Assembly: GCF_021646685.1 (NCBI RefSeq)
Contig: NZ_JAKJHW010000002.1
Coordinates: forward strand, 806,001-870,000
Direction of reading: 5' to 3'
Source: Pseudalkalibacillus salsuginis
GTDB taxonomy: Bacteria > Bacillota > Bacilli > Bacillales > Fictibacillaceae
Length of the DNA stretch: 64,000 bases
Made by a program: the position numbers and the translations under genes. Below, piece after piece: positions 1-64,000 of the stretch (its first letter is position 1; every line of letters begins with the position of its first letter). Below the pieces are notes generated by a model that was given only the letters and a program-made list of their open reading frames with translations, searched no databases and was not told where the DNA came from.

Positions 1-1
1 T

Positions 2-1075
2 GAAAGGGTAAATGGAATACAGATCGGTTTCATCGGAGTCGTCACTACCGATACGGAAAACATCGTCCTTCCAAGTGGAATTGAAAATGTGGAATTCACA
101 GATGAAGGTGAAGCGATCAATGAGGCTGCTGAAGAATTAAAAGAAAAGGGTGTAAAATCCATCGTTGTACTTGGACATGTGCCAGCATCCTCGAACACGG
201 ACGGGACAAATCCTTCTGGGGAATTGGCAGAACTAGCCCCTGAGATCGATGATGAAGTTGATGTCATTTTCGGCGGCCACAACCATGCTTATTCCAATGC
301 TCTAGTTGACGGTAAATTGATTGTCCAGTCTTATTCTTATGGCACGGCTTTTTCAGATGTCGATTTGATGATCGATCCGACAACGAAAGACATTGTTAAA
401 AAGCAGGCTGAAATCGTGACCACTTACCATGACAGCATTACTCCGGATGCAAAAGTGAAAGGAATGGTCGATCACTATAAAGAAGAAGTCGGACCACTGA
501 TCAACGAGATAATCGGTCAAACATCAGAGCCCATTACAAGGAAATCAGATGAAAGCGGTGAATCACCACTCGGAAATCTAGTAGCTGATTCCCAACGTGC
601 CGCTATGGAAACGGACTTTGCTTTCATGAACCCTGGCGGTATACGATCCGACCTCGATCAAGGAGAAACCACATGGGGCGAGTTGTATACAATGCTCCCA
701 TTTGGCAACAACCTTGTGAAAATGACATTGACTGGTGATCAAATCAAGAAATTATTAGAACAGCAATGGAATGGTGAAACCAAACGAATCCTCCAAATTT
801 CCGGCTTGAAATATACGTGGGACAAGTCTGCTCCCGAGGGTGCAAAAGTTCTTGAAATCACAGATTCAGAAGGAAATCCGGTCGATCCGCAAAAACAATA
901 TACAGTAACCGTCAATAATTATATTGCTACTGGCGGGGACGGTTTTACGATATTGAAACAAGGAGCTAACCAGGAAACAGGACCTCTTACCTTAGATGCA
1001 ATGATTGACTATGTGGAAAATCAGGGCAATCCTATTGAAGCTCCCGTTACAGATCGCATTCAAGTAAAAGAATAA
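2..1075 (+). CDS. 5'-nucleotidase / UDP-sugar hydrolase family protein, 5'-truncated
   Basis: The reading frame is open from the first bases, so the N-terminus lies outside the window. The visible part covers the end of the metallophosphatase domain (GHNHAYSN metal motif near base 277) and the whole C-terminal 5'-nucleotidase domain, with the family signatures GNLVADSQR, NPGGIRSDL and GGDGFT. Family members hydrolyse nucleoside monophosphates or UDP-sugars outside the cell to salvage phosphate and nucleosides. The protein ends about 15 residues after the domain, with no LPXTG, SLH or membrane anchor, so it is probably soluble and secreted; the signal peptide cannot be seen. A PhoD-type phosphatase follows nearby, which makes phosphate scavenging a reasonable theme. 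Confidence 0.9.
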   Translation, partial: ERVNGIQIGFIGVVTTDTENIVLPSGIENVEFTDEGEAINEAAEELKEKGVKSIVVLGHVPASSNTDGTNPSGELAELAPEIDDEVDVIFGGHNHAYSNALVDGKLIVQSYSYGTAFSDVDLMIDPTTKDIVKKQAEIVTTYHDSITPDAKVKGMVDHYKEEVGPLINEIIGQTSEPITRKSDESGESPLGNLVADSQRAAMETDFAFMNPGGIRSDLDQGETTWGELYTMLPFGNNLVKMTLTGDQIKKLLEQQWNGETKRILQISGLKYTWDKSAPEGAKVLEITDSEGNPVDPQKQYTVTVNNYIATGGDGFTILKQGANQETGPLTLDAMIDYVENQGNPIEAPVTDRIQVKE

Positions 1076-1080
1076 ATACG

Positions 1081-1118
1081 AGTGTCTGTTTCCCATTTCT
1101 TTGGGACAGGCACTTTTT
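1081..1118 (+). terminator. rho-independent terminator after the 5'-nucleotidase gene
   Basis: AGTGTCTG...CAGGCACT stem with a small bulge, extended by CCC/GGG, followed by five T residues. It begins 5 bases after the stop codon. Confidence 0.8.
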
Positions 1119-1145
1119 CATTTCCAGGAAGTTTTTGCGTTCCAC

Positions 1146-2069
1146 TCAAGGCATGACTGTCGGTTCTACGACGGTCAATGTACGGTTGATCGTGTCCATA
1201 AGCACCTTAGCCCCGATCGGAATTGCAGCTTTAAACATCCCATGGCCAGAAGCGAGATTGGTCATAAGCGGCTTCCCGAGTGGTACCAGGAAGTCATTGA
1301 TCAGATCTTCGTATGTCTTCCCATACGCTACCGGACATTCAGTACATTCACCCATAATGATGCCAGTACAGTCATCGAATTTCCCTGCCAATCGTAAGTG
1401 TTCAAGATAACGGTATACGGTATTGACCGGTTCATGCGTGTCTTCCAAGAAAAGGATTTTACCCCTCGTATCGATTTCAGCCGGTGTTCCGAGCAAGCCG
1501 ACAAAAGCTGTAAGGTTCCCACCGACGATCCTTCCCGATACAATGCCAGGAACCCTTCCCACCAATTGCATGCCAGGGGGGTTCGTTATTTGCCGTACTG
1601 GTGAAAAAGTCGAGGTCATAGTATAGAACTGGTTGATATTATACGGTGGAGTTTCCGGCGTGAAATCAATCAGCATCAAGCTATGAAAGGTTAATAGATC
1701 TGCAAACTGGTATAGGACATTCAGCAGGACAGTGATATCACTATATCCTGTAACAATCTTAGGATTCTGTTTGATAAGATTATAATCGAGATACGGAAGG
1801 ATGCCTGCTACACCGACTCCACCCCGTGTTGGTAAAATCATTTTCACTTGCGGGTTCTGGAACATGCTCATCAAATCGGATGCCCGCTCTTGCGGGGAGC
1901 CGGCAAGAAAGCCGTCAACATCGTAAACATGATTACCGACGATGACATTGAACCCCATGTTTCTTAACGTACTGATCCTGGCATCGATCACTTCTCTTGC
2001 TAATGGACTTCCAAGGGTAACCACTCCAATCGTGTCCCCTCTTCTCAACATCCGCGGTTTCATCACCAT
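1146..2069 (-). CDS. S66 family LD-carboxypeptidase (LdcA/MccF-like)
   Basis: 307 residues. The S66 catalytic triad is visible: Ser110 in VTGYSDIT, Glu209 in LFLEDTHEP and His276 in ASGHGMF. The GGNLTAFVGLLGTP segment is also typical. The family cleaves the L,D-bond of murein tetrapeptides during wall recycling; MccF relatives cleave acylated microcin C or similar compounds, and sequence alone does not separate the two. There is no signal peptide, which fits a cytoplasmic recycling enzyme. The start is the first ATG, 7 nt after GGAGG. The gene stands alone and is convergent with the 5'-nucleotidase gene. Confidence 0.9.
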   Translation of the reverse strand: MVMKPRMLRRGDTIGVVTLGSPLAREVIDARISTLRNMGFNVIVGNHVYDVDGFLAGSPQERASDLMSMFQNPQVKMILPTRGGVGVAGILPYLDYNLIKQNPKIVTGYSDITVLLNVLYQFADLLTFHSLMLIDFTPETPPYNINQFYTMTSTFSPVRQITNPPGMQLVGRVPGIVSGRIVGGNLTAFVGLLGTPAEIDTRGKILFLEDTHEPVNTVYRYLEHLRLAGKFDDCTGIIMGECTECPVAYGKTYEDLINDFLVPLGKPLMTNLASGHGMFKAAIPIGAKVLMDTINRTLTVVEPTVMP

Positions 2070-2238
2070 AGGTCCACCTCCAAAGTCACCCTTCCAAACA
2101 CGGAAGAAATGAACTAACTCCTATCATTTTATGGCGGAGTTTTTGAGAAGTGCCTACTTATATTCCATTTTCCGTGTTGTAGATCATTTTTTATTTTTGC
2201 CGTTTCAGTGCTTATTTTTAGATCATTCTGCTTTGCAT

Positions 2239-2273
2239 AAAAAAATGAACTAGCCTTTTAGAAAAAGCTAGTC
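2239..2273 (-). terminator. terminator after the PhoD-type phosphatase gene
   Basis: Read on the minus strand, GACTAGC...GGCTAGTTC forms a stem and is followed by a T-rich tail (the A-run at 2239-2245). Confidence 0.8.
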
Positions 2274-2284
2274 CACTCTTCATT

Positions 2285-4015
2285 CTACCGATTTCCAATT
2301 TTGATTTTATTCACTTGTTTTTCATGGGCTTTTTCCTGGGCTTCAATCCGGTCGCCTTCAACTTCAGCAGATTGTTTTTTCGTATTGGACAATGGTTGAT
2401 CAACCTTCAGTTTCAAGCCAGGTTCATTGTGCTTGATTTCGAAAACAGCCCGGGTAGCAACCGGTGCACCAGGTTGGCTGACATATGGTACAACACGGTA
2501 ATCAGCTGTCCACTTTTGAGGCGTTATCGTGCAACGTACGTAACCTCGGTGATCATTGAAAAATTTGATATGTGGATTCTCAGCCAGGAATTGGGCTGTA
2601 TCTTTCCGTTTATCAGCTCCGTCCCCGCCAGAGGTGATGGAGGTTCCGACAAATTCAGAGCCAAGAGTTGCTGAGTCAGGGGCATTATAGTCCTTTTTGA
2701 TATCCCCAGCCCAATTAGCATGTACGTCACCGGTCAAAACGACAAAATTTCCGACCTGGTTTTCACTGATAAAATCAATGATACGTTCACGGTTAGCCGC
2801 ATATCCATCCCAGGCATCCATATTGTATTTAGGTGCATCTGCAGTATTAAAGTTCAATTGATTGAAGAAAACCTGCTGGGCCAACACATTCCACCTGGCT
2901 TGCGACCTGCCGAGCCCTTCAAGCAACCATCTTTCCTGGTCTTCACCAGTCAATGTACGATTCGGGTCCATCGATTCTTCACTTGGAGGTTTTATTCCAT
3001 CGTCATTCGCTTGATCATCACGGTATTGCCTGGTATCAAGCACATTGAATTCAACCAGATCACCGTATGTAAACCGACGATACAGGTTCATATCCGGACC
3101 TTGAGGGATGGATGATTTTCTCAACGGCATATGTTCATAGTAGGCTTGGTAAGCATTTATACGACGCTGGATGAATTCTTCAACGGATTGTCCTTTTTCA
3201 GGAATTTCATCGGCATAGTTGTTTTCAACTTCATGGTCATCCCATGTTACGATCCAAGGACAGGCAGCATGTGCAGCTATCAAGTCTTTGTCGCTTTTAT
3301 ATTGGGCCAACCTGTTCCGATAATCATCAAGCGTGATGATTTCCGGGCCGTTGTGGGTGCGTACATTACCTGTTTTGGAGATATATTCATTTGGGCCGTA
3401 TTCATAAATATAGTCGCCGAGATGGAAAACCAGATCGAGCTTTTCTTCCGCCATGTGGCGGTAAGCGGTGTAGTAGCCGTGTTCGAACTGTTGGCAGGAG
3501 GCGAAAGCGAAAGTCAGTTTGGATAGAGGTTGTCCCGGTGCAGGCAGTGTTTTGGTTTTCCCGACCGGGCTGATTTCGTTACCTGCTTTAAAGCGGTAGT
3601 AGTATTGTTTATTCGCTTCCATGTCACCAACTTCTACATGTACTGAATGACCGAGTTCAGGGGTTGCAAGCTCCGTTCCTTGCTGCACGATTTTTCGGAA
3701 AGCTTCATCCTCAGCCAATTCCCATTGGACCGGTACATTATAATTCGGCATCCCCCCGCCATTCAGTGGTTCCGGAGCAAGCCTTGTCCATAACACCACA
3801 CTGTCAGATAACGGATCACCAGAAGCAACCCCCAACGTGAAAGGATAACTTGTAAACTGAGGAGCAGCTTCTACTCTCAAATTGTTCAAGGGCTGTGTCA
3901 GTGCCATACCCAAACCGACAACTGCCATTTTACTCACCTTGTCCAAAAAATCCTTCCGGTTCATCGACCGATGCAATAATTTTTCAGGATCCTGAAACAA
4001 ATCTTTTCGGTTCAT
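2285..4015 (-). CDS. phoD: alkaline phosphatase D family protein (PhoD-like)
   Basis: 576 residues. PhoD metallophosphoesterase signatures are present: FASCQQFE, HLGDYIYEYG, TWDDHEVENNYA, LTGDVHANW and a late NDHRGYV. PhoD enzymes are Ca/Fe-dependent phosphodiesterases/monoesterases exported folded by Tat. The N-terminus has a Tat-like layout (charged region, hydrophobic stretch MAVVGLGMAL, then an Ala-rich end near residue 50). The twin-arginine motif, however, reads NRKDFL, with Lys in place of the second Arg. The MNRKD pentapeptide occurs twice (residues 1-5 and 18-22). The first ATG is chosen because AGGGAG lies 8 nt upstream; the internal ATG has no ribosome binding site. I see no Pho box. 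Confidence 0.88.
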   Translation of the reverse strand: MNRKDLFQDPEKLLHRSMNRKDFLDKVSKMAVVGLGMALTQPLNNLRVEAAPQFTSYPFTLGVASGDPLSDSVVLWTRLAPEPLNGGGMPNYNVPVQWELAEDEAFRKIVQQGTELATPELGHSVHVEVGDMEANKQYYYRFKAGNEISPVGKTKTLPAPGQPLSKLTFAFASCQQFEHGYYTAYRHMAEEKLDLVFHLGDYIYEYGPNEYISKTGNVRTHNGPEIITLDDYRNRLAQYKSDKDLIAAHAACPWIVTWDDHEVENNYADEIPEKGQSVEEFIQRRINAYQAYYEHMPLRKSSIPQGPDMNLYRRFTYGDLVEFNVLDTRQYRDDQANDDGIKPPSEESMDPNRTLTGEDQERWLLEGLGRSQARWNVLAQQVFFNQLNFNTADAPKYNMDAWDGYAANRERIIDFISENQVGNFVVLTGDVHANWAGDIKKDYNAPDSATLGSEFVGTSITSGGDGADKRKDTAQFLAENPHIKFFNDHRGYVRCTITPQKWTADYRVVPYVSQPGAPVATRAVFEIKHNEPGLKLKVDQPLSNTKKQSAEVEGDRIEAQEKAHEKQVNKIKIGNR

Positions 4016-4392
4016 CAGAAAATCTCCCTTCAGTTTATAGGTACACTTGGGATTATAAGATGGTTAATTAAAATCAGTATGAATTTCCGATGAACTTCAT
4101 TTAAAAAAGAAATCGACAAGCTTCATAAATATCCCTACTATTGGACTGCCTGAAACGTCTCAGTCATCATTGAAAGAGTTCGATTTTTAATCGATTATGG
4201 AAGTAAGTGGGGATTATATAGGGAATGTTTCTTGCAGGTTAGTGAGTCATTCGACAACTTCACCTGAATTTTTCCATATACAGTCCCTTTATCATTTATT
4301 TACAAAAGAATTACACCGGATTATCAGACAACACATTTTCAGCAAAGAGTCCGTTCCCTTACACCAGTCCCTATCCTATTTTTTGTACGACA

Positions 4393-5214
4393 TTAAAACG
4401 GATGAAACGATCGCTCCACGATCGAAGCAAGTTTCTGGATATCCTCAGCAGAAACCTGTGAAAGAGCATTCAGGAATTCGACCTGGAAGCTCCCTGGCCC
4501 TTCACTTCCCTTTCGTTCAGCAGCAATTTCAGCTGCTACCCCATAGCTTGCTACAGCCGAGGTTGCTGCCTTGACCATATCTTTTTCCACTGCCGAAAAA
4601 GCCCCGATGACTGAACTAAGCAGACAGCCTGTCCCAGTGACTCTCGTGAGCATAAAATGACCGTTCCGTACCACATAAGCCTTATCACCATCTGAGATGA
4701 CGTCATCCGCTCCAGTAACTACTACTACAATCCCGAGCTTCTCTGAAGCACTTCTTGTTAGTTCGATAACATCACGGTTCCTTTCCCCAGCATCTACACC
4801 TTTTATCGTCCACTGTTCTCCGATCACATTGGCCACTTCTGCAGCATTTCCCCGTAAAATCGAAATTTTGATTTCGTTTAAAAGTTTCTGTGCGGTCTCT
4901 GTCCGGTAAGGTGTCGCCCCTGCGCCTACTGGATCAAGAATGACGGGGACGCCATGTTCGTTCGCTGCCTTCCCGGCGATGATCATCGACTCGACCACAG
5001 TCTCATCTAATGTGCCGATGTTGAGAACAACCGCTCCTGCAATCTTGGCCATATCTGCAACTTCCTCTTTCGCATACGCCATGACAGGTGATACCCCTAA
5101 AGCTAACAGACCATTTGCGGTAAAGTTCGTCACGACGATATTCGTGATATTGTGCACCAGCGGCTTTTCCTTTCTGACCTTATCCAAAGTATAAGTAACA
5201 ATGTTCCTATCCAT
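4393..5214 (-). CDS. thiM: hydroxyethylthiazole kinase
   Basis: 273 residues, the usual ThiM length. Typical segments are [11 protein letters not shown] near the start, [13 protein letters not shown] in the middle and the anion-hole/catalytic segment [11 protein letters not shown] near residue 195. ThiM phosphorylates 4-methyl-5-(2-hydroxyethyl)thiazole with ATP so it can be joined to the pyrimidine in thiamine synthesis and salvage. The start ATG lies 10 nt after GAGGAG. The gene is alone here: thiE and thiD are not adjacent. I see no TPP riboswitch in the 340 bases upstream. The 377-bp stretch between this gene and phoD shows nothing I can name. Confidence 0.93.
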
Positions 5215-5553
5215 TTCCTATCAACTCCTCTATCAGTCTACTTTCCACAACTAGTCCATGGCTAATCCGAATTCGACCACTACGTTCGTCCTGTAACTGC
5301 CTACTCTTGGAGGAAGCAAAGAATAGAACCGGATTCAAGAATCATAACTGAAGTGTTTCTTACCTTAGAGATGATGGACCACGTTCAAAGGTCATAATAT
5401 CCTAAATACGTTCATTATAGAAATGGATATGTTCATGGTTTTTTGCCGATGGTATATAAAAGAAAATGCCTGAGCATGGACGAACCGAATTGATCAGCCG
5501 TATAATTAGGTAGAAGATGTTTTTTTAATATGAATGAACACGATGGTGATATT

Positions 5554-6333
5554 ATGAAAAAGGATACGATTCTGAAGTTTGATAAATTGATCGCCCGTAA
5601 AAAACCGAATAACATCCATCAGGAAAAACCTTGTCCTTTTTGTGTGTCAGAAGGACTTTCAGAAATTTTAGAGACACAGGACTCGATCATCCTTGTGAAG
5701 AATAAATACCCTGTAGTCCAAGATGCATTTCAAACTGTGCTGATCGAAACGGACGATTGTGAATCTGAACTTTCCGAGTATTCGAAACCTCATCTTTATA
5801 AACTGATCCGATTCGGAGTCAAGAAATGGTTTGAAATGGAGGAACAAGGAAACTATAAATCTGTTTCTTTCTTTAAAAACTATGGTCCACTTTCAGGAGG
5901 ATCCGTCCGTCACCCGCACATGCAGATCATAGGCTTCCATGACGCAGATTACAGGGAAAACCTGAAGGAGGATTATTTCAAGGGAGATGAAATCCATTCT
6001 TTCAACGGGATCCAACTAAACCTATCGACGATGCCGATGATCGGTTTTACCGAATTCAATATCGCCATGGATGATGATCTTACCGGAATCGATCAGGCTG
6101 CGGACTATATCCAGAAAACTGTACACTATATCCTTCATCATTATAATGACAAAGGCTGCTCAAGCTATAATCTCTTTTTCTACCATTGGCTGGATAAGAT
6201 ATACATCAAGATCGTCCCCCGATATCCAACAACCCCATTGTTTGTCGGTTATGGCTTTCGCCAAGTTTTCAGCGATCCATATGTTCTGATTGAGGATTTT
6301 CAAAAGCATTCTTTTAATAAATCAGGGGGATAG
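5554..6333 (+). CDS. DUF4931 protein, HIT/GalT-like fold
   Basis: About 259 residues. It carries CPFC (a zinc-type pair near residue 27) and HPHMQI, the His-x-His-x-Gln signature of the HIT/galactose-1-phosphate uridylyltransferase superfamily. A nucleotidyl-transfer or hydrolase activity is therefore likely, but the substrate is unknown. I chose the ATG at 5554 (GGTGAT 4 nt upstream) over the in-frame ATG at 5530, which has no recognisable ribosome binding site and would add eight non-conserved residues. The next gene begins 2 nt after the stop, so the two are probably co-transcribed and translationally coupled. The 339 bases between this start and thiM hold no identifiable leader RNA. Confidence 0.75.
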   Translation: MKKDTILKFDKLIARKKPNNIHQEKPCPFCVSEGLSEILETQDSIILVKNKYPVVQDAFQTVLIETDDCESELSEYSKPHLYKLIRFGVKKWFEMEEQGNYKSVSFFKNYGPLSGGSVRHPHMQIIGFHDADYRENLKEDYFKGDEIHSFNGIQLNLSTMPMIGFTEFNIAMDDDLTGIDQAADYIQKTVHYILHHYNDKGCSSYNLFFYHWLDKIYIKIVPRYPTTPLFVGYGFRQVFSDPYVLIEDFQKHSFNKSGG

Positions 6334-6335
6334 TC

Positions 6336-7526
6336 ATGACAGCAAAATTTCCTGTGGAAAAATCTGCTCTGCGCAGATTCCTTTTATCTAAACAAGCTTT
6401 ATTGGAGGCAGGTTGTTCGGACGCATTACAAATGGTAAAAAAACTTGAATGTGTGCAGCTTGATCCTGTCTCTGTCGTGGAACGAAACCAGCATTTAGTA
6501 CTGGCTTCACGTATTCCAGGGTATGAAACGAGGCATCTGGATGGTCTTTTAGCAGAAGGAAAAGTGTTCGAGTATTTCGCGAATGCAGCCTGTGTCATCC
6601 CGATGGAGGATTTCCCGCTGTTCGAACCGACGCGTAAACGAATCCAGCTGAAAGTTGCTGAATCATTGGAAAAGCTAGGGCTTGTGGTAGACGCAGTGAT
6701 CGAGCAATTGAGATCAGAAGGACCGCTTCCTTCCCGGGCTTTCCAATCTGAAAAACGCGTCCACGGATACTGGGACAACAAGCTACCAAAGACGAAAGAA
6801 ACTTCGCTTGCGCTGAATCTGTTGTTGGATTCAGGCATTATACGAGTTGTGAGAAGAGATCGGACAGAGCGTTATTTTGATCTTACAGAACGGACAGTCA
6901 GCTCAGATCTATTGGAAAAGACCCGAGCAATGGAAGAAGAAACAGCCCGGAAAATGCTGATTGACAAATATCTCAGAGCCTATAGTGTCTTTGAACCGCG
7001 TGACCCCAGATTCGGATGGCAAAAATTGAAAGCTGTCGAACGGCGTGCAGAAGTTGAGCGGAGAGTCGATGCAGGAGCCGTCATCCCACTTGAAGTTGAC
7101 GGAACAGAACGGCAATATTACATGCTAGCTGAAGATATGGATGAGCTCGGACAGTTTGTTGGTGATGGTAAGTCGTTGGAAGGTACTGCCACCTTTTTAT
7201 CCCCGCTCGATAATCTTTTATGGAGCCGGGAGCGTATCAAGGATTTATTTGAATTCGATTATAAGTGGGAAATCTATACTCCTCGCTCTAAACGGAAATA
7301 CGGCCCCTATGCGATGCCGATCCTATATGGCGATCGCCTGATCGGAAGGATGGATCCGCAAATCGATCGGAAAAATGAAGTGTTGATCGTCCGCTTGTTG
7401 CAGCTGGAACCCTGGGTGGAGAAAACAACCGAGCTGCGTGATGCGATCCGAAATGCACTCGAAGCTTTCGCCGCCTTTAACGGTGCAAAGGACATCCACC
7501 TTGAACAAGCCGACCTTAATATCTAG
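6336..7526 (+). CDS. YcaQ-like (HTH_42 / DUF1006) DNA glycosylase
   Basis: 396 residues, near the family length. The winged-helix HTH_42 fold is recognisable throughout. The segment VQLDPVSVVERNQHLV contains the Gln-hydrophobic-Asp triplet that marks the YcaQ branch, as opposed to the QxQ of AlkZ. Known YcaQ/AlkX enzymes unhook nitrogen-mustard type interstrand crosslinks and excise N7-alkyl bases. The start is ATG at 6336 with AGGGGGA 5 nt upstream. Linkage to the DUF4931 gene suggests a shared transcript, but not a known pathway. Confidence 0.85.
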   Translation: MTAKFPVEKSALRRFLLSKQALLEAGCSDALQMVKKLECVQLDPVSVVERNQHLVLASRIPGYETRHLDGLLAEGKVFEYFANAACVIPMEDFPLFEPTRKRIQLKVAESLEKLGLVVDAVIEQLRSEGPLPSRAFQSEKRVHGYWDNKLPKTKETSLALNLLLDSGIIRVVRRDRTERYFDLTERTVSSDLLEKTRAMEEETARKMLIDKYLRAYSVFEPRDPRFGWQKLKAVERRAEVERRVDAGAVIPLEVDGTERQYYMLAEDMDELGQFVGDGKSLEGTATFLSPLDNLLWSRERIKDLFEFDYKWEIYTPRSKRKYGPYAMPILYGDRLIGRMDPQIDRKNEVLIVRLLQLEPWVEKTTELRDAIRNALEAFAAFNGAKDIHLEQADLNI

Positions 7527-7530
7527 TTTT

Positions 7531-7625
7531 CAGGATATTTTCAAATGTCGAGATAATTCTTGAGTTGTCGAGATATTTTCATAATTGTAGCGTTTGACCC
7601 TTTAGTTGTTGAAATAAATGATGTT
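7531..7625. repeat. about 20-bp degenerate direct repeats (GAGATA...AGTTGT type)
   Basis: Four to five tandem units of 18-21 bp ending in (A)NTTGT, with variable starts CAGGATA, CGAGATA (twice) and AGCGTTT. The same unit type, including an AGCGTT-variant unit, recurs at 61815-61935. It lies directly after the ycaQ-like stop codon. Function unknown. Confidence 0.7.
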
Positions 7626-7635
7626 AAATGATAAA

Positions 7636-7679
7636 AAGGCGACCGCACATCGGCTTTACTTATGTTCTGGTCGCCCTTT
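7636..7679 (-). terminator. terminator between convergent ycaQ-like and DUF2188 genes
   Basis: Perfect GGCGACC/GGTCGCC stem with a long loop. The minus-strand side ends in a T-run (AAAAA at 7636 on the plus strand), so it serves the small DUF2188 gene and possibly both strands. Confidence 0.7.
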
Positions 7680-7681
7680 CA

Positions 7682-7879
7682 TCAATATGTCCTCTCTTCT
7701 TCGACTTCCAAATTTTTATCAAGGATAGATAGCTTGCTCGGTTTGTTTTCTTTCGCAATTTCTTCTGCGTATTCGATCGCAGCTGATTTCATTTCATAAT
7801 GATCTGCAGGTGCAGTTTCCTCGATTTTCACAAACCAGCCGTTCACATCGCGGTCTGGGACAACACTGTAGTGTTTCAT
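7682..7879 (-). CDS. DUF2188 small protein
   Basis: 65 residues. The pattern fits DUF2188: an N-terminal YSVVP strand, then GWFVKIE, a helix with AIEYAEEIAKE, and a C-terminal LSILDKN strand ending in TY. These small alpha/beta proteins are common in Bacillus; no biochemical role is established. The ribosome binding site AGGAGGGAG lies 7 nt before the ATG. The gene is alone, between the convergent ycaQ-like gene and the divergent dedA gene. Confidence 0.8.
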   Translation of the reverse strand: MKHYSVVPDRDVNGWFVKIEETAPADHYEMKSAAIEYAEEIAKENKPSKLSILDKNLEVEEERTY

Positions 7880-8054
7880 GTAAACTCCCTCCTGAATGTT
7901 TCGCTTTTTTCACTTATCCATTCCCGCTGATCCCACTGTTAAAACTCAGATAGCTGTTCTAACCTTGTTCTAAACAAATGTGTATTTTTTCATATTCCTT
8001 TCTGCTGAAAAATAGATTAATATAACAAAGACAAACTTAGATATGGAGAAACCG

Positions 8055-8666
8055 ATGCAGAATTGGATTACTAGTTTCATGGAACATTATGGTTATTTCG
8101 GGATTTTTATAATGATGGCGCTGGAAAACATTTTCCCACCGATTCCATCTGAAGTGATTTTGCCCTTTGGTGGCTTTTTGACAACCTATTCCACACTGAG
8201 TATCCCCTATGTAATTTTATCCGCAACGGCAGGTTCTGTAGCAGGGGCTTTGATTTTATACCAGTTGGGTCTGTTCTTGGATGTAGCCCGTCTTGAAAGG
8301 ATCATCGATCGATGGGGAACCCTTTTGCGGATCAAGAAATCGGATATCCGGAAAGCCGACAAGTGGTTTGACGATTACGGCTATTGGACGGTGCTTTTCT
8401 GTCGGATGGTCCCGCTTATTCGAAGCTTAATTTCAATTCCAGCGGGCATGTCAAACATGAAGTTCAAGCTTTTTCTCCTTTTTACTACAATCGGTACACT
8501 GATTTGGAACGTATTTCTTGTCCTGATTGGATCTGCGTTAGGACATTCATGGGATAAAATATTGGAATTTATGGACATCTACTCCAGTATCATTTATATC
8601 ATCATTGCTGCTGGCCTCCTATTCTTCATCACATCTGTTATTAAGAAGAGAAAGAACGATCATTAA
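8055..8666 (+). CDS. DedA family membrane protein
   Basis: 203 residues with the DedA signatures ENIFPPIPSE (residues 23-32) and FCRMVPLIRSLISIPAG (around 115-131), plus several hydrophobic segments and a Lys/Arg tail. DedA proteins include flippases that return undecaprenyl phosphate (UptA type) or phospholipids across the membrane. The start is taken at 8055 because GGAGA lies 5 nt upstream; the ATG at 8043 lacks a ribosome binding site. uppP follows 19 nt after the stop in the same direction, so the pair probably forms one transcript. Confidence 0.88.
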   Translation: MQNWITSFMEHYGYFGIFIMMALENIFPPIPSEVILPFGGFLTTYSTLSIPYVILSATAGSVAGALILYQLGLFLDVARLERIIDRWGTLLRIKKSDIRKADKWFDDYGYWTVLFCRMVPLIRSLISIPAGMSNMKFKLFLLFTTIGTLIWNVFLVLIGSALGHSWDKILEFMDIYSSIIYIIIAAGLLFFITSVIKKRKNDH

Positions 8667-8685
8667 ATGAGAGGATAAATGATTG

Positions 8686-9519
8686 ATGGATCTGATTTTA
8701 TTTTTAAAAGCGATTATCTTAGGAATGGTCGAAGGACTGACTGAATTCGCCCCTATTTCGTCAACCGGGCATATGATTATCGTTGATGACATGTGGCTTC
8801 AATCGAAAGAGTTCCTGACAAAATATGTTGCCAATACATTCAAGGTCGTCATCCAGCTTGGATCCATATTAGCTGTTGTCGTCGTTTTTTGGGACAGATT
8901 GATCGGACTGATCGGTTTGAAACGAAAGAAAGGCATTAATAGTGATGAACCACAAAATCGACTAAGATTGTCCCAAGTGATCGTCGGATTATTGCCTGCT
9001 GGGGTATTGGGGGTATTGTTTGAGGACTATATCGATGAGTATCTATTTTCGACTGAAACAGTTTTGGTTGGTCTCGTTATCGGGGCATTTTTCATGATTT
9101 TCGCGGATTTTTTCAGTAAAAAAGAAGCTACTGTCAAAACGGTGGACCAAATTACGTACAAACAAGCTCTTACGGTAGGTCTTATTCAATGTTTTTCCCT
9201 TTGGCCAGGATTCTCCCGGTCTGGCTCAACGATCTCCGGTGGGGTTCTTGTGGGAATGAGCCACCGTGCAGCAGCAGACTTCACTTTTATCATGGCAGTC
9301 CCGATCATGGCAGGAGCAAGTTTCCTTTCCTTAGTCAAAAACTGGCAGTACTTTTCGATGGATGCTCTGCCGTTTTTCATCGTCGGGTTTGTTAGCGCTT
9401 TTATCTTTGCTTTACTCTCCATACAATTTTTTCTGAGAATGATCAACCGAATCAAACTGATTCCTTTCGCGATTTACCGGATTGTCTTGGCAGGAGTCGT
9501 ATACATGGTTTATTTTTGA
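8686..9519 (+). CDS. uppP: undecaprenyl-diphosphatase (BacA/UppP family)
   Basis: 277 residues with both conserved UppP blocks: EGLTEFAPISSTGHM near the N-terminus and WPGFSRSGSTISGG near residue 175, and a multi-pass membrane profile. The enzyme dephosphorylates undecaprenyl pyrophosphate to the monophosphate used in wall synthesis and confers bacitracin tolerance when abundant. ATG at 8686 is chosen; an in-frame TTG sits just before it at 8683, and GAGAGG lies upstream of both. It follows a dedA gene, which fits a lipid-carrier recycling unit. Confidence 0.93.
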   Translation: MDLILFLKAIILGMVEGLTEFAPISSTGHMIIVDDMWLQSKEFLTKYVANTFKVVIQLGSILAVVVVFWDRLIGLIGLKRKKGINSDEPQNRLRLSQVIVGLLPAGVLGVLFEDYIDEYLFSTETVLVGLVIGAFFMIFADFFSKKEATVKTVDQITYKQALTVGLIQCFSLWPGFSRSGSTISGGVLVGMSHRAAADFTFIMAVPIMAGASFLSLVKNWQYFSMDALPFFIVGFVSAFIFALLSIQFFLRMINRIKLIPFAIYRIVLAGVVYMVYF

Positions 9520-9576
9520 TAGTGATAGATAGAGTTCGGAAGTATGAAATTGACTGATTATTGTTTTAGGTTTTGT

Positions 9577-9607
9577 AAATGGAGTGCTTTAAATAAAACA
9601 CCCCATT
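9577..9607 (+). terminator. weak hairpin downstream of uppP
   Basis: AATGG/CCATT, GTG/CAC and TTT/AAA arms separated by single mismatches. No T-run follows, so terminator function is uncertain. Confidence 0.4.
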
Positions 9608-9650
9608 GTAATAGGCTAAAAGGTAATCTGATTCTGAATCGTTTATTATT

Positions 9651-9953
9651 CTAAAAGAACATGAAATGATCTTCCTCCTCTTTTGTTCTTGAGGATTGTC
9701 GGGAAAACGAACTTGATTTTCTCTTGCTTTTCTTTGATTCTAATACAGCATCACGGGAGCTTATATGTTTATTTTTTTCTAAAAGCTTATCTAATTTACG
9801 AATCATCCTATCAAACTCTTCATCACTAAGTTTGCCAGAAGCATGCATATAACAAGCATAAGCATAAGCTAATGCGGTCGTATCGATCGTGATATTCACA
9901 TCTACGTCAGAGTTTCCACTGTGATTAACGGCGGATTGGTTGTCCATGCCCAA
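9651..9953 (-). CDS. hypothetical protein, possible spore-associated
   Basis: About 100 residues, not a family I can name firmly. The N-terminus has SGNSDVDVNITIDTTAL, which vaguely recalls the DVxVTTTDT motif of CotX/CotV-type coat proteins. An acidic/basic helix follows (DEEFDRMIRKLDKLLEK), then a Ser/Lys/Arg-rich tail ending in HFMFF. The best-spaced start is a TTG at 9953, 7 nt after AAGGAGG. An ATG at 9947 would be 13 nt away and a TTG at 9959 only 1 nt away. The SGNSxVD segment is shared with the neighbouring gene at 10078-10344, so the two may be related. Confidence 0.6.
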   Translation of the reverse strand: MGMDNQSAVNHSGNSDVDVNITIDTTALAYAYACYMHASGKLSDEEFDRMIRKLDKLLEKNKHISSRDAVLESKKSKRKSSSFSRQSSRTKEEEDHFMFF

Positions 9954-9986
9954 ATTCAAGCCTCCTTTTGGGAAATTAAAAGGAGT

Positions 9987-10066
9987 GGCCCCCGAAAAGT
10001 GTACAATTCCTTCAATGTTAATACTAAATGTAATTGAAGGTCTACACCTTTTTAGGGGTCAGTCCC
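9987..10066. repeat. long imperfect inverted repeat between two small genes
   Basis: Arms of about 28-30 bases (from CCCCCGAAAAGTGTA to CCTTCAAT, and the reverse complement from ATTGAAGG to TTTTTAGGGG) flank a 16-base loop. It lies between the stop of the 10078-10344 gene and the ribosome binding site of the 9651-9953 gene, so on the minus strand it is an intercistronic RNA hairpin. It could be an attenuator, an mRNA stabiliser or a small mobile-element remnant. Confidence 0.65.
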
Positions 10067-10077
10067 TAGTCAATAAA

Positions 10078-10344
10078 TTAGTCGAATTGTTTTTGTCGCT
10101 GTTTTTGATCCTGGTCTTGGTCTTGATCTTGATCCTGGTCCTGATCTTGGTCCTGGTTAGCACGTGCTTTAACACGAGTTTTAGATTCACTGTCTACATC
10201 AATTACAATATCAACGTAAGAGTTCCCGCTTTTTTTCACGTAAGCTTTGTTAATGTTTTTATCTTTAAGTTCGTTTTCTGATACGTTGACGTTTTCATCT
10301 TTAAGCCTGTTTTCAACGTTGATGTTTTCATCTTTATATGACAA
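10078..10344 (-). CDS. hypothetical protein with C-terminal Asp-Gln repeat
   Basis: 88 residues. The N-terminal half repeats the pattern (K)DENxNV (for example KDENINVENRLKDENVNVSE). The centre reads KKSGNSYVDIVIDVDSES, and the C-terminus is a run of nine DQ dipeptides followed by KQRQKQFD. The start is TTG at 10344, 6 nt after the very strong AAAGGAGGTGG. The DQ tract is low-complexity and encoded by alternating GAT/GAC and CAA/CAG codons. I do not recognise a family; a structural spore-coat role is only a guess. It is in the same direction as the 9651-9953 gene and separated from it by a long inverted repeat. Confidence 0.65.
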   Translation of the reverse strand: MSYKDENINVENRLKDENVNVSENELKDKNINKAYVKKSGNSYVDIVIDVDSESKTRVKARANQDQDQDQDQDQDQDQDQKQRQKQFD

Positions 10345-10498
10345 TATAATCCACCTCCTTTTTATAAGAGATATTTATTTTTATGCTGAAGCAAGTCCTT
10401 TGGTGTGGACAAGCTGAATAGGCAAATATGTTTTTTATTTAGTTTCTCATAATGGTATAAAAGCTCATGGTTATCGATTCCCCTACTTTTATATAAAG

Positions 10499-10891
10499 TT
10501 AGATAATATTGTTTCTCCTTAAGGGAAGGGTTCTAATAGTAACCCGCGATTTCTGAGTTTTTCCAGTGTTAATCAACCAGCGATGTTGAACGATCTCTGT
10601 TATCGTCAAGAGGATGGCAGTCAAGACAGCTCCAAAAAAAGTGACTGTTGCCACTTGAAATAATGAAACAAAGTAAACAATCACGGTTGCGGCCATAAAA
10701 TCCAAAATAGTTCTAGTCCAAAATGTACCTCTTTTCAATAACAACACTTCCATCATATGGGCAGATACAGCGAGGATTAACCCTACGATTATAGGTTGAT
10801 AAAAAGCCTCATAATTTACATTTGGAAAAATAAGATCAGCAAAAAATACGGTTAGTGGACATACAAAAAGTTTTACAATAAAACCCATCAT
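10499..10891 (-). CDS. DUF2512 family membrane protein
   Basis: 130 residues with four hydrophobic segments (around residues 2-20, 32-50, 62-80 and 84-100) and a basic tail. The topology and segments such as GLILAVSAHMMEVLLL fit the DUF2512 (YndM-like) family, a second member of which is encoded at 31546-31995. Function unknown. The start ATG at 10891 lies 8 nt after AAGGAGG. The gene is transcribed divergently from the giant repeat-protein gene, with a 52-bp repeat array between them. Confidence 0.7.
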   Translation of the reverse strand: MMGFIVKLFVCPLTVFFADLIFPNVNYEAFYQPIIVGLILAVSAHMMEVLLLKRGTFWTRTILDFMAATVIVYFVSLFQVATVTFFGAVLTAILLTITEIVQHRWLINTGKTQKSRVTIRTLPLRRNNII

Positions 10892-11051
10892 AAGAAATAC
10901 CTCCTTTTTCCTTAAGATTTCTAAATGGAGTAATTCTTATGAACTTAAATATTCATACTGCCTAAAATCAAAAATCACCTAACTCTATTCACGATATCCT
11001 TTTGTGCGGATAAAAGATAGAGCATATTTATATCATTGACTTTCCCCATTA

Positions 11052-11311
11052 AAACCCACGATGAGTACCTTACACCCGGTTTTTCGCTTCATAAGGTACT
11101 CAGAAACCCGCGATGAGTACCTTACACCCGGTTTTTCGCTTCATAAGGTACTCAGAAACCCTCGATGAGTACCTTACGCCCGGTTTTTCGCTTCATAAGG
11201 TACTCAGAAACCCTCGATGAGTACCTTACGCCCGGTTTTTCATTTCGTAAGGTATTCAGAAACCCTAGCCAAGTACTTTACATCCAATTTCCACTTCATA
11301 ATTTACCATTT
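11052..11311. repeat. 52-bp tandem repeat array, about five copies, each with an internal hairpin
   Basis: Exact 52-bp spacing: copies begin at 11052, 11104, 11156, 11208 and 11260. The first three differ by only a few bases, the fourth by several more, and the fifth is strongly degraded. In each good copy GAGTACCTTA is followed about 20 bases later by its perfect complement TAAGGTACTC, so every unit can form a 10-bp stem. The array sits between the divergent DUF2512 gene and the giant gene, ending about 150 bp before the latter. Confidence 0.95.
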
Positions 11312-11465
11312 ATGCACCTCATCAACTCCACAACACAAACCAGTCATACACCACAGTACCTACAATCGTATGGCATAAGTACTACTCTACGACTTTCCAT
11401 TAGCAGATTGTTTGGTAAGTGAATAACATACCTAGAAATGTTATGTGAGGAGATGAAAAAATGAG

Positions 11466-14400
11466 ATGTCTTTTCCAGAAAACGTTCAGTATCTGCCGAT
11501 AAGACTTGATGATGACCGTTTTATGTTTGATGCATCGGGTGATGAAAGTCCAATTTCGACGGACATTGTAGGAAATCAAACGTATCCCTCTTTATTTTTT
11601 GCTTATGATGGCACTAACGTCTATTTCCGTTTACGTCTAAACGGAGATCCAAGAAATATAGCTCAAACTTCATTCCGGAGTTTTTCTTGGGGGATTCTGA
11701 TCAATTCAAGCGGTGAAGCTGGAACATACGATTACCTTTTAGCCGTAAATGGTTTGAGAGCACAGTTGAACCTGATCAAAAATACAGTGAAGGAATTCAA
11801 TTCGTGGAATGATCCTGCTGAAGGATTGGATGGTCGAGGGGAACCGAGTTACAGCCGGCCAATCATCAATTTCGATGTAGCCCGGGTTACCCCGGCTGAT
11901 TCGAACTTCAGTTCAAACCCGGATTTCTTCCTTGATTTTTTCATTCCTGCCTCTACCCTGTTTTCCATTTTAGGAGTAACAGAAGTAAGTGCGTTACAGT
12001 TCATCGGCTTCACCGCTACAAACGAAAACAATTATAACAAAGATTCGTTACGATTTATTGAAGGGTTCCAATTTGTAGAGACTCTCTCTGAGCCTGTTTC
12101 AGTTTCAGATTCTGATATAAGGGCCGATCTGAATGTCGAAAAAACACTTCTAAGTGGTCCGTCTTCTGTGATAGCTGGGCAATTCAATACGTATAGAGCC
12201 CGTTTGACAGTGTCTAATCCAGGTGAAAGCGCAGCGACAAATGTTACTGTAAATGACATTATTGGATTGGATAATATAAGCAGTTTCACTATAGAGTCAG
12301 TTGGACTAGGAACTGCAACGTTCAATACCACTGCCAAGTCGCTGAATTGGACGATCGGAAACCTTTCAGCGGGGGCTTCCGTATCACTAATCTTCAATGT
12401 GGAGGGGGCATTCACTACATCCGGAACCCGGATCTTCGAAAATGCAAAAGCATCAGGGAATGATCTATCAACCGGTGGTGTGATTACGCCAGCTACAGAA
12501 GTTACAAATCTACAAGTTATTGAAACTGGTGGATTATCAGGGACCGTTTTAGATGGGAACACTGGTTTATCCTTATCGGGCGTTACGGTGGAACTTCTTC
12601 AAAATGGTACCGAGATAGGGACGACTTCGACGAATGGAAGTGGAGACTATAGCTTTACTTCGATTGAACCCGGGAGTTATACGGTTCGTTTTTCGAAGAC
12701 TGCATATACAACTGTTACTCAGCCAGTAACAGTTTCGTCCAATAGAATCAGTACGTTGAACTTAGCCCTCCCGCCGCTTCCAGGCTCAATTAATGGAAGT
12801 GTCACTGCGCAGGGTGGTGGTGTGCTTCAGAACGCACGAGTTACCTTGACGGACACATTCGGAGCGTTGATTGGCCAAACGGTCACAGATGCAGGAGGTT
12901 CATATTACTTCCCCCAAGTAAAACCAGGTCATTATACGCTCAGTGTTTCACGTGATAATTACCAATCAAAAACAGAAGGTGTGGAAGTATCACCAAATAG
13001 TGTTTCCACGGTGAACTTTGTCCTTAGTCCAAACCCTGCGACTGTTAATGGGACTGTGGAAAATACGACAGGACAACCGATTGCAGATGCTCTTGTCCAA
13101 GTTAAAAATGAAGCAGGCATTATTGTAGCCTTTACCTTTACGGATACAAATGGGCAATTTGCGTTCAATTCAATAGCACCTGGCACCTATTTCCTCCAGG
13201 CGAGCGCGGATGATTTTGCCAAGCAGACACTGGGTACCACCCTTAGTGCAGGTGAAACCGAAACATTAACGTTCCGGCTTGTTACCGTTTTCGGTACATT
13301 CACCGGAACGGTCAGGGATGAAAGAACGAATATACCCCTTCCATCTGCAAATGTCCGTGTCATCGATCAATCTGGAATCGACGTCACAAGTACGGTTACA
13401 AGCAGTAATGGATCCTATACAATTGGCAGCTTACGCCCTGGAAGCTACAGTATCATCTTTTCTGCAGATGGATATGGCTCTACAATCCTAGGCGGGGTCG
13501 TTGAGGAAAACCAATCAACCACCGTCAATGCAACCATGCAACGGCTTGTCGGTTCTATCGATGGATCAGTTACAGATCAAACCGGGAATCCGATTTCGGG
13601 AGCGCTTGTCCGATTGTTTTCCGAAAATGTGTTAGTAAGTTCGATCGTTACGGACAATACGGGCAGATTCGGATTCTCCAACCTTACACCTGGATCCTAT
13701 TCGGTTACGGTCAGTGCAGAAAACTTCGCAACACACTCTCAAGGTGTCATTGTTCGTTCGGACGAAACCTCAATAGTTGAAATTACAATGACGGCTCTGG
13801 CTGGGAATATAGCTGGAAACGTGACTGACAACCAGGGAAATCCAATAGGAGGGGCTGTACTCGTTTTACGCCAGGCTCAGTCGGATATTATCGTTGCCAG
13901 AACGGTCACGAATAATGAAGGTGTATATTCTCTTCCTTCCATAGAACCAGGTATGTATCAATTGGCGAGCCTGGCGACTGACTTCCAAAGTATCGTTACG
14001 GGAGTGAATGTGCTTTCGAATCAAACGAGTATTGCTAACTTCCAATTGGTTCCCCAACCTTCTGCAATTACAGGTTCTGTCCTGAATGGTACCACGGGGG
14101 ACCCGATCGCTGGGGCGTCTGTTGAGGTTCGTATTCTTGATTTGAATGGAGCTGTCATTTCGAATACGTTTACTGATCCTGGCGGGCAATTCCTCGTTAC
14201 GGGGTTAAGCCCAGGCTTTTATAGCATCGTCGCATCCGCAAAGGATTTCCAGACGAATGCCGCCTCCATCGTACTTGGTCCAAACGAACTTGAAACAGTC
14301 AATATAAGCTTATTACCTAGTCCAGGTGCTCTTACTGGAACGATTCGAAATGCACAAACAGGTGAAACCTTAACAGGGGCTGAGATTTTAATCAACAATC

Positions 14401-17400
14401 AGAACGGGGTAAGGGTACAATCGACCCTATCAGATTCAGAGGGAGAATACTTGTTTAATGGCCTCCCCCCGGGAGATTATACGATTGTCGTTTCAGCCGA
14501 AAGCTTCCAGACTGCGATCACAGGTGTCGTGGTCGAACAAAACTATACGAAGGTGCGGAACATCTCATTAGAGCCGAATCCGGGAAGTATTTCAGGTGCT
14601 GTGACCCCAATAGTAGACAATACCATTATCAATTTGTTTACGAGTGACAGTGTGTTGGTCTCCTCAACTGTCGCAACACAGTCGGGTGAATTCATATTTC
14701 CAAACTTGGCACCTGGTTCCTACGTCATCTCTGCAGCTGCACCTAATTTTGCTGCAGATGTAGTCGGTGCGGCTGTCATATCGAATCAGACGACTGAAGT
14801 AACACTTTCGTTAATCCCGGACCCATCGATGATTTCCGGGCAAGTTTCAGGTACAGATGGACAGCCGATTGGAAATGCGATCATCAGGGTCATCGACTTG
14901 AATGAAAATGTGATCAGGACCGGGGCTACAGAAGCAAATGGAAGGTATTCAATAGGAAATTTACCGCCAGGATCGTTTCAAGTCGTTGTCAGTGCTCCAA
15001 ATACAGGAAGCCAGATGACTGGAGTCACACTCACTCCAGGGTCTTCACAATCACTGGATTTTGTGCTGACATTTGATCCAGGTTCGGCTATCGGTGAAAT
15101 CTTCAATCCAAATGGGGATCCAATTTCAGGTGTGACGGTAATTTTACGTGATGAGCATGGAGGGTTTATTGCTTCGGTCCTTTCAAACAGCTTCGGTGCA
15201 TATAAATTTGAGGATTTGTCACCGGGAAGTTATAACATTGTCGCGACAGCACCTAACTTCTCCACAGAAACCATCGGTGTGATTATCCAGAGCAATCAGG
15301 TTTCATCTGCGAATATAACGTTGACGAATGTAGTCGGTGATATTAGCGGTCGAGTAGTTGATGAGAACGGTCAGCCGATTACGGGAAGTAACATTCAACT
15401 GAAACTGTTGAATGAAGTCAGTTTTCTTCTGCAAACCGCTGTCGCACAGTCGGATGGGACCTTCCGTTTCGATGACCTGGCACCGGGACGTTATTTGATC
15501 AACGCGAGTAAGGAAGGATTTGCTGCCAAAACCGTTTCAGTCGATGTTACTGCAGGCAGTACAACAAACGTAACCGTATCATTATCGCCAATTACATCTA
15601 CGTTGGCCGGTATTGTAAGGAATGAACTAACTGGTGACCCTATTGCTGGGGCAAGGGTTGAAGTGAATTCACTGACTGGAATCTTTCTGGCTTATACCGT
15701 AAGTAATCAAGACGGTACGTTTGAACTGACCAACCTGCCACCTCAAACGGTTGTAGTAAGTATTTCTGCATCAAGTTTTGGTTCCGATGCCTTGACAGTG
15801 AACTTAATTCCAAATGAGACAACGAACGTAACCGTTCAACTCCATCCGAATCCTGGTTCTCTGACGGGTTTCATAACAAATATTATCTCAGGGAATGCGA
15901 TTCCGGGTACAGTCGTTGTCATATCAACCGTCACGGGATCAGAAATCACCCGTACGACAACTGATCTCTCGGGTCAATATTTAGTTGAAGGATTGGAGCC
16001 AGGCAATTATCGGGTCGTTGCAGGTGGAATGGATGTCTCCACTCAAACAGCTACCATCACTATTGAACCTGAAGCTACTGCTATCCTTAGCTTTGCATTG
16101 ACTCCAATTGTCGGGAGTATAAATGGAATCGTGCGAAATCAGGAAACTGGAGAGGCAATTGCAGGAGCGACGGTTTTTGTGAGGTTGCTATCACCATCAG
16201 GTCCACTCATTGCCTCTACCCTGAGTGACGATGACGGATATTACACGGTCTTTGGATTAGAACCGAACTCATACACACTCATCGGGTTTGCAAAAGGATT
16301 TGGAACAGCTGAGGCGACCACTATGGTTATAGCAAATGAAAGCAAAACGGTTGATCTATTGCTGCCGCAAAACCCCGGTTTTGTAAATGGGGTTGTCCGC
16401 AATAGTGAGACGGGTGAGGTAGTTCCAAATGCAACTGTCATTCTATATACGGAGACGGGTATCCGCATCTTATCGATTGATACTGATCAGAATGGTTTCT
16501 ATCGTTTCCCTGGGGTTACACCTGATCAATATCGCCTGGTCGTCGTCAAAGAAAATTTCAACCGTCCTGTAGTCGGAGTCACGATCGTATCTGATCAAGT
16601 AGAAACGGTGAATATCAATATTCAGCCGAACACAGGAAACATTGGTGGTAAAGTGACGGATAGCCAAACCCATGCACCTATTGTCGGAGCGCTTGTACTT
16701 GTCTATAAGTCGACTAGTATTGATCCCGTCGCTAGAGCCGTTTCGGATAGTTTAGGGAATTACTCAATTACAGGACTATTGCCAGGTGTATACAATGTTG
16801 TTGCCTCCGCACTCAAGTATTCTCAAGAATCGGTCGGGGCGACGGTAATGTCGGGCGAAACATCAATAGCCAATCTCTCTTTGGATCCATTGCCAGCTTC
16901 GGTCAGTGGAACTGTAACTGACTCAATTGGAGATCCTATAGCGAATGCGACTGTTAAATTAATCGACCTGAATAATGTTGTCGTCGGGTTTGCTACAACA
17001 GATAGCAACGGAAACTATGCGATAACGAACTTGAAAAGGGGGACATATCTTGTACTTGTCAAGGCGTCAGGGTTTGCAGCAGAATCTACAGGCATAACCC
17101 TTGAACAAGGAGAGGCCTTAAATGACCTCGATTTTTCCTTGACTGCAAATCCTGGGTCTATCAGAGGTTTTGTCCTTGAAGTTGAAACTGGTGAGCCTCA
17201 GGAAGACGTGACTGTTTCCGTTCTAAATGGAAATGGCATTGTAATTGCCACGACAGTAACGACACAAACAGGATCCTATTTATTTCAGGAATTACCCCAA
17301 GGTTTCTATACGCTGATCGCTATAAAAGATGGGTTTGCACAAGCAACTGTTGGAGTAAATGTTGTAAGCGAACAGGAAACAAATGTGAATTTATTTTTAC

Positions 17401-19739
17401 AATCGAATCCAGGTGAAATTAGAGGAACAGTACTGGATGAACAAGGGCGGCCAATCATAGGGCGAAATACGTCTATAAGATTGATGACTCCGGAAAATAT
17501 CATCCTTCAGACCGTACTGGCCTCAACTGATGGGGTATTTGGTTTCATCAATCTCTCACCAGGAAACTATTTGCTTAATGTAGCCGCTAATGGTTATGAA
17601 ACCGTTACTGTCGGGGTTATTGTACGGCCAGATGAAACAACGAATGTTCCTTTCGTTTTGCAACCTTTAAGTAGCACGATCGTAGGTATTGTCCTAAGCC
17701 GGTTGACCGAAGAACCAGTACCTGGTTCGGAAATTACAGTCGCGAATGAAGATGGAATCAGTATCGCTGCAGGGCTTGCGAATCAAGACGGCAGGTTCGT
17801 TATTACTGATTTACCTCCTGGATCGTTGAATGTATCAGCAAGGAGGGAAAGATTCGGAAGTACTTCCGTTGGTATTGTGGTTGATCCTGGTGAACAAGTG
17901 GAGACAGAACTGATATTGGCTCCTGAACCGGGGTCTCTTAACGGGGTCATTACAAATCGTCAGACCGAAGAACCAATTCCTGGTGCGGCAGTTCAAGTTC
18001 TCGATCGGACACAGGTAGTCCTACACACCGTGTTATCGGATAACAACGGCTTTTACCAGGTAACTGGGTTGGAGCCTGGCAACTACCAATTGATTATTAG
18101 CAAATTGAATTTCAGTACTGAATCGTGGAGTACGGAAGTCGTTCCCAATGAAACGACGACAAATGATTTTGTCTTATTACCGAACCCTGGTGCTGTAGCG
18201 GGGGAGGTATTCATGGACAATGATGAGACAGGTGCTATATCTCTTGGGCTTACAGAAGCAAACGAAAACGGGACCCCGATTGTGGGTGCCACCATTATCG
18301 TACGATTGTTCTCACCAGCTGGTCCAATCATCGCTTCAACGGCTACTAATTTCCAGGGGAGATATGTCATCAATGGACTGACTCCTGGTGTTTATACGTT
18401 TATAGCTAGTAAAGAAGGTTTCAGGAATGCCGATGCTAGCGATGAAGTCTTCAGTGACCAAGTAACCGAACAAGATTTCCTATTATCTCCACTACATGCC
18501 TCTGTCTTTGGACGCGTTACAAGTGCAGTTACAGGGGAAGGGCTGCCTAACACTCGCATCCGGCTTACGAATGCAGGAGGAACGGTTGTGAAAGAAGTCC
18601 AGACTGACATTAATGGTAACTACTTGCTCAATAAAATCGAGCCAGGTGTTAATGATCTTGTTGCATTGAACCCTGAGTTCCAAAATGGCTATCAACAATT
18701 TACCATTGAAAACCAGGAAACGCGTGAAATTAATTTCGCCCTAAATCCGTTGCCAGGACGGATTGTTGGAACGGTAGCCGACATGAACAGTGATCCGATC
18801 CCTGGCGCTATCCTGGTCGTGTTAAATAACGAAAATAGACCGATTACCAATGCCATAACTGACCAAAATGGAAATTATACGATTGAGGGTCTTGCTCCTG
18901 GTGAATACACGGTAAGAGCAACAGCATCCAACTTCATATCCAAGGCAGTATTGGAAACGGTTTCCCCTAATGAAACGACAACAGTTTCCTTCCAGTTGGA
19001 ACCTAATCCGGCTTCAATTAGAGGATTTGTCACCGATTCAGAGGGGAATCCGGTTCGAACGGCATCTGTCAGTGTGTTCGATGAAAACGGGCTGTTAATT
19101 GGTCGAGGAGCAACAGATTTGAATGGGGAGTATGTAATTGGAAATCTGCCGCCTGGAGAAGTTGAGGTATTAGCCAGTGCAAGCGGCCTTACACCAGTTA
19201 CTCGGATCGTCATTTTAACCGCTGGTGAGCAAACGATTGTCTCCTTTACACTTAGTCCACAGCAAGTTCATTCCACCATCCGTGGGGAAGTCATAGATGC
19301 AACAACAGGAAATCGCATTGATGTAGCGTTTGTTGTCCTCCGTATGCTAGATGGAACCATAATCGATTCGATTACGACCACCGATGGACTGTTTGCATTT
19401 ACAGGACTGGAGGCTGGAACGTACCGAGTAAATGCCGCAGCAAGTGGTTACAATCCATCTACCGAGATGGTTAACGTAAATGAAGGGGAAACCGCGTTCA
19501 TCGTCCTAGAATTGACAAAACGATCATTAATTATTGGCGGGAGAGATCGATTTATCCTTGTCGGGAGTAAAGGTCCATTATGTTTAACGGGAGCAGACTG
19601 CCCGACAATCTTCACCTTACTTTGTACTGATGATCAATCTAGATGTGGTACCTTCGCCTATCAAGTCGGGACACTCTTTGGTACAGAGACACGGATATTA
19701 ATAGTGGATCTATCCAGGTTCGAGCTAGTGCGAGTTTAA
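11466..19739 (+). CDS. giant protein with about 27 carboxypeptidase-regulatory-like repeats
   Basis: 2757 residues. Residues 1-215 form a unique N-terminal domain. About 228-350 is a DUF11-type domain (ARLTVSNPGESAATNVTVND). From about 356 to 2682 I count 27 modules of about 80-90 residues, each of the form (S/T)xxGxVxxxxGxPIxGAxVxV...TxxxGxYxxxxLxPGxYxxxxSAxxF..., the CarboxypepD_reg/Cna-B-like beta-sandwich. The last 75 residues form a distinct tail with four Cys (PLCLTGADC, LLCTDDQSRC). There is no signal peptide, LPXTG motif or membrane segment, so it is either intracellular (for example deposited on the spore by the mother cell) or exported by an unknown route. ATG 11466 is the only upstream start in frame; GAGGAG lies 13 nt away. 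A terminator follows. Confidence 0.9.
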   Translation: MSFPENVQYLPIRLDDDRFMFDASGDESPISTDIVGNQTYPSLFFAYDGTNVYFRLRLNGDPRNIAQTSFRSFSWGILINSSGEAGTYDYLLAVNGLRAQLNLIKNTVKEFNSWNDPAEGLDGRGEPSYSRPIINFDVARVTPADSNFSSNPDFFLDFFIPASTLFSILGVTEVSALQFIGFTATNENNYNKDSLRFIEGFQFVETLSEPVSVSDSDIRADLNVEKTLLSGPSSVIAGQFNTYRARLTVSNPGESAATNVTVNDIIGLDNISSFTIESVGLGTATFNTTAKSLNWTIGNLSAGASVSLIFNVEGAFTTSGTRIFENAKASGNDLSTGGVITPATEVTNLQVIETGGLSGTVLDGNTGLSLSGVTVELLQNGTEIGTTSTNGSGDYSFTSIEPGSYTVRFSKTAYTTVTQPVTVSSNRISTLNLALPPLPGSINGSVTAQGGGVLQNARVTLTDTFGALIGQTVTDAGGSYYFPQVKPGHYTLSVSRDNYQSKTEGVEVSPNSVSTVNFVLSPNPATVNGTVENTTGQPIADALVQVKNEAGIIVAFTFTDTNGQFAFNSIAPGTYFLQASADDFAKQTLGTTLSAGETETLTFRLVTVFGTFTGTVRDERTNIPLPSANVRVIDQSGIDVTSTVTSSNGSYTIGSLRPGSYSIIFSADGYGSTILGGVVEENQSTTVNATMQRLVGSIDGSVTDQTGNPISGALVRLFSENVLVSSIVTDNTGRFGFSNLTPGSYSVTVSAENFATHSQGVIVRSDETSIVEITMTALAGNIAGNVTDNQGNPIGGAVLVLRQAQSDIIVARTVTNNEGVYSLPSIEPGMYQLASLATDFQSIVTGVNVLSNQTSIANFQLVPQPSAITGSVLNGTTGDPIAGASVEVRILDLNGAVISNTFTDPGGQFLVTGLSPGFYSIVASAKDFQTNAASIVLGPNELETVNISLLPSPGALTGTIRNAQTGETLTGAEILINNQNGVRVQSTLSDSEGEYLFNGLPPGDYTIVVSAESFQTAITGVVVEQNYTKVRNISLEPNPGSISGAVTPIVDNTIINLFTSDSVLVSSTVATQSGEFIFPNLAPGSYVISAAAPNFAADVVGAAVISNQTTEVTLSLIPDPSMISGQVSGTDGQPIGNAIIRVIDLNENVIRTGATEANGRYSIGNLPPGSFQVVVSAPNTGSQMTGVTLTPGSSQSLDFVLTFDPGSAIGEIFNPNGDPISGVTVILRDEHGGFIASVLSNSFGAYKFEDLSPGSYNIVATAPNFSTETIGVIIQSNQVSSANITLTNVVGDISGRVVDENGQPITGSNIQLKLLNEVSFLLQTAVAQSDGTFRFDDLAPGRYLINASKEGFAAKTVSVDVTAGSTTNVTVSLSPITSTLAGIVRNELTGDPIAGARVEVNSLTGIFLAYTVSNQDGTFELTNLPPQTVVVSISASSFGSDALTVNLIPNETTNVTVQLHPNPGSLTGFITNIISGNAIPGTVVVISTVTGSEITRTTTDLSGQYLVEGLEPGNYRVVAGGMDVSTQTATITIEPEATAILSFALTPIVGSINGIVRNQETGEAIAGATVFVRLLSPSGPLIASTLSDDDGYYTVFGLEPNSYTLIGFAKGFGTAEATTMVIANESKTVDLLLPQNPGFVNGVVRNSETGEVVPNATVILYTETGIRILSIDTDQNGFYRFPGVTPDQYRLVVVKENFNRPVVGVTIVSDQVETVNINIQPNTGNIGGKVTDSQTHAPIVGALVLVYKSTSIDPVARAVSDSLGNYSITGLLPGVYNVVASALKYSQESVGATVMSGETSIANLSLDPLPASVSGTVTDSIGDPIANATVKLIDLNNVVVGFATTDSNGNYAITNLKRGTYLVLVKASGFAAESTGITLEQGEALNDLDFSLTANPGSIRGFVLEVETGEPQEDVTVSVLNGNGIVIATTVTTQTGSYLFQELPQGFYTLIAIKDGFAQATVGVNVVSEQETNVNLFLQSNPGEIRGTVLDEQGRPIIGRNTSIRLMTPENIILQTVLASTDGVFGFINLSPGNYLLNVAANGYETVTVGVIVRPDETTNVPFVLQPLSSTIVGIVLSRLTEEPVPGSEITVANEDGISIAAGLANQDGRFVITDLPPGSLNVSARRERFGSTSVGIVVDPGEQVETELILAPEPGSLNGVITNRQTEEPIPGAAVQVLDRTQVVLHTVLSDNNGFYQVTGLEPGNYQLIISKLNFSTESWSTEVVPNETTTNDFVLLPNPGAVAGEVFMDNDETGAISLGLTEANENGTPIVGATIIVRLFSPAGPIIASTATNFQGRYVINGLTPGVYTFIASKEGFRNADASDEVFSDQVTEQDFLLSPLHASVFGRVTSAVTGEGLPNTRIRLTNAGGTVVKEVQTDINGNYLLNKIEPGVNDLVALNPEFQNGYQQFTIENQETREINFALNPLPGRIVGTVADMNSDPIPGAILVVLNNENRPITNAITDQNGNYTIEGLAPGEYTVRATASNFISKAVLETVSPNETTTVSFQLEPNPASIRGFVTDSEGNPVRTASVSVFDENGLLIGRGATDLNGEYVIGNLPPGEVEVLASASGLTPVTRIVILTAGEQTIVSFTLSPQQVHSTIRGEVIDATTGNRIDVAFVVLRMLDGTIIDSITTTDGLFAFTGLEAGTYRVNAAASGYNPSTEMVNVNEGETAFIVLELTKRSLIIGGRDRFILVGSKGPLCLTGADCPTIFTLLCTDDQSRCGTFAYQVGTLFGTETRILIVDLSRFELVRV

Positions 19740-19744
19740 CGATT

Positions 19745-19783
19745 AAAGGGGCACCTAAACCTATGTTTGAGGTAGCCCCTTCT
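19745..19783 (+). terminator. terminator after the giant repeat-protein gene
   Basis: AAGGGGC...GCCCCTT with an inner ACCT/AGGT pairing, then a T/C-rich tail. It starts 6 bases after the stop codon. Confidence 0.8.
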
Positions 19784-19968
19784 TCCTTTCGCAGTAAATT
19801 ATCAGTCAATAAGGTTTTGACGATCCCACTCGTGAAAATAAGCTGAATATGCTTTCTTGTATATATTCTACCACTTATTTACAATTAAACAGGAAACTCA
19901 TCAATAGCAGTTAACCGTTTCAGTGCGGTTCGATCACACGATTCGCCATTAGCAGATTTATTGTTCTT

Positions 19969-21324
19969 CTAAGAACGCATTCCTATATAGATTTTTCCCC
20001 TCTTTCCATCATAAATTTCATTTGAAGGAAAAAGCTTCTTTTGTAAACCTGGGACAAACAAGAGTAAAAAAAAGGAACGCGCTACACTAAAGAGGATGAA
20101 AGCGAACCACAACCCATGGTTTCCCAGACTAGGAACCGTTAAGAAAAGAGCCATTAAAAATAAGATAAGGGCATATATCATACTATTTCGTATAGGGGCT
20201 GCTTCTGTTGAACCAACATACAACCCATGAAGGACTATACCAAAACTGGCGAGGAGCGGGAAAAGCAGTATCCAGCTCTGATAGGTCTGTGCTTCCTCCA
20301 GAACTTCTGGAATTTTTGTGAACAGGCGGAAAATGCGGTAATCAAATAGGTAGTAGGTACCGGCTATGATTAGAGAGGTGAAAACAGCCCACTGGCAAGA
20401 AAGCCTTATGGTCATTTTATACAATAAATGATCCCTTGAACCGATCGCCCTTCCTGCCATTATACTTGATGCGTTTGCAAAACCATCAAAAAGGTAGGCC
20501 ATGATGAAATGGACCTGGATCAGTATGGCATTAGCAGCAAGTATTTCAGTTCCAAATGAAGCCCCTTTTGCCGTCAACAAATTAAATACGATCAATAGGC
20601 AAAATGTACGGATAAATAGATCACGGTTCATCTGCATCATTTTTTTAAACGACGAAGTATTCATGAATTTTGACATAGAAGGTATCTTTAATTCAAAGGG
20701 TGACACTTTCAAGACTATAATCAGACCTATCACAAACGTGGTGATTTCTGAAATCAAGGTTGCACTAGCTACTCCTGGCACTCCCCAGTTTAAAATAATG
20801 ACAAAGAAGAGGTCGAGTACAATATTCGTAAGGTTTAGATAAAGCTGAAGAAACAGCGTTTTTTTTATCATGAGCATTCCCATCAACCAGCCGATAATCA
20901 CGTAGTTCAATAATCCAAAAGGTGCTCCCCATATCCTTATACTAAAATACTCTGTTGCAAGAGACTGTACATTCTGATCAGGGGTTAACAAAGGTAAAAA
21001 CAAACGGGTGATCGACCACTGGAGAATAATGAGAGTAATCCCTACAAGGAGAGCGATTAGTAAAGGTCTTATTAATGCAAGCATCATACCCTCTTTATCA
21101 TCAGCACCATGAGATTGGGTGGTAAATCCGGTTGTGCTGACCCGTAAAAAGCCAAATAGCCAATACATGGTGTTGAATATGATGGTTCCGACAGCTACCG
21201 CAGCGATGTAAGCCGGGTCAGGCATATGTCCCACAACAGCTGTATCTACTGCTCCCAATAAAGGGGTGGTGATGGTGGTGATGGTCAGAGGAAGCGCAAG
21301 TGCCAAATAGGCTTTATGTGTCAA
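19969..21324 (-). CDS. MATE family efflux transporter (DinF-like)
   Basis: About 451 residues with 12 hydrophobic segments. The N-terminal signature LPLTITTITTPLLGAVDTAVVGHM is typical of the DinF branch of MATE Na+/H+-drug antiporters. An apparent GTG at 21333 lies only 1 nt after AGGAG, so a TTG at 21324 (10 nt spacing, giving TTG ACA CAT AAA) is the more likely start. The substrate cannot be predicted. The gene is convergent with the giant repeat-protein gene. The 317 bases between it and the next gene show nothing I recognise. Confidence 0.88.
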   Translation of the reverse strand: MTHKAYLALALPLTITTITTPLLGAVDTAVVGHMPDPAYIAAVAVGTIIFNTMYWLFGFLRVSTTGFTTQSHGADDKEGMMLALIRPLLIALLVGITLIILQWSITRLFLPLLTPDQNVQSLATEYFSIRIWGAPFGLLNYVIIGWLMGMLMIKKTLFLQLYLNLTNIVLDLFFVIILNWGVPGVASATLISEITTFVIGLIIVLKVSPFELKIPSMSKFMNTSSFKKMMQMNRDLFIRTFCLLIVFNLLTAKGASFGTEILAANAILIQVHFIMAYLFDGFANASSIMAGRAIGSRDHLLYKMTIRLSCQWAVFTSLIIAGTYYLFDYRIFRLFTKIPEVLEEAQTYQSWILLFPLLASFGIVLHGLYVGSTEAAPIRNSMIYALILFLMALFLTVPSLGNHGLWFAFILFSVARSFFLLLFVPGLQKKLFPSNEIYDGKRGKIYIGMRS

Positions 21325-21641
21325 CGTGTTCACTCCTGAGGAAATTTATTCAATTTGTCAAATTTCAAATCATCTTAAAATAAATCATAAAAGGGTGCTT
21401 ATCTAATGGTTGATGTCCTAATGAACTTTGCTTGATGCTAAAGATATTTCCCTCGATACTGGGATTCTACAGGGAAAATCTTAGTCCGCTCCTAAACAAT
21501 CTTAATCGTAACAAATGAACATAAAATTTCACAAGAAAAAACACATGCGATTTTCCTTTGTGAAAATTACATGCGTTTTAAAGCGTAATGTATGTATACA
21601 AAATCGAACCCTTAATCTCTACTCAACTCTCTCCTCTGTCC

Positions 21642-22166
21642 CTAATCCAGATACTTTTCCATACGAATGTCATACCACATTTTATCATTCCAATAGGTGA
21701 AGTCTTTGATCCGTCTGATTTCCTGGTAACCCAACTTCTGATACAGTTTGTGCGCCTGTTTATTAAATTCAAAAACGCCAAGTTCAATACGCTTAAGCCC
21801 ATGAAGCTTGATCTGTTCCTCTAAATGGCACATCGCCATTTCGCCGACTCCCTTCCCCCTGCCTTCCTTTTCACCTATTGTAATCCCGATCCAGGCGGTT
21901 CCAGGTTCTTTTTTGTAAAGGTGATCCGGGTCAACCGTATAGTTCATTTCTCCAATCAACTTGTCATCGAGATAAATCAGATATACATGACTATGTTCAA
22001 TTCGTTGTGCCAGTTCATCTAAGGTGATTATTCTCTTGCGTTCAAATTCCTCCTTGTTTTGGTTAGGTCTAGTCAACGGAATCAAAGTGGGATCGTTTTC
22101 CCACATGTTTAACTTCTCCACATGGGATGAAGTAGCTTCAGTTAATTTAATAAATTCAATATTCAC
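21642..22166 (-). CDS. GNAT family N-acetyltransferase
   Basis: 174 residues starting at GTG 22166 (AAGGAG 6 nt upstream), giving VNIEFIKLTEATSSH. The acetyl-CoA binding loop is seen as EKEGRGKGVGEMAM (Q/R-x-x-G-x-G/A type) near residue 120, followed by NKQAHKLYQKLGYQEI, the usual C-terminal GNAT block. A longer reading to 22232 has no ribosome binding site. Substrate unknown. Confidence 0.85.
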   Translation of the reverse strand: MNIEFIKLTEATSSHVEKLNMWENDPTLIPLTRPNQNKEEFERKRIITLDELAQRIEHSHVYLIYLDDKLIGEMNYTVDPDHLYKKEPGTAWIGITIGEKEGRGKGVGEMAMCHLEEQIKLHGLKRIELGVFEFNKQAHKLYQKLGYQEIRRIKDFTYWNDKMWYDIRMEKYLD

Positions 22167-22456
22167 AGGGTGCTCCTTTCTAGTAGCGACAGTTATATTA
22201 AGGATTAAGACTGTACTTATACTTCTATCCAACCATTTGAATTCCTTTTCGGTCAGAGCAAATTTTGTCCTTTTACGGTCGGAAAATTTATCTAAAGTGG
22301 ATCGAACAAAGTAAACAACTTAAGTAACATGCGGAAGCTGTTAACAGAATATGCGACTTTCTTTAAGCTAGATGGCATTTTCGGTAGTGACATTGCCAAG
22401 GATAGTCGTTTGATAATGGACTATCCTAACCGAAAAGTTGAGCTCGTCTAATCCAT

Positions 22457-22486
22457 AAAACTATCCTTATAACTAGAAGGATCTTT
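22457..22486 (-). terminator. terminator after the alpha/beta hydrolase gene
   Basis: On the minus strand GATCCTT...AAGGAT forms a short stem followed by AGTTTT. The rest of the 22167-22506 gap holds another 9-bp inverted repeat (AGGATAGTC/GACTATCCT, near 22397-22427) and nothing coding. Confidence 0.55.
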
Positions 22487-22506
22487 TCCTCCGGGAATAC
22501 GCTCCT

Positions 22507-23241
22507 TTAGTTTCTGCTATCTATAGAGCATACCATTTCTTTTATAGCATCTATTACTATGTTGGGGCTGTCATGGTGGATAGCATGTCCAGCCTCTTTT
22601 ACGATAATGTGTTTGCTTTTTGTGGATAAATTTTTAAGTTCTTTTTGAAAATCCATCCAAGCAGCCATAGACTCCTGTGTATGATGCTGTTGTGTACCCC
22701 CTGTCATGACAATGAGTGGAATATTTTTGAGAGTAGTTCCACGTACTTGTTCCAGGCTCTCCTCAAATTCATCCAAAGATGCTTCTACTACGAATTGTCC
22801 TAAATATACTTGCTGAATATCCTTCGTAAATAATGGAACCATTTTCTTGTTTTGATCTTCGTGAGCGGAATCCAGAAGGATGATACCTTTTACCTCGGCA
22901 GGATATCTACTAGCATATAATCTGACATTGATGCCACCGAATGAGTGTCCTACCAATATGTAAGGTGGTTTGATATCAGCTTTCTTAAGCAAGTTTCTAA
23001 GATTTTCTATAATTTGCAGACTATGTTTTGGTCGATCACTATTACCGCTTCTCCCTACACCTTCCCTGTCATACATAAACATCCTTGCAAACTTGGAGAT
23101 CTCTTCTCTAATTGGGTTCCATTTGTCTAGTGACCATCCATATCCAGACTCAAACACTATCGTAGGACCGTCATTTGACTCTCCAACATACTCGTAATAT
23201 AAATCTGTTCCCCCTATATCCACTAATTGGCCGATGCCCAT
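22507..23241 (-). CDS. alpha/beta hydrolase
   Basis: 244 residues. The nucleophile elbow is GHSFGG (Ser about residue 99), preceded by the oxyanion-type YDREGVGRS motif. The C-terminal catalytic His lies in EAGHAIHHD; the acid is probably in the LLDSAHED or MTGG region. No signal peptide, so it is cytoplasmic. The start ATG at 23241 follows AAGGAGAG by about 10 nt. The natural substrate cannot be told from sequence; esterase or lactonase activity is usual for this fold. Confidence 0.85.
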   Translation of the reverse strand: MGIGQLVDIGGTDLYYEYVGESNDGPTIVFESGYGWSLDKWNPIREEISKFARMFMYDREGVGRSGNSDRPKHSLQIIENLRNLLKKADIKPPYILVGHSFGGINVRLYASRYPAEVKGIILLDSAHEDQNKKMVPLFTKDIQQVYLGQFVVEASLDEFEESLEQVRGTTLKNIPLIVMTGGTQQHHTQESMAAWMDFQKELKNLSTKSKHIIVKEAGHAIHHDSPNIVIDAIKEMVCSIDSRN

Positions 23242-23366
23242 AGTCTCTCACTCTCCTTCAAGACTCCTGTATTTGATACCAATTATTTCAAAACAGTGAA
23301 ATCAATTCAATCTTTATAAAAAAGAAGATAATCTTGATGGACAAGCCTTCTATTGGATGAAAACAC

Positions 23367-23822
23367 TTAAAGTTCCATCGTCATGAACATGCTGTTAGGG
23401 TCCTCCATATAATCAGCAAAGGGCTTGCAATATTGAAATCCAAAATTCTCATAAAGTCTTCTTGCTGGGATGAATGCATCCATTGATCCTGTTTCCAAAC
23501 TTAACCGTCGATAACTCCGTTTCCTGGCTTCTTCAATTATGTATTCAAGGATTCGCTTTGCAACACCCTTTCTGAGATGTGATGTAGAAGTTCGCATTGA
23601 CTTGATTTCTCCATGGTGGGTGTCAAGCTCCTTCAGGGCTCCGCATCCAGCTAATTCTCCCTCTTCCCATGCACTCCAGAATGTTATTTCTGGTTTCCGT
23701 AATGCCTCAAGATCAAGAGCATGTATACTTTCGGGCGGGGAATGGAGTGTCATGCCTTGAAGATGCCCCCTTACCAATTCACCTATTTCAGTCCCAGTCA
23801 AGTCATCTAATTTAATATCCAT
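23367..23822 (-). CDS. GNAT family N-acetyltransferase
   Basis: 151 residues, start ATG 23822 with GGAGGGG 6 nt upstream; a TTG five codons earlier would overlap that site. The acetyl-CoA loop is STSHLRKGVAKRILEYII, followed by LSLETGSMDAFIPARRLYENFGF, typical of the YsnE-like GNAT group. Function otherwise unknown. Confidence 0.85.
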   Translation of the reverse strand: MDIKLDDLTGTEIGELVRGHLQGMTLHSPPESIHALDLEALRKPEITFWSAWEEGELAGCGALKELDTHHGEIKSMRTSTSHLRKGVAKRILEYIIEEARKRSYRRLSLETGSMDAFIPARRLYENFGFQYCKPFADYMEDPNSMFMTMEL

Positions 23823-23929
23823 AAACAGCCCCTCCAACCTCCATTTTTCAACTACAAAATAATCATACTATCAACCCATATCGTTTTAATAAAAAAATGC
23901 TTTATCAAGCCAATAATAATAAGTTTGTA

Positions 23930-24112
23930 CTACCTATGAATTGATAAAAACTCATCTAATATCACTTTGTGACTTTTAACGGTATTCTCAGGAGTCTCGT
24001 CAGGATAAAAGAATTTGAAATCTATAGATTCTGACCGATCAATTGTTAGTCTCCCATGGAATCCTTTTGAATAATAGGCAACCGTCACGGTTTGGTTTCT
24101 CAAGACATAGCT
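23930..24112 (-). pseudogene. 3' remnant of a Nudix hydrolase gene
   Basis: The minus strand reads about 60 open codons: YVLRNQTVTVAYYSKG, then FHGRLTIDRSESIDFKFF, then YPDETPENTVKSHKVILDEF, to a TAG at 23930. This matches the C-terminal part of Nudix pyrophosphatases (strand, acidic turn, FF..DELP, helix). A TAA directly upstream of the fragment and the absence of any Nudix box show that only the tail survives. The remaining bases of the 23823-24305 gap show no other gene. Confidence 0.65.
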
Positions 24113-24305
24113 TTAGACAATGAATAAGAATTAGGCCTGATTATGACACCAATTATTTCAAATTAAGGAATTCAACCTCAATGTTATTTTATCAAAAAAA
24201 AGACTTGTCCTAATTTTAAACAAGCCCCTGTACCCATTTCCCCTTTGAATTCTGTAAAATGTAAGAATCTACTATTCTGACAAACAAAATTTTTAACCCT
24301 TAATG

Positions 24306-25184
24306 CTATATGAACCATTCACCCTGAGCGATTTTTTCCACTCTTCCTCCTACATGAACATTGATTTCCCCATTAACTCCCCATGCGTTTAAAAACAACA
24401 GGGAAGGTCGATCGATTTCATATCCTTGTTCTACACGAAGGTTAATTTCACCGCTTTCAAAGAAGCGATATTTAACCAGATAATATGCCAAACAGCCATT
24501 AGAACTTCCGGTAGCTGGATCTTCAGGAATACCATAATACTCTGCAAAATCCCTGACATTCAAATCATTTTCCGTATGATAGGTTTCTGGAGAAAAAACC
24601 ATTACTCCTTTAGCATCCAGAGCTTCAATTAACTTGAAGTATTTATCCTTATCTATCTTTACTTTTTTAACAGCGTCTAATGATTTTAAAGGGACGACAA
24701 TAACAGGAAGTCCAGTAGAAACCTCTTGTATTGGAAACCTATTCTCTATATGTTGCTTATCAATACTCAGTACTTCAGCTACTTGACCAGGGTGCAGGAT
24801 TTTTCCAAATGCCGGCGTATTTTGTTCCATCCATAGAATTTCTTTTTCATTATCAAACGAAACTGTAACGTTCCCAGCTTTGAATTTTAAGTTAAGTTTA
24901 TCCAGGGGTTCCTGTACTATTTCGTTTCGGATGATAAATGCAGTGCCTAAAGCGGGGTGTCCAGCAAAAGGGATCTCCTGATTAGGTGTAAAAATACGGA
25001 CATCGTAACAGTTTTCATTCGTTTCCGGTAATACAAAAGTTGTTTCCGAAAAGTTTATTTCTTTGGCTATTTGTTGCATTTCATGGTCGGAAACATATCC
25101 GGTCAGCTTGAATACAGCTAATTGGTTTCCAGTATATTTCCCTTGAGAAAAAACATCTACGATCGAGTATTGTATTACTGACAT
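24306..25184 (-). CDS. PhzF family protein (phenazine biosynthesis-like isomerase)
   Basis: 292 residues. PhzF hallmarks are QYSIVDVFSQGKYTGNQLAVF at the start, the catalytic Glu in EINFSETTFV, RIFTPNQEIPFAGHPALGTA, and EDPATGSSNGCLAYYL near the C-terminus. The fold is diaminopimelate-epimerase-like; most Bacillus homologues have no known substrate. ATG 25184 is chosen because GAGGG is 6 nt upstream; the ATG two codons earlier abuts that site. No phenazine genes are nearby. Confidence 0.92.
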   Translation of the reverse strand: MSVIQYSIVDVFSQGKYTGNQLAVFKLTGYVSDHEMQQIAKEINFSETTFVLPETNENCYDVRIFTPNQEIPFAGHPALGTAFIIRNEIVQEPLDKLNLKFKAGNVTVSFDNEKEILWMEQNTPAFGKILHPGQVAEVLSIDKQHIENRFPIQEVSTGLPVIVVPLKSLDAVKKVKIDKDKYFKLIEALDAKGVMVFSPETYHTENDLNVRDFAEYYGIPEDPATGSSNGCLAYYLVKYRFFESGEINLRVEQGYEIDRPSLLFLNAWGVNGEINVHVGGRVEKIAQGEWFI

Positions 25185-25312
25185 AAACATCCCTCATAAA
25201 ATAAATTTGGTGCCTCCCCTTAAGATGGAGGACATATACAAATCACCGAATTTGCCAAAAAGTATATTCATAATGTCCCAGCACAAACCCTCTCTTTTAA
25301 ATCCTTGCTTTT

Positions 25313-25460
25313 CTGGAAGTCCGACGAGGGGCTCGAACCAAACAAAGTTCGGTTCTGCGTGGGTAAACCCTTTCGACCTCAGCCAATGTGTCGACCGCCG
25401 CAGGAGAATTGAAGTGATCCAAGTGGTTAGGCGTTGAAGCTAAACATCACTTCATCGAAT
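25313..25460 (+). repeat. dispersed structured intergenic repeat, copy A
   Basis: Shares with the copies at 38722, 46936 and 51139 the blocks GGAAGTCCGACGAGG, CTCGAACCAAACAAAGTTCG, GGTTCTGCGTGGG, AATGTGTCGACC and GAAGTGATCCAAGTGG, and ends in ATCACTTC. The 5' block AAAAGCG...CGCCC of the other copies is missing or diverged here. Confidence 0.85.
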
Positions 25461-25485
25461 TTATACTTTCTTATCTTTTAAAAAG

Positions 25486-25533
25486 TAAACTAGCAGAGTG
25501 ATTTAATTTTGAAAATCACCTGCTAGTTTTTAA
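25486..25533 (-). terminator. terminator after ppc
   Basis: AAACTAGCAG/CTGCTAGTTT plus inner GTGATTT/AAATCAC pairing. T-rich on both sides, so possibly bidirectional. Confidence 0.85.
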
Positions 25534-25543
25534 TGACCGGCAA

Positions 25544-28312
25544 TCAGCCTGTATTACGCAATCCTGCTGCAATGCCACTGATTGTGAGTAACACTTCTGT
25601 CAGTGTATCGGCATCTTCTGTCTTGTTTTCACGCAGTTCCTTGATCAGTTCCACTTGTAGGAAGTTCAATGGATCCACATATGGGTTCCGCAGCTTGACG
25701 GATTCTTGGATCGTCGGCTGCTGATCGAGAAGCTCGTTATCACCCGTAATTTGTAGGAGCACCTGTTTCGTCTTGTTGTATTCGTCCACAATATTTTCAA
25801 AGATACGTTTACCAATAACCTGATCGCCGACGAGAGTTGTATACTCTTCAGCGGTATGGATATCCGCTTTCGTCAATGCCATCTGCAGGTTAGCGATCGT
25901 AGACTTGAAGAATGGCCAGTTCTCATACATTTGCTGTAATTGCTTCAGGTGATCATCACTTCTGGAAGCATAATCCGCCAATCCTGTACCTGCAGCGTAC
26001 CACGCTGGAATCAACTGGCGGTTTTGTGTCCAGGCGAACACCCATGGAATCGCCCTCAAGTTTTCAAACTTGGTACTGTCCTTCCGTTTCATCGGGCGGG
26101 AACCGATATTCAATTCACCTAATTCTTGAAGAGGAGTGGCTTCATTGAAATAGGTCAGGAAATCATTATCTGCAAATACAAGAGATTGATATTTTGAAAG
26201 AGATACATCCGCAATATCTTCCATCGCTTGATCCCACTCATTGCGATTGTGTACCTTCTCTGTCTCCTTCGATATTTGGGCCGCACCTTCAACTAATGTA
26301 GAAACGCCTTGCTCAAGACTTCTGTATGCAATATCTCTCAACAGGTAACGGGACGATAAAACCTCGCCTTGTTCCGTGATTTTCACACTATCACCTAACG
26401 TTTCAGCAGGCTGTGATAGAATACTTCTGTGTAACGGACCTCCGCCTCGGCCAAGTGAGCCTCCACGCCCATGAAAAAATTTCAAGCGGACATCGTATTG
26501 TTTTGCCATTTCATGAATTTCTTGCTGAGCTTTATACAGCTTCCAGTTAGCTGTCAACGTTCCACCGTCCTTACTTCCGTCAGAGTAGCCCAACATGACT
26601 TCTTGATGGTTGTTGCGTTTGTCCAGATGTTTTCGATAGACGTCCATTTCGAACAACGTTTTCAGAATCTCTGGTCCTGCCACCAAATCATCTACGGTCT
26701 CAAGCAGTGGGGCTACATTCAGATCACTTTCGACCTCTCCGTTCGCATGAAGACGGTAAATGCCCGCTTCTTTCGCCAGGACTAATACTTCCAATAGATC
26801 ACTTGCTGATTCCGTCATACTGACCAAATATACTTCGATCGAGTTTTCACCGAATTCTTTATGGGCATCACGGATCAATTGGAAGGTTTTCAACATTTCC
26901 TGTGTCTCTTCACTATAGTCTTCATTCAGCAGTGTTATAGGCCGCGGGTCTTTCAACACCGCCTCCAACAGTTCAATCTTTTCAGTTTCCGGGAGGTTGC
27001 TATAATCGCTTTGGATGTTCACCTTTTGTAAAAGTTCAGCTATCGCTGCTTCATGTTCTCCGCTGTGGTTACGGATATCAAGTGTAGCCAAGTGGAAACC
27101 GAACAGTTTCACCTGACGTACCAGTTTGCGTAGCATCTTCAATTCGCGCTTTGAAGGCTGATGGTGCTTTACACTTGTCTGGATCATTTGAAGATCCATG
27201 AGCAATTGATCGGCGGATTGATAACCTGTTTCAGATTTTCCAACCTGACGCAACCGCTCTAAGATGATGGCGAACTTCCGGCGGTACATTTCTTCTTTTA
27301 TCGGCCATCGGTTTTCTTTTTGAATCAAGGATTCTTCCTTTTCTACAGAAGCCTGAAGTTCCTCACTCACGTTGACTCGAGTAGTGGAATGGCTGAACCG
27401 CTTCATCAATTCGACAAGTACTTCATCATACTTTTTCAACACTAGATTTCTTTGTCTGGTTAGCGTTTCCCAGGTTATCTCTGGTGTAACATTCGGATTT
27501 CCGTCCCTATCTCCGCCTATCCATGAACCGAAACGGAGGAAGTTCGGGACGTTCCAGTTTTCCTCAGGGTAACTTTCTTCCAACCGATCCTCCAGCTCCT
27601 GGTGGATGTCAGGGAGGACGTCAAATAATGTCTGATCAAAATAATAAAGGCCATTACGCACTTCATCCATGACGGTCGGTTTCCGTTGTCTCAATTCATC
27701 AGTCTGCCATAGGACAGTCACCTCATTGAACAGGCTCTCCAGTATCCGTTCACGTTCGTTAGTCGTCAATTGCGGATGATCGAGTTGTTTCAAGATCGTT
27801 GCAATCCTTTTTTGAATTTCGAGTACAGTACGCTTCATTGCTTCAGTCGGATGTGCTGTAATGATCAATTCAAGCGATAATTCATCGAGCACCTTCTGAA
27901 GGGCCTTTTCATCGATGTTATGGTCTTTCAACGACAGGACCGCACTCTCAATCGAATAAGGCTGTACACCCTGGTCTTCAAAAAGCTGATATTCGCGGCG
28001 GCGGCGAATGCGATGGTTCTGTTCTGCAATGTTCACAAGGTGGAAATAGATTGAGAATGCACGGATCACTTGGGAACGGATCGGAGGTTTTAAAGACTTT
28101 ATTTCATTTTTCAATTTTTCATACGTGGAGGTTTCACGATTTCTTCTAAGTTCTTTTGTCAATTTACGGATCGTTTCAACTTTGTCCAATAATTCTTCCC
28201 CGCCATGATGGACCAGAATCTCACCGAGCATATTACCCAAAAGGTTCACATCACGTCGTAAAGGTGTAATTGGATCACTTGCTTTTTCTTGTTCTATTTT
28301 TTGTAAAGTCAC
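25544..28312 (-). CDS. ppc: phosphoenolpyruvate carboxylase
   Basis: 922 residues, full length. Conserved blocks are TAHPTEAMKRT (catalytic His154), FGSWIGGDRDGNPNVTP, MLGYSDGSKDGG, FFHGRGGSLGRGGGP (bicarbonate/PEP site), AIPWVFAWTQNR, and the C-terminal LRNTG needed for activity. It makes oxaloacetate from PEP and bicarbonate to refill the TCA cycle; many Bacillus species instead rely on pyruvate carboxylase. The start is GTG at 28312, with GAGGAAGGTG upstream. A cre-like site lies 113 bp upstream. Confidence 0.96.
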   Translation of the reverse strand: MTLQKIEQEKASDPITPLRRDVNLLGNMLGEILVHHGGEELLDKVETIRKLTKELRRNRETSTYEKLKNEIKSLKPPIRSQVIRAFSIYFHLVNIAEQNHRIRRRREYQLFEDQGVQPYSIESAVLSLKDHNIDEKALQKVLDELSLELIITAHPTEAMKRTVLEIQKRIATILKQLDHPQLTTNERERILESLFNEVTVLWQTDELRQRKPTVMDEVRNGLYYFDQTLFDVLPDIHQELEDRLEESYPEENWNVPNFLRFGSWIGGDRDGNPNVTPEITWETLTRQRNLVLKKYDEVLVELMKRFSHSTTRVNVSEELQASVEKEESLIQKENRWPIKEEMYRRKFAIILERLRQVGKSETGYQSADQLLMDLQMIQTSVKHHQPSKRELKMLRKLVRQVKLFGFHLATLDIRNHSGEHEAAIAELLQKVNIQSDYSNLPETEKIELLEAVLKDPRPITLLNEDYSEETQEMLKTFQLIRDAHKEFGENSIEVYLVSMTESASDLLEVLVLAKEAGIYRLHANGEVESDLNVAPLLETVDDLVAGPEILKTLFEMDVYRKHLDKRNNHQEVMLGYSDGSKDGGTLTANWKLYKAQQEIHEMAKQYDVRLKFFHGRGGSLGRGGGPLHRSILSQPAETLGDSVKITEQGEVLSSRYLLRDIAYRSLEQGVSTLVEGAAQISKETEKVHNRNEWDQAMEDIADVSLSKYQSLVFADNDFLTYFNEATPLQELGELNIGSRPMKRKDSTKFENLRAIPWVFAWTQNRQLIPAWYAAGTGLADYASRSDDHLKQLQQMYENWPFFKSTIANLQMALTKADIHTAEEYTTLVGDQVIGKRIFENIVDEYNKTKQVLLQITGDNELLDQQPTIQESVKLRNPYVDPLNFLQVELIKELRENKTEDADTLTEVLLTISGIAAGLRNTG

Positions 28313-28424
28313 ACTTTCACCTTCCTCTATTTTATTATTTGAGACGTCATTGGCAGCTCGCCCGTTTTGTAATATGTTATCAGAATCTTCCGGATAATCA
28401 AATAAAAAGATTGCTTAAAATCCT

Positions 28425-28438
28425 TGTAAGCGCTTGCT
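28425..28438. promoter_or_regulatory. cre-like (CcpA) site upstream of ppc
   Basis: TGTAAGCGCTTGCT matches the catabolite-responsive consensus TGWAANCGNTNWCA at all but two positions, with a perfect central AAGCGCTT. It lies between the divergent ppc and YkuD genes, closer to ppc. The rest of this 413-bp gap shows no gene. Confidence 0.5.
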
Positions 28439-28725
28439 TTCATGAGGTTTTCACCATAGGAAAAGGAACGATATATGAAGAATCGGTTGTTACAAACAAT
28501 CCCAATTTTTTTGATCCAGAAAAGAAAATGCCCCAAAAGGATTTCAATCCCTTTTGAAGTAATCAAGCATATCAGAGCATCCTTCTTATGAAATTTTTAT
28601 TTTACAAAACCTGAAAATGATTCATGATTTTTTCTTTAAATTTCTTTACAGGAATGTAATACTTCTACCCTTCTCCAACATAGAATAAGAGGCTTTGAAA
28701 TCTATAGGGGAATGGACGGAGAGAA

Positions 28726-29478
28726 ATGAAGACAGGATTGAAGAAAATAATCGTCGGTTTGTTAGTGTTCGGTTTCATGTTTTTCTTTGTGCATCAACCA
28801 GCGTCAGCCTCATCAGCTTCTTACATCATCATCAATAAATCGAACAATCAACTTGCATACTTTGAAAACAATCAATTGATCAAAGTGTTCCATGTCGCTA
28901 CCGGGAAAAAGCCTTCCTATACACCAGAAGGCAGGTTCAAAGTTGTCAATAAAATTGTGAACCGCCCCTATTATACAGGGAAAATACCAGGTGGAGATCC
29001 GAGGAACCCACTAGGAAACCGCTGGCTTGGCCTGAACGCGAGAGGGACATGGGGCACCACATACGCCATCCATGGGAACAACAACGCCAATCTGATTGGT
29101 CAATATGTAAGTGCTGGGTGTATCCGGATGCACAATAATGAGGTGCAGTGGCTATATAACAGGGTTCCTGTGAACACCCCTGTCATCATTACGACTTCAG
29201 GAAAATCCTTCACCACCCTTGCATCTGCAAATGGTTTTAAAGTAGCAAGTCGTTCAACAGTCCCTGTTTCCACCACTGTTTTGAAAAAGGGCAGCCGCGG
29301 GACAGAGGTGAAGAATCTACAGAAACGACTGACTGAGTTAGGGTATAGCACGAATGGAATCGATGGCATATTCGGGCACAATACCGATGCCGCTGTCCGT
29401 AAATTCCAAAAAGCAAAGAAACTGAAAGTTGACGGAGTGGTAGGTCCAGCAACCCAAAAAGCACTTGGAAAGATCTAG
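28726..29478 (+). CDS. L,D-transpeptidase (YkuD) with C-terminal peptidoglycan-binding domain
   Basis: 250 residues. Signal peptide: basic start, hydrophobic IIVGLLVFGFMFFFV, then ASA. The YkuD domain spans about 32-155 with the catalytic motif HGNNNANLIGQYVSAGCIRM (His and Cys in SAGCIRM). A PG_binding_1 domain spans about 185-248 (GTEVKNLQKRLTELGY, DGIFGHNTDAAVRKFQ). Such enzymes form 3-3 crosslinks or attach proteins to the wall. Its modular order (catalytic first, binding domain last) is usual for secreted Bacillus YkuD proteins. A strong terminator follows. Confidence 0.93.
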   Translation: MKTGLKKIIVGLLVFGFMFFFVHQPASASSASYIIINKSNNQLAYFENNQLIKVFHVATGKKPSYTPEGRFKVVNKIVNRPYYTGKIPGGDPRNPLGNRWLGLNARGTWGTTYAIHGNNNANLIGQYVSAGCIRMHNNEVQWLYNRVPVNTPVIITTSGKSFTTLASANGFKVASRSTVPVSTTVLKKGSRGTEVKNLQKRLTELGYSTNGIDGIFGHNTDAAVRKFQKAKKLKVDGVVGPATQKALGKI

Positions 29479-29510
29479 TTAAATGTATTGATTTTGATAT
29501 CGTTTATAGA

Positions 29511-29545
29511 AAAGAGGCTGATCAAATATTGATCAGCCTCTTTTT
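29511..29545. terminator. strong bidirectional terminator
   Basis: AAAGAGGCTGATCAA-tat-TTGATCAGCCTCTTT, a 15-bp perfect stem followed by T residues on both strands, between the convergent YkuD and dehydrogenase-like genes. Confidence 0.92.
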
Positions 29546-29565
29546 ATATGATTCGTATTGTATCT

Positions 29566-30126
29566 TTAGTTGGCATAGGCTAGGTCAAAGTTGTGGAATT
29601 CAGCATTCTCCGGTGTGGTAAATATGATTTTGTGCTTATATGTTTTATAAATGGCATCGATGGTTTCAGCTGAACTTTCATTATGTGTGCCGATGACGAT
29701 TTTTCCATTGATATGGGAAAGATCGGTTTTGGATACAACATCAAACCTGATTGGTAGGTCACCGAATTTTTCGCGAAGCTGGTCCAGTACCCACTTATTC
29801 GTGCCCACTGGTACTTCACTGTTTATGACAAGGGTGAAATCATGTCTTACAAACTCAGAGATATCGTCGATGATTTTTTCTGCTTCAGACATGTCCACTT
29901 CGTCTTCTCCTAGGATGGGAATTTCAACGTCTAAGAAAATGATCGAGGAGTTTTTATAGGCAGCTTTCTTATCATCTGTCAGTTCCATATTGTGATTTCG
30001 AGAAATCAATAGGGCCTTTGCATCTCGTTGTTCCTGCTGACAAGTCACTTTATGTCCAAGACGGACCAATTCAAGTCCTGTACGCATGGCGACATTCCCT
30101 GTTCCCACTACTGTGATCTTTTTCAC
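29566..30126 (-). CDS. stand-alone homologue of the UDP-glucose dehydrogenase N-terminal NAD domain
   Basis: 186 residues. It begins KKITVVGTGNVAMRTGLELVRLGHKVTC, clearly the Rossmann start of UDP-glucose/GDP-mannose dehydrogenases, and contains NSEVPVGTN (compare STVPVGT) and an IGTHNES segment. The usual protein is about 430-450 residues; the central and UDP-binding domains with the catalytic Cys are absent, and no remnant of them follows before the terminator. The third Gly of GxGxxG is Ala. GTG at 30126 is chosen (9 nt after GAGGAG); a TTG three codons earlier touches that site. Catalysis as a sugar dehydrogenase is unlikely. Confidence 0.7.
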   Translation of the reverse strand: MKKITVVGTGNVAMRTGLELVRLGHKVTCQQEQRDAKALLISRNHNMELTDDKKAAYKNSSIIFLDVEIPILGEDEVDMSEAEKIIDDISEFVRHDFTLVINSEVPVGTNKWVLDQLREKFGDLPIRFDVVSKTDLSHINGKIVIGTHNESSAETIDAIYKTYKHKIIFTTPENAEFHNFDLAYAN

Positions 30127-30238
30127 TTCAAACAACTCCTCTACTGAAATGTAATATATACTTTAAATGCTGGGCATGTAATCTGATTTGTTGTTATTTC
30201 AAATACTACCAGCTGATTGTAAACGTAGTATTAACCTC

Positions 30239-31135
30239 TTATAAAAGTTTATTGAATATTTCAGAGTAAAAGAACTTTGGTCGGTTTATAGAACGTTCAG
30301 GATTTGGGGATCTCGTGTTTGAAGTACAATTTTGATTGAATGGATATGGTATAGCCTGGTTGTAAGGAGGTGGTAGCAAGTCCGCATTCCGGTTTTCGAA
30401 GGACGGATTATCCACACGGTTTCCTTTGGAATCTTTTTGTTGGCTTAATCGTGAAACAACAATTTCTCCGACACGTTTTCCAAGTTTCATCCCCTGTTCA
30501 GTATCGACTGGGAAATGGATTCCTGAATAAACCCTTGAAATGGAAGCTTGTTCAGCAAGTTTTTGGAGCCGTTTAGCTTCCCCAGGGAAAAAATGGCTAA
30601 GGATAACCGCTGCGCAACTGGAGATTGCAGAATGCCCGGAAACATAAGCCGGAAATCGAGGTGTACATAGGATAGGTTTTAATTTTGGATCGTATTGGAT
30701 TGGACGGGCGACATCCCACCTGTATTTGTAATGCCATACGACAACAAACGTATCGTTTATCCCTGCGTGTACAGCAGCCAAAACTCTAGCCGCATACGGC
30801 GGGGTCAGACCATATGTGTCGATCAGCCTATCGATGATCGGTGTCCATTGTTTTGTAGCAACTCCTGTTCCCCAGTATTGTGCAATCTTGATCTGTTTAG
30901 GAGTAATATTGGCCAACGTCTGCTGTACCGACTTCAATTCATTTTCCCAATCAATATGTTGGGGGTTCCGAAGATTAAAATCTATAAATCCATGGGGATT
31001 TGCAAAACGGTTTCCCCTTCGTTTGATAAAATAAGTTGGCCATGAACCGGCATGGAGGTCAACTGGGTTATCCGGCGGGTTCTTTTCTCCTCCATAAGCA
31101 ACCTCTGACCACTTCAAATAGTTGTCTCTTTTCAT
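30239..31135 (-). CDS. vanadium-haloperoxidase / PAP2 superfamily protein
   Basis: 298 residues. The three vanadate/phosphate-binding motifs are present: KYRWDVARP (K-x6-RP), FPAYVSGHSA (SGH) and SRVYSGIHFPVD (SRxxxxxHxxxD). Overall it fits the bacterial vanadium-dependent haloperoxidase-like group, whose members may be haloperoxidases or acid phosphatases. There is no signal peptide or membrane segment. The C-terminal 50 residues are Pro/Asn-rich and unlike the core. The start ATG follows GGGTGAGGAA. No halometabolite cluster is adjacent. Confidence 0.82.
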   Translation of the reverse strand: MKRDNYLKWSEVAYGGEKNPPDNPVDLHAGSWPTYFIKRRGNRFANPHGFIDFNLRNPQHIDWENELKSVQQTLANITPKQIKIAQYWGTGVATKQWTPIIDRLIDTYGLTPPYAARVLAAVHAGINDTFVVVWHYKYRWDVARPIQYDPKLKPILCTPRFPAYVSGHSAISSCAAVILSHFFPGEAKRLQKLAEQASISRVYSGIHFPVDTEQGMKLGKRVGEIVVSRLSQQKDSKGNRVDNPSFENRNADLLPPPYNQAIPYPFNQNCTSNTRSPNPERSINRPKFFYSEIFNKLL

Positions 31136-31545
31136 TTCCTCACCCTTTTATTCATTCTTTTATCAGTTTATGGCGAGACAACTATTCGGATTGTATATTT
31201 GTCTAGATTACAGAGTTACCTTGACTTCAAATCTTAGTGAAGTTTTCTTGGTTCATCCTTACACTTTATGAAATTAAGATGACAATCTCCATTAATCTAT
31301 TTGGCCACTGAGTAATCATAAAAAAACGTATCTCGGGACAAGAGTTATGCCTTTTCTATTATAGGACCTATCCTATGCATTATATTTATATAGGTCCACT
31401 ACTTGATCCAATGCAATCGCCTCCATTTCATTCTAATGCTTATTATTCTTCTCAAAGGCGGACTATTCCTTTATTTTACATCGTTTCAGGCAAATCCGCA
31501 TATCAGTCGGATATTAGGAGAAATTAGTAACAAGGAGGGAATGAA

Positions 31546-31995
31546 ATGAAGCATATTAGAGCATTAATAGTCAAATTCGTTATGGTGACTGCAGTTCTTT
31601 GGATTGTACTTGGCCTATTTTATGGGGTGAATTTCGGAGATATCTTTGCAATCAGCCTTTTTCTTACGATTGCAGCCTATATCATAGGTGATTTGGTGAT
31701 CTTGCCTCGATTCGGCAATGCAGTCGCGACGATGGCAGATTTCGGGTTGGCGTTTTTAGGGACCTGGTTGATTGGTGGAGGATTCATAGAAGAGAACATT
31801 CCATTAGGCCTTGCTTCATTATATGCAGCAATAGGAATAACAGTTGGAGAATGGTTCTTCCACAGTTATATGGTGAATCAAATCTTACCTGATGACGAAA
31901 ACGCACGTAATCGTAATGCACGGCATGATGAATATGCAACTGAGTTTTCCGAAGAACCTAAGCCAGATCTTAACAAGGACCACGAGCAGGACTAA
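31546..31995 (+). CDS. DUF2512 family membrane protein (YndM-like)
   Basis: 149 residues with four hydrophobic segments (about 9-27, 32-50, 62-78 and 87-104) and a hydrophilic acidic C-terminus (DENARNRNARHDEYATEF...). It is a clearer DUF2512 member than the one at 10499-10891. AAGGAGGG lies 5-8 nt before the ATG. Function unknown. The 410 bases upstream show no gene or recognisable RNA. Confidence 0.82.
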   Translation: MKHIRALIVKFVMVTAVLWIVLGLFYGVNFGDIFAISLFLTIAAYIIGDLVILPRFGNAVATMADFGLAFLGTWLIGGGFIEENIPLGLASLYAAIGITVGEWFFHSYMVNQILPDDENARNRNARHDEYATEFSEEPKPDLNKDHEQD

Positions 31996-32011
31996 TTGAT
32001 TCTAACCTGAA

Positions 32012-32054
32012 ATGAGGGCTGAAAACTTCCTATCAAGGAGTTCTCAGCCCTCAT
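32012..32054. terminator. bidirectional terminator overlapping the next gene's stop codon
   Basis: ATGAGGGCTGA...TCAGCCCTCAT stem between convergent genes. The last codons and stop of the cyanophycinase-like gene (32044) lie inside the stem. No long T-run. Confidence 0.7.
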
Positions 32055-32820
32055 CCATGTCTACTATTAATTCACCTGTCTCTATGGAAAATTTGTCTCC
32101 GCTCTCCATTAGGTGAAGTTCGATTCCCGACACGGAGCCTTCATTGGTCCTATCAGCAGCATAAAAGGAGATATTGCGCCCGTCCATGACCGTCACCATA
32201 TTCTCTCCCACCGCTTTCAGGTGATTTTGTTCAAAGATGGCAGCTGTATTTTCATCAATTCCGATTCCGATCCCTTTTGTCGTTCCAACCTCATAGATCA
32301 ACCTTCTGAACCTTTCCCTTTGTGAGAAGTGCTGGTCGATGATCAGGTTATTGATCAGTCCGAACCCATCCATCATCGATATATCTTTGATTTCATGATT
32401 CTCTTCTTCAGTCTGAACAATCATTTTACATCCCCATATGGAAGCTCCTGCACTTGTCCCTGCTAAAAGCAATCCATTCTCCCACTTTTCCATCATTTTA
32501 GTCAGGAACTCACTCTCGATAAAAACATCAGACAATTTCTGTTGATCGCCGCCTGAAAAAAACAATGCATCGATTTCGTCCAGTTTATCGATGAATTCCT
32601 TATCCTTGTCGATCTCCTTAATATCAAAATGAATGATATCTTTCACTTTCAAAGCGTGAAATGCCTTCTTGTAGTCTTTGAATACATCATCTGGGACACT
32701 GCTTGCGGTCGTAACGACTCCAATGCTTCCATAATCACAGAGTTCTGCAAACATTTTCAGGATCTCTTTATTTCCTTGCTTATCTTCATGACCCCCTATT
32801 AACATGATTTTCCCTGGCAT
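32044..32820 (-). CDS. cyanophycinase-like peptidase (family S51)
   Basis: 258 residues. Cyanophycinase features: IMLIGGHEDKQGN at the start, ALFFSGGDQQKL, the nucleophile Ser in LAGTSAGAS (about residue 123), DQHFSQRERFRRL and GIGIDENTAA. The family cleaves the beta-Asp-Arg bonds of cyanophycin, releasing dipeptides. No cyanophycin synthetase gene is in the window, so the substrate may be imported or the polymer may be made from another locus. No signal peptide. A GGGGTGTGA ribosome binding site precedes the ATG. Confidence 0.85.
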   Translation of the reverse strand: MPGKIMLIGGHEDKQGNKEILKMFAELCDYGSIGVVTTASSVPDDVFKDYKKAFHALKVKDIIHFDIKEIDKDKEFIDKLDEIDALFFSGGDQQKLSDVFIESEFLTKMMEKWENGLLLAGTSAGASIWGCKMIVQTEEENHEIKDISMMDGFGLINNLIIDQHFSQRERFRRLIYEVGTTKGIGIGIDENTAAIFEQNHLKAVGENMVTVMDGRNISFYAADRTNEGSVSGIELHLMESGDKFSIETGELIVDMDEG

Positions 32821-32846
32821 ACTGTTTCACACCCCGTCTTATTTAC

Positions 32847-33062
32847 TTAACGATCGTACCCTTTTCTAGGTATTTTTTCGTCTTTCCCATTGATATCATC
32901 GATTTTGCCATCAATCGTCCCTTCAGCCAACGTATCACTTGTTTGCTCATGGGTTGTTGCCAGGCCTGAATTTACGACTGAATTCTTTCCGTAATCTGAG
33001 GGATCGTAGTTTTTTTCTGCAACCTTTCCGCTATCTTTAAAGTCCTTCTTTTTCGAATCCAT
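32847..33062 (-). CDS. YozQ family protein (DUF4025)
   Basis: 71 residues, hydrophilic. The segment SGLATTHEQTSDTLAEGTIDG followed by IDDINGKDEKIPRKGYDR is the conserved core of the YozQ/DUF4025 family of Bacillaceae. Role unknown; homologues are small and soluble. GTGGAGG sits 7 nt before the ATG. It is in the same direction as the cyanophycinase-like gene, 26 nt upstream of it, so the two may share a transcript. Confidence 0.82.
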   Translation of the reverse strand: MDSKKKDFKDSGKVAEKNYDPSDYGKNSVVNSGLATTHEQTSDTLAEGTIDGKIDDINGKDEKIPRKGYDR

Positions 33063-33228
33063 ATTAAAGCCTCCACGTTTTTATTTTTCGTTATAAAAGT
33101 TTCTCCGAAGAACCTTTAAGCTATCCTAAAACCATATGGACAATATTTTACAGGGAATAAAAATTGCTGATCAAGAGTTGTATAAAAGCGACCTTTTGAA
33201 GGAAAGGATATGAAATGGAGGTGTAAGA

Positions 33229-33846
33229 ATGGATTTAGATTGGATATGGAAAGCCGTATTAATCATATTGTTTGGTACTCTTTTATTACGTATTGCAGGG
33301 AGAAAATCCATCTCACAGATGACCTTGGCCCAAACTGTCATTATGGTCGGTATCGGATCCCTTTTGATACAGCCCGTTGCAGGTAAAAATATATGGACTA
33401 CATTTCTTGTCGGCACCATTCTTGTATTGACGTTGGTTGTTATGGAATTCATACAACTTAAATTCAATCCTGCTGAGAAATTGATTACTGGGAAATCAAA
33501 AATTGTCATTGAAAATGGGACCTTGAATGAATCAAATCTAAAAAAAATGCGATTAACTGTCGATCAACTTGAAATGAAATTACGCCAACAAAATGTGACT
33601 GCTATCGAGGATGTGAAATGGGCAACTCTTGAACCCAATGGTCAAGTCGGTTTTATGCTGAAAAATGTGGCACAACCTGTGACAAAGAAGGAATTCCAAC
33701 AATTAAAGCAAGATATCGGGGATCTAAAAAGGATGTTGAATCCCAATACAGCAATCAATCAACCACAAGCTCAAGAAAACCAGACAAAGGATTTGTTTTC
33801 TGAAGTTGAAAACAACACCTCACCTTCGCCAAAACACCTTCAATGA
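33229..33846 (+). CDS. DUF421 domain membrane protein (YetF/YrbG family)
   Basis: 205 residues. Two to three N-terminal transmembrane segments (about 7-22, 35-50, 55-75), including LLRIAGRKSISQMTLAQTV. The soluble DUF421 core follows with IVIENGTLNESNLKKMRLTVDQL and VKWATLEPNGQVGFML, then a Gln/Asn-rich low-complexity tail. This is the usual YetF layout; such proteins have been linked to spore germinant-receptor membrane organisation in Bacillus, but this copy has no direct evidence. The ribosome binding site is GGAGGTG. Confidence 0.88.
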   Translation: MDLDWIWKAVLIILFGTLLLRIAGRKSISQMTLAQTVIMVGIGSLLIQPVAGKNIWTTFLVGTILVLTLVVMEFIQLKFNPAEKLITGKSKIVIENGTLNESNLKKMRLTVDQLEMKLRQQNVTAIEDVKWATLEPNGQVGFMLKNVAQPVTKKEFQQLKQDIGDLKRMLNPNTAINQPQAQENQTKDLFSEVENNTSPSPKHLQ

Positions 33847-33895
33847 TCGGTAATGCAGCTAGAGAGGGAAAGGGAAGTTCTTGTAACTCGTCCTC

Positions 33896-34320
33896 TTATT
33901 CAATCATTTTACAAAAATCTTTTGGTGAGATGCCGGTTTCCTTTTTAAAGGCTTTATAAAAACTAGACAATGTCTCGTAACCGGTACGGAAGCTTATATC
34001 CGTGCTTGAAATTCTGGTCGACTCTAAAAGGTCGATCGCTTTTCGAATTCTTAACTTTTCTAAATACTTGCGAGGTGTTTAATTGGTTTTTTTCTTTGAA
34101 GATCCGAATCGATAAAACTGGCTCAGCTAAATGATTCAAAGTTAGCTTTTCATGATAGGTTTCTTCCAATTACCTTTTAGCCTTTTCTACGAGAGCATTT
34201 GGGGATCGTAATCCATTTCATACAGATCTGGCCGACATCTTTTGCAAGATTGAAACCCACTTAAATGGCATTTTCCACTGTTCCGAAAAGGATGATGTTT
34301 TCATATTTAGGAGCTTGGGA
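33896..34320 (-). pseudogene. decayed AraC-family transcriptional regulator
   Basis: Minus-strand frames give, in order: KYENIILFGTVENAI then a TAA, VGFNLAKDVG, DLYEMDYDPQ, LVEKAKR then a TAA (where Tyr is expected), LEETYHEKLTLNHLAE, RIFKEKNQLNTSQ and, in another frame, TPRKYLEKLRIRKAIDLLES, TDISFRTGYETLSSFYKAFK and KETGISPKDFCKMIE to a stop at 33896. These make up the ligand-proximal region and both helix-turn-helix motifs of an AraC/YesN-like regulator, broken by at least two nonsense codons and two or more frameshifts. It lies just downstream of an amino-acid permease gene. Confidence 0.8.
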
Positions 34321-34354
34321 TTTACATGAATGTCATCAGAAGATACCGCTCGAT

Positions 34355-34382
34355 TTGACCACATAATAGAATATGTGGTCAA
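34355..34382. repeat. 28-bp palindrome downstream of the permease gene
   Basis: TTGACCACATA-atagaa-TATGTGGTCAA, perfect 11-bp arms. It lies 8 bases beyond the permease stop codon (34391). It could act as a minus-strand terminator, but the tail is not T-rich. Confidence 0.6.
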
Positions 34383-34390
34383 AACGCACG

Positions 34391-35713
34391 TCACATCTGA
34401 TTGTTGCTTTCCACATTTTTTCGATTGTCAGATCTTTTGATGCAATCATTTGTTTTCTTACCTTTTTGATGAACAAAATATCGTTGGCACACCATATATA
34501 TCGTATATAATCCTAGGACGATGACCGGAACAAATATATACAATTCGAAAAACGGAAGGACAAGGAAACAAAGGATCAGCGCAGCCAATGAACACCACCA
34601 TGGAAAAGTTTTGAATTTCAATAATTTTATACCAGATGCCATCGACAAGATATACACTAAAATCCCTAAGGATGTTGGGATGAATAGTATATCATTGAAT
34701 GTCATCGCTACCCACTCTGTTAAAACCACACCTGAAGCAGCAAAACCGATCACAAAAGCGACCATCCTCCTCGGAATTTGTTTGATCGGGTGCAAAATGG
34801 ACAGTGTTTTTGGAAAGGCACCATCCCGGCTTAACGAAAAGCCTAACTGAGCGAGACTTGCAACAAAAGCATTCGAAGTCCCTGCACAAATGACAAACGC
34901 AAGGATTGCTGTTATCCCTTTCGCATTCAATCCTATGATGTCCCCCATAATAACACCAATGGGAGATAGCTCACTTTCTGTATTCCCGAAGGTTCCAGTA
35001 CCAATCGTGACAAAACTTAACGCCATGAATAGAAGACCGATGATGATCGCACTGATGAGAGTACTTCTTACAATATCTTTCTCTGGGTTTTTGAAGTTGT
35101 TTGCAAGATTACAAATGGCTTCCCATCCAAAAAATGAATAGAATATGATGGTGACTGCTGTACCTATTGAATACCAGCCATTTGAAACGAAAGGAGTGAA
35201 ATGACCCCATTCGATTCTTGTAATGGAAACTGATACCGCTAACAACAATAACCCAAGCAAACAAGCACTCAAGAGCAAGGCTAGTTTACCACTCACTTCT
35301 ATGCCGTAAAAATTCGAAATACCAGCGATAACAAGTATAAGTAACGCAACGGCCATCTGTTCGACTTTAGTAAACCCGAAGGCCTGGCTGACATAAAAAG
35401 CGCCTGTCATAGACACGATTGTTTGCCCCACCGCTGCCGTAACAAAATAAAACCAACCGACGATGTTTCCAAAATGATAGCCGAATGCTTTTCGGACAAA
35501 TGTGGCAGCTCCCCCAGGATCAGCATATTCACGGGAAAGACAAGCAAATGAATAGGCAAGCGGAAAACCAATCATGATGACAATCAACCAGGATACCAAC
35601 GATGCTGGTCCTGCAATTGATGCTGTAACACCCGTCAAAAACAGTACGCCTGAACCTAAAATCGCAGCAATATACAATGCAATCCCTTCAAATAAACCAA
35701 TTGACTTTTTCAT
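34391..35713 (-). CDS. amino-acid permease, APC superfamily
   Basis: 440 residues, about 12 hydrophobic segments. N-terminal GIALYIAAILGSGVLFLTG is the substrate-binding unwound helix 1 (GSG) of APC transporters; SREYADPGGAATFVRKAFG is the conserved loop after TM2. ATG 35713 is chosen because AGGGG/GGAG lies upstream; the ATG at 35767 has no ribosome binding site and adds 18 non-family residues. The substrate is not predictable. It is followed by the AraC-family pseudogene, which may once have belonged with it. Confidence 0.88.
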   Translation of the reverse strand: MKKSIGLFEGIALYIAAILGSGVLFLTGVTASIAGPASLVSWLIVIMIGFPLAYSFACLSREYADPGGAATFVRKAFGYHFGNIVGWFYFVTAAVGQTIVSMTGAFYVSQAFGFTKVEQMAVALLILVIAGISNFYGIEVSGKLALLLSACLLGLLLLAVSVSITRIEWGHFTPFVSNGWYSIGTAVTIIFYSFFGWEAICNLANNFKNPEKDIVRSTLISAIIIGLLFMALSFVTIGTGTFGNTESELSPIGVIMGDIIGLNAKGITAILAFVICAGTSNAFVASLAQLGFSLSRDGAFPKTLSILHPIKQIPRRMVAFVIGFAASGVVLTEWVAMTFNDILFIPTSLGILVYILSMASGIKLLKFKTFPWWCSLAALILCFLVLPFFELYIFVPVIVLGLYTIYMVCQRYFVHQKGKKTNDCIKRSDNRKNVESNNQM

Positions 35714-35824
35714 CTTCTCCACCCCTTCTTTCCCTTTCACACTATCAATGAAGTTCAAGATATTCATCGCTTTTCTTGCTGTCTAATTCTTCATAGTTGA
35801 TCCGGGGATTAAAGAAGGCGAAAG

Positions 35825-36169
35825 TTATCTGCTCAAGGGCTCATGCTTCAGGTTCCATTAGCCCTTTTGATCTTTTACAAAGACATTGGTAGCACGCCCT
35901 AAACTAGAGGTATATTCTCCTTTTATAGAATCCTTCCCATCTGTATTTATACATGCAGACTGCTGAGTGGCCATCAACAGAGGCCTACTGGACATCGGTG
36001 GTCCGATATATTCCGTCGCGGATTATATCCCAAGCGTTTTCTAAGTAATCTTTGATCTCCTCTTTCGTTACACTCGTTTTATCCAGAACCAATAGTCTCT
36101 CTACATTGTCAAAATCATGAATGTTCGTTGCGGATATGTAATCATCTAACGCTTTTTATAATTCATCAT
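35825..36169 (-). pseudogene. decayed NTF2-like / SnoaL-like protein gene
   Basis: Starting at ATG 36169 (MMNYKK), minus-strand frames read KALDDYISATNIHDFDNVER, KTSVTKEEIKDYLENAWDII, RDGIYRTTDVQ, TAG, ASVDGHSAVCMYKYRWEGFY, TAG, GRATNVFVKDQKG, TAA, WNLKHEPLSR, stop at 35825. The order matches NTF2-like/SnoaL (DUF4440-type) proteins of about 120 residues. At least one frameshift and three or more nonsense codons break it. The similarity still covers the full length, so decay is probably fairly recent. Confidence 0.75.
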
Positions 36170-36190
36170 GTTCCACCCTTCCAATCGCTT

Positions 36191-36694
36191 TTAATCAATT
36201 CCTATCTTCCTGCTTCTCCGTTCCAATAGTATGATATCCCGCCACACTCCAGCCATTTTACCGATTCTTTCTCTGTGTCCCACTTCTCGGAAGCCTGTCT
36301 TTTGATGCATTGCCAAGCTGGATATGTTTTCAGAAAATATACCAGCATGAAGCGTCCATATGGAGTGTTTTTCACTACATTTGATCAGGACATCGAGCAG
36401 TTTAGTTCCAATCCCTCTTCCCTGACTCTTTTGACTCACGTAAATACTCACTTCTGCAACACCGGCATAGACACACCTACTGGAAACAGGACTTAGCGCA
36501 GCCCATCCCAGAATTTCTTTACCGTACCTTGCCACGAACCGGCAGTCAGGTAAATGGCTTCTGCCCCAACTTTCCCAAGCTGGTGTTTCCGTTTCAAAAG
36601 TAGCATGCCCGGTGTCAACACCTTCCTGATAGATCTTCTTTACCTGATCCCAGTCCTTTTCAGCCATGTTGTCAATTGCTATGGTAGTATGCAT
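36191..36694 (-). CDS. GNAT acetyltransferase, phosphinothricin acetyltransferase (Pat/YwnH) type
   Basis: 167 residues. KIYQEGVDTGHATFETETP and the CoA loop SQKSQGRGIGTKLLDVLI, followed by GIFSENISSLAMHQKTGFREVGHRERIGK, are characteristic of the Pat/YwnH branch, whose members N-acetylate phosphinothricin, methionine sulfoximine or related compounds. The exact substrate is inference. GGAG sits 8 nt before the ATG. Confidence 0.87.
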   Translation of the reverse strand: MHTTIAIDNMAEKDWDQVKKIYQEGVDTGHATFETETPAWESWGRSHLPDCRFVARYGKEILGWAALSPVSSRCVYAGVAEVSIYVSQKSQGRGIGTKLLDVLIKCSEKHSIWTLHAGIFSENISSLAMHQKTGFREVGHRERIGKMAGVWRDIILLERRSRKIGID

Positions 36695-36796
36695 GTTGTC
36701 ATCTCCTGTCCAACTTATATATCTTATTCAATTTCTGTTCCGAGCTTTTTAATCCTGCACTCAATTCAATCGATTCACAGCAGAGGTGGATTTTTT

Positions 36797-37015
36797 ATGG
36801 ATGCCGTGTGGATTGGTAATGCCTGGCCTGCAGTGTATCTACACCAAAACTTGATGGACTTTACTGCGCAGGACCATTTGGTCGGCTCAAAACTACAGTT
36901 TAAACTGCTTTTTTGCAAATTCTACGTAAGTTTCGGTACCACGGAACCCTATGGGTGGACTTCATACTGTTTTTCAATCTTAAATCACGACCTTGATAAT
37001 GCATTCAGAAGATAA
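36797..37015 (+). CDS. possible small ORF of unknown function
   Basis: 72 codons beginning MDAVWIGNAWPAVYLHQ, with GAGGTGG 7 nt before the ATG. Apart from that ribosome binding site nothing supports it: composition is ordinary, I recognise no family, and its end runs into a repeat array. It may be a gene remnant. Confidence 0.22.
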   Translation: MDAVWIGNAWPAVYLHQNLMDFTAQDHLVGSKLQFKLLFCKFYVSFGTTEPYGWTSYCFSILNHDLDNAFRR

Positions 37016-37195
37016 TTGCACCGTTTTGAATGAAGATTGCACGATTATAAAAATAATTGCACGGTTTCGGCGGATGATTGCACGGTTTCAGTAGATCAAT
37101 GAACGGCTTGAAAATTAATTGCATTTTTCTAGAACGGTATTGCACCGTTCAAAGGTTTATTGCACCAGACTCAAGTTTATTGGTTCGCTCTAAGA
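37005..37195. repeat. about 20-bp degenerate direct repeats (ATTGCACGGTTT type)
   Basis: Eight to nine units of 19-22 bp, most starting ATTGCAC(C/G)GTTT (for example near 37040, 37060, 37076, 37140 and 37160). It lies just beyond the 3' end of the GNAT gene at 37234-37653. It accounts for about a third of the 36695-37233 gap. Confidence 0.8.
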
Positions 37196-37233
37196 AGCAG
37201 AAAGACGCCATCTATAAGACAGCGCCCATTTTT

Positions 37234-37653
37234 TCATTCTGTTCTTTTAAAGTAGAAGATTTCCGGGTCTCCTTCATCCAGGTTTTCAACATATCCGCTT
37301 ACCACATACCCCAATGATGAAAATACCTTAGCCATTCGACCATTGGATTCGTTCGTAGAGGAAAATATTTTCTTAGTAGGGGAGATTGTTTCAAAGTATT
37401 CTATCAAGCTTCTAGCATTCCCCTTCCTTCTTTCCGATGGATGGACGATGATAAGAGAAATGAAGCTGCAATCAAAAAATTCAGTGTTATAGATTAAAAA
37501 ACCAACGGGAAAATCTAAGCGTGCAACAAGACATCTTCCCTCCCGGATCGCTTTTTCAATCGTGGATTTCCGACTGGTGTTCCCGATCACGGATTTATCA
37601 ATTTGTAAAAGGTCCTCTGTATCTTGTAATTCTGCTGGAACTACTTGAATCAT
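37234..37653 (-). CDS. GNAT family N-acetyltransferase
   Basis: 139 residues. CoA-binding motif HPSERRKGNARSLIEYFE, with Lys-Gly in place of the usual Gly-x-Gly; then IFSSTNESNGRMAKVFSSLGY, a typical GNAT end. It lies 12 nt downstream of the aminoglycoside adenylyltransferase stop, in the same direction, so the two are probably co-transcribed. The substrate is unknown; the neighbour makes antibiotic modification possible but does not show it. Confidence 0.82.
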   Translation of the reverse strand: MIQVVPAELQDTEDLLQIDKSVIGNTSRKSTIEKAIREGRCLVARLDFPVGFLIYNTEFFDCSFISLIIVHPSERRKGNARSLIEYFETISPTKKIFSSTNESNGRMAKVFSSLGYVVSGYVENLDEGDPEIFYFKRTE

Positions 37654-37665
37654 GAGACTTCCACC

Positions 37666-38538
37666 TTACAGTCCCTGTGTTTCTGAACCCTTAGGAAGAT
37701 GCTGAACACGTCTCAGGTATGCCGAAACCTTCTGATCATCTTCATAAGGGTAGTCATAGCTGAAATAATCGGCTACACTTATCGCTTTTTTCCTGAAAAG
37801 GTCGCACATCGCAAACAGGGCATCCCAAATCCTATCATAACCTGGCCCAGGATATGTGACTACAAATTGATCCCAGTCCTCATCGTTCAAGAAGTCTCTG
37901 AAGTACTTCCCGAATTTGCCTGAACTTTTACTGAAGTTCGTCTGGATGCCGATATCCCACTCGACCATTCGGATCAGAACATTCCGATTCACCTGCTCAT
38001 ACATGAACATGACATATGACAATTCTTCCCGCCAAAGCCCTTTGCTGATATTCAGACAAATCCACCAGAACTCATTACATGTATCCTCGTATTCCTTTTT
38101 ACCCGGCCTCTTAATATGGAAATCCCGATCATCCGATGGGGGCAGGTCACTTACAAGATCATCCTTATCCAGAAGTGGAATGCTGAGGCTTTCCCAATTG
38201 AGCTCATCTATTTTATTAATAGAGATCAGCGTCAAGTCGATCCGATTACCGTCGATGAATTGCATGAGGTAAGGGAATCTGCCGTCATCGTTGGCCAGAG
38301 GTAAAACTTTCTCCTCTGGCATCTGCATCATGATCCTCTCTCCAAAGTAATCCACCCAGCTATGATCATCCGTGAAAGAGGCGATATCGTTTACAAGATA
38401 AACAATGTCATAGTCCTGGAAGATGTCTCTTTTGACGTTTGGGTTCGCTCGGGAACCATTCAATACAACTGCTCTTATCCTTTCATCCCTTTCAGCTTTT
38501 GACAGGATCAAATCCATCATTTCTTTCTCCGTTCTCAT
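37666..38538 (-). CDS. aminoglycoside 6-adenylyltransferase, ANT(6)/AadK type
   Basis: 290 residues (family about 282-302). RTEKEMMDLILSKAERDERI then VVLNGSRANPN and DYDIVY give the nucleotidyltransferase GSRANP...D-x-D pattern; NEFWWICLNISKGLWREEL and YFSYDYPYEDD are further ANT(6) blocks. Known members adenylylate streptomycin. ATG 38538 is chosen (GGAGG 7 nt upstream); the reading to 38637 has no ribosome binding site. There is no integron, IS or resistance island around it, so this looks like an intrinsic chromosomal aadK-like gene. Confidence 0.9.
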   Translation of the reverse strand: MRTEKEMMDLILSKAERDERIRAVVLNGSRANPNVKRDIFQDYDIVYLVNDIASFTDDHSWVDYFGERIMMQMPEEKVLPLANDDGRFPYLMQFIDGNRIDLTLISINKIDELNWESLSIPLLDKDDLVSDLPPSDDRDFHIKRPGKKEYEDTCNEFWWICLNISKGLWREELSYVMFMYEQVNRNVLIRMVEWDIGIQTNFSKSSGKFGKYFRDFLNDEDWDQFVVTYPGPGYDRIWDALFAMCDLFRKKAISVADYFSYDYPYEDDQKVSAYLRRVQHLPKGSETQGL

Positions 38539-38721
38539 AACCAAACCTCCATATTTTTGTTTTTTTACGATTGACTCGGTGCCATTAAGGTGGAGGTCGG
38601 GCATAAGTTGGAGTCGTGGAACGTTATAACTTATCAAAATCCTTTTTCATATCATGTCCTCCGTTCCATTTTCAGTTCTTCTTCTTTTTCTCTATCATTA
38701 TCAAAAATCCTCTTTTGTCAA

Positions 38722-38905
38722 GAAAAGCGAAAACGCCCTGATCAGCCACGAAGGTCACTGGAAGTCCGACGAGGAGGCTCGAACCAAAGAAAGTTCGGTT
38801 CTGCGTGGGCAAACACTGCGAACTAAATCAATGTGTCGACCACCGCAGGAGGTCTGAAGTGATCCAAGTGGTTAGGCTGTAGAGCTAGACATCACTTCTC
38901 GAAAC
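38722..38905 (+). repeat. dispersed structured intergenic repeat, copy B
   Basis: Full-length copy: AAAAGCGAAAACGCCCTG at the 5' end, GGAAGTCCGACGAGG, CTCGAACCAAAGAAAGTTCG, GGTTCTGCGTGGG, CAATGTGTCGACC, GAAGTGATCCAAGTGG, and ATCACTTC at the 3' end. The terminal GAAGTGAT/ATCACTTC can pair. Confidence 0.88.
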
Positions 38906-38930
38906 AAAATTTTTATACTGTCTTATCTGT

Positions 38931-38962
38931 ATAAAAAACCAACTCTACTCCGAGTTGGTTTT
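38931..38962 (-). terminator. terminator after the PAS sensor kinase gene
   Basis: AAAACCAACTC-6 nt-GAGTTGGTTTT stem with a T-run on the minus strand. Confidence 0.88.
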
Positions 38963-38973
38963 GCGCTTTTTTT

Positions 38974-40752
38974 CTAAAACATCATCGGTTCTTTACATAA
39001 AGGGATCGTTATCGTAAAACAGGTACCGATGTTCGGTTCGCTTTCCACCCGCACATGCCCGCCGTGGATTTGGATTATATTGTAACTGACCATTAACCCA
39101 AGGCCATTGCCCCTTTCTTTGGTCGTAAAGAACGGTTCTCCCAACTTTTTGATCTTATCAGGGGCAATCCCTATTCCTTCATCTCTAATGGATATTTCTA
39201 CCATTCCGCCAATTACTTCAAGATCAATGTGCACTTTGCCTCCATGCGGCATCGCTTCCATAGCATTCTTCATCAAATTCAAGAACACTTGTTTCAACTG
39301 ATTCTGCTCACATAAAACTAGTGGGGAACTTTGGTTCAGATCGACTTCGAACTGGACATTCCTCAGGTTTGCTTCTGATTCCAGAATTGTGACTATTTGT
39401 TTGATCATAGGAATGACAGGCTTGGATACGAATTTGATGGCATGGGGCTTCGCTAAAACCATAAACTCACTTACTATGAAATTGATCCGATCGATTTCAT
39501 CCAAAATGACTTGCTTGTATACCGTATTAATATCGATAAGCTGTGCAAATCCTTTTATCGCGGTAAGAGGATTGCGGATTTCATGTGCAAGTCCAGCCGC
39601 CAGCTCTCCAATTACAGACAACTTTTCAGTCCTCTGCAACATTTCTTCTGTCTTTTTCCGGACTGTGATATCCTGCTGAAAACTTATGAACTGATAAGGT
39701 TTACCGTCTTTTTCCAATAGTGGAACGACGGTAATTTCAACCCAATATTCCGAGCCGTCCTTGGCAAACTTCTTCAACTCTCCTTGCCATATTTGGCCTT
39801 TTTTAACCGTATCTAAAATCCTATCGAACTGGTTATTCGGATACGCCTCTGAACTTAATAGTCGAGGACTTTTTCCTATAAGTTCTTGTCTTTCGTATTT
39901 AGATATTTTGCAGAAGTTATCATTCACATAGATGAATCTATAGTTGTCGTCGAGGATACCGAGGATGGAAGCTTGGTCCAAAGCAAACCTGAAATCGGAC
40001 AATTCTTTCAAGGTGGCCTGGAGTTTCTCTTCTGTACGTTTCTGTTCTGTAATATCGGTTTGGATCACAACCTGTTGATAAGGTTTCCCATCATTGCTTC
40101 CTAACGGGAAGATTGTCGTCTGCGTCCAGTAACACGAACCATCCTTAGCTTTGTCCATGATCTGCCCTTGCCATAAGTTCCCTTTGTTGACATAGCGCTG
40201 GGTATCTTTGAAAAATTGATCTGGATGGTATCCCGACCTTAACATCTTATAGTTACGTCCGATTAATTCACCCCTTGTATACTTTGATAATTCACAAAAC
40301 TTCTCATTGGCATGGGTGATGTTGCCCAGGCGGTCTGTGAAGGCGACTATCAAGGACTCGTCGAGTGCAGCCTTGATATCCTTCAATTCCCTTTCATATT
40401 CTGAAACATCTTTCCATGTCAGAACATACCCCTTCAACTCTCCTCCTATGTAGAAACGATCAATGAGGATTTTGACTGAAGAACCGTTGCGCAAATTGAT
40501 GTTCGCTTTGGTTGGAAAAGGACCATTGTAGAGCAGATTCAAGAGTGTCTCACAGCCATCCATGTCCAAAAATTCGATGTTTTTTCCAATGAGGTCTTCT
40601 TTTCCCGTTATATCCAGCTTGAAGTTCATTTGATCAATCAAGTTTACCGCATGATCATTGATGAATAAAAAATCAAGATGAGTATCCAGGATAAAAATAT
40701 TGTCTCCTATTTTGTCTAGAACGGCGATGGTATCCAAAGGTAATGAATTCAT
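38974..40752 (-). CDS. PAS-domain sensor histidine kinase
   Basis: 592 residues. Three PAS-type domains (about 1-115, 125-245 and 250-370; the last two have C-terminal PAC ends, IQTDITEQKR and FQQDITVRKK). A HisKA domain follows with LAAGLAHEIRNPLTAIKGF (phospho-His), then HATPase_c with NLMKNAMEAMP, DEGIGI and GEPFFTTKERGNGLGL. No transmembrane segments, so it is a soluble kinase like KinA-type sporulation kinases. No response regulator is adjacent, which fits a phosphorelay input. ATG 40752 is chosen (GGGGGA 7 nt upstream) over a TTG 12 codons earlier. Confidence 0.9.
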   Translation of the reverse strand: MNSLPLDTIAVLDKIGDNIFILDTHLDFLFINDHAVNLIDQMNFKLDITGKEDLIGKNIEFLDMDGCETLLNLLYNGPFPTKANINLRNGSSVKILIDRFYIGGELKGYVLTWKDVSEYERELKDIKAALDESLIVAFTDRLGNITHANEKFCELSKYTRGELIGRNYKMLRSGYHPDQFFKDTQRYVNKGNLWQGQIMDKAKDGSCYWTQTTIFPLGSNDGKPYQQVVIQTDITEQKRTEEKLQATLKELSDFRFALDQASILGILDDNYRFIYVNDNFCKISKYERQELIGKSPRLLSSEAYPNNQFDRILDTVKKGQIWQGELKKFAKDGSEYWVEITVVPLLEKDGKPYQFISFQQDITVRKKTEEMLQRTEKLSVIGELAAGLAHEIRNPLTAIKGFAQLIDINTVYKQVILDEIDRINFIVSEFMVLAKPHAIKFVSKPVIPMIKQIVTILESEANLRNVQFEVDLNQSSPLVLCEQNQLKQVFLNLMKNAMEAMPHGGKVHIDLEVIGGMVEISIRDEGIGIAPDKIKKLGEPFFTTKERGNGLGLMVSYNIIQIHGGHVRVESEPNIGTCFTITIPLCKEPMMF

Positions 40753-40894
40753 AACCCAATCCCCCGTTTTTGATTTTTTACCACCCAAAATTCACATTAG
40801 AAAAGGACATGCCTATTTTCATATTCTTTCTGTATTTTGAGAAGACCTTTTATAAAATAATATCAATAAATTGGTAAAAATGGTATATGAACTT

Positions 40895-40930
40895 TTAAAA
40901 AGCACACTTCTCATTGAGAAAAGCGCGCCT
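40895..40930 (-). terminator. terminator after the 43-residue peptide gene
   Basis: On the minus strand GCGCGCTTTTCTCA/TGAGAAGTGTGC (two G-T pairs) is followed by TTTTTAAA. It begins 17 bases after the small gene's stop codon. Confidence 0.78.
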
Positions 40931-40946
40931 AATGTCCTGGTTATCT

Positions 40947-41078
40947 TTATTCATAAAAAAAATCCTCGTATCTGTCATATGGCTTGTCACTGGTCTCCGG
41001 GTTTGTTTTCAGAACAAAATGAGCTCCTGCCAATTCCAGCAGACATAGAGAGATCAATACAATGAAACCACTTAACAT
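40947..41078 (-). CDS. 43-residue membrane peptide divergent from a LacI-family gene
   Basis: Minus-strand ORF of 43 codons: MLSGFIVLISLCLLELAGAH, then FVLKTNPETSDKPYDRYEDF, ending FYE. One hydrophobic helix (about residues 3-19) and a charged C-terminus. AAAGGA lies 10 nt before the ATG, and a good terminator follows the stop, so the gene is bounded like a real transcription unit. I know no family. The regulator's palindromic operator lies about 50 bp upstream, in the shared divergent region. Confidence 0.6.
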   Translation of the reverse strand: MLSGFIVLISLCLLELAGAHFVLKTNPETSDKPYDRYEDFFYE

Positions 41079-41116
41079 GCTTACCACGTCCTTTATATGA
41101 TTTAATTGATTTGACT

Positions 41117-41139
41117 ATAATGTATGAAATGCGTTTCAG
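41117..41139 (+). promoter_or_regulatory. promoter -10 and LacI-type operator before the LacI-family gene
   Basis: TATAAT at 41117-41122 is followed by TGAAATGCGTTTCA at 41126-41139, a 14-bp palindrome (TGAAA/TTTCA arms) of the kind bound by LacI-GalR repressors. It lies at the expected transcription start, so autoregulation is likely. It can also serve the divergent small gene. Confidence 0.6.
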
Positions 41140-41173
41140 AGCAAGTGTTTTTACGAAAAAAGAGGTGAGTTAC

Positions 41174-42145
41174 GTGACGAATATCCGGGATGTGGCGAAG
41201 TCAGCTGGAGTTTCAGTAACGACGGTTTCAAGAGTGCTGAACAACCATCCTTATGTGAGTGAAGAAAAAAGAAAGCTTGTCCTGAAAGCGATTGAAGAGA
41301 TGAAATATCATATCAATATCAACGCTGTCCATTTAACGAAGGGTGTGACAAAACTGATTGGCGTTGTCATCCCTTTCATCAATCACCCCTATTTCAGTTC
41401 CATTCTGGATGGGATTGCGAACGAAGCTCGTAAGAATGATTACAAGTTGATTCTTTTTCAAACCGATTATGATTTGGACAAGGAAATCGAAGCACTGGAA
41501 ATGTTGAGGATGAAGCAAATTGACAGCCTGATCATCTGCTCACGTGAATGTAAATGGAGCATTATCGAGGAGTATGAAACATATGGACCTATTGTCGTAT
41601 GTGAGGACGGAGAAAATCTAGGAGTTAAATCAGTTTACATCGATCACTATCAAGCTTTTAAAACCGGGTTGGATCATCTGGTCAATCGCGGCCATAAACG
41701 AATAGGTTATTGCATCGGCAGGCGGACAGGCAAGAACAGTGAACAAAGAGAAGCAGCCTATCTTGATACGTTGGAGAAGATCGATGAACCTGTTCATGAA
41801 GATTGGATTTTCGATCAGGCCTATACGATTGTCGATGGTGAGAAAGTGGTCCATCGTTTTATGCATCTAGTAGAAAGACCAACTGCCTTGTTGGTGACAA
41901 GCGATCAGGTTGCTGCCGGGATTCTGATGCAGTGTTCAAAAGAACACATCCGTATCGCAGATGAACTTTCTATCATCAGTTTTGACAACCACCCGATTTC
42001 CGAATATTTACAACTGACAACGATCGATCTCCCATTGGAGCAAATGGGGAAGGAACTTCTTGGCGCAGTGTTGAAACCTGATCCTGTCCGTAACAGGCAG
42101 ATGCCTTTCCGTTTGATTGAGCGGAAGTCAGTCAAGACGCTTTGA
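41174..42145 (+). CDS. LacI/GalR-family transcriptional regulator
   Basis: 323 residues. N-terminal HTH with TNIRDVAKSAGVSVTTVSRVL, hinge helix AVHLTKG, then the periplasmic-binding-like effector domain (LIGVVIPFINHPYFSSILDG...). Closest in style to the DegA/MalR-like regulators of Bacillus. GTG 41174 is chosen (AGAGGTGAG upstream): it puts the HTH at residue 2, as usual, and leaves the palindromic operator outside the gene. A start at 41111 would put the operator inside the coding region. No sugar operon is adjacent. Confidence 0.88.
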   Translation: MTNIRDVAKSAGVSVTTVSRVLNNHPYVSEEKRKLVLKAIEEMKYHININAVHLTKGVTKLIGVVIPFINHPYFSSILDGIANEARKNDYKLILFQTDYDLDKEIEALEMLRMKQIDSLIICSRECKWSIIEEYETYGPIVVCEDGENLGVKSVYIDHYQAFKTGLDHLVNRGHKRIGYCIGRRTGKNSEQREAAYLDTLEKIDEPVHEDWIFDQAYTIVDGEKVVHRFMHLVERPTALLVTSDQVAAGILMQCSKEHIRIADELSIISFDNHPISEYLQLTTIDLPLEQMGKELLGAVLKPDPVRNRQMPFRLIERKSVKTL

Positions 42146-42169
42146 AGGGTGACCAGCGATCATCGGGGG

Positions 42170-42245
42170 GAATCGCGACAGATTCAGCGATTATTGCGAC
42201 AATGTTATGAAAAATCGTGACATCATCAAAAAATATCGCGGCAAT
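42170..42245. repeat. 21-bp degenerate direct repeats (TCGCGACA type)
   Basis: Four occurrences of T(C/T)G(C/T)G(A/G)CA at about 21-bp spacing (42173, 42194, 42215 and 42236), with A/T-rich spacers, between convergent lacI-type and subtilase genes. Confidence 0.7.
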
Positions 42246-42265
42246 TTGTTCCTTACTCAAGCTAA

Positions 42266-42292
42266 CTACCTTCGCTGTGAAGGTGTTTTTTA
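42266..42292 (+). terminator. terminator after the LacI-family gene
   Basis: TACCTTC-gctgt-GAAGGTG followed by six T residues. Its 3' end touches the stop codon of the convergent subtilase gene. Confidence 0.8.
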
Positions 42293-43387
42293 GCGCGGAA
42301 GGTTCAGCAGGGCATTGTAAGCATTGATTCGACCATATTGATAAAGTACCCCTGTACCAATAATAGATACGGTGGTCGACTCGATGGTCTGTCGGACTAC
42401 CTTCGGATTTTGATTGAGTGATAGTAGTAAAGCAGCCAGCCCACTTACTAATGGTGTCGCCATGGATGTTCCTGACAGGTAACCGTAGTTTTGCGGCCCG
42501 GTGCGGTTTGGATAGGTCGGCATCGTAGATAATATATCGACCCCAGGGGCAGCGACGTCCACCCAAGAAGCTCCGAAATTTGAAAAGATTGCTTTCGTAT
42601 CATTCAGATCAACGGCTGCTACACTGATACATTGAGCAAAAGCAGCTGGATAATTTTGCTGGTTCAATCCATCATTACCAGCCGCTGCCGCCATCAATAC
42701 ACCCTTGCTTTGGGCATATTTCACCGCATTATGAAGTGTGGCACTGAAGGCCGTTGTCCCGAGGCTCATGTTGATGACCTTCGCCCCGTTATCTGCAGCG
42801 TAGACGATTCCCTGGACGACACTGCTTAAAGTGCCTGTCCCATCATCATCGAGAACTTTGATGTTCATCAAGGTGGGATTGATCGCTAGGCCAGCAACTC
42901 CCATCCCATTTCTTGTGACAGCGGCTGCTATTCCAGCGACATGAGTTCCATGGCCATCTAAGTCTTGTAAAGGCGAGGAATTTGAAAAATTGGCAGTCAA
43001 AATGATTTTAGCTTGAAGATCCGGGTGGGTCATATCAATGCCTGTGTCAAGAATTGCAATCGGGACTTTTGTCGAACCTCTGGTTATATTCCAGGCTCGA
43101 GTGGCAACAACCTTCATAACCCCCCACTGATAGGGAAACAAGGGGTCATTCGGGACAAGCCGCTTTTGGACGATAGCTTCTCTTTCCACGTATTCAACTT
43201 CATCACAATGCGAGTAACATTGCAGGCAAGTATTGATTTGGAAAGGATCTGTCTCAACGACCTGGACTGCCAATTCCTTTATATCCCGGATTACTTTGGC
43301 GTTGGCTAGTCGATGGATTTGAGCACATTTCTGAGGAGGAGTATTATCACGAAAACGGATGAGGAGTCTATCAGGGGAGTAATTCAT
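42290..43387 (-). CDS. S8 family serine peptidase (subtilisin/thermitase-like)
   Basis: 365 residues. Catalytic triad: Asp114 (ILDTGID), His146 (DGHGTHVAG) and Ser308 (GTSMATP), oxyanion Asn in AAAGND. Residues 1-80 look like a fervidolysin/thermitase-type propeptide (DRLLIRFRDN...EVEYVERE), but no hydrophobic signal peptide precedes it. The ATG at 43387 has AGAGGTAAG upstream, and I see no extension that would add one. It may therefore act inside the cell or in the mother cell or spore. The propeptide holds four Cys (21, 54, 57, 61), unusual for secreted subtilases. Confidence 0.88.
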   Translation of the reverse strand: MNYSPDRLLIRFRDNTPPQKCAQIHRLANAKVIRDIKELAVQVVETDPFQINTCLQCYSHCDEVEYVEREAIVQKRLVPNDPLFPYQWGVMKVVATRAWNITRGSTKVPIAILDTGIDMTHPDLQAKIILTANFSNSSPLQDLDGHGTHVAGIAAAVTRNGMGVAGLAINPTLMNIKVLDDDGTGTLSSVVQGIVYAADNGAKVINMSLGTTAFSATLHNAVKYAQSKGVLMAAAAGNDGLNQQNYPAAFAQCISVAAVDLNDTKAIFSNFGASWVDVAAPGVDILSTMPTYPNRTGPQNYGYLSGTSMATPLVSGLAALLLSLNQNPKVVRQTIESTTVSIIGTGVLYQYGRINAYNALLNLPR

Positions 43388-43638
43388 TTTAGCTCTTACC
43401 TCTTTCTACCATTTTTAGTAATAGTTTACGTAATTTAGTAGATTCCGGTCACGGCAAGGTAGTTAAAATAGGCGGGTTTATTACCATAAACCAAATATTT
43501 TTTAGGTATCTATCGATTTAAGTTACAAGCGTGAATGAAATTACCTTAGGGAATTGTTAGGTGCCCGTCTATACATATATGCACAGTACTCATAGGATGT
43601 AGTATATCTTTTTATCTAAATCAAGGGAGGGATTCAGA

Positions 43639-43944
43639 TTGAGGAAAAAAGGGCTTTTGGATAAAGGGGAAACAGCCCGACACGGTAAAAAGGAAAACAA
43701 ATGTAAAAGTTGTCTATGTGATCTGCTAAGAGATCTGGAAAGAGGTACTTTGATCAGATTGGCTTTTCTAGAAGACTTTTTTGAAGCAGATCAGGAATAT
43801 CGTTTCGTTTGTTTTGATGATAAAACGTGCTGTGTGACATTGATCGATCCTACAGATAACAATGTTTTTATCTTGGATTGTAACGACCTTGTCGTATTCG
43901 AGATAGTTAACGTAAACGGCCCAGCACCAGGAACTGCCACCTAA
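43639..43944 (+). CDS. Cys-rich small protein 1 of 3, possible spore surface protein
   Basis: 101 residues, TTG start with GGGAGG 8 nt upstream. Pattern: basic N-terminus, CKSCLCDLLRDLERGTLI, an acidic strand region (EDFFEADQEYRFVC), CCVTLIDPTDNNVFILDC and a short tail. It shares its core with the next two genes: CxCx(6)LxxGTx(n)FFExx(D/Q)(F/Y)xFxC(F/L)D(x)KxCC(V/I)TL...xDC. The CVC...CC-TL-DC arrangement faintly resembles parts of CotY/CotZ exosporium proteins; this is my inference only. A possible CATA-N3-TG (sigma-K-like) element lies near 43593. Confidence 0.68.
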   Translation: MRKKGLLDKGETARHGKKENKCKSCLCDLLRDLERGTLIRLAFLEDFFEADQEYRFVCFDDKTCCVTLIDPTDNNVFILDCNDLVVFEIVNVNGPAPGTAT

Positions 43945-43971
43945 GAATTACAAATTAAAGGAGGAGGAATC

Positions 43972-44211
43972 ATGAGAAAAGATTTTGATGAGTGCAATAG
44001 TTGTATTTGTAAGTTGTTCCGTAAATTGGATTCTGGAACAACGATCCAATTTGCAATTGATGACACAGATGAATTTTTTGAAAATGAAGATTTTACATTC
44101 ATTTGTCTAGATGAAAAGAAATGTTGTATAACCCTGAATAGACCTCAAGAGGATTCTATCGTATTCGTTGATTGTACTCGGATAGCTGGAGTGAAGATCA
44201 TCGAGAATTAA
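43972..44211 (+). CDS. Cys-rich small protein 2 of 3
   Basis: 79 residues, ATG with AAAGGAGGAGG upstream, 27 nt after the previous stop. CNSCICKLFRKLDSGTTIQF, EFFENEDFTFICLDEKKCC, VFVDCTRIAGVKII. It is the shortest of the three and lacks extensions at either end, so it defines the core: six Cys in conserved positions. Probably arose by tandem duplication. Confidence 0.68.
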   Translation: MRKDFDECNSCICKLFRKLDSGTTIQFAIDDTDEFFENEDFTFICLDEKKCCITLNRPQEDSIVFVDCTRIAGVKIIEN

Positions 44212-44247
44212 CTGAAGGAATGAATAAAATAAGGGAGGGATATCGAT

Positions 44248-44505
44248 ATGAGTTGTGGATGCAATAACAAAGATTGCAAAGGGTGTGTATGTAATCAGTT
44301 TAAAAAACTGAACGTAGGGGATGTCGTCCAAATTACTTTTGGGGATGATGAATTTTTTGAAGATCAAGACTATATATTTACATGCCTTGATCATAAAGAT
44401 TGTTGTGTAACATTGATCGATCCCACCGATGATAATCCATTTATTGTCGATTGTGAGCGGGTCAAAGGGATCAAATTCATTACCAACACGAATGTAAACG
44501 GCTAG
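44248..44505 (+). CDS. Cys-rich small protein 3 of 3
   Basis: 85 residues, ATG with AAGGGAGGG upstream, 36 nt after the previous stop. MSCGCNNKDCKGCVCNQFKK adds an N-terminal Cys cluster; the core EFFEDQDYIFTCLDHKDCC, VTLIDPTDDNPFIVDC is closest to gene 1. The MSCGC start resembles that of CotY/CotZ-type proteins. No signal peptide in any of the three, so mother-cell deposition onto spores is possible but unproven. Confidence 0.7.
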   Translation: MSCGCNNKDCKGCVCNQFKKLNVGDVVQITFGDDEFFEDQDYIFTCLDHKDCCVTLIDPTDDNPFIVDCERVKGIKFITNTNVNG

Positions 44506-44600
44506 CAATTTTAACGAACTGAAAGCACCTGTATGCACCTCTTAAAGTAAACGTTATGCATGTATCCTCTTCAATCCATACTATAGATTTCAGCGATAAG

Positions 44601-44640
44601 CCCTGCCAATTTCCAGAGCAGGGCAACTGTGCTTTTATTT
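44601..44640 (+). terminator. hairpin after the Cys-rich gene triplet
   Basis: GCCCTGC-11 nt-GCAGGGC followed by AACTGTGCTTTTATTTT. Placed about 95 bases after the last stop. The remaining bases to 44950 show nothing recognisable. Confidence 0.65.
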
Positions 44641-44950
44641 TATTTCCTTTTAAGTTTCTTCTCTCGTAATAGCCCTAGTTTTCTTGCAGCTCCCCGTTTA
44701 TCATAGCGAAAGGTGACTTAGCAAGGTTCCACCAATAAAAGTAATTTTCCACCAAATCCGGTTTGTTTCGTCTATAATTGTAGGTGATTTAATGGGTGAT
44801 CTTTGTTTAAATCTATTGGGAACCGTTTAATACGTTTTCTTTTAGTCATGATAGAGATCATAATGAATTCAGCTTTTCTGGGCATGAGAGTATTATCGCT
44901 TGTATTTTGCTAAATGGCCAGAAAAATCACCGTCAGAAAAGGAGTTTACT

Positions 44951-45319
44951 ATGAATGGTTTATTAATCAAATCATCTTGGATCGATTTTATTTTAGACGG
45001 GAAGAAAACGTGGGAAATTAGAGGCTCAAATACTAAAATCCGAAGCCGAATTGCTTTGATCAAAAGGGGTACGGGGATGATATTCGGTACAGCCGATCTG
45101 ATTGGTTGTAGAAAAATAAGCTTTGAAGAGTACAAAAAGGGAGAATCCTTTCATTGTGTTTCTCAAGAAAATGGTATCTCATTGCCCTACAAGAATACCT
45201 ATGCATGGATACTAACTGACCCGAACTTGTTTGAAACACCTCATCCATATGATCATCCGAAAGGGGCAGTCATTTGGGTTAAATTAGACAAACACAGCTT
45301 ACTTAAAGAACAAATGTGA
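44951..45319 (+). CDS. ASCH domain-containing protein
   Basis: 122 residues. MNGLLIKSSWIDFILDGKKTWEIRG and RIALIKRGTGMIFGTADLIGC are the ASCH beta-barrel core (PUA-like, GxKxxExR pattern as GKKTWEIRG). ASCH proteins bind RNA or modified nucleosides; some are amidohydrolases for N4-acetylcytidine. ATG 44951 is chosen because AAAGGAG lies 6 nt upstream; a reading from 44900 has no ribosome binding site. Confidence 0.82.
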   Translation: MNGLLIKSSWIDFILDGKKTWEIRGSNTKIRSRIALIKRGTGMIFGTADLIGCRKISFEEYKKGESFHCVSQENGISLPYKNTYAWILTDPNLFETPHPYDHPKGAVIWVKLDKHSLLKEQM

Positions 45320-45352
45320 AAATGGGCTTTCGTATAGGTTCGTAACTTCATA

Positions 45353-45385
45353 TGAAAGCCGATCCTTTTTATCAGAATCGGCTTC
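45353..45385. terminator. terminator between ASCH and VOC genes
   Basis: GAAAGCCGAT-12 nt-ATCGGCTTCG stem between convergent genes. Confidence 0.7.
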
Positions 45386-45411
45386 GTCGTTGAGTTATAG
45401 AGTGTCATTCA

Positions 45412-45819
45412 TTATTTGGTGCAGTTCAAGTCCCACGTTATTCCGTATGCATCCGTCACCTTGCCATATTTCGCTCCCCAAAATGTATCCTGCAGTTCCA
45501 TCTGAACTGTACCATCTTTACTTAGACGATCGTAGAGGCTTTGGATTTCGTCCTCATTTTCCAGTTCAAGAACCAATGAGATATTGCTGCCTTTTTCAAT
45601 ACCGTGTCCTGGAAAAGTATCAGAAACCATGAAGAATAACTGACCCTTCTTGAACTTGGCATGCATGATCCGTTCATCCACTTCTGGAGGAGTGGGGAAA
45701 TCCGCCTCACCGAATGTTTGGCTTTCAATGATCTCACCGTCAAAAAGATCCTTGTAAAAACCTAGTGCTTCCTTCGCATTTCCATCAAACGTCAGATAAG
45801 GTACAGCTTGATTTTTCAT
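45412..45819 (-). CDS. VOC family protein, PhnB/YjdN-like
   Basis: 135 residues. PYLTFDGNAKEALGFYKDLF, the PEVDERIMHAKFKKGQLFFMVSD strand pair, SLVLELENEDEIQSLYDRLS and FWGAKYGKVTDAYGITWDLN fit the PhnB-like 3-demethylubiquinone-9 methyltransferase-type VOC fold. The role of these proteins is mostly unknown despite the name. Metal-ligand conservation is partial, as is usual for this branch. Confidence 0.88.
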   Translation of the reverse strand: MKNQAVPYLTFDGNAKEALGFYKDLFDGEIIESQTFGEADFPTPPEVDERIMHAKFKKGQLFFMVSDTFPGHGIEKGSNISLVLELENEDEIQSLYDRLSKDGTVQMELQDTFWGAKYGKVTDAYGITWDLNCTK

Positions 45820-45963
45820 TGTTCCACTCTCCTAAATTAAGTTTGGTCACTTCATCATTATACTCTTTAATTTACATTATAACAAGAACAATTGTTCGTA
45901 CTTTTGAGATTTTTTAAAAAATGGAAACCATCATTGATTTAAAAGCTGAAAATAATCTATCTT

Positions 45964-46806
45964 TCAAGTATAAAGTGTTTGGTAATCTTTTATAAGGTGA
46001 CTTTCAATCGTATTACAGCAATGTTGAGTATCTTTTTTCGACTTGAGTAAAAAGTAAAGCGTCTTTAGAAAGTTCGTAGTATTGGTACGAAAAAGAAAGA
46101 AGGAATGAGACCAACCTTCTTCCTCTTTTATTTGAATTTGAGAACAGATCGAGTCCAACCACATATTCAATTGGCTAGGTGTCAAACCTTTCCGAAGCAT
46201 CCGATCAATTACGACCGTCAAGCGTTCATCTTCATTGTCGGTATAAACTCCATCTTCCCGTCCTATGCATGTCTTGATTCCTTCCAAATAAATTGGAAAT
46301 AACCTATCAGAGTCGATAACCGGGTGCTCAACTGCAGAAGCAAGTAAATCAGCTCCGTGTGCCACTGCATGTGCCCATCCTTTCCCTTCTACAAAACCTC
46401 GATAGTCTTTTTCACGCAGTATGTAATCAACTGATCGATTGCAAGCTTCTTCTATAAGGGGGTCAGGAAGAAAACGCCTTTCTGCATCTACTTTTAACAA
46501 TAATGCTGCTAATAGAGCAGAAAAAGAACGTACGAATACAGCGTCTCCCTCGCTTTCTTCAATACGATGAAACAAATGATCTTCATTTATGCTTGTCTGT
46601 AAAAGGTCCATCATCAATGACTCAGATAGATGTTTTTTTGTGATCAATCTCACAAATGTACTATAGATTAACGTATCCCGCAGTTCAGGATCTGTATCCC
46701 CGATGTGTCCTAACATATCCTGTACAAGGTTTTCTTTATCAACTATTTGGAGATTCTCTTCGGTCAAATGCTTTATCTTTTTTAGACGTAATTTTAAATC
46801 CTGCAT
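45964..46806 (-). CDS. DUF2785 domain-containing protein
   Basis: 280 residues, alpha-helical. DPELRDTLIYSTFVRLI, RGFVEGKGWAHAVAHGADLL and EDERLTVVIDRML are the conserved DUF2785 blocks. No known function and no signal peptide. Two ATG codons are adjacent; the second (46806) is 6 nt after AAAGGAG and the first only 3 nt, so the second is chosen. Confidence 0.82.
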   Translation of the reverse strand: MQDLKLRLKKIKHLTEENLQIVDKENLVQDMLGHIGDTDPELRDTLIYSTFVRLITKKHLSESLMMDLLQTSINEDHLFHRIEESEGDAVFVRSFSALLAALLLKVDAERRFLPDPLIEEACNRSVDYILREKDYRGFVEGKGWAHAVAHGADLLASAVEHPVIDSDRLFPIYLEGIKTCIGREDGVYTDNEDERLTVVIDRMLRKGLTPSQLNMWLDSICSQIQIKEEEGWSHSFFLFRTNTTNFLKTLYFLLKSKKDTQHCCNTIESHLIKDYQTLYT

Positions 46807-46935
46807 CATATTCTCCTTTAGCAAATGTTGTTTCTATGTACATATCTGCTGCTTATTCATCCATATTTGCGAATTTTCCAGTATGTGGATATGTTATATT
46901 TTCGTCACAAACCATTAAATCCCTTTCTAAAAATA

Positions 46936-47115
46936 AGAAAAGCGCCCTGTTTAGTCCACAGGTCACTGGAAGTCCGACGAAAAGGCTCAAACCAAACAAA
47001 GTTCGGTTCTGCGTGGGATAACACTTCGACCTAAATCAATGTGTCGACAGCCCCAGGAGGACTGAAGTGATCCAAGTGGATGGACGTTGGAGTTAGACAT
47101 TCCTTCATCGAGAAT
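46936..47115 (+). repeat. dispersed structured intergenic repeat, copy C
   Basis: AAAAGCGCCCTG at the 5' end, then GGAAGTCCGACGAAAAGG, CAAACCAAACAAAGTTCG, GGTTCTGCGTGGG, AATGTGTCGAC, GGAGGACTGAAGTGATCC and a terminal TTCCTTCATCGAG. Slightly diverged in the 3' pairing arm. Confidence 0.87.
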
Positions 47116-47131
47116 AGCCTTTTATATTTAA

Positions 47132-47171
47132 TAAAGCCGATCCCAACACTGAAGGTGTCGAGTCGGCTTTC
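47132..47171 (-). terminator. terminator after the catalase gene
   Basis: AAAGCCGA/TCGGCTTT stem with an inner ACACT/AGGTGT-type pairing, just after the stop codon at 47178. Confidence 0.75.
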
Positions 47172-47177
47172 ATCCAT

Positions 47178-49214
47178 TTAAACTAGTTCTCTATCCCAAT
47201 GGCGGTGTACGGCGATTGCCTCTACGAATTGATTAGTGAATTCGTTGATATTGTCACCGATCACAACGCCAGGGCTTTTGTCTAATCCTAATTTTTTGAT
47301 CCATTCTGTCCCTTCATGCGTTGCTCCGATCGGTTTGAAATGGTTGAATGCTTCGGAGATGAAGTAGGCTGTATCATTATAAAACTTCTTGTCCCCCTCA
47401 TTTCCACCTACAGCATAGACCGCATCGAACAAGACAGATTCAGCAGTCAGGAATGTATGGTCCACCTCAAGCGTCTTACCATCTGAGGTATAGACCTCGC
47501 CCAGCTTATTACTGACGATTTCAGGTTGAACGCCTTTTTCCTTTAGTTCATCCAACACTGAGGTAACCCCTTTACTATTGAAGTCAGCGGCAATGATAAC
47601 TGCAACTTTCCGAGTATCAGGTTTCTTTACTGTATTATCCATGCTTAACGCAGGCGAAGCTTTTGTGACATTGGAATCCTCGCCTTGAGGTTTTTCAGCC
47701 CCGATAGCATCAGCCACATCGGTTGCTAATTCTTTGCTTACATTTGCGAACATGTCGACCACTTGCTGCTGCACAGATTTGCTCTCCACTTTTCCAAGTT
47801 CAAAACTGAAGGCTTGTTTGATATCCTCTTTTTCATGCTTGGTCATGCTGTTCCAAAACAAGGTTGCTTGTGAGAAATGATCCTTGAAGCTATCACTTCT
47901 GGCACGGATTTTATGACCTTCCACTTTTTCTTGGTAGTGTTTGAATCCACCCTCTTCTTCACTCGCTGTTTCTGGGGTGTTTTGGGCAAGTGAGTTTTTA
48001 TGATAGCTGACTTGTCCTTTGTTGATTGTATGGCGCCCGTAACCATCACGTTGATTGTTATGGAATGGACATACTGGCCTGTTGATCGGCAGCTCATGGA
48101 AATTCGGACCGCCTAGGCGGATCAACTGGGTATCTGTATATGAGAATAATCGGCCTTGCAGTAACGGATCGTTTGAAAAATCAATGCCTGGGACAACGTG
48201 TCCCGGATGGAACGCCACTTGCTCCGTTTCTGCAAATACGTTATCTACATTACGGTTCAAGGTCAATTTCCCGATCAACTTTACTGGAATCTCTTCTTCC
48301 GGCCAAATTTTTGTCGGGTCAAGGATGTCGAAATCAAACTTGAACTCATCATCTTCTTTTATGATCTGCACACCTAATTCGTACTCTGGATATTTTCCAT
48401 TTTCAATCGATTCATAAAGGTCTACACGATGGAAGTCCGGGTTCTTTCCGGATATTTTCTGTGCTTCATCCCATACGAGAGCGTGCGTTCCGAGTACTGG
48501 CTTCCAATGGAACTTAATAAAATGGGCTTCTCCTCTTTCGTTTACGAACCGGAATGTATGGACACCGAAACCTTCCATCATCCGGAAGCTCCTTGGTATT
48601 GCCCGTCCAGACATCGCCCACATCACCATATGAGCAGACTCCTGGTTATTTGCTACGAAATCCCAGAAGGTGTCATGGGCTGAAGCAGCTTGCGGTATTT
48701 CATTATGTGGCTCAGGTTTTAGCGCATGCACAAGATCCGGAAATTTCATTGCATCCTGGATGAAGAAGACCGGAATATTGTTTCCTACTAGATCGAAGTT
48801 CCCTTCATCTGTATAAAATTTCGTCGCAAAACCGCGTGCGTCCCGTACTGTTTCAGCAGAACCTTTTGATCCAGCCACGGTTGAAAAACGGACAAATACA
48901 GGCGTTTTCTTAGATGGGTCTTGCAAGAAATCGGCCTTGGTGTATTTTTTCATCGATTCATAGACCTGGAATTCACCGTGAGCAGCAAATCCGCGAGCGT
49001 GTACGATCCGTTCCGGAATACGCTCATGATCGAAATGCGTCATTTTTTCTCGAAAATGAAAGTCCTCCATCAATGTCGGACCACGTTCACCAGCTTTTAA
49101 TGAAAATTCATCCTCAGACACTTTAACACCCTGGTTGGTCGTCAATTTCTTACCTGAATCATCCACACGGTCTTGTTCAAGCTGTTCATGTTTCTTATTT
49201 TGTTTATCGCTCAT
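47178..49214 (-). CDS. katE: large-subunit catalase (clade 2, KatE type)
   Basis: 678 residues. Haem catalase core: PERIVHARGFAAHGEF (active-site His), FVRFSTVAGSKGSAETVRD, NNIPVFFIQDAMKFPDLVHA (active-site Asn is in the preceding GN), and RLFSYTDTQLIRLGGPNF (haem Tyr). The extra C-terminal flavodoxin/DJ-1-like domain is present (about 535-678, from RKVAVIIAADFNSKG). It decomposes hydrogen peroxide. The start is ATG 49214, 8 nt after AAGGAGG. Upstream are a sigma-B-like promoter and a PerR/Fur-like box. In B. subtilis, KatE of this type is part of the general stress regulon. Confidence 0.95.
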   Translation of the reverse strand: MSDKQNKKHEQLEQDRVDDSGKKLTTNQGVKVSEDEFSLKAGERGPTLMEDFHFREKMTHFDHERIPERIVHARGFAAHGEFQVYESMKKYTKADFLQDPSKKTPVFVRFSTVAGSKGSAETVRDARGFATKFYTDEGNFDLVGNNIPVFFIQDAMKFPDLVHALKPEPHNEIPQAASAHDTFWDFVANNQESAHMVMWAMSGRAIPRSFRMMEGFGVHTFRFVNERGEAHFIKFHWKPVLGTHALVWDEAQKISGKNPDFHRVDLYESIENGKYPEYELGVQIIKEDDEFKFDFDILDPTKIWPEEEIPVKLIGKLTLNRNVDNVFAETEQVAFHPGHVVPGIDFSNDPLLQGRLFSYTDTQLIRLGGPNFHELPINRPVCPFHNNQRDGYGRHTINKGQVSYHKNSLAQNTPETASEEEGGFKHYQEKVEGHKIRARSDSFKDHFSQATLFWNSMTKHEKEDIKQAFSFELGKVESKSVQQQVVDMFANVSKELATDVADAIGAEKPQGEDSNVTKASPALSMDNTVKKPDTRKVAVIIAADFNSKGVTSVLDELKEKGVQPEIVSNKLGEVYTSDGKTLEVDHTFLTAESVLFDAVYAVGGNEGDKKFYNDTAYFISEAFNHFKPIGATHEGTEWIKKLGLDKSPGVVIGDNINEFTNQFVEAIAVHRHWDRELV

Positions 49215-49244
49215 CACGCCTTCCTCCTTAGGACGTTTATTATG

Positions 49245-49259
49245 TAATAATGATTACAC
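49245..49259. promoter_or_regulatory. PerR/Fur-family-like box upstream of katE
   Basis: TAATAATGATTACAC matches the PerR consensus TTATAATNATTATAA at 11 of 14 defined positions, and it is part of the palindrome TGTAATaatgATTACA. It lies just downstream of the predicted sigma-B -10 element, where a repressor would block transcription. Confidence 0.4.
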
Positions 49260-49268
49260 ATTAGGGAT

Positions 49269-49294
49269 GTACCCTGCGGAGGAAACGACGAAAC
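49269..49294 (-). promoter_or_regulatory. sigma-B-like promoter of katE
   Basis: On the minus strand GTTTCG, a 14-nt spacer, then GGGTAC. The sigma-B consensus is GTTTAA-N12-15-GGGTAT. The -10 ends 55 bp before the katE start codon. Confidence 0.6.
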
Positions 49295-49388
49295 AGGTTT
49301 ACTTTATATGAGTCGATACTACTAGGTGGGACCTAATTGGATATAGTAGTGGGGGTGTGAATTGGGTTTGAAGTGTATCGCTTGCCTA

Positions 49389-50231
49389 TTAGTCAGATTG
49401 TTCTTCCCCTGTAAAGACATCTGTGATTGCTTGCTGTAAGTTCGCTTTCACTTCAGCTTTATCCCTGAAGGAAAGTCCTTCTTTCACCATCTTGCTTGCT
49501 ATATCGGCACGCGTTCCTGTGATGATCGCTTCACAGCCCATCAATGAAATGCCATCAATGACTTTCAACAAGTGGTGAGTGCCTTCACCCTCCATGTCTG
49601 CTACTCCTGATAGGTCGATAATCAAGGTTTGAATTCTTCCCTTGCCCACTTCAGCCAAAACTTTATCTTTTATTGTTTCGGACCGGGAGCTATCAATCGT
49701 TCCGATTAATGGAAATATCGCCGTCGTTGAGCTGATCGGTATGATTTGTACAGATAGATTTTCCACCAATTTCCGTTCTGCTTCAAGCAACTTATCTTTA
49801 TACGTTGAGTAACTGATAAAAAATACATTTAGAAATTTGTCGATCTGTTCATTGATCGTTTTTTCCAATGCATAAAATTCTTCTATACAATCAGATTTAT
49901 TCTGTGTTTGATCATATCTATAGAGGAAACTCCAGAGGGTTCTTCTGATTGCGTGCACCCAATCCAGTTTGAAGGTCAATGTCATAGAATGCCTCGCCCA
50001 TACGATTCCTTCTTGCTCAGCAAATTTCTCAAGATCTTCTGTATTCTGCTCCACAACATATCCGATAAGCCTATGGGCGTTTTTAATGAGATTAATGTTC
50101 CCGATCATTTGGATCTCTTCGATTTTCTCTTTTACATTTACTGCTTCTGCCAGCAAATTTTCTTCAATTTCCGTTTGATGTTGATGGAAAAATTCCTTGA
50201 TCTGCTGCCCTTCTTGCAATACTAAACTCAC
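49389..50231 (-). CDS. RsbR paralogue: stressosome-type protein with C-terminal STAS domain
   Basis: 280 residues. The N-terminal 140 residues match the non-haem globin-like RsbR domain; the STAS domain (about 155-270) contains FPLIGTIDSSRSETI and LIIDLSGVADMEGEGTHHLL. Stressosome proteins gate sigma-B activation through RsbT. At the two RsbRA phospho-Thr positions (Thr171, Thr205) I read Ser and Gly, so signalling may differ. GTG 50231 is chosen (GGGAGTGA 5 nt upstream). It lies upstream of, and in the same direction as, the sigma-B-type katE gene, 175 bp away. Confidence 0.85.
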   Translation of the reverse strand: MSLVLQEGQQIKEFFHQHQTEIEENLLAEAVNVKEKIEEIQMIGNINLIKNAHRLIGYVVEQNTEDLEKFAEQEGIVWARHSMTLTFKLDWVHAIRRTLWSFLYRYDQTQNKSDCIEEFYALEKTINEQIDKFLNVFFISYSTYKDKLLEAERKLVENLSVQIIPISSTTAIFPLIGTIDSSRSETIKDKVLAEVGKGRIQTLIIDLSGVADMEGEGTHHLLKVIDGISLMGCEAIITGTRADIASKMVKEGLSFRDKAEVKANLQQAITDVFTGEEQSD

Positions 50232-50431
50232 TGCAATCACTCCCAAAAAGAGAAAATTTTTTTAAAAAAATACAGGCACATCCCATATATAGGCGCTTTC
50301 TTTATCTTAGCAAAGTCAGATAATTCCGTAAATAAAGAGGTATTGAAAATATAAGTTTCTTCTTTTTAATACATGTTTTCCACCTTAGTAGAAACACTAA
50401 TGACGTAAAAACTTACGCAGGAGGAAAAGGA

Positions 50432-51136
50432 ATGCAGAATCAAATGAATCCAAACATTTCCCAACAGCCGAATACAAAGCCGTTTGGAATCCAAAATGGA
50501 AACTTACAACAGCAACCCCAGTCACAGCAGAACATGAATCCAACACCAAACCTGGTTCCCCCAAGTATGGCACATGGCGGCCACGAAATATTCGATAGCC
50601 ATGAAGTATTATCTTCAATCAAAGGCATGCTCGATCAGTATCTCCTTTATGATCAATTCATCAAGGATCAAGAGCTGCGCACGATGCTTTATCGCCAACA
50701 CAGCTTCATTACCGACCTGTATAACACCATAGTAGAAACCTTCACGACAGGACAAAAGCCGACTCACTCAACACGCGTGTATAAGATGCAGCAAAACAAT
50801 GACACGATTTATGGGCTGACACCTGGCCAACCGAAAAAGCCATTCACCTCTGCCAACCAGGTGAATGATGAAAGTGTGTCAGGGTATATGCTAGGTTTGG
50901 CTAAATCCACTGCATCGTTATTTGCGATGGCAGCATTGGAGATGACCAATCCTGTATTAAGGAGGGTCATTGCGGATAGTGTGCCGAACTTTATCGAAAT
51001 GGCCTATGAAATCTACCTGTACCAAAACAAGCATAATTATTATCAGGTGGCACAGCTTGCTCAACAGGATATGACGCAAATGCTGCAAAGCTATGCACCC
51101 GCTCAAAACATCCAGCAGAATCAATACAGACAATGA
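50432..51136 (+). CDS. spore coat protein, Coat F domain
   Basis: 234 residues. A Gln/Asn/Pro-rich N-terminus (about 1-48) precedes the Coat F domain: EIFDSHEVLSSIKGMLDQYL, MLYRQHSFITDLYNTIVETF and a second helical region VSGYMLGLAKSTASLFAMAA followed by NPVLRRVIADSVPNFIEMAY. CotF-family proteins are ferritin-like helical bundles of the spore coat. The ribosome binding site AGGAGG lies about 7 nt before the ATG. It confirms a spore-former. Confidence 0.9.
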   Translation: MQNQMNPNISQQPNTKPFGIQNGNLQQQPQSQQNMNPTPNLVPPSMAHGGHEIFDSHEVLSSIKGMLDQYLLYDQFIKDQELRTMLYRQHSFITDLYNTIVETFTTGQKPTHSTRVYKMQQNNDTIYGLTPGQPKKPFTSANQVNDESVSGYMLGLAKSTASLFAMAALEMTNPVLRRVIADSVPNFIEMAYEIYLYQNKHNYYQVAQLAQQDMTQMLQSYAPAQNIQQNQYRQ

Positions 51137-51138
51137 TA

Positions 51139-51320
51139 TGAAAAGCGCAAACGCCCTGGTCAGCCACGAAGGTCACTGGGAGTCCGACGAGGAGGCTCGA
51201 ACCAAACAAAGTTCGGTTCTGCGCGGGTCAACACTTCGATTTAAATCAATGTATCGACCGCTGCAGGAGGACTGAAGTGATCCAAGTGGTTGGGCGTTGG
51301 GCTGGATATGAGAAAAGCGC
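51139..51320 (+). repeat. dispersed structured intergenic repeat, copy D
   Basis: AAAAGCGCAAACGCCCTGG, GGTCAGCCACGAAGGTCACTG, GGAGTCCGACGAGGAGG, CTCGAACCAAACAAAGTTCG, GGTTCTGCGCGGG, AATGTATCGACC and GGAGGACTGAAGTGATCC. It starts 3 bases after the cotF-like stop codon, so it would be in that mRNA's 3' end. Confidence 0.9.
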
Positions 51321-51347
51321 AACAATCTTTTTATACTTTCAAATATG

Positions 51348-51377
51348 AAGCTGGCCCTTTATACGGCCAGCTTTTTT
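51348..51377 (+). terminator. terminator downstream of the cotF-like gene and repeat D
   Basis: AAGCTGGCC-ctttatac-GGCCAGCTT followed by TTTT. Strong on the plus strand. Confidence 0.88.
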
Positions 51378-51423
51378 CATTCTGTTTTGATATGCGGTTT
51401 CATGTCTAATCTCAACTTTTTAG

Positions 51424-51465
51424 TGTTTATTCCTAACTTTAGGTTGTTTATTCCTAACTTTGCTT
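51424..51465. repeat. two copies of GTTTATTCCTAACTTT
   Basis: Identical 16-bp units about 20 bp apart, beginning near 51424 and 51444, between the convergent cotF-like and glpD genes. Confidence 0.65.
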
Positions 51466-51499
51466 AGTCAATTTGCAAGTCGGTACCTTCTTAAAGCGG

Positions 51500-53179
51500 T
51501 TATATCGCCGTTTCCTCTTCTTTCAGATCAAGCGGGGTGATGGAATGGGTGAGGTGTTCTTGAAGCTCTGCCTCATACCTATGCTTTTCTTCCTCTGTCC
51601 ATTCAAGCTGGTCTGCCATCCATTCGATTACAGCTCTTTTCCATTTGTAGACCCATTCGATATCGAAGAAAAGCGCTCCGGTACGACGGATGAAAAAATC
51701 GATCGGCTTGCTTGCCATTTCTGCATCGATACTGTATTGGAGGATAGCATGGAGGTACTTGGGCATCGATACTTCCTCTTCAAGACTTGTATAGATATCA
51801 TATATATGATCGATGTTCGAACCGTAACGTTGGACTAATCTTTCAGCGAGGTTTTCATCAAGCCCGAGCCGGACACCTTGTTCAGTCTTCTCTTCTTTGA
51901 ATGCAAGAAAATTCTTAGACCCACCGACGTCTCCTCCAGAAATCGGCATGTGCTTTGTTCTGCAACCAGGGAATGTTCCGAATCCCTGTTCGTTCAATTG
52001 CTCTGTCACTAAATTGACGATGCTTTCTGCCATTTTACGATATCCCGTCAACTTTCCTCCAGCGATCGTAATCAGTCCCGATTCAGATATGAAAATTTCA
52101 TCTTTACGGGAAATCTCCGACGGATCTTTACCTTCCTCATGGATTAAGGGTCGCAGTCCGGCCCAGCTGGACTCGACGTCCTCAGCGGTTATCTTCAAGT
52201 CCGGGAATATGAAATCAATCGCATCCAATACATATTCACGATCCGCATGTGTCATCCTTGGTGTCTTCATATCGGATTCATAATTCGTATCCGTGGTACC
52301 TACATAGGTCTTACCGTTCCTCGGAATCGCAAAGACCATCCGCCCATCTGGTGTATCAAAGTAAATCGCCTGCTGTAAAGGGAACCGTTTCTGGCCGAAG
52401 ACGAGATGGATCCCTTTCGTCAAATGCAACGTTTTCCCCTGTTTCGATTTGTCACGGTCTCTCAGAGTGTCGACCCATGGACCGGCAGCATTGATGATCT
52501 TTTTCGCCCGAACCTTATACGTTCCATTACTTAATTGATCCTTCAGGACCACGCCCACTGCCCGACCGTCTTCGTATATGAATTCTTCCACTTTCACATA
52601 ATTGAGTGCATGAACGCCATGTTCAACACCTTTCTTGAGGACTTCAATTGTCAGTCTGGCGTCATCGGTACGATATTCTACATAGTAGCCGCCGCCTTTC
52701 AAACCTTCTTTTTTCAAAGTCGGTTCTTTCTCAAGTGTCTCGGCAGCGCTGAGCATCTTCCGTCTTTCGCCTCGTCTTACACCTGCTAAAAAGTCATAAA
52801 CCCACAAACCGAACGATGTACTGAAACGACCGAATGTCCCCCCTTTATAGATTGGCAAAAGCATCCATTCCGGGGTGGTGACATGAGGTCCATTTTCATA
52901 CACGATTGCACGCTCTTTACCGACTTCTGCAACCATCTTGATTTCAAACTGTTTCAAATAGCGAAGACCCCCATGAACCAGTTTCGTCGAACGGCTCGAT
53001 GTTCCAGCTGCAAAATCCTGCATGTCGACAAGGGCGATATTCATCCCTCTGGCAGCTGCATCAAGCGCAATGCCAGCCCCGGTAATTCCGCCTCCGATCA
53101 CGAATACATCATATTCTTCACTTTCCATGGTTTGCAGTTTCTCTATACGGTCTCTGCTTGTAAAAGATGGTTTCATCAT
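51500..53179 (-). CDS. glpD: glycerol-3-phosphate dehydrogenase (aerobic)
   Basis: 559 residues. FAD-binding [39 protein letters not shown] and [20 protein letters not shown] are GlpD signatures; the C-terminal helical domain is complete. It oxidises glycerol-3-phosphate to DHAP and passes electrons to quinone. ATG 53179 lies 5 nt after AAGGAG; another ATG follows directly. It is separated from glpK by the GlpP-type leader hairpin. Confidence 0.96.
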
Positions 53180-53248
53180 TTGCACTCCTTTTTTATAGAA
53201 CCCTTACAAAGTTTCTTCCACAATACGTTTATCGATTTTTGGTTTTAA

Positions 53249-53335
53249 AAAACAAAAAGAGACCACAACTTCCCTATAAAATCATATGACCTTATCGGGT
53301 GTTGTGGTCTCTCCGTTTCTCCGACCAGCAATATT
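53249..53335 (-). promoter_or_regulatory. glpD leader: GlpP antitermination element and terminator
   Basis: GAGACCACAAC...GTTGTGGTCTC, an 11-bp perfect stem followed by TTTTTG on the minus strand, lies between glpK and glpD. Just 5' of it in the RNA is GGAGAAACGGAGAG, resembling GGAGACGAGGAGAT before the glpF leader hairpin. In B. subtilis GlpP with glycerol-3-phosphate prevents termination at such sites; it also acts as the glpK terminator. Confidence 0.82.
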
Positions 53336-53361
53336 AACTTACTTTTATCGTAGCATACTTT

Positions 53362-55711
<2,350 letters not shown>

Positions 55712-55814
55712 GATGCTTCCTCCTATTGATAGATTGGAAACCTTTACAAAAAATAAGTAGTTGTAGGGATCATCTGCGCAGAATGATCTTCATATGTTTC
55801 GCCATGCCTGATGA

Positions 55815-55890
55815 AAATAGAAAAGTCCACACATATCCACTCATTTATAAAAATGAGTGGACAGGTGTGGATCTCCTCGTCTCCGTCACA
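55815..55890 (-). promoter_or_regulatory. glpF leader: GlpP antitermination element and terminator
   Basis: CCACAC...TCCACTCATTT-ttat-AAATGAGTGGA...GTGTGG, a long two-part stem, then ACTTTTCTATTTT, on the minus strand 100 bp before glpF. The 5' flank GGAGACGAGGAGATCC resembles the flank of the glpD hairpin. Confidence 0.82.
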
Positions 55891-55910
55891 TGGCTATTAA
55901 CTTGTACACT

Positions 55911-55939
55911 ACGTTACACGATGAGGAAAGCGCTGTCAA
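55911..55939 (-). promoter_or_regulatory. glpF promoter with overlapping cre-like site
   Basis: TTGACA (55934-55939), 17-nt spacer, TAACGT (55911-55916). The minus-strand TGACAGCGCTTTCC at 55925-55938 matches the cre consensus at 12 of 14 positions and overlaps the -35, as expected for CcpA repression. Confidence 0.55.
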
Positions 55940-55951
55940 TATCTGTTTTCA

Positions 55952-56512
55952 TTACATTCCTATTACAAAATGTTTCCAGAGACTCGCCCTTGATGTGGTG
56001 GCAGCTGTCGCACCGGCTGATAGGGCATTTTCGACATCTTCGACCGTACGGACCAGTCCGCCGGCAAAAATAGGGATCCCTGTTTTTTCATGTACTTCCG
56101 TTATGATTTCCGGCATAATGCCTGGCAGGACCTCAATATAATCAGGCTGCGTTTTTTCAAGTAACGCATAGCTTTTCTTCAAGGCGCTTGAATCGAGTAG
56201 AAACAGCCTTTGTATGGCAAGAACCCCTTTTTTCTTAGCGGTCATGATCACGCTTGCCCTGGTCGAAATGACCCCGTCGACTTTTATATCCTGGGCTAGG
56301 AATGCTGCTGCATGCTCGTCATTTTTCAATCCCTGGATCAGGTCGACATGAACCAGGAGCTTCTTGCCATGACGTTTTGCGGTTTGTGTAATGCTCCGGA
56401 GTTGGCTGATATGGCTGTCGAGCAGGACAAGATATTCATAATTGCTGTCGAGTAATTTCTCGAAATCTTTCATATTCCGGATTGCGGGCAATATTTTCTG
56501 TTCTATCCCCAA
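55952..56512 (-). CDS. glpP: glycerol uptake operon antiterminator
   Basis: About 186 residues. QKILPAIRNMKDFEKLL, KKLLVHVDLIQGLKNDE, GVISTRASVIMTAKKKG, QRLFLLDSSALKKS, QPDYIEVLPGIMPEII and IPIFAGGLVRTVEDVENAL match GlpP. It binds G3P and leader RNA to allow read-through into glpFK and glpD. A TTG at 56512 (AAGGAAGTGG upstream, LGIEQKILPA) gives the B. subtilis-like length; the ATG at 56533 has no ribosome binding site and overlaps a palindrome. Confidence 0.93.
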   Translation of the reverse strand: MGIEQKILPAIRNMKDFEKLLDSNYEYLVLLDSHISQLRSITQTAKRHGKKLLVHVDLIQGLKNDEHAAAFLAQDIKVDGVISTRASVIMTAKKKGVLAIQRLFLLDSSALKKSYALLEKTQPDYIEVLPGIMPEIITEVHEKTGIPIFAGGLVRTVEDVENALSAGATAATTSRASLWKHFVIGM

Positions 56513-56534
56513 ATGGACCACTTCCTTTACCATC

Positions 56535-56573
56535 GACTTCGTGAAGTCATTTAAGTGATAGAATCATTCTATC
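56535..56573. promoter_or_regulatory. two adjacent palindromes upstream of glpP
   Basis: GACTTCGTGAAGTC at 56535-56548 (6-2-6) and GATAGAATCATTCTATC at 56557-56573 (perfect 8-1-8), immediately before the glpP start region. They may be operators or RNA hairpins; no regulator is identified. Confidence 0.5.
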
Positions 56574-56597
56574 CCTATATATCATCATTATCAATAA

Positions 56598-56690
56598 AAA
56601 AGCGGAAGGCACCCGGTCAGCAACGAAGGTCTCGCCTGGCTCGCTTTTCCCGCAGGAGTGTAGCGAATTTCGCTTAAATAAAACCAAGCT
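56598..56690 (+). repeat. partial/diverged copy E of the dispersed repeat
   Basis: AAAAGCGGAAGGCACCCGG, TCAGCAACGAAGGTC match the 5' 35 bases of copies B and D; the rest (CGCAGGAGTGTAGCGAATTTCGC) differs. Possibly a related subfamily. Confidence 0.55.
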
Positions 56691-56771
56691 TCGTTACACT
56701 TATTCTTCAAGTGTGAATAATCATTGGCGCAAAAAAAGACATGTATGACAGCCTTAGTGTATTTTACGTCC

Positions 56772-58244
56772 CTAGTGTTTATGGGACATTTTTTCCTGTA
56801 GTGCATCTGATAATTGTGAAGCTGGAACCTGGATCATTTCTGTACTGATCGGAGCTTCAATCGCTGACGTTTGTTCAGGAGCTTTATCTGGAAGAGTGAC
56901 TTTAAGGATATCGAGTCCTCTTGTCGGATCGTATGCATAAACAAAGTTCGACTGCCCCCCGGTCATGACTCCATTCATATCGCGGGCAGGGACCCAATCC
57001 GCTCCCCAAACTTCTTGCATTCCGGTGAACCAGTAGCCGACCTGTTTGATATCAGCCGGGTTCCTTACATCCAGGATCCTGACACCTTGCTGGTAAAAAC
57101 CGATTGAAACGAATCCTTCCTCATGATAGGACGAGTAATGTGCCGAACAGATGAATCCAGCCTGTGTATCGATATTTGTATCCAGGATTTTCGAATTCCA
57201 GGAATCCAAAGGCTCGATCGTTCCTGTTCCCGGTTCAATGGCAGACTTATCCTGCCCTGGCGTTTTTTTGAGATGCTGGACATGCCACGTCTGGAATGAT
57301 CCTTCATCTTCACACGTTCCCGGATGGAGATAGTCCTCTTCCGTCACCATCAACACTTCTCCAGGACGGATTTGGTCTCCGGTCCTTTCTGTACTTTCAT
57401 CCGTTTCCATATCCCCTTTGCCGCGATTTTTGAATTGGTCTCCATCCGGCCGGAGTGTATTATGGTGGATGAAAGAATTCCACTCTGTCCCGTGCAATCC
57501 TTGTTCATCAGTTGAATTAAGCACGACTGGGTTCAACGGGTCTGATATGTCATATGCCACCGTTCCTTGCAATCCTGTAAGCCATGCTATTCCCGCTGAA
57601 TCAATATCCCAATCGTGTCCGGTCGTACCGACTGAACTCGCATGTACTTTCTCTTCAAATGGTTTTGTAAGGTCTTTTAAATTGATGATGGAAAAGGCGG
57701 GGTTCCCTTCATCATCCACACTTCCTGACGTATAGGCATACTCACATGCTTCCGATAAGCAAGTCACCGTATGGGTCCGGGTCGTTGTCTTGATCCGTGA
57801 TGCGATAAAGGGATTTTCAGGGTCTGACACATTAACTACTGCAATTTCTTTCCCAGTCGAAATGCTTTTATCCTCAAAAGTCGGGGTGACGCCGACAGGA
57901 TCGTATCCGATCAGCATGAATTTGCTCCCATCAGGACGTTCCCCAAAAGCACCATCTTCATTTTCAAAATGAGCCTGAGCCGTTTTTCCAGTCAGCTTCG
58001 GATTGGCAGGATCCGAGATATCATAAACCGAAATCCCTGATAGTGTATTTGCATACATATAAGGTTCATCCTTCGAAAAAGAAGCCGAAATGATCGTCGC
58101 TTCAGGAATATTAGCGACCAATTGGACATTGTCACTCGATAACACCGGTACATCCGTTTCCCCCAACAATTGCATATCCGCGGCAGCGGCACTTTGCCCG
58201 TACATCCATAACATCATGACCAACGCGATGGCGATCCTTTTCAT
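56772..58244 (-). CDS. secreted LVIVD-repeat (beta-propeller) protein
   Basis: 490 residues. Signal peptide: MKRIAIALVMMLWMYGQSAAAA, cleavage likely after AAA or AAAA. Several LVIVD-type blades contain (V/I)YDISDPxNP (YDISDPANPKL, VNVSDPENPFI, YDISDPLNPVV, LDVRNPADIKQ). Family proteins are extracellular beta-propellers of unknown role. Start ATG 58244 with GGGAGG 7 nt upstream; a longer reading adds only a hydrophilic leader. It is divergent from the M36 protease gene, with a roughly 300-bp gap that shows nothing else. Confidence 0.82.
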   Translation of the reverse strand: MKRIAIALVMMLWMYGQSAAAADMQLLGETDVPVLSSDNVQLVANIPEATIISASFSKDEPYMYANTLSGISVYDISDPANPKLTGKTAQAHFENEDGAFGERPDGSKFMLIGYDPVGVTPTFEDKSISTGKEIAVVNVSDPENPFIASRIKTTTRTHTVTCLSEACEYAYTSGSVDDEGNPAFSIINLKDLTKPFEEKVHASSVGTTGHDWDIDSAGIAWLTGLQGTVAYDISDPLNPVVLNSTDEQGLHGTEWNSFIHHNTLRPDGDQFKNRGKGDMETDESTERTGDQIRPGEVLMVTEEDYLHPGTCEDEGSFQTWHVQHLKKTPGQDKSAIEPGTGTIEPLDSWNSKILDTNIDTQAGFICSAHYSSYHEEGFVSIGFYQQGVRILDVRNPADIKQVGYWFTGMQEVWGADWVPARDMNGVMTGGQSNFVYAYDPTRGLDILKVTLPDKAPEQTSAIEAPISTEMIQVPASQLSDALQEKMSHKH

Positions 58245-58542
58245 TTTTTCATCCTCCCTGTTTTCTGTCCTTTCCTCCATTCCATGAAAACACCATCATT
58301 CCTACAGACTAAAGTATAAAATCGGAGTACTACCAGTAGTCTATTTTGATGTCGTATTTGGTTGTAGGCCAGATGAAAACAAGGCGGTTATTCAGGAACC
58401 ATATATCTTTAGTTGTATACAAGAATAGTCCTTACAAATAAACTGAATAGGCTGTTGTCAGTATTTGCAGTGATATGTAGAGGAAACTGCAATTTCCTGA
58501 AGAAAAATGCAACCAAATACAATTTCCAGGGGAGGTTTCATT

Positions 58543-61500
58543 TTGAAAAAGCGAAGTATACTGACTGCGTTAACTCTTACATTGCTCGCAGGACAAGTCC
58601 TTGTGACGAGCGGTGGAAATGCAGCACAATCCATCGGTTCGAACAGTGATGATGGAGAACATGTACATGAACATTCTGCAGTGGTCGATGTCCGGGATGT
58701 CACAGAACGGGTTCTGCCGACAGATGTCCAGCTCGATGCTGCTGATACCCTCATCGAAAATGCTGGTGCAGGAACGAAGATTGATTGGAACAGCCTCTTC
58801 GGCACTCCATCTGCCATCATGAAAGAAAAGGGCTATCTGACGGAGGGTTCCAGTGACGATGCCGAAACCATAGCACGTAACTGGCTGAAAGAAAATGCGG
58901 GGCTCTTCGGGCTTTCCGTTCAAGAGATCGATTCTTTGAAAGTGAGCCGTGACTACTCGATGAAAGGAACAGGTCTTCACCCCGTGACATTCCAACAGAC
59001 CTTTGATGGGATCGAATCGGTTTATGGCGGACGGATCATCGTTGCTGTCAATAAAGATGGAAAAATCCTATCTGTGACCGGTAATGCGAGCCGATCCAAA
59101 TCTTTAGCCAGTGACTTCGAACTCTCTTCTGCAGATGCGTTGAATAAAGCGGTAGAAATCCAAGCAGGGGATCTTGACTATACCCCGGAATCCGTTGGGA
59201 CTGAACATGGTTGGGATGTTTTCAGCGGCGGGGATGTGCTTCCTGCCGAACAACGCGTGAAAAAGGCCACCTTCATAACGAAAGACGGTGTCCGACCAGC
59301 CTATCGCGTTCTTTTCATTGAAGAATTGAACGAAGGCTATGAGCTTGTCATTGACGCCGAAACTGGCAAAGAGTTATATAAACGCTCACTTGTCGATTAT
59401 TTATTCGAGCCAGAAGGGTTGATTTTTGAAAATTATCCTGGTGCCCCTAAAGGTGGTACTCAAACACCTAAGTCGTTCAAAGGTGACCCTGATGCTTCTC
59501 CACAAGGATGGCTTTTACCAGGCACCGATTTAGGTGTGACGACTTTCGGGAATAACGCAAATTCTTTTGCGAACTGGAGCAACTTCCTTGTCCCAGCTGA
59601 TCAAGCTGTAAGACCTGTTGCACCTACTGGGGAATTCAGTTATCTATTTAAAAATTCTTGGCAGGAAACCGAAGGCCAGACGGTCCCGCCATCTTATGCT
59701 GACGACATCAACAGTGCATCGACCAACTTGTTTTATCATCATAATCTGTTCCATGATTACTATTACAACTTAGGCTGGGTAGAAGAAGCAGGTAACTTGC
59801 AGCTGTCGAACTTTGGGAAAGGCGGACTTGACGGAGATGCAATCCTTGGTCTGGTCCAGGCTGGCGCAGTATCTGGCGGTTCACCGACTTACACTGGACG
59901 TGATAATGCTTACATGCTGACGTTGCCTGATGGCATCCCTGCATGGAGCGGAATGTTCTTATGGGAACCGATCCCGGGGGCATTTGAAGGCGAATATGCA
60001 GACGGGGACTTTGATGCAGGAATCATTTATCACGAATACTCCCACGCCTTATCGAACCGGCTTGTGGCTGGTGGCGAAGCGCTTGGCAGCCATCAATCCG
60101 GCTCTATGGGTGAAGGTTGGGGCGATTGGTACGCCATGCACTACCTCGCCAAAAACGGCTTGCAGGAAAAACCTGTCGTCGGTGCATATGTAACCGGCAA
60201 TGATGAACGCGGTATACGCAGCTATTCACTTGATGATGCACCATACAACTACGGGGATATCGGCTATGACATTGTAGGTCCTGAGGTCCACTCTGATGGA
60301 GACATCTGGGCGGCGATCCTATGGCATATGAGAGAAGAATTGATTGAACGTTACGGAAAAGAAAAGGGTGAATCCGTTGCGGAACAACTTGTCATTGATG
60401 CAATGCCGATTTCAGTACCAGATCCATCGATGACGGATATGAGGACAGCGATCATTGCTGCAGACTTCGAGCGATATGGCGGTGAGCATTATGATGCCTT
60501 ATGGACTTCTTTCGCGCAACGCGGATTAGGAGCTGACGCCAAATCGAACAGTGGTGATGACACGGACCCTGTTCCAGCCTTCAATCATCCAGATGGTGAG
60601 CGAAACGGTCAACTTGTCGGGAAAGTAATCAATGAGTCAACGAATCAGCCAATCTCGGATGCTCGCATCACGATCGGAGAATTCGAGGCACGTACGACCC
60701 CTGTTTCAGTTACGGGTGAAAAGGGAAGTTTTGCAACCTATATGACGGAAGGAACCTATGACATCACGATCCAGGCAAAAGGATTCGGTTCCCGAACGAT
60801 CCGTGATGTTGAAATCAAGCCAGGTGAGAAGAACCGTTTAGCGTTCAATTTATCCCCGAACGTTGCTTCCTCCTTTAACGGTGCAGCAATCAAGAGTGTT
60901 TCTGGGGAATCTGACAGTAATCCTGTCAAACTCGCAATTGACGATACTGAAGCAAGTGTCTATGCATCTGACACACAAGAAAATGGTTTCAAAGGATCAG
61001 AATTCGTGGTCGATTTAGCGGGGGATAAAGCAGTAGACGTGTCCCATATCCAGGTCAGCGCAGCGAAGGATGTATCAGCAAACCGTTTTGCGACTCTCAA
61101 AAACTTCAGCGTCCAAGCTTCTGTTGACGGTGAAAACTGGACAACTCTCGTCCGGGATGAATTTGACGCTCAAAAACCGAGACCGACGATAGCAGATTTA
61201 CATTATCGAGGATTCGATCTGGAAGAACCTGTCCAGGCGAAATACCTCAAGTTTGTGGCTCATAGTGCTCAGGATATTTCCAAAGGCTATGTCCAGGTCG
61301 CAGAGCTTCAAGCATTTTCAGAAGGTAAAGCAAGAATCGAGCCAATTGTCGAGGAACCGACGGAGCCATTTGTGGCTGAAGGATCAGTCCAGGCTGGCAA
61401 TGCCGGAACAGGTATCGGAAGCCTTGCAGGTGTTCCTGCGACACTGGCTGTTACGGAAAATGAGTTTGTGACAACACAAAATCCTGAACCTGCATCCCAG

Positions 61501-61758
61501 GGATCAGATGGTTATGTAATCACACTTCCCGAGGAATATAGTGATGGCATCCATAACTTTATGTTGGAAGGATCAAGCGAAACCGATTATGACTACGATG
61601 TGTATTTCTATAATAAAAACTTCGAATTGATCGGCGGTGTCGCCACAGCAGGTGCCAATGAATCCGGGGTGGTTCCAGGAGGTACGAGGTACGTTTATGT
61701 CGGCCTCTACTCTGGTGTGGATGTTCCATTCACTTTTACGGCGAAAAGCCCGTATTGA
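58543..61758 (+). CDS. M36 (fungalysin) metalloprotease with C-terminal accessory domains
   Basis: 1071 residues. Signal peptide (LKKRSILTALTLTLLAGQVL). FTP/propeptide region about 50-300; M36 catalytic domain with HEYSH at residues 497-501 and Glu524 in GEGWGDWYAMHY (second zinc ligand), PEVHSDGDIWAAILW. Then a CarboxypepD_reg module (about 685-770, GKVINESTNQPISDARITI), an F5/8-type discoidin-like domain (about 790-930), and a C-terminal beta domain. TTG 58543 is chosen: GGGGAGG 7 nt upstream. An earlier ATG (58507) would put a hydrophilic stretch before the signal peptide. Confidence 0.9.
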   Translation: MKKRSILTALTLTLLAGQVLVTSGGNAAQSIGSNSDDGEHVHEHSAVVDVRDVTERVLPTDVQLDAADTLIENAGAGTKIDWNSLFGTPSAIMKEKGYLTEGSSDDAETIARNWLKENAGLFGLSVQEIDSLKVSRDYSMKGTGLHPVTFQQTFDGIESVYGGRIIVAVNKDGKILSVTGNASRSKSLASDFELSSADALNKAVEIQAGDLDYTPESVGTEHGWDVFSGGDVLPAEQRVKKATFITKDGVRPAYRVLFIEELNEGYELVIDAETGKELYKRSLVDYLFEPEGLIFENYPGAPKGGTQTPKSFKGDPDASPQGWLLPGTDLGVTTFGNNANSFANWSNFLVPADQAVRPVAPTGEFSYLFKNSWQETEGQTVPPSYADDINSASTNLFYHHNLFHDYYYNLGWVEEAGNLQLSNFGKGGLDGDAILGLVQAGAVSGGSPTYTGRDNAYMLTLPDGIPAWSGMFLWEPIPGAFEGEYADGDFDAGIIYHEYSHALSNRLVAGGEALGSHQSGSMGEGWGDWYAMHYLAKNGLQEKPVVGAYVTGNDERGIRSYSLDDAPYNYGDIGYDIVGPEVHSDGDIWAAILWHMREELIERYGKEKGESVAEQLVIDAMPISVPDPSMTDMRTAIIAADFERYGGEHYDALWTSFAQRGLGADAKSNSGDDTDPVPAFNHPDGERNGQLVGKVINESTNQPISDARITIGEFEARTTPVSVTGEKGSFATYMTEGTYDITIQAKGFGSRTIRDVEIKPGEKNRLAFNLSPNVASSFNGAAIKSVSGESDSNPVKLAIDDTEASVYASDTQENGFKGSEFVVDLAGDKAVDVSHIQVSAAKDVSANRFATLKNFSVQASVDGENWTTLVRDEFDAQKPRPTIADLHYRGFDLEEPVQAKYLKFVAHSAQDISKGYVQVAELQAFSEGKARIEPIVEEPTEPFVAEGSVQAGNAGTGIGSLAGVPATLAVTENEFVTTQNPEPASQGSDGYVITLPEEYSDGIHNFMLEGSSETDYDYDVYFYNKNFELIGGVATAGANESGVVPGGTRYVYVGLYSGVDVPFTFTAKSPY

Positions 61759-61766
61759 TAAAGATG

Positions 61767-61807
61767 AAAAGCGGCTACAGAAGGATTGGTCTTCTAGCCG
61801 CTTTTTC
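61767..61807 (+). terminator. terminator after the M36 protease gene
   Basis: AAAAGCGGCTA...TAGCCGCTTTTT, 10-bp stem with T-run, 8 bases after the stop codon. Confidence 0.88.
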
Positions 61808-61814
61808 GTTTTTT

Positions 61815-61935
61815 AAGATCATTTTGGAGTTGTTAAGATAATTATGTAGTTGTTGGGATAATTTTGTAGTTGTCGAGAAAAATTTCAAGTTGTAGCGTTA
61901 AGATCGATAGTTGTCAGGATAATTGTTTGCAAAAT
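61815..61935. repeat. about 20-bp degenerate direct repeats (GATAATTTTGTAGTTGT type)
   Basis: Six units of 19-21 bp, each ending AGTTGT, with starts AAGATC, TAAGATA, TGGGATA, CGAGAAA, AGCGTTA and CAGGATA. Same class as 7531-7625. Between the convergent M36 protease and histidine phosphatase genes. Confidence 0.8.
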
Positions 61936-62037
61936 CCCATTTTCAACTGAATCTAGAACATTTAGTCTACAGAGAACCTTAAATGTGTAATTATCTACCC
62001 CAATATCATGAAAATGGACTCGATCAGTCTTGATTTT

Positions 62038-62580
62038 TCATTTTTCCCAAAGCCGCTCCACCTCATGAGCATCATCCTCAAACGAAACAAGGAATACATC
62101 AGGGTTGCTGAGCTTTTTCCATTCTTCAAATCCATATGTATCATCGAAATATTTCAGCAGCAGAGTCATCAGGTTTCCATGTGTGACCAGAATGATATTT
62201 TGTTCTGTACGCTCCTTCAGATCAATAATCAACCTTTCCGCTCGTTCCATCGCTTCCTCGTTTGATTCTCCACCTTGTAATCTCATCTTCATGTAATCAA
62301 ATGAATGCCGTAATTTTTCGAGCCAGTCCTCATGATGCTCTGTACTCAAAATCCGCTCTGCCAGGCGGTCATCCGTCTCGATTTGGAGGCCCTTCCTTCT
62401 TGCCGTCGGTTCAATTGATTGCTGTGCTCTCGTAAAAGGGCTTGATATGATCCGATCGATCTGGATCGCTGTAAAGAAATCTGCTAATTCCTTTGCTTGA
62501 TTAAAACCTTCTTCAGTAAGCCGGGCTTCAGGCGGCTGCCCTTCAGCTTTGCAGTGTCTGACGATATAGAGCTTTTGCAT
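62038..62580 (-). CDS. histidine phosphatase superfamily protein
   Basis: 180 residues. KLYIVRHCKAEGQPPEARLT is the phosphohistidine RHG-type motif (RHC here); SSPFTRAQQSIEP and a late VTHGNLMTLLL (second catalytic His) complete the core. It resembles small cytoplasmic phosphoglycerate-mutase-like phosphatases. ATG 62580 is chosen (AAAGGGGAAAG upstream); the reading to 62700 adds 40 residues without a ribosome binding site. Substrate unknown. Confidence 0.88.
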   Translation of the reverse strand: MQKLYIVRHCKAEGQPPEARLTEEGFNQAKELADFFTAIQIDRIISSPFTRAQQSIEPTARRKGLQIETDDRLAERILSTEHHEDWLEKLRHSFDYMKMRLQGGESNEEAMERAERLIIDLKERTEQNIILVTHGNLMTLLLKYFDDTYGFEEWKKLSNPDVFLVSFEDDAHEVERLWEK

Positions 62581-62681
62581 AACAAACTTTCCCCTTTCCT
62601 TTCGTATTCGAGAATCTTCCGGGGATGGATCAATAAGATATAACTGAACACCACAATCCCCCAAAAATGACGACAATTCCA

Positions 62682-62714
62682 TAAAAAAGCTTCTCTTCAA
62701 TAAAAGAGAAGCCT
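62682..62714 (-). terminator. terminator after the response-regulator gene
   Basis: GCTTCTCTT-6 nt-AAGAGAAGC followed by TTTTTT on the minus strand. Confidence 0.88.
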
Positions 62715-62727
62715 CCGTTTCAGATGA

Positions 62728-63366
62728 TCAAGGCAATGGTACAAGCTGATTCTGGACGGCGTAGATAACGGCCTGGGACCGGCTCTTCACGTTGATTTTC
62801 TTAAAAATCTTGCTGACATGGATTTTGACTGTTTTGTCACTGATATACAGCCTTTCTCCAATCTCTTTGTTGCTTAGCCCGTCAACCAGACAGATCAGCA
62901 CTTCCTTTTCTCGTTCTGTCAATTCCGATTTACCAGCTGGTTCACTTTTCTGGTTGTAATAGCCAAGCAGCTTCTTCGTCAATGAAGGATCGATCACAGA
63001 TTCACCTTTCGCTACGGTCCTGATCGCCTCGACGACTTGGACGGAAGGTGCGTCCTTCAGTAAATACCCATCCGCCCCTTCCCGGATTGCAGCCATGAAA
63101 TACTCGTCCATACTATGCATCGTCAAAATCAATATCTTCACATCTGGGTAATCCCTCTTTATAATCGCTGTCAGCTCGACCCCGTTTTTATCAGGTAAAT
63201 TGATATCCAGTAAGACGACATCCGGCTTCAACCCCTTAAGGATCTCTAAGGCGTTGTTCCCATTGACTGCCTCACCGACTACTTGAATGTCTTCTTCCAT
63301 TTCGAAAATATTTTTCAGCCCATCCCTTAAGACAGCATGATCATCCACGAGCATGACGTTGATCAT
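62728..63366 (-). CDS. NarL/LuxR-family response regulator
   Basis: 212 residues. Receiver domain 1-120 with Asp8/Asp9, phospho-acceptor Asp54 (VVLLDINLPD) and Lys in YLLKDAP; C-terminal LuxR HTH (about 145-210) with LTEREKEVLICLVDGLSNKE and ERLYISDKTVKIHVSKIFKK. Target genes unknown. It overlaps the kinase gene by 26 bp, so the two are translationally coupled. Confidence 0.93.
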   Translation of the reverse strand: MINVMLVDDHAVLRDGLKNIFEMEEDIQVVGEAVNGNNALEILKGLKPDVVLLDINLPDKNGVELTAIIKRDYPDVKILILTMHSMDEYFMAAIREGADGYLLKDAPSVQVVEAIRTVAKGESVIDPSLTKKLLGYYNQKSEPAGKSELTEREKEVLICLVDGLSNKEIGERLYISDKTVKIHVSKIFKKINVKSRSQAVIYAVQNQLVPLP

Positions 63367-64000
63367 CTTCCATTCCTCCTTCGAACCCGAGTTTCGGGAT
63401 CGTTAAATTGATCTCGGTTCCTTTTCCTTCTTTACTATCAATCTGCAAAACAGCACCGACTTTATCCGCTTGTTCATTCATGCTAAGTATTCCGAAGTGC
63501 GGATCGTTCTTCGCCTTCACCATCGCATCGAGTAATGAAAAGCCGATGCCATTGTCGGTCACCTTCAGGAGGACGTGTTCCTTCTGGTAACTGAGAAGCA
63601 CGTTTACTTTTGATGCCTCTGCATGCTTGATGATGTTCTGAAAGCTCTCCTGAAAAATATCGAACATGATTTTCTCCACCATCGTACTCAGAAAGATCGG
63701 GTTCCCTCTTTCTTCATAGCTGATATCAAGCCCGGTTTCCTGTTTGATGACATCGATCCGCTTAAGAACCGCTTGTTTCAAGCCGACTCGTTCTGTTTCG
63801 TATGGCCTCAATGCATAAATCGATTGTCGGATTTCTGTTAAACTGAGCCGGAGCTTAGCAAGGCTGTCCTTAACAAGATGATGGGACTCAGGTGGTTTTT
63901 GGTAGAATTTCCGTTCGGCGGTTTCCAGTTTCATGACTGCTCCTGCAAGCGATTGGGCAACACCATCATGTATGTCTCGAGCAATCCGGTTCCTCTCTTC
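63341..64000 (-). CDS. HisKA_3 sensor histidine kinase, 5' end beyond window
   Basis: The visible C-terminal part starts within EERNRIARDIHDGVAQSLAG, the HisKA_3 phospho-His motif, at the window edge, and ends with HATPase_c (NIIKHAEASKVNV, VTDNGIGFSL, HFGILSMNEQADKV). NarL-type partner kinase of the response regulator. The sensor/transmembrane part lies outside, so the signal and family (DegS-, LiaS- or DesK-like) cannot be decided. Confidence 0.9.
   Translation of the reverse strand, partial: EERNRIARDIHDGVAQSLAGAVMKLETAERKFYQKPPESHHLVKDSLAKLRLSLTEIRQSIYALRPYETERVGLKQAVLKRIDVIKQETGLDISYEERGNPIFLSTMVEKIMFDIFQESFQNIIKHAEASKVNVLLSYQKEHVLLKVTDNGIGFSLLDAMVKAKNDPHFGILSMNEQADKVGAVLQIDSKEGKGTEINLTIPKLGFEGGMEDDQRHARG

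What the first reader, a model, noticed from the sequence alone, without database searches (positions are those of the whole stretch)
11466..19739. 2757-residue tandem beta-sandwich protein with no export signal
Seen: about 27 CarboxypepD_reg-like modules, a DUF11-like domain and a unique N-domain, but no signal peptide, wall anchor or membrane helix. Known: proteins built of such repeats are usually secreted stalks or adhesins. Inference: in a spore-former, a leaderless giant filament could be laid on the spore surface by the mother cell.
Basis: partly seen in the sequence, partly recalled or inferred. Interest (0 to 1): 0.75.

Follow-up and report, generated by a model that had tools for sequence, protein, structure and literature searches.

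The report
Giant leaderless spore-surface stalk protein
A giant bacterial protein made of 27 bead-like units has no export signal, but its far end is a small cysteine-bearing piece related to spore-shell proteins, so it is probably a long hair that the mother cell pins onto the spore from inside.

Summary
The 2757-residue ORF (11466-19739) is real: a conserved N-domain, a DUF11 domain and 27 CarboxypepD_reg modules, without leader, LPxTG or clear membrane helix. Its profile matches small cysteine-rich stand-alone proteins (hhalign 98.9%), themselves remote relatives of the CotY/CotZ/ExsY crust/exosporium proteins (93.1%); the direct cap-to-CotZ link is weak (25%). Leaderless homologues with the same N-domain end in other spore-surface domains: BMQ_0737-type in Rossellomorea and two further families, Coat_X (CotX/CotV) in 7.4-kilo-residue Priestia megaterium plasmid proteins, whose genes lie 14-24 kb from Coat_X genes with a polysaccharide cluster between. 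Of 36 C-termini examined, 28 carry one of these three caps. All 16 strong N-domain hits among 398 class genomes have SpoIVA, but span only four genera. Two distant leader-bearing relatives have S-layer-type ends instead. Best reading: a mother-cell-made stalk fixed to the spore surface by an interchangeable C-terminal cap. There is no expression or localisation evidence; the sigma-K/E promoter scan was negative.

The parts
11449..11452 (+). GGAG ribosome-binding-site-like sequence, 13 nt before the start codon
   Evidence: read directly from the sequence
11466..12122 (+). N-domain, residues 1-219, leaderless, strongly conserved in the family; predicted beta-rich with low confidence; the proposed distal end
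   Evidence: no Pfam hit
12126..12458 (+). DUF11 beta-sandwich domain, about residues 221-331
   Evidence: Pfam PF01345 3.3e-10; predicted with pLDDT mostly about 90
12525..19514 (+). 27 tandem CarboxypepD_reg modules, about residues 354-2683; the stalk, without cysteine
19515..19736 (+). C-terminal cap, about residues 2684-2757, related to CotZ-like small Cys-rich proteins; holds all 4 cysteines (codons 19581-19646); the proposed spore anchor

Best explanation
The gene makes a spore-surface stalk. Inferred: it is expressed in the mother cell during sporulation, stays in the mother-cell cytosol because it has no leader, and is captured at the forespore surface by its C-terminal cap, which co-assembles with the cysteine-rich crust/exosporium lattice (by CotZ-like packing and perhaps disulfides). 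The cysteine-free rod of 27 beta-sandwich modules then projects outwards, roughly 100 nm if each module spans about 4 nm (a recalled figure), and presents the DUF11 and N-domain at the tip. After mother-cell lysis it is the spore's outermost hair or adhesin. Shown by calculation: the architecture, the lack of a leader, the cysteine placement, the homology of the caps to spore-surface families (indirect for the window's own cap), the change of cap between clades, and the neighbourhood in Priestia. Not shown: timing, location, orientation, disulfides and ligand.
For: All four cysteines lie in the last 52 residues. Cap versus stand-alone proteins: hhalign 98.9%; stand-alone versus 30 CotZ/PF10612 proteins: 93.1%, with 40 column shuffles of the CotZ alignment reaching at most 1.6% (no shuffle control was run for the first comparison, but a profile of 12 stand-alone proteins finds 14 of 36 giant C-termini at E 1e-7 or better). 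In the family, the 13 N-domain genes are the same 13 long ORFs that carry the cap. Stand-alone CotZ-like hits (E up to 0.01) occur in 11 of 11 giant-carrying and 12 of 23 other family genomes (Fisher p 0.005, not corrected for relatedness; the own-genome hit is weak, E 0.007, but reads as a 10-cysteine protein). Rossellomorea homologues end in a domain that matches NF052457 (BMQ_0737 morphogenetic spore coat protein): 64.0, 72.1 and 63.7 bits against a cut-off of 71, E at most 2.5e-17; hhalign 98.4% to the Fictibacillaceae BMQ_0737 proteins, 20 shuffles at most 2.5%. Further giants L189, L190 and L191 give 66.9, 61.4 and 48.4 bits. Priestia giants (7366 and 7457 aa) are leaderless; L198 ends in Coat_X PF07552 (43 bits, cut-off 27), and both match a Coat_X profile made from small proteins of the same plasmids. 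On these plasmids a polysaccharide cluster follows the giant gene, and Coat_X 'spore coat protein' genes lie 14-24 kb downstream of it. Of 36 C-termini, 14 are CotZ-like, 12 BMQ_0737-like, 2 Coat_X and 8 none of these. All 16 strong hits in 398 class genomes are SpoIVA-positive. The window's genome has SpoIVA, a BMQ_0737 protein and a small CotZ-like protein in a glycosyltransferase island. Two weak N-domain relatives, in which the N-domain follows a hydrophobic leader, end in S-layer-type repeats (SLH confirmed by Pfam for one, L131).
Against: The direct cap-to-CotZ comparison gives only 25%, with an unconvincing alignment, and the short proteins of the window's own genus score below shuffles against CotZ (2.5% vs up to 7.4%); no Pfam family matches the cap; the window's genome has no PF10612 gene. 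The sigma-K/E promoter scan shows no enrichment over shuffles. The window's neighbours (UptA, UppP, MATE, GNAT and others) are not recognisable spore genes, and the genome's BMQ_0737/polysaccharide island is about 780 kb away on the same contig. Eight of 36 C-termini lack a recognised spore cap, including Brevibacillus-type and the f44 6778-aa ORFs. Nine of 27 complete leaderless members have 1-9 cysteines outside the last 250 residues (L033 has 9). Six of the seven fused BMQ_0737-like caps tested fall below NCBIfam's cut-off.
Confidence: 0.7

Rival explanations
1. It is a spore-layer protein but not an outward hair: it works as an internal tether or spacer (for example between coat and crust/exosporium), with the conserved N-domain fixed in one layer and the cap in another.
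For: The N-domain is the most conserved part (65 invariant columns of 221 in 12 sequences) while caps vary between clades; some clades have no recognised cap, so the N-domain could be the essential anchor.
Against: Lengths range from about 1900 to 7457 residues, loose for a fixed gap between layers. BMQ_0737 and CotX1/CotX2 of B. megaterium, whose domain types serve as caps elsewhere in the family, are described as binding anti-GFP antisera strongly in immunolabelling and hence outermost (PMC4656864, passages).
Confidence: 0.2
2. It is a vegetative extracellular adhesin released by lysis or an unknown route; the resemblance of its end to spore proteins reflects a general lattice domain.
For: CarboxypepD_reg, SdrD_B and SpaA-like modules are typical of secreted stalks (the typicality is recalled). 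Distant relatives with the N-domain after a hydrophobic leader occur with S-layer-type ends. No sporulation promoter was found.
Against: No leader in the strong family members examined; three different spore-surface caps; spore coat genes in the same plasmid island in Priestia.
Confidence: 0.08
3. It is a phage, tailocin or other mobile-element structural protein.
For: Its size and repeats; homologues lie on Priestia plasmids.
Against: No N-domain match in 50,697 phage records and no relative confirmed in viral contigs; none of the 10 window neighbours scanned matched a phage family.
Confidence: 0.01

Closest known systems
F-Anchor-3 of Clostridium aceticum (F-ENA system; PMC11952670, passages read)
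   Same: A spore-surface protein with DUF11 modules whose CsxA-like domain is proposed, from AlphaFold3 models, to be built into the exosporium lattice so that the rest projects outwards: the same logic of lattice domain plus beta-sandwich spacer.
   Different: It holds up an ENA pilus through DUF4183 domains and has 0-4 DUF11 spacers; here there are 27 to over 70 CarboxypepD_reg-like modules (motif counts) in one chain, a different N-domain, and CotZ-like/BMQ_0737/CotX caps. DUF4183 was not among the 25 of 36 Pfam rows shown for this protein.
BclA-type exosporium nap hairs (PMC4674009 and PMC11952670, passages read)
   Same: Made in the mother cell without export by a leader (recalled), long thin hairs on the spore surface.
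   Different: BclA is a collagen-like rod whose N-terminus docks to the exosporium (ExsF/BxpB); here the chain is a string of beta-sandwiches and the proposed anchor is C-terminal.
CotY/CotZ/ExsY crust and exosporium lattice proteins (PF10612; PMC8546674, passages read)
   Same: Remote homology of the cap by way of stand-alone cysteine-rich proteins; cysteine-based self-assembly would be the attachment chemistry.
   Different: The cap is about 70 residues, lacks the N-terminal CxC half, has four cysteines, and does not match PF10612 directly.
BMQ_0737 of Bacillus megaterium (NF052457; PMC4656864, passages read, citing Manetsberger 2014, not read)
   Same: A domain of its kind is the C-terminal cap of the Rossellomorea homologues.
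   Different: A stand-alone protein without a stalk; it is not the cap of the window's protein.
Clostridium taeniosporum ribbon appendage proteins (PMC5749712, passages read)
   Same: Spore appendage gene cluster in which four of nine proteins hold DUF11 within repeat regions, with putative sigma-K promoters.
   Different: Multi-protein ribbons in Clostridium; no relation in sequence was tested here.

Membership tests
CotY/CotZ/ExsY (PF10612) | Direct match of the cap to the family model | tested here: not met
   0 of 14 cap sequences match any Pfam family at E up to 10, within HMMER's filters; no PF10612 match in the window's genome.
CotY/CotZ/ExsY (PF10612) | Homology by profile comparison | tested here: inconclusive
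   Cap to stand-alone 98.9% and stand-alone to CotZ 93.1% (shuffles at most 1.6%), but direct cap to CotZ 24.8% with a doubtful alignment, and the own-genus short proteins do not exceed shuffles against CotZ.
CotY/CotZ/ExsY (PF10612) | Self-assembly into a two-dimensional lattice on the spore | not testable with these tools
   Needs protein.
BclA-like nap protein | Collagen-like GXY repeats | tested here: not met
   The chain between DUF11 and cap is CarboxypepD_reg modules.
BclA-like nap protein | Exosporium leader motif (TIGR03720) | tested here: not met
   Not among the 15 NCBIfam families matched at E up to 1.
ENA appendage subunit or anchor | DUF3992 or DUF4183 domain | tested here: inconclusive
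   N-domain: no Pfam match at E up to 1; cap: none at E up to 10. For the whole protein only 25 of 36 Pfam families were shown.
Secreted wall-anchored MSCRAMM-type adhesin | Signal peptide and wall anchor | tested here: not met
   3 in-frame codons upstream of the start, no LPxTG, low N-terminal hydropathy; no signal-peptide predictor was available.
Leaderless N-domain/CarboxypepD_reg family described here | Conserved N-domain at the very start, followed by DUF11 and tandem modules | tested here: met
Spore-surface protein | Presence on spores and sporulation-specific expression | not testable with these tools
   Promoter scan showed no enrichment; needs experiment.

The most novel reading that the evidence does not exclude
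A previously undescribed class of single-chain giant spore hairs (about 1900 to 7457 residues, perhaps 70-300 nm) shared by Fictibacillus, Rossellomorea, Metabacillus, Brevibacillus, Priestia and relatives. Built without any secretion system, they share one N-terminal tip domain and are fixed to whichever cysteine-rich or CotX-type lattice the species uses by an interchangeable C-terminal cap; the cap is thus a natural, modular spore-display anchor.
Probability: 0.55. Interest if true: 0.8.

Novelty: new variant of a known kind. Interest (0 to 1): 0.72.

Why it matters
Spore hairs and appendages described in the papers seen here are collagen-like naps, ribbons, and ENA-type pili assembled from many small subunits. 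Here one polypeptide would be the whole hair, and evolution has joined the same stalk to three different spore-surface families. That gives a testable rule for how leaderless giants are placed on spores, marks the CotZ-like, BMQ_0737 and CotX domains as portable anchors, and offers an explanation for some giant 'carboxypeptidase regulatory-like' proteins in Bacillales that carry no functional annotation.

Tried and rejected
Promoters: best sigma-K-like and sigma-E-like sites in 32 upstream regions were no better than shuffles (mean 6.31 vs 6.03 and 7.94 vs 7.88). The window does have a full sigma-K-like match at -183, but 6 of 60 shuffles reach it. The shuffle was a crude within-12-base one, so this neither supports nor excludes sporulation control.

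N-domain fold: low-confidence model (mean pLDDT 69.6, several segments under 50). The listed Foldseek and VIA-align rows are mostly or wholly matches to the DUF11 part, so no fold is claimed for the N-domain.

Spore-former restriction: 16 of 16 strong hits are SpoIVA-positive against 268 of 398 (p 0.0015), but by genus 4 of 4 against 124 of 146 (p 0.52), so this is weak evidence.

Phage origin: no match. Literature: no listed paper on this family in the searches (0 papers; 3; 7; 4; 4; 10 listed of 165), in an open-licence library only.

Full report
What is there. The window holds one open frame of 2757 codons at 11466-19739. It reads as an N-domain (1-219), a DUF11 domain (about 221-331), 27 CarboxypepD_reg modules and a last ~70-residue domain. 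The protein is acidic (pI 4.3), 289 kDa, has 1.2% lysine, no LPxTG and no strong hydrophobic segment. Three codons separate the ATG from the upstream in-frame stop, and leaderless family members begin with the same M-x-[FY]-P-type start with 0 to 41 spare codons; the two Priestia members read in full have 4. A missed leader is therefore very unlikely, although no signal-peptide predictor was at hand and a crude hydropathy value of the first residues overlaps little but is not negligible in some members (0.62-2.09 in 36 members, 8 above 1.6, against 2.57-2.64 in two leader-bearing relatives). The gene is single copy in its genome (the two further matches are weak repeat matches), a 4.29-Mb assembly that contains SpoIVA.

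The overlooked end. All four cysteines of the protein fall in the last 52 residues. A profile of this end from 14 family sequences finds 39 places in 17 of 34 genomes of the same family. Thirteen are the ends of giant ORFs, exactly the 13 genes found by the N-domain. The other 26 lie in open frames of 69-165 codons; 17 of them were read and give cysteine-rich proteins of roughly 90-140 residues. Profile-profile comparison gives 98.9% for the end against the small proteins, and 93.1% (E 3e-7) for the small proteins against 30 PF10612 (CotZ) family members, where 40 column shuffles reach at most 1.6%. The first comparison had no shuffle control, but a profile of the 12 stand-alone proteins finds 14 of 36 giant C-termini at E 1e-7 or better. 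The direct comparison of the end with CotZ gives only 25% and is misaligned. The relation to CotY/CotZ/ExsY is thus by way of the stand-alone proteins. No Pfam or NCBIfam model reaches its cut-off on the small proteins tested (6 and 5 proteins).

In the window's own genus the small proteins are shorter (7 examined). They match the Fictibacillus stand-alone proteins at 99.0% and the giant's end at 84.6%, but CotZ itself at only 2.5%, below the best of 20 shuffles (7.4%). The window's genome has one (99 aa, 10 cysteines; found at E 0.007) in an island with glycosyltransferases, GalE and UDP-galactopyranose mutase. A BMQ_0737-family morphogenetic spore coat protein lies about 17 kb from it; that family is present in 34 of 34 family genomes.

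Other members carry other spore caps. The Rossellomorea homologues end in a ~180-residue cysteine-rich domain without a Pfam family that matches NF052457, 'BMQ_0737 family morphogenetic spore coat protein', at 64.0, 72.1 and 63.7 bits in three tested (cut-off 71). It also matches the Fictibacillaceae BMQ_0737 proteins at 98.4% (20 shuffles at most 2.5%). A profile of this cap over 397 genomes of the order finds matches in 94, among them 13 in open frames above 2000 residues. I fetched three of these 13 (L189, L190, L191), and all three begin with the family's N-domain. BMQ_0737 and the CotX proteins are described as the outermost labelled proteins of B. megaterium spores (PMC4656864, passages).

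Six Priestia megaterium plasmids and one Paenibacillus plasmid carry the N-domain. Two Priestia genes read in full code for 7366 and 7457 residues, leaderless. The 7366-residue protein ends in a Pfam Coat_X (CotX/CotV) domain at 43 bits against a cut-off of 27, and both match a Coat_X profile made from small proteins of the same two plasmids. Directly downstream of the giant come wecB, epimerase, glycosyltransferase and sulfotransferase genes, and 14-24 kb downstream several genes annotated 'spore coat protein', five of the six of which match Coat_X. In B. megaterium QM B1551, two indigenous plasmids are needed for exosporium assembly or stability (PMC4674009, passages).

In all, of 36 C-termini examined with profiles made from stand-alone proteins only, 14 are CotZ-like, 12 BMQ_0737-like and 2 Coat_X. 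Of the 8 left, one (Metabacillus) ends in a HYR domain and seven (three Brevibacillus-type, two f44, one f75, one Paenibacillus) have no recognised cap. On the N-domain tree of 37 rows the cap labels need 6 changes, where 5 is the least possible and shuffles average 19.2, so caps follow clades closely. Near-copies make such clustering easy, several inner branches are weak, the CotZ and BMQ labels are not each a single clade, and the window's own row is on a long branch. BMQ_0737 and CotZ-like profiles show no relation to each other; Coat_X was not compared with them.

Distribution. N-domain profile in 398 genomes of the class: 18 hits, 16 strong (E about 7e-91 or better) and 2 weak. All 16 strong ones have SpoIVA (268 of 398 do), but they fall in four genera, twelve of the 16 being from one. 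The two weak ones (G207, G482) have a hydrophobic leader before the N-domain and S-layer-type C-terminal repeats; SLH was confirmed for the first by Pfam, the second by eye. G207 is SpoIVA-positive, G482 is not among the positives. This is a natural contrast: with a leader, a wall-type end; without a leader, mostly a spore-surface cap. One contig binned to a Moorena cyanobacterium carries a Bacillaceae-like copy (L026) and looks like a binning error.

How it probably works. Most likely the mother cell makes the chain during sporulation, and the cap is captured by, or co-assembles with, the cysteine-rich outer lattice of the forespore. [quoted passage not shown] The cysteine-free rod then points outwards with the N-domain at its tip. 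Steps shown: architecture, homology of the caps (indirect for the window's own), cysteine placement, neighbourhood in Priestia. Steps inferred: timing, place, orientation, bonding. Orientation is the least sure, since the N-domain is the most conserved part and some clades have no recognised cap.

Against. No sporulation promoter signal; none of the 10 window neighbours scanned is a recognisable spore gene; CotZ homology is indirect; 9 of 27 complete leaderless members (window included) have cysteines outside the last 250 residues, L033 nine of them; 6 of 7 fused BMQ_0737-like caps are below the curated cut-off though at E about 1e-12 or better; 8 of 36 C-termini have none of the three caps.

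Relation to known systems. The nearest in logic is F-Anchor-3 of Clostridium aceticum, DUF11 modules with a CsxA-like domain proposed to insert in the exosporium lattice (PMC11952670, passages). BclA hairs are nearest in role, and C. taeniosporum ribbon proteins in the use of DUF11 (PMC5749712, passages). None is described there with this kind of stalk and caps. Searches of the open-licence library listed no paper on the family.

Verdict. It is a new variant of a known kind (spore-surface hair or appendage).

Noticed in passing
window 11052-11266: About 4.1 tandem copies of a 52-bp unit (95% matches) lie just upstream of the gene; purpose unknown.
   Followed up: no
window 11461-11502: A second ATG 5 bases before the gene's ATG, nearer to GGAG (8 nt), opens a 13-codon frame that overlaps the start of the giant gene; chance or a translational control (read).
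   Followed up: no
L127, L128, L129 (G338, G320): A 6778-residue leaderless ORF with the same N-domain and no cysteine in the first ~5900 residues read in G338; its end has no recognised cap.
   Followed up: partly
L036, L037, L038 (G027): One genome of the same genus has three copies of the giant, two of them in tandem.
   Followed up: no
L172 (G005); L166, L194 (own genome): Stand-alone CotZ-like genes and the BMQ_0737 gene share an island of glycosyltransferases and epimerases, probably a spore-surface polysaccharide locus; a sulfate adenylyltransferase was identified in the matching island of L167.
   Followed up: partly
L192:2341-4899 (G763): An 853-aa protein joins FG-GAP-like repeats (by eye) to a BMQ_0737 domain (116.7 bits, above cut-off): another fusion to this spore domain.
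   Followed up: no
L031 (Metabacillus halosaccharovorans DSM 25387): The giant homologue is split into two overlapping frames in this record, by sequencing error or decay.
   Followed up: no
model of the cap (residues 2669-2757): The predicted cap resembles Sm/SH3-like barrels, with the B. subtilis crust protein CgeA (9l9d) among rows of like score; if real, it would suggest ring-forming barrels in the spore crust.
   Followed up: partly
L131, L132 (G207, G482): Distant relatives of the N-domain occur in leader-bearing proteins with S-layer-type ends.
   Followed up: partly
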